32,611 bases of DNA from positions 1 through 32,611 of IMG/VR virus record IMGVR_UViG_3300016457_000335; one strand, given 5' to 3'. Shown here piece after piece: positions 1-32,611 of this stretch. Made by a program: the position numbers and the translations under genes. How positions within the stretch are numbered: position 1 is the stretch's first letter; each line of letters begins with the position of its first letter. This DNA is from a virus. Under the pieces are notes generated by a model that saw only the letters and a program-made list of their open reading frames with translations, was not told where the DNA came from and ran no database searches.

Positions 1-2552
1 CTCAGCGTCACAACGCTGCCATATCCAGCCTGCATGGCGCGCACCATCTCCCACACCATGCCGAAACGAGTGTGCACGGCGCCGGCGCCGTCCCCCGTGT
101 CATATACCTGGACCGTGGCAAGGACATCGGCGCCGTAAGGAGGGTTGGCCAGTAGACCGCCCACGTCCTTGCTGCGGTCATGAAACACCGTATTCGCAGT
201 GGAGCGCACTGCTGCAAGGTTGTAGGGGCCACCCATCTGCGCGAAGTTGCTATCGCCGTAGGCCAGTACCTTTAGCGGCAGTGCCTGGCGCAGCTTGCGC
301 AAAGCCGGCCTGAGCAGCTTTCGGTTGCGTTCCACCTCAGCACGGTGCTCTGGAAGCGACTGCCGCTTCACACCTTCTGGGGCGTTGTCCCAAAGCGGCA
401 AGATCACCTTGGCTTCTACGTCCACCGCAAAGAGCGGTAGCTGACCCACACCAGGCGCGGGTACGAACTCACTGGCATCTCGCACACGCTCGGTGCCCGT
501 GAGCACCGACACAACACCGGTCAGTGGGGTGTAGACGACCAGATCATAGCGCCGCGCCTTCCAGGTGTAGCTGACCAGGACATCCCGTTCCGCACCGCTG
601 GTGCCGGGCAAAGAGAACGCGCCCAGCCCCGGGATCGCCCAGTAGTCCGTGTCCAGAACCAGCGTACCGCCAGTGCCAGCATCCTTGACGATCACCCCTG
701 TCAGAGCCGCGTGCGCCACACGATCGCGCATGTAACTCCACGTCTTCGCACTGCCGGCCGCCGGCCGCAGCGTGAGCGGTTCATCAGTCACGGTGGCACC
801 AGCCAGCGCCGCAAGGCTCACCGTGGTGTCGAAGTTATGCTTTCCGCCGCTCCTCGCAGCAATGCCCTTCAGGCGAACACCCGCGCCCTGCCAGCGAGCG
901 GTGGCCTCAATGATCGAGTCGCCCAACCAGATGTCGGCACCCACGTCATCACGATCGAGCTGATAGCCGGTGAGGGTCAGGTCGTACGCGAACCGGTAGG
1001 TGGTGGACGATGCACCACTGGACCATGACGACAACGGCCCGCTGCGCCAGAACTTGCGGTACTGATCGGCAACCAATCCCGCCACGCTGTGATAGGTGAT
1101 CGCCGAAAGCAGTCGTGCCCCGGCCGCATCCTGCGCCTCCACGACGAGGTAGTACATGGTTCCGGATTTGACGGTGAAACGCGACAACGCAAGATTCACC
1201 GTCGTCATCGACGGAGCGCCAGGCACGATTCCCAAATCATCAACCGTGCCTTGGGCACTGGCCTCCAGCACATCGCCAGTGAAACCAGGCGCCTGCGCTT
1301 CCCACGCTGCGCTACGCGGCCGAGAGTACAGCCATACAACCACCTTCGCAGTCCCTGCCTCCACCATCAGCGGGATGCTCACGCCGTCAGCAACGGTCGC
1401 GGCAGGCACATCCAGACCACCGACAATGCCGACGGCCCAGGTGTAGCGCCCGTTGGCGATCGTAAATGCGCTCTCGCCGGACAGGGCAGCCACAGTCTGA
1501 GGAGCGCTCGGAATCAGCCGGTCGATTGCAGCTTGGAACGTCTCCAGCGACGACGCGCGCGCATCCAGGTCGGCAGACTTCACGAGCCGGACCGCACCCA
1601 CGCTCCAAGCAATCGCGCTCCCCGCGCCCATGTTGCTCCAGAATCCAGCACCGGGAGACGAACGGTAGTAGCCCATCCGACGCTGGGTGAGGCCGGTTGT
1701 GCTCAGGTATCCCAGACCCATGGCCACGGATGCACCGGCCGCGTTCCGGGAATCCAGAGTGACAAGATAGGTGTATCCCTCCTCCGCGATCACCACCGGG
1801 AGGGGAACCCATACCAATGCTGCAAGGCCAACGGACAATCCAAGCTCCGCGATCGGGATGGACCTGCTTGCTACAAGCAGATCACCTGCAATACCCGGGC
1901 CTGCGCGGTCTTGGGTGCCCACCGCCAAGGATCGACGCCAAATCGACACGTGCAAGGTTGCGGCCTCCGCCACAACCTGAAGCTGTGCCCGGATGCCGTC
2001 AAAGCTGCTTCCGGCAGCGAGGTCAGTCCCAACATCGAAAGCCTGTGTCCACGACGAGTAGCCGACACTCGATGCCACCAGCGCCGTAGGCGTGCGGGTG
2101 ACCAGAAGGTTGTACAGATTGGAACGGATGGCGTCGGTGAGAGGGTCGATCTGTCGAATTGCAGGCAGACTTTCACGCTCCAAGCTCGAGAGGTCACTGG
2201 CATTTGCTTTCGTGGCCAGCATGTCCTCGCGGAGGAACTGCCAGCCAGAACCGTCCCAGCGGTACTGACCTGCACCAGCGCCAGTGGCAACGAATGCACC
2301 CTGGCCCTCGTAGGCTCCAATCTTTGTCTGCAGCTCACCCAGGGTTGCCATGTAAATCGCGCTGGTGGACTGCCCAGATTTGAGAGCATCGATCTCAGCC
2401 TGCGCGGCTTTGGGAGTGGGGAGATCAGCAATCGGAAACGCCGCAAGGGATTCCGACGTTCGGACCACGCCCACCAAGGCATCGGTCCGCCCGGCAGCTC
2501 GTTGCGGAAGGTCTGCCGCCGGAATGATCTGCCGGCCATCAATCGTCGCCAT
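1..2552 (-). CDS. Large tail fibre / tip-associated protein with C-terminal SGNH-hydrolase-like start (partial, runs off left edge)
   Basis: An uninterrupted minus-strand frame of 850 codons starts at ATG 2552 and has no stop before base 1, so the C-terminus is missing. A strong ribosome site (TAGGAGAG) lies 4 bases ahead of the start and includes the stop of the gene before it. The first ~110 residues (MATIDGRQIIPAADLP...) resemble the attachment/coiled segment of phage fibres, with a short tail-fibre-like stretch, GQYRWDGSGWQFL. The middle is rich in beta-type sequence. Near residue 766 comes VLAYGDSNFAQMGG, which fits block I (GDS with catalytic Ser768) of SGNH/GDSL esterases. The other blocks (GxND, DxxH) would lie outside the window. 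It sits last in the tail operon, where receptor-binding proteins are found. The role as an adhesin that deacetylates or de-esterifies a surface glycan is inference. Confidence 0.8.
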   Translation of the reverse strand, partial: MATIDGRQIIPAADLPQRAAGRTDALVGVVRTSESLAAFPIADLPTPKAAQAEIDALKSGQSTSAIYMATLGELQTKIGAYEGQGAFVATGAGAGQYRWDGSGWQFLREDMLATKANASDLSSLERESLPAIRQIDPLTDAIRSNLYNLLVTRTPTALVASSVGYSSWTQAFDVGTDLAAGSSFDGIRAQLQVVAEAATLHVSIWRRSLAVGTQDRAGPGIAGDLLVASRSIPIAELGLSVGLAALVWVPLPVVIAEEGYTYLVTLDSRNAAGASVAMGLGYLSTTGLTQRRMGYYRSSPGAGFWSNMGAGSAIAWSVGAVRLVKSADLDARASSLETFQAAIDRLIPSAPQTVAALSGESAFTIANGRYTWAVGIVGGLDVPAATVADGVSIPLMVEAGTAKVVVWLYSRPRSAAWEAQAPGFTGDVLEASAQGTVDDLGIVPGAPSMTTVNLALSRFTVKSGTMYYLVVEAQDAAGARLLSAITYHSVAGLVADQYRKFWRSGPLSSWSSGASSTTYRFAYDLTLTGYQLDRDDVGADIWLGDSIIEATARWQGAGVRLKGIAARSGGKHNFDTTVSLAALAGATVTDEPLTLRPAAGSAKTWSYMRDRVAHAALTGVIVKDAGTGGTLVLDTDYWAIPGLGAFSLPGTSGAERDVLVSYTWKARRYDLVVYTPLTGVVSVLTGTERVRDASEFVPAPGVGQLPLFAVDVEAKVILPLWDNAPEGVKRQSLPEHRAEVERNRKLLRPALRKLRQALPLKVLAYGDSNFAQMGGPYNLAAVRSTANTVFHDRSKDVGGLLANPPYGADVLATVQVYDTGDGAGAVHTRFGMVWEMVRAMQAGYGSVVTL

Positions 2553-2560
2553 TTTCTCTC

Positions 2561-2947
2561 CTACAGAACGGCCGAGGCATCGACGGCCCCGGTATCAATG
2601 TTGGCCAGGGCAAGCGCCTGGCGGATGCTCACGTCCAGCAACACCTGGTTCGACCAGGCGACCAGCTGCGGCTGCTCCCCGAGAAGTGCCAGCAGCACAT
2701 CCCGGGCGACGTCGTCGGCCTTGGCCGGTCTGGGGTCGCTGTGCTGGAACTCGCGTTCGATGGCCTTGCCATCACCGCCGATCAGCGGCAAACCGGCATC
2801 GGTGATGGCGCGGGCCAACCCGCGGAACAGGATCTGCCCGCCCTGCAGTGTCCGGGTGCAGACCACCGCAACCAGATCACCGGTATCCAGCTCGACCACG
2901 GTCTGACCAGGGTCGACGGGAACACCGTCCTTCTTCACATAGCTCAT
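2561..2947 (-). CDS. Conserved small tail-region protein of unknown function (128 aa)
   Basis: The start is ATG 2947, overlapping the stop of the gene before it as ATGA, with GAGGAAG 7 bases upstream. The stop TAG is itself part of the ribosome site of the large fibre gene. The protein begins MSYVKKDGVPVDPG and is soluble, mildly acidic, without membrane segments or a signal peptide. I do not recognise a family. Its tight coupling between the FN3-like protein and the fibre suggests a tail-tip or fibre-assembly accessory (inference). The open frame extends upstream to 3334, but that part overlaps the preceding gene and has no support. Confidence 0.7.
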   Translation of the reverse strand: MSYVKKDGVPVDPGQTVVELDTGDLVAVVCTRTLQGGQILFRGLARAITDAGLPLIGGDGKAIEREFQHSDPRPAKADDVARDVLLALLGEQPQLVAWSNQVLLDVSIRQALALANIDTGAVDASAVL

Positions 2948-3594
2948 AGCGGTACTTCCTCGAATGCCGGGTTTCTCGATCCACCGCTGCCGCCGCCACC
3001 ACCGATGCTGCCGCCGCCACTGCCTGACCCACCCGCAGCGGGGAAAGTGATCTGCAGAGCGCTGATGGCCACATTGCCGTTGACGTTCGCCGTCTCCACG
3101 ACGTTGGTGGTCACCCGCAGCTGCCGGCTGCCGCCCTGCAGCTGCGGATCGTTGTAGTAGAGGTAGACGGTGACCTTCTGCCCGGCCGTGCCGGTCAGGC
3201 TGGCGCTGCTGGCGGCGTAGGCAACCTGGACTGAGCCGATGACCAGCGTTCCCGCGGTGACGCTGATGGTGGCCACAGAGGCGCCTGCGGCGTCGCTCGC
3301 TGCGGCGAACGTCACCGACGTGGCCATATCCCACATGGACTGCTGGTTGCCGATGTTAGGCAGCGCCGCCGCGCCCACGCGGTTGGTGTCAGGTACATTC
3401 ACCGCCACGTCGACCCATTCCGAGGCTCGCCCGTTGACGCCGATAGACCGCATCTGCAGGTCGTAGGGGGTGCCGCGCTGCAGCTCACGAACGACGAACA
3501 CCTGCCCGGCCACCTGGCTGCGGTACTGCCACGCCGTGTCCGGCGCACCGACTTCACGGAAGCGCAGCTCATACGAAGCGATCGCAACCGTCAC
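2944..3594 (-). CDS. Tail-tip protein with fibronectin type III-like domain and Gly/Ser-rich tail
   Basis: This 216-residue protein starts at ATG 3594, overlapping the stop of the TipJ-like gene by 4 bases. Residues 1 to ~75 (YELRFREVGAPDTAWQY ... YDLQMRSIGVNGRASEW) have the strand pattern of an FN3 module, such as those that end lambda gpJ. The middle (~85 to 185) is beta-rich and Thr/Val-rich. The C-terminus is a Gly/Ser linker (GGSGSGGGSIGGGGGSGG, about residues 187 to 208) ending PAFEEVPL. It looks like the C-terminal FN3 part of a gpJ-type protein encoded as a separate gene. An exposed tip role is inference. Confidence 0.75.
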   Translation of the reverse strand: MTVAIASYELRFREVGAPDTAWQYRSQVAGQVFVVRELQRGTPYDLQMRSIGVNGRASEWVDVAVNVPDTNRVGAAALPNIGNQQSMWDMATSVTFAAASDAAGASVATISVTAGTLVIGSVQVAYAASSASLTGTAGQKVTVYLYYNDPQLQGGSRQLRVTTNVVETANVNGNVAISALQITFPAAGGSGSGGGSIGGGGGSGGSRNPAFEEVPL

Positions 3595-6113
3595 TGGAGC
3601 ATCTCCACTGTGTTGTAGCCGTGGCGCGGGGCGGTGCCGATCCGCACCACAGCGGTGGGAATGCCCGCATCGTCCACCTCATCATTCACCGGGTCAGATA
3701 CCGCCACGGTGACCTTGGGCGCTGCCGGGATACCGTAGTCGCGGCCGCTGATCTCGCTGACGATCCCTTCTGGCGGGTTCTTCCAGTAGGCGTCCACGCG
3801 CTCGTCGTACGCCACCGCGGTGAACGAGGACGACAGGTCTTCCGAGTAGCGCACGCCGGTGATGATCAGCGTGGTCATCTCCAGGCCCCGCTCACCCACT
3901 ACCACGCGATCACCGACCACGGCCCCGGCTGGCCGGTTGTCCGTGTAGAACGTATCGCTGAACGCGCTGTGCGGCCGGCAGTTCACCTTCCGCTTTGCGC
4001 CGCCCGCCGTGCGGGTCTGCAGGCCGTAGAGCTTCAACGGGTCGGTGTATATCTCGGTGTCCAGCCTCACTGTGGCGCCATCAGTCCCTTCCGGGGTACC
4101 GTTGGCCAAGCTCACAATGCGGCCCCATCCGGTGCCCCACTCGGCAACGTCGTGCGCCACGTCCACGACATCGCCGCGGACAATGCCCAGGCCAGAGATG
4201 TCGGTGGTGAAGCTGTAGACCGTGCTGCGGTAGAGGCCCTGCGCCATGTGATAGCGAGCAATGCGCCACGCCTGCTTCGCCAGCATGGCCCACTCCAGCC
4301 GCAGCGTTTCGAACAGGGTCGCCGCCGGCTCGGTGGAGGGATTTCCCCGCGCGTCCATGCCGCGGTAGCTGTAGCCGTCCTGGACCACGATGATTTCGTC
4401 GTCCTGCCAGTCCGCGTCTGGGTTCTTGAACTGCACGCGCAGCGCGTGCGGCAGCTTGATGAACTGCCGGCTGCCGCTGAATTCCTTGATGTCCAGAGGC
4501 GACAGCTCTGCGGTTGCCAAGGAACTGTTCCGGTCGAAGACAACGCAGTAGCGGCCATCCCTGTTGCCGATGTCACCCAGGCCGCATGCCAGAACCTTGC
4601 TGAGCAGGTCACGAGCGGTCATCTGGGCATCGACCACCATCCGGCATTCCAGACCGTTTGCCGAGCAGTGCGCGGCGAAGTCAGCGAACGAGTTCAGGTC
4701 GATGCGGGACGCAGGCACGTGCTCGGCCAGCGCCTGGCATTGTGTCATCAGCCAGTACGCAATCCACGCCGGATTCCGCGTGTACTGGTTGCTCCAGGTA
4801 TTGGTGCTTCGGTTGTAGACCGGAACCATCGACTTGGCCAGCACGCTGAAGGTCTGCAGGGTGCCGGACAGCTGGTCGGTGCCCTTGACGCGCACGTTGA
4901 GCTTGGACGTGCCGGTGGTGCTGGGAGAGGTGTAGCGGATGCTACGGAAGGAGGTCCAGATTGCCCCATCGGCCCAGGTCCGATTGGTCTGGTTCTTGCG
5001 TTCCACGCGGGTGACGCGCACCTCGTACTGGCCCGTGTCGACGTCCCACGCGATGCCCGAGGCGAAAGGATCACGGGTCTGGTCCCTGCTCAGGTACAGG
5101 CCCGGCGCCGGCGGCGTGGTCGGATACTCGCTCGCCCCAGCAGTCCACGTGCCGAGCAGCTTCGACAGCCGCGGCGATGGCGGCGTCAGCCAGGTGGTGG
5201 CGCCAACGCGGCGATACTCCACGCGCCACAGAACCCACATCGGCCAGCCCTTGTTGAGGGAGTCGCCGAACACCTTCAGGCCGTTCGAGAACAGCAGGTC
5301 GAGGCTGATCGCGTCCACGCCCTGTGCTGTCGTGCGCAGGACCTGGTCCCCCTCCGAATTCATGGTCGCGTTGACCGCCTGCTCGTCCACATCGTTGGTG
5401 TACAGCTTCGCGGCCGCACCACCGGGCCAGGACAGCTCCCACTGGAAGTCCTGATAGCTCTGCACCGGGGTATCACCTATCCGAAGATCGGAGATATTCA
5501 GCGCCCCGAAGCCGAGGTCGAACATGCAGCACTGGTAGGCGTCGTAGCCCACAACGTCGGTGTAGGGAATGGCAGCGTGCGTCGGGAAGAACCGGTGCTC
5601 GCCCAGGATCAACGGGATGGCGCCATACGGGTTGATCTGGTTGGAGCTGCCCGTCAGGGCATTCCATGACCGCTGTGCTTCAGACCCACCCTCGGTTGAC
5701 ATTGGCACGGCAACCAGGGCGTTCACGGCCAGCGACGCGGCGAGGGTGATGCCCGACGCGATCGCGTTGCCCGCAGCTGCGCTCCAACCCGCGCCCTTGG
5801 CCAGCGAGGCGCCCCAGCCCGGGGCGTAGTACGCCACCACGATCATCGCCACCGCGGCCAGGATCTGCCGCGCACCGCCCTTGGCCAGGCCCTGCCGCAG
5901 CACATCGACGCGCACGCCGGCCTTGGGCCGCAGTCGGGCCCACGCCTCGCGCGGCACCACATAGCCACCGACCCGAACCACAACGTCGGCGGAGATCTCC
6001 GCGCCGCCGGAGGCGTCCTTGAGCATCTGCAGCAGCGTCTGCCCGGGCTGGGCGTAGACCACGCCTGGCGCATCGAACTCGTGCCCCCGCAGGTGCAGCG
6101 GAACTTCATTCAT
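3591..6113 (-). CDS. Tail tip / host specificity protein, TipJ (lambda gpJ-like) family
   Basis: The product is 840 residues from ATG 6113, which overlaps the stop of the NlpC/P60 gene by 8 bases. The open frame continues upstream to 6323, but that stretch lies inside the preceding gene. The N-terminus (PGQTLLQMLKDASGG ... VPREAWARLRPKAGVRVDVL) followed by a hydrophobic Gly/Ala segment (about residues 85 to 130) matches the TipJ-type start that replaces separate lambda I and J N-termini. The body contains the gpJ-type hub sequence, including the stretch around LGFGALNISDLRIGDTPV and the YWKNPPEG region near the C-terminus. It forms the tail hub/tip that contacts the host receptor. It is shorter than lambda gpJ (1132 aa); the FN3 part is in the next gene. 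Confidence 0.87.
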   Translation of the reverse strand: MNEVPLHLRGHEFDAPGVVYAQPGQTLLQMLKDASGGAEISADVVVRVGGYVVPREAWARLRPKAGVRVDVLRQGLAKGGARQILAAVAMIVVAYYAPGWGASLAKGAGWSAAAGNAIASGITLAASLAVNALVAVPMSTEGGSEAQRSWNALTGSSNQINPYGAIPLILGEHRFFPTHAAIPYTDVVGYDAYQCCMFDLGFGALNISDLRIGDTPVQSYQDFQWELSWPGGAAAKLYTNDVDEQAVNATMNSEGDQVLRTTAQGVDAISLDLLFSNGLKVFGDSLNKGWPMWVLWRVEYRRVGATTWLTPPSPRLSKLLGTWTAGASEYPTTPPAPGLYLSRDQTRDPFASGIAWDVDTGQYEVRVTRVERKNQTNRTWADGAIWTSFRSIRYTSPSTTGTSKLNVRVKGTDQLSGTLQTFSVLAKSMVPVYNRSTNTWSNQYTRNPAWIAYWLMTQCQALAEHVPASRIDLNSFADFAAHCSANGLECRMVVDAQMTARDLLSKVLACGLGDIGNRDGRYCVVFDRNSSLATAELSPLDIKEFSGSRQFIKLPHALRVQFKNPDADWQDDEIIVVQDGYSYRGMDARGNPSTEPAATLFETLRLEWAMLAKQAWRIARYHMAQGLYRSTVYSFTTDISGLGIVRGDVVDVAHDVAEWGTGWGRIVSLANGTPEGTDGATVRLDTEIYTDPLKLYGLQTRTAGGAKRKVNCRPHSAFSDTFYTDNRPAGAVVGDRVVVGERGLEMTTLIITGVRYSEDLSSSFTAVAYDERVDAYWKNPPEGIVSEISGRDYGIPAAPKVTVAVSDPVNDEVDDAGIPTAVVRIGTAPRHGYNTVEMLQ

Positions 6114-6435
6114 CTTTCTTCCCCATGTAGCGATAGAAGCCAGCGATGCGCGCCTCCCACATGGGGGAGCCCAGCCGCTCGATGCGGCTGGTGCGGCCCA
6201 GCTCCACGTGCAGGAACTCGCCGCTGCCCATGCACACACCGACGTGCCAGGGCCTGCCGGCGCTGTTGAAGACGACCACGTCGAAGCGCTCCGGCATCTC
6301 GACCTTGGCCCAGCCGGTGGCATCGTCAGGCGCTGCCACGGCGGGCATGGGGATGCCCTGCTCCGCCAGCACCATGCGAGCGAACTCCCGGCAGAACTTG
6401 TCGCCCTGGTAGGAGATGCCGATCCACTTCCTCAT
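6106..6435 (-). CDS. NlpC/P60-type tail tip cysteine peptidase (lambda K C-terminal domain-like)
   Basis: This is a compact 109-residue protein from ATG 6435, overlapping the previous stop as ATGA. The motif WIGISYQGDKFCREFARMVL places the catalytic Cys at 15. The WHVGVCMG segment supplies the catalytic His (His64), and His76 in FLHVELG is the third polar residue, as in NlpC/P60 enzymes. Such domains sit in the tail tip and cut peptidoglycan cross-links during DNA entry. Lambda gpK is twice as long because it also carries a JAB/MPN domain, which is absent here. The order K then tip protein agrees with lambda. Confidence 0.85.
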   Translation of the reverse strand: MRKWIGISYQGDKFCREFARMVLAEQGIPMPAVAAPDDATGWAKVEMPERFDVVVFNSAGRPWHVGVCMGSGEFLHVELGRTSRIERLGSPMWEARIAGFYRYMGKKDE

Positions 6436-6911
6436 ACGAAAAGGCCGGGCGAGTTGGACGGCGTATAGCTCTGGGCAGGCACGCCCTGGTTGAGGAAGTC
6501 TTCCTGGTAGCCGATCTGCACACCCAACTCCATGATGTCGAAGTCCACCTGCAGCACGGCGAAGTTGAACGGTCCCATCTCCACCACGGCGGGCTGGCTC
6601 GCCAGCACGGCCTCCAGACGCACCTGCGGGCGCGGTCCCTGCAGCGCCTTGATCTGCCGGGTGATGTCGCGGTCGACGTTGTCGATGCGCAGTGCGACGT
6701 TCGGCGTTGCATCGTCCGTGTCGTCGGGGAACGATGCTTCGAACGGGTACGGCTGCCAGACGGTACTTCCCCGTGCCACGGGCTCGGTGTTGTTGACGAT
6801 CCGGATCGTCTGCAGATCCGGATGGGTGATGGTGAGCAGGCACAGCCAGGTTTCGGCCGTGTCCTCCGCCAGAATGGATCTGGCGGCTGCTGCTGAGAGG
6901 ACGCGTGGCAT
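6432..6911 (-). CDS. DUF1833 family tail protein (lambda L position)
   Basis: This 159-residue protein starts MPRVLSAAAARSILAEDTAETWLCLLTITH. The pattern of an N-terminal helix followed by LLTITHPDL and RIVNNTEPV, then PFEASFPDD and later RIDNVDRDI, is typical of the phage DUF1833 family. It lies between an M-like protein and the NlpC/P60 peptidase, which is where lambda has gpL, so it is probably part of the tail-tip hub ring. No catalytic motif is visible. Start ATG 6911 overlaps the preceding stop by one base (TGATG). Confidence 0.8.
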   Translation of the reverse strand: MPRVLSAAAARSILAEDTAETWLCLLTITHPDLQTIRIVNNTEPVARGSTVWQPYPFEASFPDDTDDATPNVALRIDNVDRDITRQIKALQGPRPQVRLEAVLASQPAVVEMGPFNFAVLQVDFDIMELGVQIGYQEDFLNQGVPAQSYTPSNSPGLFV

Positions 6912-7327
6912 CAGGTTGTCGGCCAGTTGTTGGTGTCGTATATGTCGAGCAGGAACTGTCCGTCTGCGCTGGCGACGATCAGCAGGCTAAGTTCTGCCCG
7001 CCACATGTCCTGCCATTTGACGTAGCTGGGTCGCGCCGTGAATTTGTAGATAGCCCGGCTCTGACCCGCGCCAGACCACCGCCAGTCCCACCAGTAGAAC
7101 GGGAGCACGCGCCGGGCGCTGATGTTGTAGAAGTCCAGCAACGTCTTCAGCTGCGACGGCTCCAAGTAGAGCCGGCACTTGAACGCTTCGAGAGAGCTGG
7201 TCCGGACCGGGCGCGATTTCGTCCCCGCCCCCATGGTTGATCGCATGACGTCCTCACCGTGTGGTGCGTAGTCCAGGCTCTCGTTCTCGGGGTCGGGGAT
7301 GCTCGATGGCATGTAGAGATCAACCAC
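6911..7327 (-). CDS. Minor tail protein, lambda M position (138 aa)
   Basis: The gene directly follows the tape measure, overlapping its end by 8 bases, which is the position of lambda M. The sequence is rich in aromatic residues (VLPFYWWDWRWSGAG) and has the mixed beta pattern of tail-tip baseplate-hub proteins. Family membership is assigned mainly from position and size (gpM is 109 aa), not from a motif. It is likely a structural ring connecting tube and tip (inference). Confidence 0.7.
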   Translation of the reverse strand: MVDLYMPSSIPDPENESLDYAPHGEDVMRSTMGAGTKSRPVRTSSLEAFKCRLYLEPSQLKTLLDFYNISARRVLPFYWWDWRWSGAGQSRAIYKFTARPSYVKWQDMWRAELSLLIVASADGQFLLDIYDTNNWPTT

Positions 7328-10109
7328 CTCGGTTCCCCCTGTAGGTCAGGCCATACCGGCTGCGGAAGTCGTTGTCGAACGATCCGCCGCGGATCTCGCC
7401 CCGCATCAGTTCGCGCAGGGAGGCCCTGATATCGAGGTCGCCGGAAGGGCCAATCTCTGCCTGAGCCCCGCTCGAGTCACTCTTCACGCCGTCGATGTAG
7501 ACGTTGACGTCACCGCGTACCATCCCGGCGGCTGCAGCGCGCGGCGCCCCCACCACGCCACTATTCGCGTATCCGCGCAGGCCAAGGCGCATCGCCTCCA
7601 CGATCCCGACGCCGCCCGCGCGCGCGATGTCGGCCTGGGACCAGACCACCTCGCCCGCGTGAACGATGCCGCGCGGATCATGCTTGGCGCCGTCGCCGGT
7701 GTAGCCGCCGTCGGCCTTGCCGTTCCGCATCAGGCGCTGGAACAGGTCGTCGTTGATGGTCGACGTGCCTTGGGTGACAGCCGTGTTGCCGGCGGTGTTG
7801 ATGGAACCGGACTGCGCCGCGAACGAGCCGCTGATCCAGTTGCCGATGCCGACGATGGCCTGCTTGATCTGGATCCGGGACAGGTCGGCCAGCACCGACT
7901 TCGTCAGGTCCGAGAAGCTCAGCTTGCCGGTGGTCGTAAACCGAACCCAGGCATCCTCGAATCCGCCGACGACGGTGGTGACGGTGTCGCCCATCTGCCG
8001 GGCATAGTTGCCAGCTTCCTGCTGGTAGTTGGCCCATGCCGCGCTGGCACCAGCCAACCAGTTGCCCTCGGCCAGGCGGAGATCCTCGTAGCCATCCTTG
8101 ATCAACTGCAGGCGGTCGAGGGTCTTGGCCATCAGCGTGGCCCGTTCAGCTTCAAACGTCTCCTGATCCACCTGCCCAGCATTCAACTGCAGCTGCAGCT
8201 CACGGAGCTTGTCGGCCTGGTCAGCGTATGCGTCGTTGATGCGCTGCTGGATTTCGTATTCACGGTCACCCATGCCCACACGCTGAGCTTGGGTGGCGAG
8301 CTGCCGTTGCAATGCCTGATTGCTTGCGTTCAGTGCATTCGCGTAGGCGGCGATGACATTGGTCCTCGCCCTCATCGCCGCCGCTTCTTCCGTTGAAAGC
8401 ACTTGGAGCGCGCTGGCGCCCTCGGTACGAATCTTCGTCAGACGAGCCTCAATTTCACCGATCTGGCGATTTACGCCGATGGCTTCCTTGCCAGCGACCG
8501 ACTGCCTCTGCAGGTAGGCAACCTGCTGCTCCAGCGACTTTGACTGTGCATCCGTGTTCCTCTGCACCAGCTCACGCATGCGGCTGTAGTACTCAGCTGC
8601 GGTAATCTCACGTGCCGAGAACTGTGCACGCAGAAGCTGCGTGTTGGCAGTGATCTGGGCTTGTTCCGCGACAAGATCATCCTTGTAGCCCTGCAGGCCA
8701 GCACCGCGAGTCGCGGAGCCGTTACCGGCCTTCGGCTTTTCCTTGTACTTCTTTTCGATAGCGGCGACAGCTGCAGCACGCCGTTCCTCGATCTTCTTCA
8801 CATCTTCGATCAAGCCAGCGGCTTCGGCCTGCCGCCGAACCTTCTCTGCCTCTCCATTGATCCGGGAGATCTCGTCCTTCTTCTTCTGCTCTTTGCTCGC
8901 CTGAGAATCGATGATGGCGTCTTGCCGCTGCAGGAAATCCGCGCTGGCGTCTTCTGCAGCCTTCACCTCAGCTTCCTTGCGTTCCTTGGTCAGATCGACG
9001 GCAAGTGCCTTGATCTTGTCCGATCGATCCTTGATAGACTTCTGCATCGCCGCCAGGGCGATGGGATTTCTGGCCAGCGGCAGGCCGCGCTGGTCGCCAG
9101 ATGCCAAGGCATTCAGCTTTGCCAGCTCGCGCTGATTCTCCGCCAGGAGGTGCTGCATCTGCGCCGCGGCCGGCCCGAGGCCGACGCTCGACTGCATGGC
9201 GGACCAGGCCTTCGTGGCTTCGACCCAGAGTTCCTTGAAACCGGCGATGACCGGGTTCTGGCTGGCACGTACCTTGGCCAGGGCCATCACCGTCTCATCG
9301 GAAGCAGCACGGGTGATCACCGTCACCGCATCCTGATTGCGGCCTTGCTCCTGCAACGCCTTGACCTGCTCGTACAGAGCCACGGTCATGAAGTTGACCT
9401 GCTCGTTGAGCTTCTGCGCACCCTTGACCGGGTCTTCGGCCAGCTTCGCATACAGAGCGATGGTGTCTTCCAGCGCCTGGCCGCTGACCTCCTTCATGGC
9501 CACAGCCGCGTTGGCCACGGCCTGCAGATTCTGCGCCGCGATCTTGCCGTTGGATCCGACCGCCTGCGCCACCTCCGCGCCGGCCCCAGCGGAGACCTGC
9601 AGCGCGTCGCTGGTCTTCTTGGCCATATCGACCAGCGTCAGCGTGGTCGCGGCCGCCTCGTTGCGCGACAGCACCAGCGCCTTGGTGTAGGCCTGAGCCT
9701 GCTGCTCTGCGTCATACCAGGCGAACACCACCAGGCCCACGGCAGCAGCGGCAACCGTGTACGGGTTGACCATGTCCAGCAGTGCCGACGAGACGCCTTT
9801 CAGGGCCGGTGCCACGCCGCCGAAGCTGTCCTTGATCTGACCACCCTGCTGTACCAGCACGGTGAAGAAGGGCATGCCGCCCTGCAGGCTGGTGAAGATG
9901 TCGGTGAACTGCGCCGGCAGCTGCCGCATCGCCTGCGCGGTCTGGCCGGCCGAGATGCCCAGCTCACCGATGTTGTTCTTCGCCGGCAGCGGGCGAGCAG
10001 CCTCGGTGCGCACCTCGCGCAGCTGGCGGGTGAGCACGCCCAGGCCCTGACGGATGTCGGCCAGGTCCGCACTGATACGGACGCGCAGATTCGCTGAAGG
10101 CTCAGCCAT
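7320..10109 (-). CDS. Tail length tape measure protein (lambda H-like)
   Basis: This 929-residue protein is the longest complete gene here. The N-terminal region (LRVRISADLADIRQGLGVL) and the segment LPAQFTDIFTSLQGGMPF with VLVQQGGQIKDSFGG are hallmarks of lambda-type tape measures. A hydrophobic segment follows (about residues 112 to 130). The centre is long, helical and coiled coil with many Lys/Glu/Gln. The C-terminal part (LRLAEGNWLAGASAAW ... TTTGKLSFSDLTKSVLADL) matches the lambda tape-measure C-terminal domain. It sets tail length, and is released into the host envelope at infection. It overlaps the T frame of the chaperone by 8 bases. Confidence 0.93.
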   Translation of the reverse strand: MAEPSANLRVRISADLADIRQGLGVLTRQLREVRTEAARPLPAKNNIGELGISAGQTAQAMRQLPAQFTDIFTSLQGGMPFFTVLVQQGGQIKDSFGGVAPALKGVSSALLDMVNPYTVAAAAVGLVVFAWYDAEQQAQAYTKALVLSRNEAAATTLTLVDMAKKTSDALQVSAGAGAEVAQAVGSNGKIAAQNLQAVANAAVAMKEVSGQALEDTIALYAKLAEDPVKGAQKLNEQVNFMTVALYEQVKALQEQGRNQDAVTVITRAASDETVMALAKVRASQNPVIAGFKELWVEATKAWSAMQSSVGLGPAAAQMQHLLAENQRELAKLNALASGDQRGLPLARNPIALAAMQKSIKDRSDKIKALAVDLTKERKEAEVKAAEDASADFLQRQDAIIDSQASKEQKKKDEISRINGEAEKVRRQAEAAGLIEDVKKIEERRAAAVAAIEKKYKEKPKAGNGSATRGAGLQGYKDDLVAEQAQITANTQLLRAQFSAREITAAEYYSRMRELVQRNTDAQSKSLEQQVAYLQRQSVAGKEAIGVNRQIGEIEARLTKIRTEGASALQVLSTEEAAAMRARTNVIAAYANALNASNQALQRQLATQAQRVGMGDREYEIQQRINDAYADQADKLRELQLQLNAGQVDQETFEAERATLMAKTLDRLQLIKDGYEDLRLAEGNWLAGASAAWANYQQEAGNYARQMGDTVTTVVGGFEDAWVRFTTTGKLSFSDLTKSVLADLSRIQIKQAIVGIGNWISGSFAAQSGSINTAGNTAVTQGTSTINDDLFQRLMRNGKADGGYTGDGAKHDPRGIVHAGEVVWSQADIARAGGVGIVEAMRLGLRGYANSGVVGAPRAAAAGMVRGDVNVYIDGVKSDSSGAQAEIGPSGDLDIRASLRELMRGEIRGGSFDNDFRSRYGLTYRGNRGG

Positions 10110-10808
10110 GGGTCGTGGTTCCTTGATTCTTCGGCGCAGGGGCCTTGCCGCTCAGTTCGGCCTGGTACGCCTGCCATTCGCTCTGCTCGGCCCACATCGC
10201 GGTCCGGATGGCGGTGGCGGTGTGGGCGAGGCGCGCGCGCTCGCGCTCGTGCTCGTCATAGGCTGCAGCGGCGGTGTAGCCCCTGATCTGCGCCAGGGTG
10301 TACGTCATGACCTCGGCCCTGCTGTGGCCGCGGGCGATCAGGTACTGGGCGAGGTCGGCGAGCCCGAGTTCTCTTCCGCCGGCGGCCTGGCCTGCAGCAG
10401 CAGGCTCCGCAGGCGATGGGCGAAAAAATCCCGGTTCAACCCCACCACGGCCTCGAGCAGGCCCGCGATTTCGTCCAGGGTGCCGCCCGCGATCCACTCC
10501 GAATGGCGGCGCAGCGCTTCATCCAGCTCGGCGCCGGAGGTCCAATTCGCTTCGGAGCACGATGCCACCGCCAGCGCGGCGGCAAGATCAGCGCTGTCCT
10601 GCTCGAGCAGGTCCAGCAGAATGGCGCCCGTTGCAGCGGACGGCGCGCCTTCGACAGCGCCGACCATCATCGCCACCCTGGCGATGATGGTGCGGCTGGC
10701 CGTGATGAAGGGGCCGATCTGCTGCAGGCGGAGGGGCGTCACCGAGAGCGCCTGGCCACGGAAAGGGACCGTGCGCGATGGCGGGGTGATCACATCCAGA
10801 TCCGCCAT
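10102..10808 (-). CDS. Tail assembly chaperone G-T fusion made by programmed -1 frameshift
   Basis: The G frame (10808 to about 10422) joins the overlapping T frame (10422 to 10102) at a T TTT TTC heptamer at 10428..10422. G codons are GAT TTT TTC GCC. Slipping back one base gives TTT TTT CGC CCA and continues as RPSPAEP into the T frame. The fused product would be about 235 residues, against 279 for lambda gpGT. The T part is helical and charged (DLAQYLIARGHSRAEV ... YDEHERERARL) and in lambda recruits the tube protein to the tape measure. The T frame has no good start of its own. The phase, order, length and slip site all agree with the conserved tail-chaperone frameshift. Confidence 0.85.
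10338..10808 (-). CDS. Tail assembly chaperone G (unshifted product)
   Basis: The zero-frame product is 156 residues, MADLDVITPPSRTVPFRG to a stop at 10338. It starts 3 bases after the tube gene stop, with AGGAGAAG spanning that stop. The composition (short N-terminal beta part with LSVTPLRLQQIGPF, then an Ala/Leu-rich helical part) fits the lambda G / tail-chaperone class. It coats the tape measure before tube assembly and is not in the virion. After the slip site the G frame adds only a short low-complexity end (PPAEENSGSPTSPST). Confidence 0.85.
   Translation of the reverse strand: MADLDVITPPSRTVPFRGQALSVTPLRLQQIGPFITASRTIIARVAMMVGAVEGAPSAATGAILLDLLEQDSADLAAALAVASCSEANWTSGAELDEALRRHSEWIAGGTLDEIAGLLEAVVGLNRDFFAHRLRSLLLQARPPAEENSGSPTSPST
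10422..10428 (-). other. Programmed -1 ribosomal frameshift site (T TTT TTC)
   Basis: The heptamer has the X XXY YYZ form in the G reading frame (GA-T TTT TTC). The T frame is exactly the -1 frame relative to G, and no stop separates the slip point from the T reading frame. The same arrangement is known for lambda G/T (GGGAAAG) and other long-tailed phages. Confidence 0.85.
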
Positions 10809-10811
10809 GGC

Positions 10812-11567
10812 TTACTTCTCCTGCTGCCAGTAGAAGTAGGCCGACTTGTCCGAGCCGGTGGCCTTGGCGGCGTCCTTCACGAGCTTGCCCGGCACGCTGC
10901 CGGCGCCGTACTCGTTGCCGATCAGGCCCATGCTCTCGATGACGCCGCCGGAGACCTTGTGCGCAACCATGCGCACCAGCTTGCCGCCACGGGCTTCGTT
11001 GGCGCCGTAGAACTGCATCTCGTAGTACTGCTGCGAGGTGACGGCGGCCTCGACGTGGCCAAGGTCCGCGTTCTTGTAGGTGACCTTGACGTTGGGCTGG
11101 CCCGCAGTCGCCGGCGCTGCGATTGCCGAGCCAGCCGGGATGAACAGCATGCCGCGCTCGAAGCGGTAGTCCTTGCCGGCCACGTAGGTATCGGTGCCGG
11201 TCACGGGCTTGACCGAGGTGATTTCGCTGGCCAGGCGCGACAGCGGCGAGAAGCGCTCCGGCGTGGCCACCACCAGCTCGTCGGCCACGGTGCCGGCGGC
11301 GATGCTGCTGGCCTTGCCACGGGTTGCGCGAGCGAAGTTCTCGGCGTTGAAGTCGTGGAAGGTGTAGTTGAGGTTGTAGCCGGTGACGCGATCGACGCTG
11401 TTGGCCGTGCCGCCGCCCGGGTTCTGGCTGTCGGCCAGCTCCAAGGTGGTGGTCTGGGGCGCGACGGTGTAGGCGGAAACGTTGCCGACCTCGAGGAAGG
11501 GGTCGTTGCTGTTCCACAGGCGGATCAGGACGATGCCGCTGCCCAGGTAGCTGTAATCTTCGGCCAT
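10812..11567 (-). CDS. Major tail tube protein (lambda V-like)
   Basis: The protein has 251 residues, close to lambda gpV (246). It begins MAEDYSYLGSGIVLIRLW and includes DPFLEVGNVSAYTV, a typical start of tube proteins that bind ring to ring. Later segments (NLNYTFHDFNAENFARAT, YEMQFYGANEARGGKLVRM) fit the beta-sandwich tube fold. It lies directly before the G/GT chaperones. GGAG about 9 bases ahead of ATG 11567 sets the start. Expected to be among the most abundant virion proteins. Confidence 0.85.
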   Translation of the reverse strand: MAEDYSYLGSGIVLIRLWNSNDPFLEVGNVSAYTVAPQTTTLELADSQNPGGGTANSVDRVTGYNLNYTFHDFNAENFARATRGKASSIAAGTVADELVVATPERFSPLSRLASEITSVKPVTGTDTYVAGKDYRFERGMLFIPAGSAIAAPATAGQPNVKVTYKNADLGHVEAAVTSQQYYEMQFYGANEARGGKLVRMVAHKVSGGVIESMGLIGNEYGAGSVPGKLVKDAAKATGSDKSAYFYWQQEK

Positions 11568-11603
11568 GGTGGCTCTCCAGTTGGGTTGCCGCTGTGCGGC
11601 GGG

Positions 11604-12059
11604 TTATTTCTTGGGAATGTGGGACTGGTAGGTCATCAGCACGCCGACCCAGCCCGCGCCGGCCCTCTCCGGCATCAGCGGCTCCATGCCGACGTACACC
11701 GGCACCTGGATGCCGTCAGGGAAGTTGCGGGCGACCACTCGTGTGTCCAGTGCCGCCTCGATGTCGGTCACCAGGTCGTCCAGCACCTGCTGGTATTCCT
11801 CGGTGTCGGAGGGAACCTTGGCGATGACGCTGACCGTGGTCAGGCGGTGCGTGTTGACCTTCGACGGGCTCTCCGCTCGCAGCTGCTTCTCGATCACGGC
11901 CGTCAGCACGGCCTGGGTGTCCTGGTCACCGGGTTTCGGCTCCAGCGTCCACCCCGCGCCAGCGTCGGTCAGGTAGTCGTTCGCGGTGCTGATCAGCTGC
12001 AGTGTCTTGCCCATGGCCAGCAGCAGCTGCTTCCGTGGGCTGGGGGTGCGGTCAGACAT
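11604..12059 (-). CDS. Tail terminator protein (lambda U-like)
   Basis: The product is 151 residues from ATG 12059 (MSDRTPSPRKQLLLAMG). This ATG overlaps the stop of the preceding gene in the octamer ATGTCTGA, so it is preferred over an upstream in-frame ATG at 12089. The sequence alternates helix (TLQLISTANDYLTD) and strands (HRLTTVSVIAKV, VQVPVYVGMEPL-like stretch, GVLMTYQSHI). Size and place, just ahead of the tube gene, match gpU, which caps the finished tube and joins it to the head. Family assignment rests on position and fold pattern. Confidence 0.7.
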   Translation of the reverse strand: MSDRTPSPRKQLLLAMGKTLQLISTANDYLTDAGAGWTLEPKPGDQDTQAVLTAVIEKQLRAESPSKVNTHRLTTVSVIAKVPSDTEEYQQVLDDLVTDIEAALDTRVVARNFPDGIQVPVYVGMEPLMPERAGAGWVGVLMTYQSHIPKK

Positions 12060-12384
12060 TGGCCACCTCCCACACCGCCGTCGATTCATCGGCGCGGATC
12101 TTCTGCACCAGCTTCAGGCGGCGGCCGGTGTCTGCGATACGCACAACGCCGCCATCGCGCGGGCTGATCTCGGCCAGCTGCAGCGTGATCCGAGTCACGG
12201 TGGTTGCGATTGGCGCGACGTCATCGGGCGTGAACTGCTCGACGGCCTCATCCAGCAGCACCGTGCACGGCACCTCCACGGTCGCACCTGGTGGCAGGTA
12301 GAAGGCGCTATCTGCAACGCCGGCGGCGCGGAAGGCTCCGAACGCGACTGCGTCGAAGGCCTGCATGAAAGCTCTCTGATTCAA
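12052..12384 (-). CDS. Head-tail joining protein (lambda FII-like)
   Basis: This is a 110-residue protein. The N-terminal helix (FMQAFDAVAFGAF) followed by beta segments and the phrase AEISPRDGGVVRIADTGRRLKL resembles the WVDRVSPDDGG part of lambda gpFII. It has similar length (gpFII 117 aa) and position between head and tail genes. It would complete the connector surface to which the tail binds. Start ATG 12384 overlaps the preceding stop as ATGA. Confidence 0.65.
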   Translation of the reverse strand: MNQRAFMQAFDAVAFGAFRAAGVADSAFYLPPGATVEVPCTVLLDEAVEQFTPDDVAPIATTVTRITLQLAEISPRDGGVVRIADTGRRLKLVQKIRADESTAVWEVANV

Positions 12385-13139
12385 GGCAGCGGCCTCGCGG
12401 TTTCCATCGCCTTCTCCAGCTCGCGCTTCAGGAAGAACGGCATCAGCCGCTTCCAGGTGTCCTCGGCCATGCCGAAGATGTCGTAGCGCGGCGTGTAGGC
12501 GGCGGCGTTGGTGAAGATGAAGATGGAGCGGACACCGGATCCGCGTCCGATCCGCTCATAGATGCCCGGGCGCAGCACGCCGCGGCGCTTGGTGATCACG
12601 AAGTACTCGCCATCACGGTTGTTTCGTTTGCCACGCCGCCGTTTCTGGCTGACGTTGGTCTGGTTCTGGTATCGGTCCCGCTGGGCGCCCAGCTGCGACA
12701 GGATCTTGGTCACCTGGCCGGCCGGCACGTTGCCGAACTGGTTGGCCTGGGCGCCGCGCCCCATCACGGCAAACTGCGTCGGCGACAGCAGGCCTCGGCT
12801 CTGCAGCAGCCGCTCGAAGCCCTTCCGGCGGCGCTGACCACCATCCACCTCGGCCAGCAGGTACTTGGCCGGCGGCGTGCCCTTGAAGGCCTCGTCGCGG
12901 ATGAAGATCTCGGCGTACGGCTGGTCCTTGGTGGCCTTGCGATACATGGCCGCATTGACCGTGAGCGGCGTCGGGCGGTCGAACACCTTCGGTGCCTGGC
13001 GCTTCCAGCGCTCGCGGATCTCGTAGGCCACCTTGTTGGCGGCCTGCGCCGCGGCGTAGGGGAGCTGGGATTGCTCCAGCTCGGTCAGCTGTCGCCCGAA
13101 GGCGTTGTCGGGGTCGACCCCGATCCTGATCTGGGCCAT
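12381..13139 (-). CDS. Tail/head completion protein, lambda Z-like (252 aa)
   Basis: The protein is very basic, with the run KRRRGKRNNR near residue 170. It starts at ATG 13139 with a strong AGGAGGG site. The N-terminal segment (LPYAAAQAANKVAYEIRERWKRQAPKVF) recalls the start of lambda gpZ and related completion proteins (AAAMAINRVASSA-type helix). The C-terminus is helical (MAEDTWKRLMPFFLKRELEKAM). gpZ is 192 aa and sits next to U, so length and order differ somewhat. It is probably needed to activate tails for joining. A 7-bp UUCG hairpin lies directly upstream. Confidence 0.55.
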   Translation of the reverse strand: MAQIRIGVDPDNAFGRQLTELEQSQLPYAAAQAANKVAYEIRERWKRQAPKVFDRPTPLTVNAAMYRKATKDQPYAEIFIRDEAFKGTPPAKYLLAEVDGGQRRRKGFERLLQSRGLLSPTQFAVMGRGAQANQFGNVPAGQVTKILSQLGAQRDRYQNQTNVSQKRRRGKRNNRDGEYFVITKRRGVLRPGIYERIGRGSGVRSIFIFTNAAAYTPRYDIFGMAEDTWKRLMPFFLKRELEKAMETARPLP

Positions 13140-13153
13140 ACACCCTCCTGCCC

Positions 13154-13171
13154 GGCCCGCCGAAGCGGGCC
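13154..13171 (-). other. RNA hairpin with UUCG loop between capsid gene and the Z-like gene
   Basis: A perfect 7-bp stem (GGCCCGC/GCGGGCC) with a TTCG loop on the minus strand lies between the capsid stop and the AGGAGGG ribosome site of the next gene. No T-run follows, so it is unlikely to be a terminator. UUCG loops are very stable; an effect on mRNA 3' stability of the abundant capsid message or on downstream translation is inference. Confidence 0.6.
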
Positions 13172-13184
13172 AGGCACTGCTGGC

Positions 13185-14189
13185 TTATTTCGCGCCGGCC
13201 TTCAGGCGGATCACCGCATCCGGACGGGTGTTGATGTTCAGCGGGTTGGACTGGCTTTCCAGCTCGATGCCCTTGTTCATGCGCATCGGCTCGGTCTTGG
13301 TGTAGTAAGGCAGGCCGATGCCCCGCACGGTTTCCAGGTAGTCCGCCGGCGCGAAGCGGGTCAGGAACATGTCGGGCACACCCAGCGGGAAGGCGATCGC
13401 TTCACCATCGGGAATGGCCAGCTTACCGCCCGTGCTGCCCGGCAGCTCTTCGAACACGACGTCGCCGAAGACGAAACCCTTGCGCAGATCCGTACGCAGC
13501 GCGGCGCCGTCCTGCCAGCGCTTGTAGGCCTCTTCGACGTCCGGGTGATCCACCAGTGAATCGAAGAAGCCCGCGCTGCACAGCACATGGACGCCGGTGT
13601 ACGGCACACCGCCGAGCTTTTCCTCGATCGCGCGTTTGATCGATACCGCCTTGGTACGGACCTTGGTTTCCGGCTTGTTCAGCTCCATGCCGATGATGAT
13701 CTGCTTCACGCCGAACTCGTCGTAGAAGTCCACGATCAGCGAGCCATCGGAGTCCAGCAGCTTGCCCTGCAGCGCACCCAGGCGGTGGTACTCGATGGTG
13801 TAGTCCAGATCGCGCTTGTGCAGGGCCTGCAGACGGTTGACGACGGCTGCGACGTTGTTGCCCTCCGGGTCATTGACCGGATCCCAAACGCCAAGCAGCT
13901 GGTCGGCCATGACAGTGGAGCGCTGCGGAAGGTGGGTGGTTTCCAGCAGCTTCACCTTGCCGCGGTCCAGCCCTTTGGGCTGACCTGGCGCGCCACGCGG
14001 CACGTTGGGCACCAGCACCAGCTTGTTGTTCTCGATACCGATCTTCACGATCGTGGTGCCGACGAGGCCTTCTTCCTGGAACAGGCGCATATCGCCCAAG
14101 CGAGTGACGATGCGCGGCAGGTTGTTGATGTAAGCGTTGAGGGCGTCGAAGCCCAGCACGCCCAGCGCCAGAAGGGTTTGCAGATCCAT
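13185..14189 (-). CDS. Major capsid protein (lambda gpE family)
   Basis: The product is 334 residues, close to gpE at 341. Start ATG 14189 (MDLQTLLALGVLGFDALNAYINNLP) follows GAGAGAGAA. An open frame extends to 14243, but the extra part spans the terminator hairpin. Typical gpE-family phrases are FQEEGLVGTTIVKIGIENNKLVLVPNVPRGAPG near the N-terminus and the E-loop-like region, PYTGVHVLCSAGFFDSLVDHPDVEEAYKRW in the middle, and APADYLETVRGIGLPYY near the end. It follows the decoration protein as in lambda. It assembles the T=7-type shell (family knowledge). Confidence 0.92.
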   Translation of the reverse strand: MDLQTLLALGVLGFDALNAYINNLPRIVTRLGDMRLFQEEGLVGTTIVKIGIENNKLVLVPNVPRGAPGQPKGLDRGKVKLLETTHLPQRSTVMADQLLGVWDPVNDPEGNNVAAVVNRLQALHKRDLDYTIEYHRLGALQGKLLDSDGSLIVDFYDEFGVKQIIIGMELNKPETKVRTKAVSIKRAIEEKLGGVPYTGVHVLCSAGFFDSLVDHPDVEEAYKRWQDGAALRTDLRKGFVFGDVVFEELPGSTGGKLAIPDGEAIAFPLGVPDMFLTRFAPADYLETVRGIGLPYYTKTEPMRMNKGIELESQSNPLNINTRPDAVIRLKAGAK

Positions 14190-14217
14190 GGTGATTTCTC
14201 TCTCGGAATGGGATACG

Positions 14218-14241
14218 AAAAGGCCCCGCCGAAGCGGGGCC
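14218..14241 (-). terminator. Intrinsic terminator/attenuator between decoration and capsid genes
   Basis: On the minus strand an 8-bp perfect stem GGCCCCGC/GCGGGGCC with a TTCG loop is followed at once by TTTT. This has the form of a rho-independent terminator, though with a short U-tract. It lies inside the head operon between D-like and E-like genes. Read-through by an antiterminating polymerase, or partial termination to set D:E ratios, are both possible (inference). Confidence 0.65.
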
Positions 14242-14276
14242 AAGGGTCAACGGGTGAAAGTGGCTCTGCTCGGCGG

Positions 14277-14963
14277 TCAGCCGCCGGCAGCTGCGATGGT
14301 GATAGTGTCGCTGGTGGCCTCGTCCAGGTCCGCAGCGGTCACCTTGAGGGTGTAGTCGCCGGCGGCGCTCAGCGTCGCGGCATCCCAGGTGATGACCCCA
14401 CCCACAGCGGCCTTCGCGCCGCCACCGGTCAGATTGCCGGTGCCAGTGGCCTTGGCCAGGGTGGCGCTGACGGTGCTGCCGGTGACCAGGGCGCCGAAGA
14501 CATCCTTGACGTGCGCAACGATCGGGCCCAGCGCCACACCGGCGGTGCCGGTCAGCGGCACGGACACGAACACCAGGTGATCGGCAGCGTTCGATGCGAT
14601 CGGCTGCTGGGTCCAGCGGGTGATGATGCCGGATTCGGCCAGACTCAGCGCGGCCAGCAGCTTCTGGTCAGCGGTGACGCCTTCGGCCCACACAAGCTTC
14701 TCGCCGAACACTTCGGCATCGCGCGCGATCGCCGCGCCCTTGACCGCCAGCGCCGCGGGATCGGTGCCGGTGTCGATCGGGCCATACAGCACCTTGACCG
14801 CGTCGGTGCCATTGGCAGCGACGGTGTTGTCTGCCTTGAGCAGGGTGCCGGCGGACAGCATGCCCTGCCCGGCCGGCAGACGGATCAGCTCGCGGCTGCG
14901 CTCGCCGCCCGCTTCGGACAGCAGGAATTCGCCGGTACGGATGCCGGCCAGGGTGATTTCCAT
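14277..14963 (-). CDS. Head decoration protein (lambda gpD-like) with added C-terminal Ig-like domain
   Basis: The protein has 228 residues, twice lambda gpD (110). Residues 1 to ~128 have the decoration-protein pattern: LLSEAGGERSRE, LPAGQGMLSAGTLL, then AAIARDAEVFGEKLVW and ADQKLLAALSLAESGIITR. Residues ~129 to 228 form an independent beta domain (FVSVPLTGTAGVALGP, DVFGALVTGSTVSATLA, WDAATLSAAGDYTLKVTAAD) like bacterial Ig-like (Big) repeats. It would trimerise on the expanded capsid and display the Ig-like domain outside. Start ATG 14963 lies 2 bases after the protease stop, with GAGG upstream. Confidence 0.85.
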   Translation of the reverse strand: MEITLAGIRTGEFLLSEAGGERSRELIRLPAGQGMLSAGTLLKADNTVAANGTDAVKVLYGPIDTGTDPAALAVKGAAIARDAEVFGEKLVWAEGVTADQKLLAALSLAESGIITRWTQQPIASNAADHLVFVSVPLTGTAGVALGPIVAHVKDVFGALVTGSTVSATLAKATGTGNLTGGGAKAAVGGVITWDAATLSAAGDYTLKVTAADLDEATSDTITIAAAGG

Positions 14964-14965
14964 CG

Positions 14966-16327
14966 TCAGTTACCTCGGGTCTTGTAGATGTGGTTGGGGT
15001 TCAGCTGCGCCTTGATGTCGGCGGCGCGTTTGTCGGCCGTAGAGACCGGGTGTGCGGTGACGACCTGGGTACTGCGGCCTTCCTCCGCCTTCATCGACAG
15101 CAGCTGTGCGCGCACCGTGTCGAGGTCGGTGCTCTTCTCGATGAAGCTGGCCGCGAGGGTGTCATCGCCACGCAGCGCCGCAGCACAGGCGTCCTGCACT
15201 GCGGTCGCGTATTCGATGGCGCTGGCCGCCGGTTCGCCCTCATGCAGAGGGCGGCGCAGCAGGGCCACCGCCAACGCCGGCGGCAGATCACTGGATGCGA
15301 TTGCAGCTGCCAATGCAGCTGCCGGGTTCGCCACCACGGCTGCAGTCGGCGCGGGAGCGGCCTCGGGCACCGGCGGCGTTGCCGCTGCCTCCGGATCGTC
15401 GTCCGAATCAGGGTTGCCCGGCGCGGGCTGCGGTGCCGCATCGGCCGCTCCGAGGTGTGCGACCAGGTCGTGCCAGGTGCCGAGCCGGGTGGCAAAGCCC
15501 AGCGCCACGGCGGCCTGGCCGCGGTAGCAAGCCGCCTCGGTTGCGCGCACGGCTTCAGCATCCATGCCGAGGTTGCGCGCCACGGTGTCCACGAACATCG
15601 TGCGCATGTCCTCCAGATCGGCCATGGCCTCGGCGTGCGCTTCCTCGCTGAGCGGGAAGTTCGGGTTGAAGTCGACCTTGCGTGCGCCGGCGAACAGCGG
15701 GGTTACCTTCAGGCCGATCTGGGCGTTGTTGCCGCTCCAGTCGTGGTGATAGCAGACCACGCCCACCGATCCGACGCCGCCGGTGCGGCTGATCCAGATC
15801 TCATCGCAAGCCGAAGCGAGCGCGAAGCCGGCGGAGTACGCATGGTCATCGACCAGCGCATAGACCGGCTTCCGGCCTCGCGCCTCGAAGATGTGGTCGA
15901 CCAGGTCGAAGCAGCCCGACGCCATGCCACCCGGCGTATCCAGCCGCAGGATGATGGACGTCACCGCGTCATCGTTGAGCAGTTCGTCGAAGGTGTCGCG
16001 CACCGCTGCGTAGCTCACCGGCCCCGGTCCGCTGGCACCGGGCATCGGCCGGTTCACCATCGCACCGGACAGGTTGATCACACCGATCAGGTTCTGCGCC
16101 ACGCCCACCGGCTGCCCGTCGGGGCCGGAAACTTCGAAGCGGTCGGCCTTCAGCACGCTGTCGTCGCTGGTGACCTTCCCTTCCAGATAGCCGCCCACCA
16201 GCGCTTCGCCGATGGCCGGCTGCACCAGCAGGGGCTGATTGAGGACCGCGGCGGCGAGCGAGGCCACCACGGGCGCACGGCTGCCGCGACCCAGCATTCG
16301 GGCCAACAGGCCAGGCTTACTCGTCAT
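14966..16327 (-). CDS. S49 family head maturation protease fused to scaffold region (lambda C/Nu3-like)
   Basis: The product is 453 residues from ATG 16327, chosen because AAAGGA lies 6 bases upstream; ATG 16333 would sit directly on that site. Residues ~80 to 290 form the SppA/S49 domain: IGVINLSGAM, then LRLDTPGGMASGC, and AYSAGFALASACDEI with the probable catalytic Ser165. RTGGVGSVGVV follows, then GARKVDFNPNFPLSEE with the probable general-base Lys217. An Ala/Pro-rich linker (TPPVPEAAPAPTAA) leads to a helical C-terminus that likely acts as scaffold. In lambda the scaffold Nu3 is made from an internal start; a separate start is not obvious here. It processes portal and scaffold in the procapsid. 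Confidence 0.9.
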   Translation of the reverse strand: MTSKPGLLARMLGRGSRAPVVASLAAAVLNQPLLVQPAIGEALVGGYLEGKVTSDDSVLKADRFEVSGPDGQPVGVAQNLIGVINLSGAMVNRPMPGASGPGPVSYAAVRDTFDELLNDDAVTSIILRLDTPGGMASGCFDLVDHIFEARGRKPVYALVDDHAYSAGFALASACDEIWISRTGGVGSVGVVCYHHDWSGNNAQIGLKVTPLFAGARKVDFNPNFPLSEEAHAEAMADLEDMRTMFVDTVARNLGMDAEAVRATEAACYRGQAAVALGFATRLGTWHDLVAHLGAADAAPQPAPGNPDSDDDPEAAATPPVPEAAPAPTAAVVANPAAALAAAIASSDLPPALAVALLRRPLHEGEPAASAIEYATAVQDACAAALRGDDTLAASFIEKSTDLDTVRAQLLSMKAEEGRSTQVVTAHPVSTADKRAADIKAQLNPNHIYKTRGN

Positions 16328-17798
16328 CGTCATTCCTTTCATCGTCGTTGGCGCCAAGGGCGCCGGGTTCGTCGTCCTGCCGGGCACCAGAGGCGTTCGT
16401 TCGCCTCGGGTCGCTGTCGTAGCGAAGCCCGGCCGCGTCTGCGCGCTGGTTGTCCTGCGCCTGCTCGGCATCGACCTGTTCGGGATCCTCGCCGGCGCTC
16501 AGCACCACCTTGCTGCGCGACTTGAAGCCCGCCCGCACCGCCTTGAGTTCGGAGGTCACGTCCTGCACAGGGTGGCTCCAGGGCCAGCCCTCGGGCACCC
16601 ACAGGGTTTCGGTCACGTCATCGCGCAGGGCCGCATAGCGCGGCACCTTCAGCAGACCCGCCAGCACCGCCTGGTCCATGAAGGCGTCACGGACCCGCTG
16701 GCAGAACATGGGGATCATGAAGAGCCACTGGTCCTGCTCGATGACCCGGCGGAACTCGTTGAGGATCAGACGCAGCGCGCGGTCAGAGACGTTGCGCAGG
16801 TCGCCGGTCAGCACTTCATAGGGCACATCCTGGCTGGCAGAGATCGCCAGCAGATGCCCGCGCAGGAACTCGGCATAGTCAGAGCCGGCGCTGGGCGGCT
16901 CGGCGAACGTGATCTTTCGGCCGGGTGGCAGCTCCTGCATCGTGCCCGGCTCGAGCCCACCGATAGCCGTGCCGTCGGCATCCTCACCGGTGATCAGATC
17001 GCCGATGGCATCGCCTTCTTCTCCATCCGCATTGGCATCGGTGGTGATGAAGGCTGCGAACAGGTTGGCCAGGGCCTGGCGCTCCAGCACCGCATCATCC
17101 AGGCGGTCCAGGTTGAACATGCGCAGCAAGGCCGGCGCCGAGCCCGGCACGCCCCGCATCGCGCCCGCACGGTTCGGCCGGTACAGGTGCAGCACCTGCT
17201 CCGCCGGCACGCGCACCAGCTCGTTGCCGTTGACTGTCAGCTGCAGGTCGCCCGGGTGCTCCCGGTACATCCAGTAGGCCACCCGGCGGCCGATGCTATC
17301 GACCTCGATGCCCTGCCGGATCACGTTGCCGTTGCTGGCCACGCCGTTGTAGTGCTGCGGGCACTGCTCCGATTCGATCAGCTGTACCTGCAGCGGCACA
17401 GGCAAGCCGTCCTCGGGCCGCCGGTACCGGATGCGGGCGAACACCTCGCCGGCCTCTTTCCACTCGCGCCAGGCGAGCGCCTGCAGGCCTTCCCATACCA
17501 GCACGCCATCGGCGTCAGCGTACTTGCCCCAACGGGTCCACAGCATGGTGACCTTCTTCTTGTGCTCCTTCGTGCCCCAGATCGGCTTTGCCTGGATGCC
17601 GGTGGCGATGCCGTTCGACACGCTCTTGTTGAGCGCGCTGACCATCCACGGGTCATTCCGGGCCAGGTGCCGTGCCCGTGCCAGCAGCGTCGGCAGGCCC
17701 AGCAGCGATGCGTTGGGTCCGAGCGAAGTCGGGCGGAAGGTGCGAAGGCGGCGGCCGTTGCCGGCGGCGCGATAGCTGCTCTCGGCGGTATCAGACAT
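16317..17798 (-). CDS. Phage portal protein (lambda gpB family)
   Basis: The product is 493 residues from ATG 17798, which overlaps the W-like gene stop in ATGTCTGA. Lambda gpB is 533. Characteristic lambda-portal phrases are RARHLARNDPWMVSALNKSVSNGIATGIQ near the N-terminus, GEVFARIRYRRPEDGLPVPLQVQLIESEQCP, VLHLYRPNRAGAMRGVPG and QDVPYEVLTGDLRNVS...RLILNEFRR. It forms the dodecameric channel for DNA packaging and tail attachment. The C-terminus is acidic (DDERNDDDE) and its last codons carry the ribosome site of the protease gene. Confidence 0.93.
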   Translation of the reverse strand: MSDTAESSYRAAGNGRRLRTFRPTSLGPNASLLGLPTLLARARHLARNDPWMVSALNKSVSNGIATGIQAKPIWGTKEHKKKVTMLWTRWGKYADADGVLVWEGLQALAWREWKEAGEVFARIRYRRPEDGLPVPLQVQLIESEQCPQHYNGVASNGNVIRQGIEVDSIGRRVAYWMYREHPGDLQLTVNGNELVRVPAEQVLHLYRPNRAGAMRGVPGSAPALLRMFNLDRLDDAVLERQALANLFAAFITTDANADGEEGDAIGDLITGEDADGTAIGGLEPGTMQELPPGRKITFAEPPSAGSDYAEFLRGHLLAISASQDVPYEVLTGDLRNVSDRALRLILNEFRRVIEQDQWLFMIPMFCQRVRDAFMDQAVLAGLLKVPRYAALRDDVTETLWVPEGWPWSHPVQDVTSELKAVRAGFKSRSKVVLSAGEDPEQVDAEQAQDNQRADAAGLRYDSDPRRTNASGARQDDEPGALGANDDERNDDDE

Positions 17799-18006
17799 TG
17801 CCGGTTCCCGATTGGTAGAGGCGCACGACGCGGCGGCGCCGCGGTACACCTGCGGCCTGGCCCAGCTCATCGCGCATCTGCTTCAGCAGGCGGCGCATCT
17901 CCACCAGGCTCTGGTAGGTCACGGTGCGGTCGGCATATCGGACGCTCAGCACGCCGGCCGCGATCGCGGCTTCCAGTTGTTCGACTTGCTTGGTGGTGAA
18001 TGCCAT
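17791..18006 (-). CDS. Head-tail connector protein (lambda gpW family)
   Basis: This is a 71-residue protein (gpW is 68). N-terminal helix TTKQVEQLEAAIAAGVLSVRYADRTVTYQSLVEMRRLLKQM gives the helix-hairpin-helix pattern of gpW. The basic end (PRRRRVVRLYQSGTGNV) corresponds to the QRRRGPAGFYV end of gpW, which is needed for FII binding. It lies between large terminase and portal as in lambda. One base separates it from the terminase stop. Confidence 0.9.
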   Translation of the reverse strand: MAFTTKQVEQLEAAIAAGVLSVRYADRTVTYQSLVEMRRLLKQMRDELGQAAGVPRRRRVVRLYQSGTGNV

Positions 18007-18007
18007 T

Positions 18008-20095
18008 TCAGCGTCCCAGGTACTTGCTTCGGATGACGCGGCGGGTGCGCGTGCGCGGCATTGGCGCCGGCGCGACGTCGTCTGCCCTCACGTCTGGGTT
18101 GTCGTCCCACGGCGCGGCCCATGGCGGCGGCGTGGTCCAGTTGATGGCCGGAACCTTCAGCCACAGCGCCATGCCCTCGGCGTAGCCGCACAGGTCGAAC
18201 GCCTCATTGCGTCGTTTCGCCAGGTTCTCCCAGCCCTTGGCCATCCTCGATTCCGCTGTCAGCTCGGCGTAGAACGCTTCCGGCAGCCAGTCGGGGAAGT
18301 GGTAGTAGCCCGGGCCGGGCTCGGCCCGCTTCACGTTGGCGTCGACGGTGTCCTTCAGCCTGTCTACGTTGAGCAGCAGCTGCGGAACATCGCCCTTCGA
18401 CCCGGATTTACGGTCCCGGCGCTTGCTGCTGTCGGGGAAGGTCTCGCGGAACAACCCGCCCTCGCGGCGAGCATCGCCCTTGATCAGCCTGACCCTGGCG
18501 TGCAGCTTCCGGGCCTTGAGCGAACGCCAGAACTCCAGCGCGCGCACCGAGGTGCCCGACTTGCCGCCCCAGTCGATGCCCACGGCGTGGACCGGCATGC
18601 TGCGGCCGGTGCCATCGTCCAGCGGATAGCGACGGCTGATGACTTTCTCGACCAGGCGCTCCCAGTCTTCCAGATACTTCGGCGGATCCAGCGGCAGGAA
18701 GCCGCCCGAGCCGTCCTCGCGCTTGGACGTGCGCAGGGTGAAGGAATCCACCACCCAGCGCTCCAGTTGCCCTGATTCGCCGATGCCGAAGCCCAGCACC
18801 AGCACCACGAAGCGGTTGGCCTGGACATCGACCTCCCCCAGAAGGAACCGCACGCCAGCGGGCACCGCGCCAGCGGGCCAGACCTCGGCGCGCTCCTGCA
18901 TCTCGTTCGGGTCGCTGGCCGACCGCGCCGCCATCGGTACGTAGTTGATCGCCCCGTCCACGTTGTGCGTGGTCTTCAGCGGGCGCTCTTCACCGGTGGT
19001 GGCGAAGGTGCGCAGTGCCTGGAGGTAGCGCTCGATCAGCGATTCCCATGACTGGTAGGACGCAGCGACACCGCCGAGCCAGTAGCTGGCGATGCGCGCC
19101 TCCGGCCGTTCGCCGGTGACCGTTCCATCGGCGTGCACGACCTGGCCGTCCGCAGCCCAGACGCCGCATCGGTTCATCCCGTCCTTCCACCGATGCTGCA
19201 GCCCGACACCACAGTGCGGGCAGTGCAGCAGCGAATAGTGCCGCGCCATCTTCTGCACGTCGTCCAGCACGACGCGCTCGAGCAGTTCCTCCATCGGCGG
19301 CAGCGCGAACCCGTCATAGCCGGGCGCGGCCTGGAACCGCTCTCCGCACTCCGGGCAGGGCCAGTACCAGCGGCGGCGGTCCCCGCGCGCATACAGCGCG
19401 GCGATGCCGGCGGCCGGTGGGCCTTGGTGCGGGTGCAGCGGCTTCCACGCGCCGTCGGCGTAGTCCGTTGCCGGGCTCGACTCGGCCACCACCATTCCGG
19501 CCGACATGTAGGTCTGCGTGCGCTTCAGGCCCAGGCCGAAGCACTCATCGATCGTCAGGTCGCCCGTGTAGTTGTCCACGTCCGTCATCAGGACGTCGTG
19601 GATGTCCTTGCCCGAGAGCACCGACACAGACGGCCAGCCCATGCGCAGCGACATTCCCGACCGGAAGAATTTCAGCAGGATGTTGTCGTCGTGGGCACGC
19701 GGGCTCAGCCGCGAGCGTAGCTCCGGGCTGGCGGCGATGCTGCGGGCGATACGGGTCTTGCTGTAGTCCTCGGCCGCATCCTTGGACATCTGCACAACCA
19801 TGGCGTCGGCCGGGTTGCAGGTGATCAGGTAGGCCAGACGCGCATCGATCAGCGAGATGGTCTTGCCCGACCGCGCCGGCCCTACGAACACCACGGCCTC
19901 GTAATGGCGGCTGCCGGTCGTATCCAGCGGCTCGACCATGTAGGGCGTGGTGTCTGGATCCCAGGAACCGGCGGCGCCGGCAGCATTTGCCACCTGCAGC
20001 ACCCGCGCACCTTCGCTCACCCTGATTCGGCGCGGCGGCCGGATCATCTCGGCAACGCCTTGGCGCACGCTACGCGCTGTCGCGTACGTCGTCAT
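18008..20095 (-). CDS. Terminase large subunit (lambda gpA family)
   Basis: The product is 695 residues from ATG 20095 (MTTYATARSVRQG), with GAGGGC upstream; lambda gpA is 641. The ATPase part has Walker A GPARSGKT at ~72 to 79 and a Walker B-like VLMTDVD at ~170. A zinc-finger-like pair (CPECGERF, later LHCPHCGVGL) follows near residues 250 to 325. The endonuclease part includes VGIDWGGKSGTSVRALEFW with an acidic metal-site residue, and the C-terminus carries YHFPDWLPEAFYAELTAE and RRNEAFDLCGYA, both typical of the family. It cuts concatemers at cos and drives DNA into the procapsid. It overlaps the small subunit by 26 bases. Confidence 0.94.
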   Translation of the reverse strand: MTTYATARSVRQGVAEMIRPPRRIRVSEGARVLQVANAAGAAGSWDPDTTPYMVEPLDTTGSRHYEAVVFVGPARSGKTISLIDARLAYLITCNPADAMVVQMSKDAAEDYSKTRIARSIAASPELRSRLSPRAHDDNILLKFFRSGMSLRMGWPSVSVLSGKDIHDVLMTDVDNYTGDLTIDECFGLGLKRTQTYMSAGMVVAESSPATDYADGAWKPLHPHQGPPAAGIAALYARGDRRRWYWPCPECGERFQAAPGYDGFALPPMEELLERVVLDDVQKMARHYSLLHCPHCGVGLQHRWKDGMNRCGVWAADGQVVHADGTVTGERPEARIASYWLGGVAASYQSWESLIERYLQALRTFATTGEERPLKTTHNVDGAINYVPMAARSASDPNEMQERAEVWPAGAVPAGVRFLLGEVDVQANRFVVLVLGFGIGESGQLERWVVDSFTLRTSKREDGSGGFLPLDPPKYLEDWERLVEKVISRRYPLDDGTGRSMPVHAVGIDWGGKSGTSVRALEFWRSLKARKLHARVRLIKGDARREGGLFRETFPDSSKRRDRKSGSKGDVPQLLLNVDRLKDTVDANVKRAEPGPGYYHFPDWLPEAFYAELTAESRMAKGWENLAKRRNEAFDLCGYAEGMALWLKVPAINWTTPPPWAAPWDDNPDVRADDVAPAPMPRTRTRRVIRSKYLGR

Positions 20096-20573
20096 CGGTG
20101 ATGCCCTCGTACATGGATTGCCGCACGCGATCGCACTCGTCCTGGACCTTGACCACCTGCTCTGGCGTGAGCCCTGCCTTACGCTCGAGCACATCAGGCA
20201 ACGTGTCGAAGAACTGCACGACCTTCTTCACCAGCTCGGCGTAGTCGGCCTCGACCTCTGCGGCCGGCACCAGCTGCCCTATGGTCGACTCGACCTTCAG
20301 GCGCTCGTTCTCCGACTGGTAGTAGGCCCGGCGCTCCATCGGCGGCAGGTCGCGCGGATCAACCACGCCCTCCGCGCCGAACGCCGCGGCACCCGGATTC
20401 ACCAGCGCAGGGGCTGCGTCGGCCAGGCGATAGACGTCGTGCCCGGCGCGCTTGGTCAGCGGCGGGACGCCGGCCTCCTTCAGGCGCTTGCTGGCCGTTC
20501 GGCGGTCCATCCCGAACTCATCCGCCAGCCTGGCCACGGACCAGCCTTTGGTGAATTCGTGGATGTCAGCCAT
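20070..20573 (-). CDS. Terminase small subunit (Nu1-like / DUF1441)
   Basis: The protein has 167 residues (lambda Nu1 181). The N-terminus has a winged HTH: WSVARLADEFGMDRRTASKRLKEAGV, the cos-binding recognition element. The segment LPPMERRAYYQSENERLKVESTIGQLVPAAEVE is highly typical of the DUF1441/Nu1 group. A helical C-terminus (VVKVQDECDRVRQSMYEGI) probably contacts the large subunit. ATG 20573 is the first gene after the ~250-bp non-coding region, as expected if cos lies just upstream. Confidence 0.9.
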   Translation of the reverse strand: MADIHEFTKGWSVARLADEFGMDRRTASKRLKEAGVPPLTKRAGHDVYRLADAAPALVNPGAAAFGAEGVVDPRDLPPMERRAYYQSENERLKVESTIGQLVPAAEVEADYAELVKKVVQFFDTLPDVLERKAGLTPEQVVKVQDECDRVRQSMYEGITDDDVRDSA

Positions 20574-20830
20574 GTTCTACCCGATGCACAGCCTATTCAG
20601 GCCAGAAAATGCGGTTTCTCCCGGCAAAAACCGCCAAATGCGTGGCCTGTGGTGGAGCACCCTAGAGGCCGAAATACTGTCTTTTACCGGGGTCCGAATT
20701 CCCCCCGGTAGCTGTGGATAAGCCCAGGGGCCCCGCCCCATTCAGCTTTCTGTGGATAACCTGTTGATATCCACTTGTTCCGTTCAGTTTCGCGTTCACT
20801 CGCACCGATGTGAAACACAATCGTGAAACA
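20574..20830. promoter_or_regulatory. Non-coding region upstream of terminase genes; candidate cos site
   Basis: No convincing gene lies here. Visible structure: an inverted repeat GCGGTTT/AAACCGC (20611..20617 and 20628..20634), and related CGCATTT words on the minus strand close to the terminase gene that could be small-subunit binding sites. A GC-rich inverted repeat ACCGGGG/CCCCGGT (20686..20692 and 20703..20709) with two-fold symmetry could be the nicking site. Two identical TGTGGATAA words are at 20713 and 20751. Lambda has cosN and cosB in exactly this position before Nu1. The exact cut position cannot be read from sequence alone. Confidence 0.45.
20713..20759 (-). repeat. Two consensus DnaA-box words (TTATCCACA on minus strand)
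   Basis: TGTGGATAA occurs at 20713..20721 and 20751..20759, 38 bases apart in the same orientation. Each is a perfect 9-base DnaA box on the minus strand. A weaker partner, ATATCCACT, occurs just beyond at about 20768. They may bind host DnaA, or be sequence words used by the terminase or IHF-type bend of cos; both are inference. Confidence 0.5.
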
Positions 20831-21196
20831 TCAGGGCGCGACCGCAGGCAGCGGCACCGTCTTCCCTGCCAAGGCGTGGGTGCAGTCGCTCAGGAACTCG
20901 ATCTGTCCGTCACGAACGAACGAATGACAGGTGTGGCACATGCTGATGCCGTCCTCGTCAGGGGAGCCCTTGTCGCAAGGCTCGGCGATACCCCTTCGGC
21001 GCTCCTGATCGTGCCAGTCAGGCTCATAGCAGCAGCCGCCTCGCGCCAAGATCGACGGTTCCAGCGTTGGCCGGTCGGTGCTGTCGTTGAAGCGCCATGC
21101 ACTCGGCCTGCCATCGACGGGCAGTGTGTGGTGCAGATTGCAGCCAGGGCATTTGAAGGACAGATGCCCTTCATAGATTTTCACCACGGCCGTCAT
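20831..21196 (-). CDS. Cys/His-rich small phage protein (DUF6527-like)
   Basis: This is a 121-residue protein. It has FKCPGCNLHHTLPV near the N-terminus, RPTLEPSIL in the middle, and the C-terminal signature MCHTCHSFVRDGQIEFLSDCTHALAGKTVPLP. That signature recurs in small proteins of many phages, which I believe correspond to DUF6527; I cannot check the family number here. The paired Cys residues suggest bound zinc. Its function is unknown. It is coupled to the Rz1 gene by an ATGA overlap and is the last gene before the cos region. Confidence 0.75.
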   Translation of the reverse strand: MTAVVKIYEGHLSFKCPGCNLHHTLPVDGRPSAWRFNDSTDRPTLEPSILARGGCCYEPDWHDQERRRGIAEPCDKGSPDEDGISMCHTCHSFVRDGQIEFLSDCTHALAGKTVPLPAVAP

Positions 21197-21480
21197 GGTT
21201 GTGGCACCTGGTGAGGCACCGGCTTACCTTGCACCTGGTTGATCGAATCGAACTGAGCCTCGTACTGATCCAAGCAGCGCTTGCGACCATTGCTCACTTC
21301 AAACACCGCCGACGGCCTGTCAGCGCGCACCCAGCTGCAGCGCTTGGTCATCGCGGCATCGATGGGGACATAGGTGGCCACCGACACCTCGATGATGTCC
21401 GGGGCCGGCGGGTTGGGCTTGGGCGGTACCGACTGACATGCGCCAAGCGTCAGCGCCACAGAGATCAGAAGGATGCGCAT
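21193..21480 (-). CDS. Outer-membrane spanin lipoprotein (Rz1-like)
   Basis: This is a 95-residue protein with a short signal peptide MRILLISVALTLGAC. The lipobox LGAC places the lipidated Cys at residue 15. A Pro-rich stretch (PPKPNPPAP) follows, as in Rz1 proteins. It is longer than lambda Rz1 and is a separate gene following Rz, not nested inside it. It pairs with the inner-membrane spanin across the periplasm to fuse membranes at lysis. Confidence 0.85.
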   Translation of the reverse strand: MRILLISVALTLGACQSVPPKPNPPAPDIIEVSVATYVPIDAAMTKRCSWVRADRPSAVFEVSNGRKRCLDQYEAQFDSINQVQGKPVPHQVPQP

Positions 21481-21481
21481 A

Positions 21482-21964
21482 TCAGTACCCCTTCAATTCC
21501 GGGCAGGCAGAATCGAGCAGCTCCAGGGCTGCCTTGCATGTATCGGGACGCTGTTCGTACCGGCCACGCCATGTGGCTGCGTCCTTCTCGGACGCCTCGA
21601 CCTTGACGGCCAGGGACCGCAGCGCCTCCGCACTCTCCGCCCGGAGGGCTTCGAGCTTCTCCGCTTCCTTTCTCAGGACTGCGGCGATCTCGGCTAGGCG
21701 CTGATCGCGGCTGGCGACGTCGGCCTGCAGCCGCTCACTGTCGGCCTTCCAATCCGCACGCACCTTCACCACCTGCGCGCTGAGATCCTTGATCTTCTGC
21801 TCTTTCTCGTAGGCCGATAGGCCAGCGACCAGGCAACCGAACGCCAGCACCCCGCAGCAGACCTTCATCACGCTTCCGGGCTTACGCAACCAGACCAGCG
21901 CCTCAGCCGCCCAGCCGACCAGCAGGTCCCAGAGGGCCTTGAAGAACCGAATCAGAACGCTCAT
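21482..21964 (-). CDS. Inner-membrane spanin (Rz-like)
   Basis: The protein has 160 residues. A membrane segment lies at about 33 to 52 (VMKVCCGVLAFGCLVAGLSA) after a basic/aromatic N-terminus. A long coiled coil follows (about 54 to 125; VVKVRADWKADSERLQADVASRDQ region), ending in a periplasmic tail with CKAALELLDSACPEL, whose Cys pair fits an i-spanin. The N-terminal extension before the membrane helix is longer than in lambda Rz. Its stop is 1 base from the Rz1 start. Confidence 0.85.
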   Translation of the reverse strand: MSVLIRFFKALWDLLVGWAAEALVWLRKPGSVMKVCCGVLAFGCLVAGLSAYEKEQKIKDLSAQVVKVRADWKADSERLQADVASRDQRLAEIAAVLRKEAEKLEALRAESAEALRSLAVKVEASEKDAATWRGRYEQRPDTCKAALELLDSACPELKGY

Positions 21965-22416
21965 GGCTTATCGCCTCCGATGGCGCCGGTAGCTCTTTCC
22001 ACCATGCGCACGTAGCCGGGCAACAGCCGGCGGATCAGGACACCGGACAGGCCGGCCAGCGGCAGCTGCGGGGCGCCGGCCAGTGCCGGCCAGACGGACG
22101 CAGCAACTGCGATGACCCATGCGGCCACGATGGCGTAGGCCACCACTGCCACTGCCAGCGCAGCCCAGCGCGCAGCTGTCTGCAGGAATCGGTGGCCACG
22201 CCTGCGGTTGGAATCGGCGGCTACTCGCTCTGCGTCCTTCTCCGGCAGCAACAACACGCCGATCAGTGCGCCGGCCATTGCCACCAGCAGCACGGACTGC
22301 GGCACCCCCAGGATAATTCGCTCGGCCTCGCGCAACGCGTCAGCCGTCGCCGGCGCCACCACCGCAGCGGTGAACGTCCCAACGAAGGTTTTCAGGGTGC
22401 TCATCGGCTCGGTCAC
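21961..22416 (-). CDS. Putative holin (multi-spanning small membrane protein)
   Basis: The product is 151 residues if GTG 22416 (overlapping the lysozyme stop as GTGA) is used, or 147 from ATG 22404. Hydrophobic segments lie at about 38 to 57 (VPQSVLLVAMAGALIGVLLL) and 81 to 110 (ARWAALAVAVVAYAIVAAWV and onward), with a possible third near 117 to 132. A basic stretch (NRRRGHRF) separates the first two. Position between endolysin and spanins supports a holin role, timing membrane holes for lysozyme release. No specific holin family motif is recognised. Confidence 0.7.
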   Translation of the reverse strand: MTEPMSTLKTFVGTFTAAVVAPATADALREAERIILGVPQSVLLVAMAGALIGVLLLPEKDAERVAADSNRRRGHRFLQTAARWAALAVAVVAYAIVAAWVIAVAASVWPALAGAPQLPLAGLSGVLIRRLLPGYVRMVERATGAIGGDKP

Positions 22417-22925
22417 GGCGTCACTGCCCCGCCAGCCTTGCGGTAGGCAGCCATCAGCTTCTCCAGTGCGTGCTCCGGCTGGCCGTAGCCTGCGCCTGGC
22501 AGGCTCGCCCAGATGTTACGCACGGCCTTGATGGCGTCTGTGATGCGGCCGGCCTGGATCAGCGGAAGTGCGCGGCGTTCGCGGATCAGCTGGATGGCCC
22601 AGAGATCCTGCGACATCGGCCCAAAGTCCGGCAGCTTCAGCAGCGCGCGGTAGTGGGCATAGTCCTTCAGCATGAACTGGTAGCGCCCTGATGCGTTTGA
22701 GGTCAGGCCCTTGCTGTTGATGGCCTTCGACTTCCGCCCGCGGGAGAACGGGTGCACCGAGTAGTCGGTGAAGATCTCCGGCACACGGTCGGCACCGGTC
22801 ACGATCACGTCGTATCCCTGGTTCTTCGTCGCCGGGCTGGTGCTGGTGCCCTCCGACCAGGCCAGCATGTCCAGGAAGGCGACGACGTTGGTGCCGCCGG
22901 CCTGTTGAGCGGTGATCTTGGCCAT
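22413..22925 (-). CDS. Endolysin, lambda gpR-like lytic transglycosylase
   Basis: The product is 170 residues from ATG 22925 with AGGAA upstream. The frame is open to 23000, but only this part aligns with lambda gpR (158 aa). Shared phrases are AFLDMLAWSEGT with the catalytic Glu (Glu25 here), NQGYDVIV, ELFTDYS-like EIFTDYSVHP, GRYQFM, SQDLWAIQLIRERRALPLI and NIWASLPGAGYGQPEHALEKL. The enzyme cleaves peptidoglycan glycan strands with formation of anhydromuramic ends. No signal peptide is present, so it needs the holin to reach the wall. Confidence 0.94.
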   Translation of the reverse strand: MAKITAQQAGGTNVVAFLDMLAWSEGTSTSPATKNQGYDVIVTGADRVPEIFTDYSVHPFSRGRKSKAINSKGLTSNASGRYQFMLKDYAHYRALLKLPDFGPMSQDLWAIQLIRERRALPLIQAGRITDAIKAVRNIWASLPGAGYGQPEHALEKLMAAYRKAGGAVTP

Positions 22926-23024
22926 CAGGTGTTCCTGCAGAAAGGTGCCCGCCCCGCTGCCGGCTAGGCGCGAGAGTTGATCCGGTCGGGGAACGGGCAT
23001 AGATAACGCCGGGCCATGGCCCAG

Positions 23025-23789
23025 CTACGTGGTGTAGATCAGTTCAGTGCGCGCAACCCCAGCACCGCCGCCGACCGTGTATCGAATAGGAACGCTGACG
23101 CGGTGGAATCGATCGAACAGCGCGCGCATCTGCGGGTGATCGTTGATGGTGAGGATCGCCCTACCCTTCAACGCACCCATCGCCGCGGCCAGCTGCTCGT
23201 ACTCTTCAAGCGGGAATGCCTGGCCATAACCGGTGGTCTGCCAATAAGGCGGGTCCAAGAAGAACAGCGTCTCAGGCCGGTCGTACTTTTCAATGCAGCG
23301 CTGCCAGGGCAACTGCTCGATCACCACGCCATGCAGCCGCAGGTGGGCATCGCTCAGATCCTGTTCTAGCCGGAGCAGGTTGATGCGCTTCGCACCAGTC
23401 GGGCCCACCCCAAGAGTTTGGCCTTCCACCTTCCCGCCAAAGCTGAGCTTCTGCAGGTAGTAGAACCGGGCCGCGCGCTGGATATCGGTCAGCGTGTCGA
23501 CGTGCTGCAGCTGTGCCCACCGGTACATCTCACGACTGGTCAAGGACCAGCGGAAGTGCCGGACGAACTCGTCCAGGTGGTTCGCCACGACGCGGTACAG
23601 CCGCACCAGTTCGCCGTGCGTGTCGTTGAGCACCTCGATCTTCGCCGGCGAGCGCTCGAACAGCATCGCAGCACTGCCGGCGAAGGCTTCGACGTAGCAG
23701 TTGTGTTCCCGCTGGTTGATCAGGGGCAGCAGGTGTTTCACCAGGCGCGTCTTACCGCCCGGCCAAGGGAATAGGGTCTTTGTGTTCAC
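23025..23789 (-). CDS. D12-class DNA N6-adenine methyltransferase (Dam family)
   Basis: The protein has 254 residues. Motif X/I features are FPWPGGKTRLVKHLLPLI at 7 to 24 and YVEAFAGSAAMLF at 32 to 44 (AdoMet binding). The catalytic motif IV is DPPY at 179 to 182. FYYLQKLSFGGKV is typical of the D12 group. It transfers a methyl group to adenine N6 in a short site, probably GATC. Start is GTG 23789. It sits in the late/lysis operon just after a tRNA gene. A role in protecting phage DNA from restriction or in controlling packaging is inference; no restriction enzyme partner is visible. Confidence 0.9.
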   Translation of the reverse strand: MNTKTLFPWPGGKTRLVKHLLPLINQREHNCYVEAFAGSAAMLFERSPAKIEVLNDTHGELVRLYRVVANHLDEFVRHFRWSLTSREMYRWAQLQHVDTLTDIQRAARFYYLQKLSFGGKVEGQTLGVGPTGAKRINLLRLEQDLSDAHLRLHGVVIEQLPWQRCIEKYDRPETLFFLDPPYWQTTGYGQAFPLEEYEQLAAAMGALKGRAILTINDHPQMRALFDRFHRVSVPIRYTVGGGAGVARTELIYTT

Positions 23790-23933
23790 GTCTCAGCTGT
23801 TGCGACATACGTTAAGCAAACTGCTCGCGCTCTCCGGAGAGCGGCAGGGCTTAGGCCAATGGCACGCGGCTGAAACGCGTGTACTGCGGCGGCGCCCCGG
23901 TGCTGGCAGGCATCGGGGCGTCGCTCTGTTTGA
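23790..23933. promoter_or_regulatory. Leader region of the methyltransferase gene: palindrome, hairpin and shared 11-base word
   Basis: No gene is seen. A perfect 16-base palindrome, CGCTCTCC/GGAGAGCG, is at 23828..23843. On the minus strand the word TTGCTTAACGT (23819..23809) lies about 20 bases ahead of the start; the same word precedes the plus-strand gene at 24712. A hairpin lies at 23893..23920. Confidence 0.45.
23893..23920. other. GC-rich hairpin downstream of the tRNA gene
   Basis: An 11-bp stem (CGCCCCGGTGC against GCATCGGGGCG, one wobble pair) encloses the 6-base loop TGGCAG. It lies 14 bases beyond the 3' end of the tRNA in the direction of transcription. No T-run follows, so it may be a processing or stabilising structure, not an intrinsic terminator. 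Confidence 0.5.
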
Positions 23934-24018
23934 TGGTGGGGCGGCGTGGAGTCGAACCACGTGAGTCACAGACGCCGGATTTACAGTCCGGCCCAGCGCC
24001 CATCTGGCAACCCGCCCC
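23934..24018 (-). tRNA. tRNA-Tyr (GUA anticodon), CCA end encoded
   Basis: The minus strand folds as a class II tRNA. The acceptor stem is GGGGCGG/CCGCCCC, followed by discriminator A and an encoded CCA. The anticodon arm is CCGGA-CTGTAAA-TCCGG, giving GTA. There is a long variable arm of about 13 bases, as expected for bacterial tRNA-Tyr, and the T arm is CGTGG-TTCGACT-CCACG. It lies alone between a GIY-YIG gene and the methyltransferase, in the phage operon orientation. Confidence 0.95.
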
Positions 24019-24030
24019 AGAAACGACGAA

Positions 24031-24067
24031 CCGCAGGTCACTGGACCTCCCGAGTCCAGGCCTGCGG
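24031..24067. other. Extended hairpin upstream of the tRNA gene
   Basis: Outer stem CCGCAGG/CCTGCGG (24031..24037 with 24061..24067) encloses inner stem CTGGAC/GTCCAG (24041..24046 with 24054..24059) and a 7-base loop. It lies between the GIY-YIG gene stop at 24081 and the tRNA. It may mark RNA processing or weak termination; the minus-strand side is followed only by TTCGTCGTTTC, a poor U-tract. Confidence 0.5.
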
Positions 24068-24080
24068 CCGGCGCAAACTG

Positions 24081-24572
24081 TTACAAACCTACAGCGGAGC
24101 GAACAGCGGCAGTCCGCCGTCGCTTCTCGCGATATGCGTTCTTCCGGTGAGCTTCGATCAGGCGCTTCATCGCGAAGACCTTCTGCAGGTCCACATCTTC
24201 AAGTGCCCAGTTCTTGACTCTGGACATATGCGCCTCGATGGCGACGTTGAGTGCCTGCTTTTGCGCTACGTCAGCCCAATCAAATCGGAACCACTCCCCA
24301 TTGGATCCAAACGGGGCCAGTTCAACGTGAAGTTCCTTCTCAATCAACCTGGCCTGGGTACGGCTCATGCACTTGACCATGCCCGCCTTGACCAAAGGGA
24401 TTGGACACCCGGTCTGGATCGCGCCGATCCGTGAGTAGGGATCGTCACTGACTCCTATCTTCACGTACATGGGGCCTTGCGCATCGCGGGCCATCAACAC
24501 ATACACGTAGCATCGACCGAGGGCCCAGCGACCATTGCAGTCGTACACCCCGTTATGCGCTTTCTCGCCCAT
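24081..24572 (-). CDS. GIY-YIG nuclease-domain protein (T5orf172/MUG113-like)
   Basis: The protein has 163 residues. The core is CYVYVLMARD (GIY-like strand, 21 to 30), then MYVKIGVSDDPYSRIGAIQTGCP (YIG-like strand YVKIG at 36 to 40 and Arg48). A later Glu lies in LIEKELHVEL, followed by NGEWFRF. This is the pattern of the T5orf172/MUG113 branch of GIY-YIG domains found in phage proteins. The C-terminus is basic and helical (REKRRRTAAVR), suitable for DNA contact. GC content is lower than that of the structural genes. It could be a homing-type or host-DNA-directed nuclease; which one is not visible. Confidence 0.75.
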   Translation of the reverse strand: MGEKAHNGVYDCNGRWALGRCYVYVLMARDAQGPMYVKIGVSDDPYSRIGAIQTGCPIPLVKAGMVKCMSRTQARLIEKELHVELAPFGSNGEWFRFDWADVAQKQALNVAIEAHMSRVKNWALEDVDLQKVFAMKRLIEAHRKNAYREKRRRTAAVRSAVGL

Positions 24573-24711
24573 GGTCCCAATTGGACAACAAGCCTGGTTC
24601 CCAATGCAACTGCGGTAAGGTTCCTTACCGCAGTCGGTCGAATGCGGTAAGGTTCGGCGCGACTGCGGTAATGTTGCTTAACGTTCAGGGCTTCTATCAA
24701 AAGGATTGGAC
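24573..24711. promoter_or_regulatory. Divergent control region with operator-like array
   Basis: This non-coding region separates the minus-strand GIY-YIG gene from the plus-strand gene at 24712, so it should hold promoters in both directions. It contains the repeat array at 24609..24675 and, on the plus strand, TTGCTTAACGT at 24674..24684. No strong -35/-10 pair can be assigned by eye. Confidence 0.6.
24609..24675. repeat. TGCGGTAA operator-like repeats with a 26-base palindrome
   Basis: The word TGCGGTAAGGTT occurs at 24611 and 24643, and TGCGGTAATGTT at 24664, all in plus orientation. The first copy is half of a palindrome at 24609..24634: 12-base arm ACTGCGGTAAGG, spacer TT, then the exact reverse complement. 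The direct copies are spaced 32 and 21 bases apart, close to three and two helical turns. This is what a multi-site operator for a dimeric repressor or activator looks like. Confidence 0.8.
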
Positions 24712-24981
24712 ATGGCTCAGCTGCTTCAAATCACTCGTACCCACAAGAACGATGCTGGAAAAGTATCAAGCTATACAACAGTAATCTTGGCGGATCAGAT
24801 TTCATCGTTTGAGTACCGCCCAGACGTCATTTCCCTATCTGTCTATATGAAATCGGGGCAATCCCACGATTTCGTTCGTCTCACGAAGGAACAGGGTGAC
24901 GAGTTGTATGAGCTGCTGATGGGCTCTCAGCATGATCTTGAACATAAAACCGTCGACTTTGACATCAGGTCCGGAGCCTGA
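24712..24981 (+). CDS. Small plus-strand protein of unknown function (89 aa)
   Basis: This is the only supported plus-strand gene. ATG 24712 is chosen because AAAAGGAT lies just upstream; a TTG six bases earlier is in frame but less likely. The product (MAQLLQITRTHKNDAGK ... SSFEYRPDVISLSVYMKSGQ ... FVRLTKEQGDELYELLMG) looks like a compact alpha/beta domain with a charged tail. It has no signal peptide or membrane helix. I do not recognise a family. Base composition is clearly more AT-rich than its neighbours. Orientation, its own operator-like array and composition point to an independently controlled moron or regulator gene (inference). Confidence 0.75.
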   Translation: MAQLLQITRTHKNDAGKVSSYTTVILADQISSFEYRPDVISLSVYMKSGQSHDFVRLTKEQGDELYELLMGSQHDLEHKTVDFDIRSGA

Positions 24982-24992
24982 TCTCCGTGGGG

Positions 24993-25015
24993 CGGGACGG
25001 CGCCATGCTGTCCCG
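24993..25015. other. Hairpin between convergent genes
   Basis: CGGGAC (24993..24998) pairs with GTCCCG (25010..25015) around an 11-base loop between the plus-strand gene stop and the minus-strand gene stop. It could serve both directions as a pause or end signal, but no T-run follows on either strand. Confidence 0.4.
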
Positions 25016-25028
25016 TCACATAGGTAGG

Positions 25029-25793
25029 TTACCGATTGAATACCCTGCCACTGAACTCTTTGCGCCCATCCTCCAGCGCCTGTCGCAGCGTCGCGGTAGC
25101 AATCCCGTACACGCGTAGATAGTCCCCCTTCCGCATCTTGGCCGCCTTTGCCGCATCCTGTGCGGCGATCTTCCCTTCGGGCCACACCAGGTCGTTCACC
25201 GCATCCTGCAGCACCAGCCTCATGCGCCAGCGGTCGGCTGGGTCATCCATTCGCAGCGCAGGCTTTGCGCCGAAGCGTCGCTGCCACTGAATCTGCCGCA
25301 TCACACGCCTGGCCAGGGAGCGCCCCAGCGATGACAGGGACACTCCCTGCCCGCGCAGCGCCACCGCCAGCACGGCCTGCTTGGCCACCGAATCGCGCAT
25401 CATGCCGACGGCACCGGCGATGTCGGCAGACGTCAACGGCGGCATGGTTGACCGGCCATCCGATGGCTCGCGGAAGCTCCCGCCTACCAGCATGCGGGCG
25501 ATCAGCTCGAGCGGATCTCGTTCCAAGGTCGGCTCTGGCACCGGCACTCGGCCATGCACCACCCTGACCGGCGTCGGCGCCGGCATGTAGATCGGCCGGT
25601 GTGTCCATGCCCTGCGGGCGCCCTCTTCCGCATCTGCGCCAACATGCAGTTCTCCACGCGCGCTGCAGCGCGCGCAGACCACCTGCGCGGTGCGGCGGCT
25701 GCCGGCGCTGCCCCGCGCGCGCATGCGCACGTCGTCGCTGCCGCAGTTGCCGCACGGCGTCAGGTCCACTGCGGGCGCGGCCACTGCTGACAT
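25029..25793 (-). CDS. Zinc-ribbon protein at the late-regulator (Q) position
   Basis: The protein has 254 residues. Residues ~13 to 70 have a four-Cys ribbon: CGNCGSDDVRMR then VVCARCSARGE, ending in ARRAWTHRP. This is the pattern of Lar-type restriction-alleviation ribbons. The C-terminal ~130 residues are basic and helical (LGRSLARRVMRQIQWQRRFG; MRKGDYLRVYGIATATLRQALEDGRKEF), the latter looking like an HTH with a recognition helix. It is the last gene of the early/replication block, ahead of the late operon, as lambda Q is. A late antiterminator or activator role is inference from place and the HTH-like end. Start overlaps the preceding stop by one base. Confidence 0.65.
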   Translation of the reverse strand: MSAVAAPAVDLTPCGNCGSDDVRMRARGSAGSRRTAQVVCARCSARGELHVGADAEEGARRAWTHRPIYMPAPTPVRVVHGRVPVPEPTLERDPLELIARMLVGGSFREPSDGRSTMPPLTSADIAGAVGMMRDSVAKQAVLAVALRGQGVSLSSLGRSLARRVMRQIQWQRRFGAKPALRMDDPADRWRMRLVLQDAVNDLVWPEGKIAAQDAAKAAKMRKGDYLRVYGIATATLRQALEDGRKEFSGRVFNR

Positions 25794-25945
25794 CAGGCCA
25801 CCTCACAGTTGCTGACCCAGCGGGACCGGCCGTCCAGCCAGACATCCCACAGGCTGCCGTCTACCCGGCACCTGATGGGGCCCTCCTTTCCTTCCAGGTA
25901 CAGGTGGTGGGTTGCCTCGTCCAGGCTGGGGAAATTGGGAATCAT
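25793..25945 (-). CDS. Small protein of unknown function (50 aa)
   Basis: ATG 25945 overlaps the helicase stop as ATGA, and its stop overlaps the next start (TGATG). GGAG lies about 8 bases upstream. The product MIPNFPSLDEATHHLYLEGK ... DVWLDGRSRWVSNCEVA has a coherent protein-like composition with many Trp and charged residues. Both junctions match the coupling style of this operon, which supports a real gene despite its size. Function unknown. Confidence 0.6.
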   Translation of the reverse strand: MIPNFPSLDEATHHLYLEGKEGPIRCRVDGSLWDVWLDGRSRWVSNCEVA

Positions 25946-27690
25946 CGGGAGGTCTCCATGGTTGTAACGTTGGATGTGATCAGGGCCGCGCCCTGCTGTT
26001 GAAGGAACTGCTGGGCCAGCGCGCGCAGCTGGTTTTCGCCTACGTCCAGCCGCTCCACCAAGTGTTCCCCGGGGCTGCGCACGCCCTCGATCTGCTCGCG
26101 CTTCACCCCGAGCACGTCCGAGACGATCGGGTCGCTGCCGCTGTCGGAGAGCAGGAAGTACGCCATGACCGGCTCTGTCTGGCCGTCGCGGTGCACGCGG
26201 CCGATGCACTGCTCGTGGACGCCGGGCGACCAGTCCAGCTCGCCGAACACCACGGTGCTGCACACGTGCTGCAGCCCGTCGATGCCAGCACCAGAGCGGA
26301 GGCTGATCAGCATCACCTGGCTGTCCCCGGCGATGAATGCCTCCTTCGCCGCCTGCTTCTGGTTCGGCGACTCGCTGCCGGTGTACATGACCGGGTTGTA
26401 TGCCGCCAGCTTCTCCTGCCAGATGTTGTAGACCTCTCGGTGCCACCCGAACAGCAGCACCTTCTGGCCGCTCTCCAGCAGCAGCCTGACGAACTCGGCC
26501 ACGTAGGGGGCCTTGGCCACGCCGGTCGCCTGCCGCAGCAGCCGGTCGAATTCGCCGGCGGCCTGCATCTTCTCGCCGCGGTACTGCTCGTTGGCCCGCA
26601 GGATGATCCGCGCCAGCGCCGCGGCGTCGCCGGTGATGGCGTCCAGCGCCTTGGCGTCGGCCTCCACCTCGTGCGGGATCTTCGACAGCGCCGGCAGCTC
26701 GCGCCCCACTTCCTTGCGGGTGCGCCGCAGCATGATCCCCTGCCGCCGCAGGTACTGGCCGAACTGCTCGGCGTCCTGCAGCTTGGCCTTCTCCCCGGGC
26801 GCGGAGATGCACCATTCCCGCAGGAACTCGTCATACGTGCCCAGGCAGCCCGGCAGCAGCGGGTCGACCACGTGGAAGAACTCGCACCCGTAGTTGTAGA
26901 TCGGGGTGGCGGTCAGGCCCATGCGCAGCCGTGCCCGGCTGGCCAGGTGGCGGCAGGCGCTGTGGATGCTGCTGTCCGGGCTGCGCAGCTGCTGGCATTC
27001 CTCGAACACCACGTACTGCGCAATCTCCCCCAGCGTCTCAGCCCAGCCCCGGAGCTTGTGGTAGCTGACCAGGATGACGTCCGGCAGCGTGTCCCACAGA
27101 TCCTTGATCCGCTGCTTCGGCTGCCGCACGAGCGGGTACGGCGCGCCCTTCCTGATGTGGTGCACGCGCAGCTGCGGCGCGAACTCGGCCAGTTTCTCCG
27201 GCCAGTGGTTCGGCAGCGCCGCCGGGTACACCACCACCGCCGGCAGATTGCCCGGCGCGGCCATGGGGCAGATGCCGGTGACCGTCTTGCCCAGGCCAAG
27301 ATCGTCGGCCAGCAGCAGGCCGCCACGGATGGACAGCTGCGCGCCCGCGAGGCGCTGGTACTCCCGAGGCGGCTTGGCCAGCGTGAACTCCGGAATCTGC
27401 ACGCGGCCGGCCAGCAGTTCGCCCAGACTGCGCTCCATATCCACGTGCTCGGCGGCCAGCAGCTGCAGCGCGCGCTCCGTGTCGGCATCCATCAACAGCG
27501 GATAGCGCTGCGTGAACCACTGCAGCTCCCGGCTGTTCTCGGGTGTGGCCGACAGGTCGATGTGTTCGGCGGCGTGCTGGCGCACGCGTGGAAACACGCG
27601 TTTCATGCGCGCGCGCACCTGCGGCTCGCAGACCACCCGCCAGGTGCTGCCGGCGGCGCTGTACAGGAGGGTTCCATAGGTCGTCTGCAT
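25942..27690 (-). CDS. SNF2-type (superfamily 2) DNA helicase/translocase
   Basis: The protein has 582 residues. Motif Q-like PREYQRLAG is near 108 to 116. Walker A LLADDLGLGKTV is at ~126 to 137 (Lys135), then VVVYPAALPNHW (motif Ia). Motif II reads VVFEECQQL at 227 to 235, EECQ in place of DEAH. Motif III GLTATPIYN is near 258 to 266, then VLLFGWHREV and the C-lobe motifs SLRSGAGIDGLQ and HEQCIGRVHRDGQ with the arginine finger. It is a phage-type SNF2 translocase that may remodel DNA during replication or recombination. It is translationally coupled (TGATG) to the nuclease gene ahead of it, suggesting joint action. Confidence 0.9.
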   Translation of the reverse strand: MQTTYGTLLYSAAGSTWRVVCEPQVRARMKRVFPRVRQHAAEHIDLSATPENSRELQWFTQRYPLLMDADTERALQLLAAEHVDMERSLGELLAGRVQIPEFTLAKPPREYQRLAGAQLSIRGGLLLADDLGLGKTVTGICPMAAPGNLPAVVVYPAALPNHWPEKLAEFAPQLRVHHIRKGAPYPLVRQPKQRIKDLWDTLPDVILVSYHKLRGWAETLGEIAQYVVFEECQQLRSPDSSIHSACRHLASRARLRMGLTATPIYNYGCEFFHVVDPLLPGCLGTYDEFLREWCISAPGEKAKLQDAEQFGQYLRRQGIMLRRTRKEVGRELPALSKIPHEVEADAKALDAITGDAAALARIILRANEQYRGEKMQAAGEFDRLLRQATGVAKAPYVAEFVRLLLESGQKVLLFGWHREVYNIWQEKLAAYNPVMYTGSESPNQKQAAKEAFIAGDSQVMLISLRSGAGIDGLQHVCSTVVFGELDWSPGVHEQCIGRVHRDGQTEPVMAYFLLSDSGSDPIVSDVLGVKREQIEGVRSPGEHLVERLDVGENQLRALAQQFLQQQGAALITSNVTTMETSR

Positions 27691-28121
27691 CAGAGTGCCT
27701 GCCTCTTCAGGCGGATGATGTTGAAGGGCTTGCCCTGCCAGGCCGGCCGGGCCACGAGCGGCCGCTCACCCCAGCGCTCGGTGGTGACCAGCAGCACCCC
27801 GCGCACCTGCGGCAGGCTGATGTAGCGCCCGACCTGCCGCAGGGCATCGGCGAGCGAGCCGGCCACCTTCACCTCGATCACCAGGCCGTCCAGCCAGAAG
27901 TCAGCGCGGTTGCTGGCATCCAACCGGTACTCGCGCACGTGCGCATGGCCTGCGTTGTCCAGGACGCTGGCCAGAACCTCGTGCAGCTGGATCTCCGAAC
28001 CGTAGCGATACCCGAACCCGGCCAGCAGCCGGCCGATGCCCTTCAGCTGCAGCTGCTCTTCCATGGCGGTGCCCGGCTTCACCGGTGCCACCTCCTGCTG
28101 CATGGCGATCAGCCTGTCCAT
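27690..28121 (-). CDS. PD-(D/E)XK nuclease-like protein
   Basis: The product is 143 residues from ATG 28121, with GGAGG 7 bases upstream; a GTG one codon earlier is also in frame. The core RLDASNRADFWLDGLVIEVKVAGSLADALRQVGRYI gives the (P)D-x8-EVK arrangement: Asp74, Glu83, Lys85, then the typical helix with Gln. An upstream acidic helix (QLHEVLASVL) completes the fold. It directly precedes and overlaps the SNF2 helicase gene, a pairing seen in other phages. Probably cuts DNA with Mg2+; the specific substrate is unknown. Confidence 0.75.
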   Translation of the reverse strand: MDRLIAMQQEVAPVKPGTAMEEQLQLKGIGRLLAGFGYRYGSEIQLHEVLASVLDNAGHAHVREYRLDASNRADFWLDGLVIEVKVAGSLADALRQVGRYISLPQVRGVLLVTTERWGERPLVARPAWQGKPFNIIRLKRQAL

Positions 28122-28423
28122 CACGGCACCTCCGGGCGAGCGCTGATCGCGGCCGCAATGGCGAATCCCATATCGCCGAAAGGCATGTGAGCTCCTTCGG
28201 CTGCGGCGATCATTGCCTCAGTCGGCTGCACCGGCACCAGCACGTGGCCCTCGGGCGGCGTGAGTGCGCCGACAATGGCGCGGATGGCACCTCGAGCGCT
28301 GACAAGGTCCAACTCATCCACGAGCAACTTGTCGATCACGTAGCGCTTCCCTGCGTCATCTGGGTACATCTCATGAAGCACGACAGCCAGCAGCTCCCGC
28401 GCCCGCTTCTCGATGGCGTCCAT
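28121..28423 (-). CDS. Small phage protein of unknown function (100 aa)
   Basis: This is a 100-residue acidic protein. The first half is helical (EKRARELLAVVLHEMYPDD, VIDKLLVDELDLVSARGAIRAIVGAL). The second half has GHVLVPVQPTEAMIAAAEGA, a motif shared by many small early phage proteins (the V-L-V-P-x-x-P-T-x-A-M-I type). No enzymatic motif. Start ATG 28423 overlaps the antirepressor stop by one base (TGATG), keeping it in the coupled early operon. Confidence 0.7.
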   Translation of the reverse strand: MDAIEKRARELLAVVLHEMYPDDAGKRYVIDKLLVDELDLVSARGAIRAIVGALTPPEGHVLVPVQPTEAMIAAAEGAHMPFGDMGFAIAAAISARPEVP

Positions 28424-29214
28424 CAGGAGGCCTCCGCAGCCAGCTGCAGCGCGGTCGCCGCGTCAGCCTGCGCCCAGGTCATCTGCCCCCGGTCGATGCT
28501 CTCGGCCAGCCGCGACAAACCCTTTGCGGTCACCAGCACCTGTTCGTGCACGCGCTCCTGTTCGCCCTCGGTCCGCTGCACGCATGCCTTGTGCACCAGC
28601 ACGCCCTGCTGCAGACGGTTCTGGTAGGCCAGCCAGTTCTTGCTGCCGGCGCGGCGATAGATCCAGCCGTGCTCGGACAGCCAGGCGAACAGCTGGCGCG
28701 GCTGCACCTGCAGCATCTTGGCTGCGGTGCTGATGTTGAAGGCGCCATCAGCCTGGGTCAGCCGCAGCAGCGCGCGCACCTGCGGTTCCTGGTACTGCAC
28801 GCGCGCCTCGAGGATCTCCGCCTTCTCGCTGTAGGACAGCAGCAGCGCGCGCAGCGTCGCCGGATCGGTCAGCGCCTGCATCGGGTCGGGCGCGGGAACG
28901 CCGGCCGCCAGCGCGTCGTAGGCGCGGATCACCTGCAGGCTGAAGCTGGGGCTGATCCACATGGCGTAGGCGTAGACCAGCTCGCGCACCACGTAGCTGC
29001 CACCGTAGCGGCCGGCCACCGAGTGGACAGGGTAAACCCGGGATTCCCCGGAATTGACCAGCTCGGCCACCAGTTCCTCCGTCTGCTTCAGGCGCTGCCA
29101 GTCGCTGGGCTGGTGCCGCTTGGCGCCGCCGGCAGCCTGGTGCAGATCGTTCAGGCAGAACCTGCCCACGTCGTCGCGGCGCACGCTGGCGCCGCCAATC
29201 ATCATCGCGTTCAA
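28423..29214 (-). CDS. Phage antirepressor protein with KilA-N and KilAC domains
   Basis: The protein has 263 residues. The N-terminal KilA-N domain (about 1 to 105) includes CLNDLHQAAGGAKRHQPSDWQRLKQTEEL and GGSYVVRELVYAYAMWISPSFSLQVIRAYD. The C-terminal KilAC domain (about 130 to 240) includes FNISTAAKMLQVQPRQLFAWLSEHGWIYRR and VLVTAKGLSRLAE. Such proteins bind DNA or repressors and can switch prophages to lytic growth. Here it is inside the replication operon with no repressor gene in view, so the target is unknown. Several in-frame Met codons near the start leave the exact N-terminus open by a few residues. Confidence 0.9.
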   Translation of the reverse strand: MNAMMIGGASVRRDDVGRFCLNDLHQAAGGAKRHQPSDWQRLKQTEELVAELVNSGESRVYPVHSVAGRYGGSYVVRELVYAYAMWISPSFSLQVIRAYDALAAGVPAPDPMQALTDPATLRALLLSYSEKAEILEARVQYQEPQVRALLRLTQADGAFNISTAAKMLQVQPRQLFAWLSEHGWIYRRAGSKNWLAYQNRLQQGVLVHKACVQRTEGEQERVHEQVLVTAKGLSRLAESIDRGQMTWAQADAATALQLAAEAS

Positions 29215-29729
29215 GAGAACACCTCCGTTTTCCAGCCGCCGCCGGGGGCGCGCTGGACTGCCAGGAATCGGAACGGGTACATCTCGGCGGCCACCTTCAC
29301 CTTCACGCGGGCGTCTTCCTCCCAGAAGCCCTTCACTTCGTGGGCCTCTAGGTCGCCGGCGGCCGTCATCACGAAGAAGTCGATGGTGAGGTGGGTCTTC
29401 TCGGCCAACTTCAGCTTCACGGACTCGAATCGGAACCAGGCGATCTCGCCGGCGGCCATCTGCAGCGCGAGGTGCGCGGCATAGGCCTCTTCGGTCTTGT
29501 TCATCTCGCCGGGCACATGCCGGGGCCTGCCGCGCGCGACCTTGCCGGCGGCGTCGCCGCTGCCGGTGGACTGAGCCGCTGCCGACGGCCGATAGGCGCG
29601 CGGCGCTGTCGGGGCTGGTACGGCGGCAGCGGTGCTGGCCTGGCTCTGGACCAGACGGCGCATGCCCTCCGGCATGTCCTGCGTGGAGGCGTAGCGCAGC
29701 GAGCGGGTGGACGTCTTCTTCGGCGGCAT
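29211..29729 (-). CDS. DUF1064 family endonuclease-like protein
   Basis: The product is 172 residues from ATG 29729, which overlaps the preceding stop (TGATG); the open frame continues to 30008 only as a shadow. The first ~75 residues are a disordered basic/Ala-Pro-rich extension. The domain (about 76 to 165) reads NKTEEAYAAHLALQ, then IDFFVMTAAGDLEAHEVKGFWEEDARVKVKVAAEMYPF. Asp117 and Glu131-Val-Lys133 fit a PD-(D/E)XK site, as in the phage DUF1064 group often placed near replication genes. Likely a DNA-structure or recombination nuclease; substrate unknown. Confidence 0.8.
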   Translation of the reverse strand: MPPKKTSTRSLRYASTQDMPEGMRRLVQSQASTAAAVPAPTAPRAYRPSAAAQSTGSGDAAGKVARGRPRHVPGEMNKTEEAYAAHLALQMAAGEIAWFRFESVKLKLAEKTHLTIDFFVMTAAGDLEAHEVKGFWEEDARVKVKVAAEMYPFRFLAVQRAPGGGWKTEVFS

Positions 29730-30259
29730 CAGGCGGATGCCTCCGCAGCGCCCCACACGCGCAGCGCGCGCTGGCGGAAGGCTTCGAACTCGTGCCGGGC
29801 GCGCAGCTGCGCGGCCTGGTGCTCCCGGTCCATCTGCTCGAGCATGCAGTCGAACTCGACGTTGAGCAGGCCCATCAGCTGCTCCATGGAAATGCCGCCC
29901 CGGGTGCGCAGGGTCGGCGCCGGTGCCAGATGCGGCATGGCCAGCTGCTGCTGCCCGGACGGCGGCAGGGGCATGCTGTCCACGCGGCCGGCGTCGGTGA
30001 CCGCCCATGTAGCCTCTGGCCGCCCGTGGCGAGCGCTGACGCGGTTCTCGCAGCGGCTCACCAGCCCATCCCGGTCCAGCTCGCGCAGCAGGCCGGCAGC
30101 GGCGGCGGTCGTCAGCAGCATGGCCTCGCGCGGTGCGCCGCCCTCGAGCGCGGCGTTGCCCATCAGCTCCAGCGCTTCGGCCGCAGTGCTGTCGCCGTGG
30201 ACGCCCAGGCAGAACAGAATCAGCTGCCGCTGGTAGGCGCGGATGTCAGCCTGCTCCAT
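29729..30259 (-). CDS. Winged-helix phage protein with C-terminal coiled region
   Basis: The product is 176 residues from ATG 30259, overlapping the P-like gene by 14 bases. Residues ~5 to 85 (IRAYQRQLILFCLGVHG ... LRELDRDGLVSRCENRVSARHGRPEATWAVTDAGR) have the helix-helix-wing pattern of winged-helix proteins that judge between hairpin strands; no specific family is recognised. The C-terminal part (MEQLMGLLNVEFDCMLEQMDREHQAAQLRARHEFEAF region) is a probable coiled coil, suggesting a dimer. A role in early gene control or replication is inferred only from position. Confidence 0.7.
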   Translation of the reverse strand: MEQADIRAYQRQLILFCLGVHGDSTAAEALELMGNAALEGGAPREAMLLTTAAAAGLLRELDRDGLVSRCENRVSARHGRPEATWAVTDAGRVDSMPLPPSGQQQLAMPHLAPAPTLRTRGGISMEQLMGLLNVEFDCMLEQMDREHQAAQLRARHEFEAFRQRALRVWGAAEASA

Positions 30260-30959
30260 GTGCGCCTCCGAAACCCAACTCGGCAGCAGCGAGCGCCATG
30301 GCGCTGCGCGCGGAATCGCGATCGCGCACCTCCAGTGGCTCGTGCTTGGGCGCGGGCAGCGCTTCTGCCGGTGCCGGCACGGCGCCCCCATCCATGACGT
30401 GCTTCACCGCCCGCTCGTAGGCGTTGGCCAGCATGCGCTGCTGCAGCGCGCCGCTCTCTGCAGTGCGGTAAGCGTGCAGGTCCAGCTTCGACCGCACCAG
30501 CACCGTGAACCCGCTGTGGGCCTGACCCGGTTGCATCTGGCCGTCGACTTCGGCCAGCGCCGGCACGCCCAGGCACATGGCGCGGAACTGGCCGGGGTTC
30601 GGTGGCCACTGCAGCGCGCTGCGCAGGCAGTTGCCCAGCCCTTCCGCCACCTGCCGGGGGGTGATGCCAGACATCACCTGGAACCACAGCTCACCGGCGG
30701 TAGTCAGGCTGCCCGCGTTGTTCACCGGGGCTGTGCCGTTCTCGCGCACCCACTTCCCGGGGAACATGCCGGCCATGCGCTCCCACACTGTCCACAGGGC
30801 GCTCACTGCGCGCTGGTCCGGATCAGTGCTGGACGCACTGGAATTCGCCTTCGATGACGTCGCCGCCTGCTCCGCCAAAGCCGCCAGCTGCCGCGCGCTG
30901 TTCGTGGCGTCGTCGCTCCTCTGCGACGTGTTCGGCAGAACCGAGTTGAGGGTTTGCAT
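30246..30959 (-). CDS. Replication protein P-like helicase loader
   Basis: The protein has 237 residues (lambda P 233). The start ATG 30959 has a strong GGAGG site five bases upstream, so the long 137-base overlap with the preceding gene is real. The core ALWTVWERMAGMFPGKWVREN, then TAGELWFQVMSGITPRQVAEGL, and LQWPPNPGQFRAMC are typical of the lambda P family. The C-terminus is charged and helical. It recruits host DnaB helicase to the phage origin via the O-type initiator encoded just upstream. Confidence 0.88.
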   Translation of the reverse strand: MQTLNSVLPNTSQRSDDATNSARQLAALAEQAATSSKANSSASSTDPDQRAVSALWTVWERMAGMFPGKWVRENGTAPVNNAGSLTTAGELWFQVMSGITPRQVAEGLGNCLRSALQWPPNPGQFRAMCLGVPALAEVDGQMQPGQAHSGFTVLVRSKLDLHAYRTAESGALQQRMLANAYERAVKHVMDGGAVPAPAEALPAPKHEPLEVRDRDSARSAMALAAAELGFGGAHGAG

Positions 30960-31827
30960 TGGGGCCTCCGGGATTGGTGGTGTTCGTCGGCGTTGCGCCG
31001 GCGGCTTTTCGGCTTCGAGCGGCCTGGATTGCCCAGGGGAAGGGCTTGGCCACAGGTGGGGATCGGGACAGCGCCTCGGTGACGGTGTCGGCCAGCTCCT
31101 GCGGCGTCACGCCTTCGGCCAGCGCGGCGATCAGGTCGGGATGGCTCGGGTTGGTCGAGTGGCAACCGGCCTGGCGCATCAGCACGCACGCACGCCCCGC
31201 ATCGGACGCACCGCTCAGAGATCCTTGAGCGTGCAGTGATGTATCTGGAGTAATAGATATGGGGTCTGGGGTCTGGTTACCCGTGTTCACGCCTGTGTTC
31301 ACGCCCCCTGTCACGCGTGACTCTCCGTGACTTGTCACGCGTGACAGGTGGGCCGAAGTCACGCGTTCATCGCCAGTCACATGCGTGACGTGCAGCGCCT
31401 TCAACTCCGCCATGGTGGCCATGCCGCTTGGCACGACACCCACGTTGCGTAGGTCTTCGAACAGCATCGTGCGCCGCGCGCGGGTGCGCGCCTGCCGCTC
31501 TGCCTCGGCCTGCTTCCTGTCTTCCCGGCGCCCCTGCCCGTCAGCAATTCGGACCTGAGCGGTGGCGATCTGCTCGTCGCAGCGCTTGCTGTGGCGCAGC
31601 CCATCTTCGGCCACAGGGAAGTAGCGCTCGGCGACCTTCTTGACCGCTACCTTGTCGGCCGTGCTGATGGCACCGGCGATGACATACAGCTCCCCCAGGC
31701 TCTCGGGCAGCGCCTCCTCTTCCGAGTAGTAAGCCAGCATCAGCTTGAAGTAGACGCCGTGGTCCGTCAGGGACAGCCGTGTGGTGTCCTTGAGGTAGTC
31801 GCCGGGGTACATCTCGAAGTAGATCAC
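30823..31827 (-). CDS. DUF1376 (YdaU-type) replication protein, O-like position
   Basis: The product is 334 residues from GTG 31827, which overlaps the preceding stop as GTGA. ATG 31812 is the alternative. Residues 1 to ~95 (IYFEMYPGDYLKDTTRLSLTDHGVYFKLMLAYY ... AVKKVAERYFPVAEDGLRHSKRCDEQI) are the DUF1376 domain, a winged-helix-like fold common before P-type loaders. A basic helix (QAEAERQARTRARR) follows. The middle contains protein repeats RVTSAHLS/RVTSHGES/RVTGGVNT, encoded by 24-base DNA repeats, and the C-terminus is Ala/Gly-rich. As with lambda O, the gene appears to carry its own origin. Confidence 0.85.
   Translation of the reverse strand: MIYFEMYPGDYLKDTTRLSLTDHGVYFKLMLAYYSEEEALPESLGELYVIAGAISTADKVAVKKVAERYFPVAEDGLRHSKRCDEQIATAQVRIADGQGRREDRKQAEAERQARTRARRTMLFEDLRNVGVVPSGMATMAELKALHVTHVTGDERVTSAHLSRVTSHGESRVTGGVNTGVNTGNQTPDPISITPDTSLHAQGSLSGASDAGRACVLMRQAGCHSTNPSHPDLIAALAEGVTPQELADTVTEALSRSPPVAKPFPWAIQAARSRKAAGATPTNTTNPGGPNANPQLGSAEHVAEERRRHEQRAAAGGFGGAGGDVIEGEFQCVQH
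31283..31388. repeat. Iteron-like repeats inside the DUF1376 gene; candidate replication origin
   Basis: The palindrome GTCACGCGTGAC occurs at 31310 and 31334, with GTCACGCGTTC at 31358 and GTCAC-AT-GCGTGAC at 31376. The first three lie exactly 24 bases apart. Two further GTGTTCACGCC copies stand at 31283 and 31295, 12 bases apart. An AT-richer stretch containing TAATAGATAT follows at about 31230..31260. Lambda has the same layout: iterons inside O, then an AT-rich unwinding region. Confidence 0.7.
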
Positions 31828-32183
31828 GCTCGATTCCCCATGCCACGCAGCAGCGGCGCCATCGCCACCGGCTCCGGCGTGTGCGAAGGGCACGGGTTCC
31901 TCGGCACTTCGGCCAGGCACAAGGCGTCGGCCAGGCTGCTCCGCCAGCGGAACGCCGTAGAGCGGCTGACGTTGAACCGGTCCTGCACCTGCTGGACCGT
32001 GGGGAAGTTGGTGCAGCACGCGCTCACCCACAGCGCGAAGTCGATGACGATCCTGGTCTGGCACTGACCACTGAGCGCCGCCTTGCGGCGGTGGTCGGGC
32101 GCGCGCGCCGAATCAGGCACGTCGCAAAGGCTGCTGGTGCGCTGCGGGCCGCAAACAGTGCCCAGGCTGGCGAGCGGGCTCAT
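31824..32183 (-). CDS. HTH-domain protein, second of a tandem pair (119 aa)
   Basis: The protein has 119 residues. The HTH is FPTVQQVQDRFNVSRSTAFRWRSSLADAL (about 60 to 88), with VSRSTAFRW as recognition helix. The N-terminal ~45 residues are basic and less ordered, so a later start is possible; the ATG 32183 used here overlaps the preceding stop as ATGA. It resembles the neighbouring protein (SRSTAFRW against SRATAYRW), so the two look like a duplication. A DNA-binding regulator or replication accessory is likely; the target is unknown. Confidence 0.65.
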   Translation of the reverse strand: MSPLASLGTVCGPQRTSSLCDVPDSARAPDHRRKAALSGQCQTRIVIDFALWVSACCTNFPTVQQVQDRFNVSRSTAFRWRSSLADALCLAEVPRNPCPSHTPEPVAMAPLLRGMGNRA

Positions 32184-32506
32184 GCTGCCTCTCCTGCCCG
32201 GCCTGCAGCCGGAAGATGCCGCCCGAGGGCAGAAGCCAGCGGCTGGGCGGCCGGCATCCTGCCGCGCGCGGCCGCGGGGTCATGCAGGTCGTGCAGCGCG
32301 GTCAGCCAGCGATAGGCCGTGGCGCGGGAGAGGCCGAACTTCGACTGCAGGGCTTCTACCTGCAGAGGCTGCGGCTGCTCCTTCGCCCAGAGCACGACAT
32401 CGACCATGGGCAGCAGCTGCACCACGTTCTCGGGAATGCGGCGGCCGGCGGCATCGAACTCGCCGACCACAGCAATCGCCCAGCTCACCATCGCGGCGGT
32501 GCTCAT
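32180..32506 (-). CDS. HTH-domain protein, first of a tandem pair (108 aa)
   Basis: The protein has 108 residues. A helical N-terminus (VSWAIAVVGEFDAAGRRIPENVVQLLPMVDVVLWAKEQ) is followed by an HTH, LQVEALQSKFGLSRATAYRWLTALHDL (about 48 to 74). The C-terminal ~30 residues are Ala/Arg-rich and probably disordered. ATG 32506 overlaps the stop of the upstream gene as ATGA. Position before the DUF1376 gene suggests control of the replication operon, comparable to small regulators in lambdoid phages, but no named family is recognised. Confidence 0.68.
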   Translation of the reverse strand: MSTAAMVSWAIAVVGEFDAAGRRIPENVVQLLPMVDVVLWAKEQPQPLQVEALQSKFGLSRATAYRWLTALHDLHDPAAARGRMPAAQPLASALGRHLPAAGRAGEAA

Positions 32507-32611
32507 TGGCTTCCACCGCTCACCGCGCGCGGTGCCAGCTCCTGCAGGTGGCCGGTGACGTACTGCCTGGCAGTGGTCAGCTCGGCTTCCAGCTGCCCCA
32601 TCTCATCCAGC
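32503..32611 (-). CDS. C-terminal end of an unknown coupled gene (partial at right edge)
   Basis: An open minus-strand frame enters from the right edge and ends at TGA 32505..32503, overlapping the next ATG as ATGA. The 35 visible residues (LDEMGQLEAELTTARQYVTG ... SGGSQ) look like the end of a coiled-coil or helical protein. The coupled junction supports a real gene. Its identity cannot be judged from this fragment. Confidence 0.55.
   Translation of the reverse strand, partial: LDEMGQLEAELTTARQYVTGHLQELAPRAVSGGSQ

Follow-up and report, generated by a model that had tools for sequence, protein, structure and literature searches.

Organization of the array and its surroundings

The window, a 32,611-nt stretch of viral DNA (IMG/VR record IMGVR_UViG_3300016457_000335), contains a compact cluster of repeats that lies between a leftward late region and a small plus-strand gene, beyond which a minus-strand gene encodes a protein with an N-terminal zinc ribbon, hereafter ZR (Table 1). 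Four TGCGGTAA half-sites occur within 61 nt, at 24611-24618 (+), 24625-24632 (-), 24643-24650 (+), and 24664-24671 (+), with half-site starts spaced by 14, 18, and 21 nt and direct copies spaced by 32 and 21 nt. The proximal pair lies in a 26-nt inverted repeat of the form ACTGCGGTAAGG-TT-CCTTACCGCAGT. An earlier, sequence-only reading of this DNA had described a phased array consisting of a 26-nt palindrome and two direct copies with spacings of 32 and 21 nt, and this was borne out position by position. The window as a whole holds six copies of TGCGGTAA, four of them in the array, compared with a mean of 0.36 and a maximum of two in dinucleotide shuffles.

Table 1. Features at and around the repeat array, with positions in the window.
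Feature	Position	Strand	Basis or remark
tRNA-Tyr (GTA) in the late leader	23934..24018	-	Downstream of the hairpin
Leader hairpin, putative terminator or other structured leader element	24027..24071	-	UCGGGA loop and compensatory changes
GIY-YIG (T5orf172/MUG113) protein, 163 aa	24081..24572	-	Pfam; between late promoter and leader hairpin
TCCAAT, putative weak -10-like hexamer, 18-nt spacer	24580..24585	-	Reading of the sequence
GGGAACC in the -35/-10 spacer, like the AlpA element GGGACG	24596..24602	-	Conserved with the core
TTGCAT, putative -35-like hexamer of the leftward core	24604..24609	-	TTGC(A/C) or TTGA in all collected core-bearing phages
26-nt inverted repeat, ACTGCGGTAAGG-TT-CCTTACCGCAGT	24609..24634	.	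Proximal half-site pair, adjoining the leftward promoter core; 22-nt core exact in 44 viral contigs
Four-half-site TGCGGTAA array	24611..24671	.	Counts versus shuffles; conservation stops sharply at ~24682
Variable accessory slot, array to ZR gene	24683..25028	.	~345 nt in the window
P0002, accessory protein of 89 aa; small and beta-structured, with a suggested PH-like fold	24712..24981	+	ORF (from ATG), homologs, dN/dS, model
ZR, N-terminal zinc ribbon and C-terminal helical domain, proposed late-gene regulator	25029..25793	-	Conservation, model, co-occurrence with array
DUF1376 replication protein	30823-32064	-	

The 89-aa plus-strand gene

The plus-strand ORF begins 30 nt beyond the array and is considered a real gene because it has a good ribosome binding site (AAAGGA at 24700-24705), a lower G+C content (47%, as against 66% in the window), homologs with an intact frame, and dN/dS values of 0.12-0.44, indicating purifying selection. 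The sequence-only reading, which had called the gene AT-richer than its surroundings and had made its case depend on homologs with a conserved frame, was thus upheld on both counts, as it was in placing the protein outside any recognized family: searches of Pfam, NCBIfam, and PADLOC gave no match, and a weak PHROG match was to a group of unknown function. Its description there as the sole plus-strand gene agrees with the layout of ORFs.

There are four close versions of the protein, the other three being 76-82% identical to that of the window, and two remote relatives of 74-78 aa are well linked to the family (hhalign 94.5%). Close and remote relatives alike occupy the same place in the same orientation. 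The link to a set of 114-119-aa proteins found at the corresponding position in other phages is weak and remote (hhalign 19%). An apparent relative from Planctomycetota (L009) fell apart on reading and was discarded. Structure prediction, one of the checks that had been proposed, gave a small beta sheet with a helix and PH-like Foldseek matches, none of them significant; the best match of the model in the PDB had an E-value of 0.04 and the best viral match, to an uncharacterized protein, 0.0014. The likeliest role is that of a small accessory protein (moron) acting in defense, exclusion, or modification of the host, and the proposal of a moron-like accessory gene at a late/early junction is supported.

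Conservation of the array in related phages

When viral contigs were scanned for the same repeat array, the exact 22-nt core repeat was recovered from 44 of them, nearly all with the same four sites and the same 32- and 21-nt spacings; the array was not found in the known phages or plasmids searched. Alignment of ~38 distinct contexts showed near-invariance up to the right end of the array, after which similarity was lost within a few bases. The flanks are fixed in kind: to the left lies the start of a leftward transcription unit, and to the right, past a variable stretch, lies the minus-strand ZR gene (43 contigs). In dozens of related phages the array holds a constant position upstream of a conserved leftward core resembling a late promoter.

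Variation within this plan was limited. Additional half-site copies were present in L048 and L050; in L048 a 32-nt array unit is duplicated in tandem (217-270), and five half-sites occur in L114, so the number of half-sites can change. The center is reversed in L054, and the array there appears in the opposite orientation. Two palindromes occur in a second group (L220-L225), one of them at the core and the other, matching or slightly decayed, ~165 nt upstream. The two TGCGGTAA palindromes of L220 lie at 16350-16372 and 16514-16536, and the variable stretch of this phage carries a SulP-like permease; a possible second promoter, in the form of a GTTGCCGCAGTC..TTTGGTAGC stretch, comes after its upstream palindrome.

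In more distant ZR phages, drawn from viral contigs and Stenotrophomonas chromosomes, the core is kept and the arrays consist of TTCC[GT]CATG[CA]GGAA palindromes, specifically TTCCGCATGCGGAA or TTCCTCATGAGGAA, together with ..AACCGCAG, the proximal AACCGCAG again standing beside TTGC. The half-site in these phages is TGCGGAA or TGAGGAA, as opposed to TGCGGTAA in the main lineage, with position and phasing unchanged, and the half-site type tracks the ZR lineage. A different repeat cluster, CTGGGG, takes the place of the array in L116.

Late-promoter-like core and leader

Read along the minus strand, the proximal half-site passes directly into CAGTTGCA-n-GGGAACC or a close variant. The general form of this core, TTGCA-n-GGGA(A)CC, abuts the proximal half-site in 33 distinct TGCGGTAA-type arrays, which are all the variants of that type collected by the core, and in eight other arrays. 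A generic sigma-70 scan found no promoter or terminator at the locus, and the leftward promoter is for this reason an inferred one.

Between the putative promoter and the leader hairpin lies the GIY-YIG ORF, which occupies the same place in 10 related contigs, and is missing from others, a pattern suggestive of homing-type insertion into a fixed site. The UCGGGA loop of the hairpin is invariant, and its stem differs between two phage groups by compensatory changes, with four pairs altered on both sides and a covariation score that was reached by none of 500 shuffles. In the main group it is without a clean U-tract; because its loop is conserved, the sequence suggests that it is more than a plain terminator. 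In L118, the core is followed by a hairpin and, ~20 nt further, by TTTCTTTT, with a clear terminator; in L116, the core leads to a tRNA and a textbook terminator. A tRNA is usual in the leader of related phages, of Tyr type in the window and of Gly or Met type elsewhere. An 82-aa ORF (23793-24041) overlaps the tRNA-Tyr (GTA) and is probably no gene. Past the tRNA, the window continues with a methyltransferase, an endolysin, and more late genes, giving the order of late regulator (as proposed for ZR), variable stretch, promoter, tRNA, and lysis.

A variable slot with defense-type cargo

The stretch from the array to the ZR gene varies from 26 to 2,548 nt (median 992; 48 contigs). This slot opens with a plus-strand ORF in 24 contigs and with a minus-strand ORF in 21; it is empty in two (L085, 26 nt; L114, 54 nt), with a near-identical array still in place, and in one it lacks any ORF of 70 aa. 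Some 20 unrelated types of cargo, on both strands, stand beside near-identical arrays. Recognized among them were Septu PtuA/PtuB, a PtuA-like ATPase, an RT-Protease class XI system (RT-Protease_XI), a PDC-S35/CAP12-type TIR protein, GmrSD_N with HEPN, and Mrr with a histidine kinase and response regulator, along with a KAP NTPase in one distant relative. Genes of defense type were located at L102:5020-6669, L098:2327-4239, L088:4759-5574, L080:4993-6686, and L099:2837-4530. The cargo of six further contigs (L067, L106, L115, L083, L076, and L090) matched no Pfam or PADLOC family, and these genes are candidates for new defense genes.

Hotspots of antiviral genes in P2- and P4-like prophages are small loci between two conserved anchors, with high turnover and many defense genes (PMC9122126). 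The slot described here shares this layout, with high turnover between two conserved anchors and recognized defense systems among its cargo, in another phage family and host genus; it differs in its anchors, which are a regulatory array with a late promoter on one side and a proposed late-regulator gene on the other. Like the P2 and P4 loci, the slot is a prophage defense hotspot, often filled with anti-phage genes in related Stenotrophomonas prophages, and the array is its left border.

The 89-aa family is the commonest cargo, present in 13 contigs when the 114-119-aa forms are counted, and is still found in a minority of array contigs. Its members always start right at the array, in some phages with the start codon only 2-28 nt from the array edge, which leaves no room for a separate promoter; in these phages rightward transcription must start inside the array or ahead of it. 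Coupling of the 89-aa gene to the array is therefore likely.

ZR and its association with the array

In all 48 tabulated contigs (ZR identity of 58% or more, with sufficient flanking DNA), the array, with its core, was found 50-2,620 nt beyond the ZR gene. The suspicion in the sequence-only reading that this zinc-ribbon protein (25.0-25.8 kb) is of importance is supported. Most distant ZR phages likewise have array and core; the exceptions are L242 (63% identity) and L248, in which neither was found within ~4.3 kb.

At its N-terminus ZR has a CxxC..CxxC ribbon with sub-threshold similarity to Lar-type ribbons (20.8 bits versus 28.6 in Pfam; 21.9 versus 39.6 in NCBIfam). The zinc ribbon alone aligns, and with scores below both curated cut-offs the identification of ZR as a Lar restriction-alleviation protein was not supported. 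The C-terminal part is conserved in all lineages, and the ribbon is missing or undetected in the distant relatives L116 and L118. No known family was matched, no relative was found among 50,697 GenBank phages, a Pfam scan of 29 ZR members to an E-value of 1 gave no Q family, and a PDB profile search gave neither AlpA nor Q. The AlphaFold model, of moderate quality (pLDDT 70), had no significant Foldseek match; among the matches listed, AlpA (7xyb_G) had the highest probability (0.41; TMt 0.45; E-value 2.0, not significant).

Candidate binders of the array

ZR is probably the protein that binds the array: judged from the comparison of genomes, it fits best because it is the protein common to both array types. 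A simpler notion, in which the zinc ribbon sets the array type, was rejected on account of L120, which has the ribbon and not TGCGGTAA.

Because the general phylogeny divides along the same line as the array types, the binder could be some other conserved protein. A different phage or host regulator, repressor or co-activator of the late promoter, might occupy the array, ZR then being confined to the GGGA(A)CC spacer element. Across ZR lineages, conservation is stronger in the core than in the array, which is what recognition of the AlpA type within the spacer would predict. We regard this as rather unlikely, given that the array type goes with the ZR lineage and that, replication-type proteins aside, no other regulator was seen to be confined to the TGCGGTAA phages. 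An immunity repressor was rejected as binder since repressors vary among the array phages and the array is constant, and membership in a host regulon was rejected because pattern counts in the S. bentonitica chromosome equaled those of a reversed control, with no enrichment of the motif.

Instead, the array could serve as a replication origin of the iteron type, recognized by the DUF1376 protein and placed beside the late promoter by chance. All eight TGCGGTAA phages tested, and none of four other ZR phages, encode DUF1376, its next relatives (72%) also have TGCGGTAA palindromes, and the direct repeats are helically phased. Against this, the array keeps a fixed position with respect to the promoter core; neither flank has a conserved AT-rich stretch, G+C on the left staying at or above 42% in every 40-nt window and on the right varying with the cargo; and in empty-slot phages the array adjoins coding DNA. 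The initially good correlation was weakened by L246, where the other array type accompanies a relative of DUF1376, and a homologous array is kept in phages with no DUF1376 match, so that an origin of this kind appears improbable and DUF1376 was rejected as binder.

Least tenable is the proposal, taken from the sequence-only reading, of an operator private to the 89-aa gene, on which a phage repressor or activator would act: the closeness of the array to the ATG and the frequency and uniform orientation of the family at the array edge speak for it, but slot genes lie on either strand, pointing toward the array in 21 of 45 cases, or are absent, unrelated cargo adjoins the same array, and the leftward core abuts every distinct TGCGGTAA-type array collected, so an exclusive operator role is largely refuted and the proposal is very doubtful.

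A model for late-gene control and its relation to known systems

On balance we favor, with some confidence, the reading in which the array is an upstream binding element of the leftward late promoter, serving a Q- or AlpA-like regulator that is most likely ZR, and the 89-aa gene is an accessory gene. ZR would bind the phased GCGG(T)AA half-sites directly upstream of -35 and, at the core (TTGCA-n-GGGA(A)CC), act on RNA polymerase; like phage Q proteins or AlpA, it would then allow the polymerase to read across the leader, with its hairpin and tRNA, as far as the lysis and structural genes. Insertions would be tolerated in the slot that separates the ZR stop codon from the array, where accessory genes, many of them defense-like, are swapped. 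The 89-aa gene, divergent from the late operon, would probably have its transcription start inside the array or beside it, and hence be coupled to the same regulator; we take its expression to be tied to the state of the late promoter. The array would accordingly be shared, while belonging mainly to the late operon.

Several features recall the regulators lambda Q (at pR'), 21Q, and AlpA of Pseudomonas aeruginosa (at PalpB), in which the regulator gene also lies just before the late region. The binding element of AlpA, GGGACG, sits between -35 and -10, and lambda Q likewise has a zinc finger (PMC9371919, PMC7969949). Also alike are the element in the -35/-10 spacer, the leader hairpin, and the accessory genes and tRNAs between regulator and lysis, and the ZR loci carry a conserved element in or next to the late promoter, where binding is presumed. 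Late regions of the Q type have the same order of late regulator, slot, promoter, tRNA, and lysis. ZR differs in that no sequence homology to the Q/AlpA systems and no match to Q or an antiterminator family was found, in its additional upstream array of phased half-sites, and in the N-terminal position of its ribbon.

P2 Ogr and P4 delta are zinc-binding late activators that act at dyad sites upstream of -35. They resemble ZR, as proposed here, in being zinc-binding late regulators with dyad sites in that position; in contrast, ZR has no match to their family, its sites have another architecture, and the ribbon is missing or undetected in some distant relatives (L116 and L118).

A bolder version, in which ZR and its phased GCGG(T)AA array form a new class of late switch that combines a zinc-ribbon/HTH regulator lacking known relatives with an upstream multi-site array and an AlpA-like spacer element, the array serving as divergent promoter and boundary of the defense slot and the 89-aa family as default partner, is offered tentatively, as a possibility we consider less likely than its opposite.

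A ZR relative was present in 11 of 61 sampled Stenotrophomonas genomes and in none of the GenBank phage records, so a common prophage lineage, together with its regulator, appears to be undescribed. If the favored reading is right, the natural pairs of protein and site (TGCGGTAA, TGCGGAA, and TGAGGAA) would allow the joint change of regulator and site to be studied, and new defense genes could be mined with the array and the ZR gene as exact anchors, there being several slot genes for which no family was matched.
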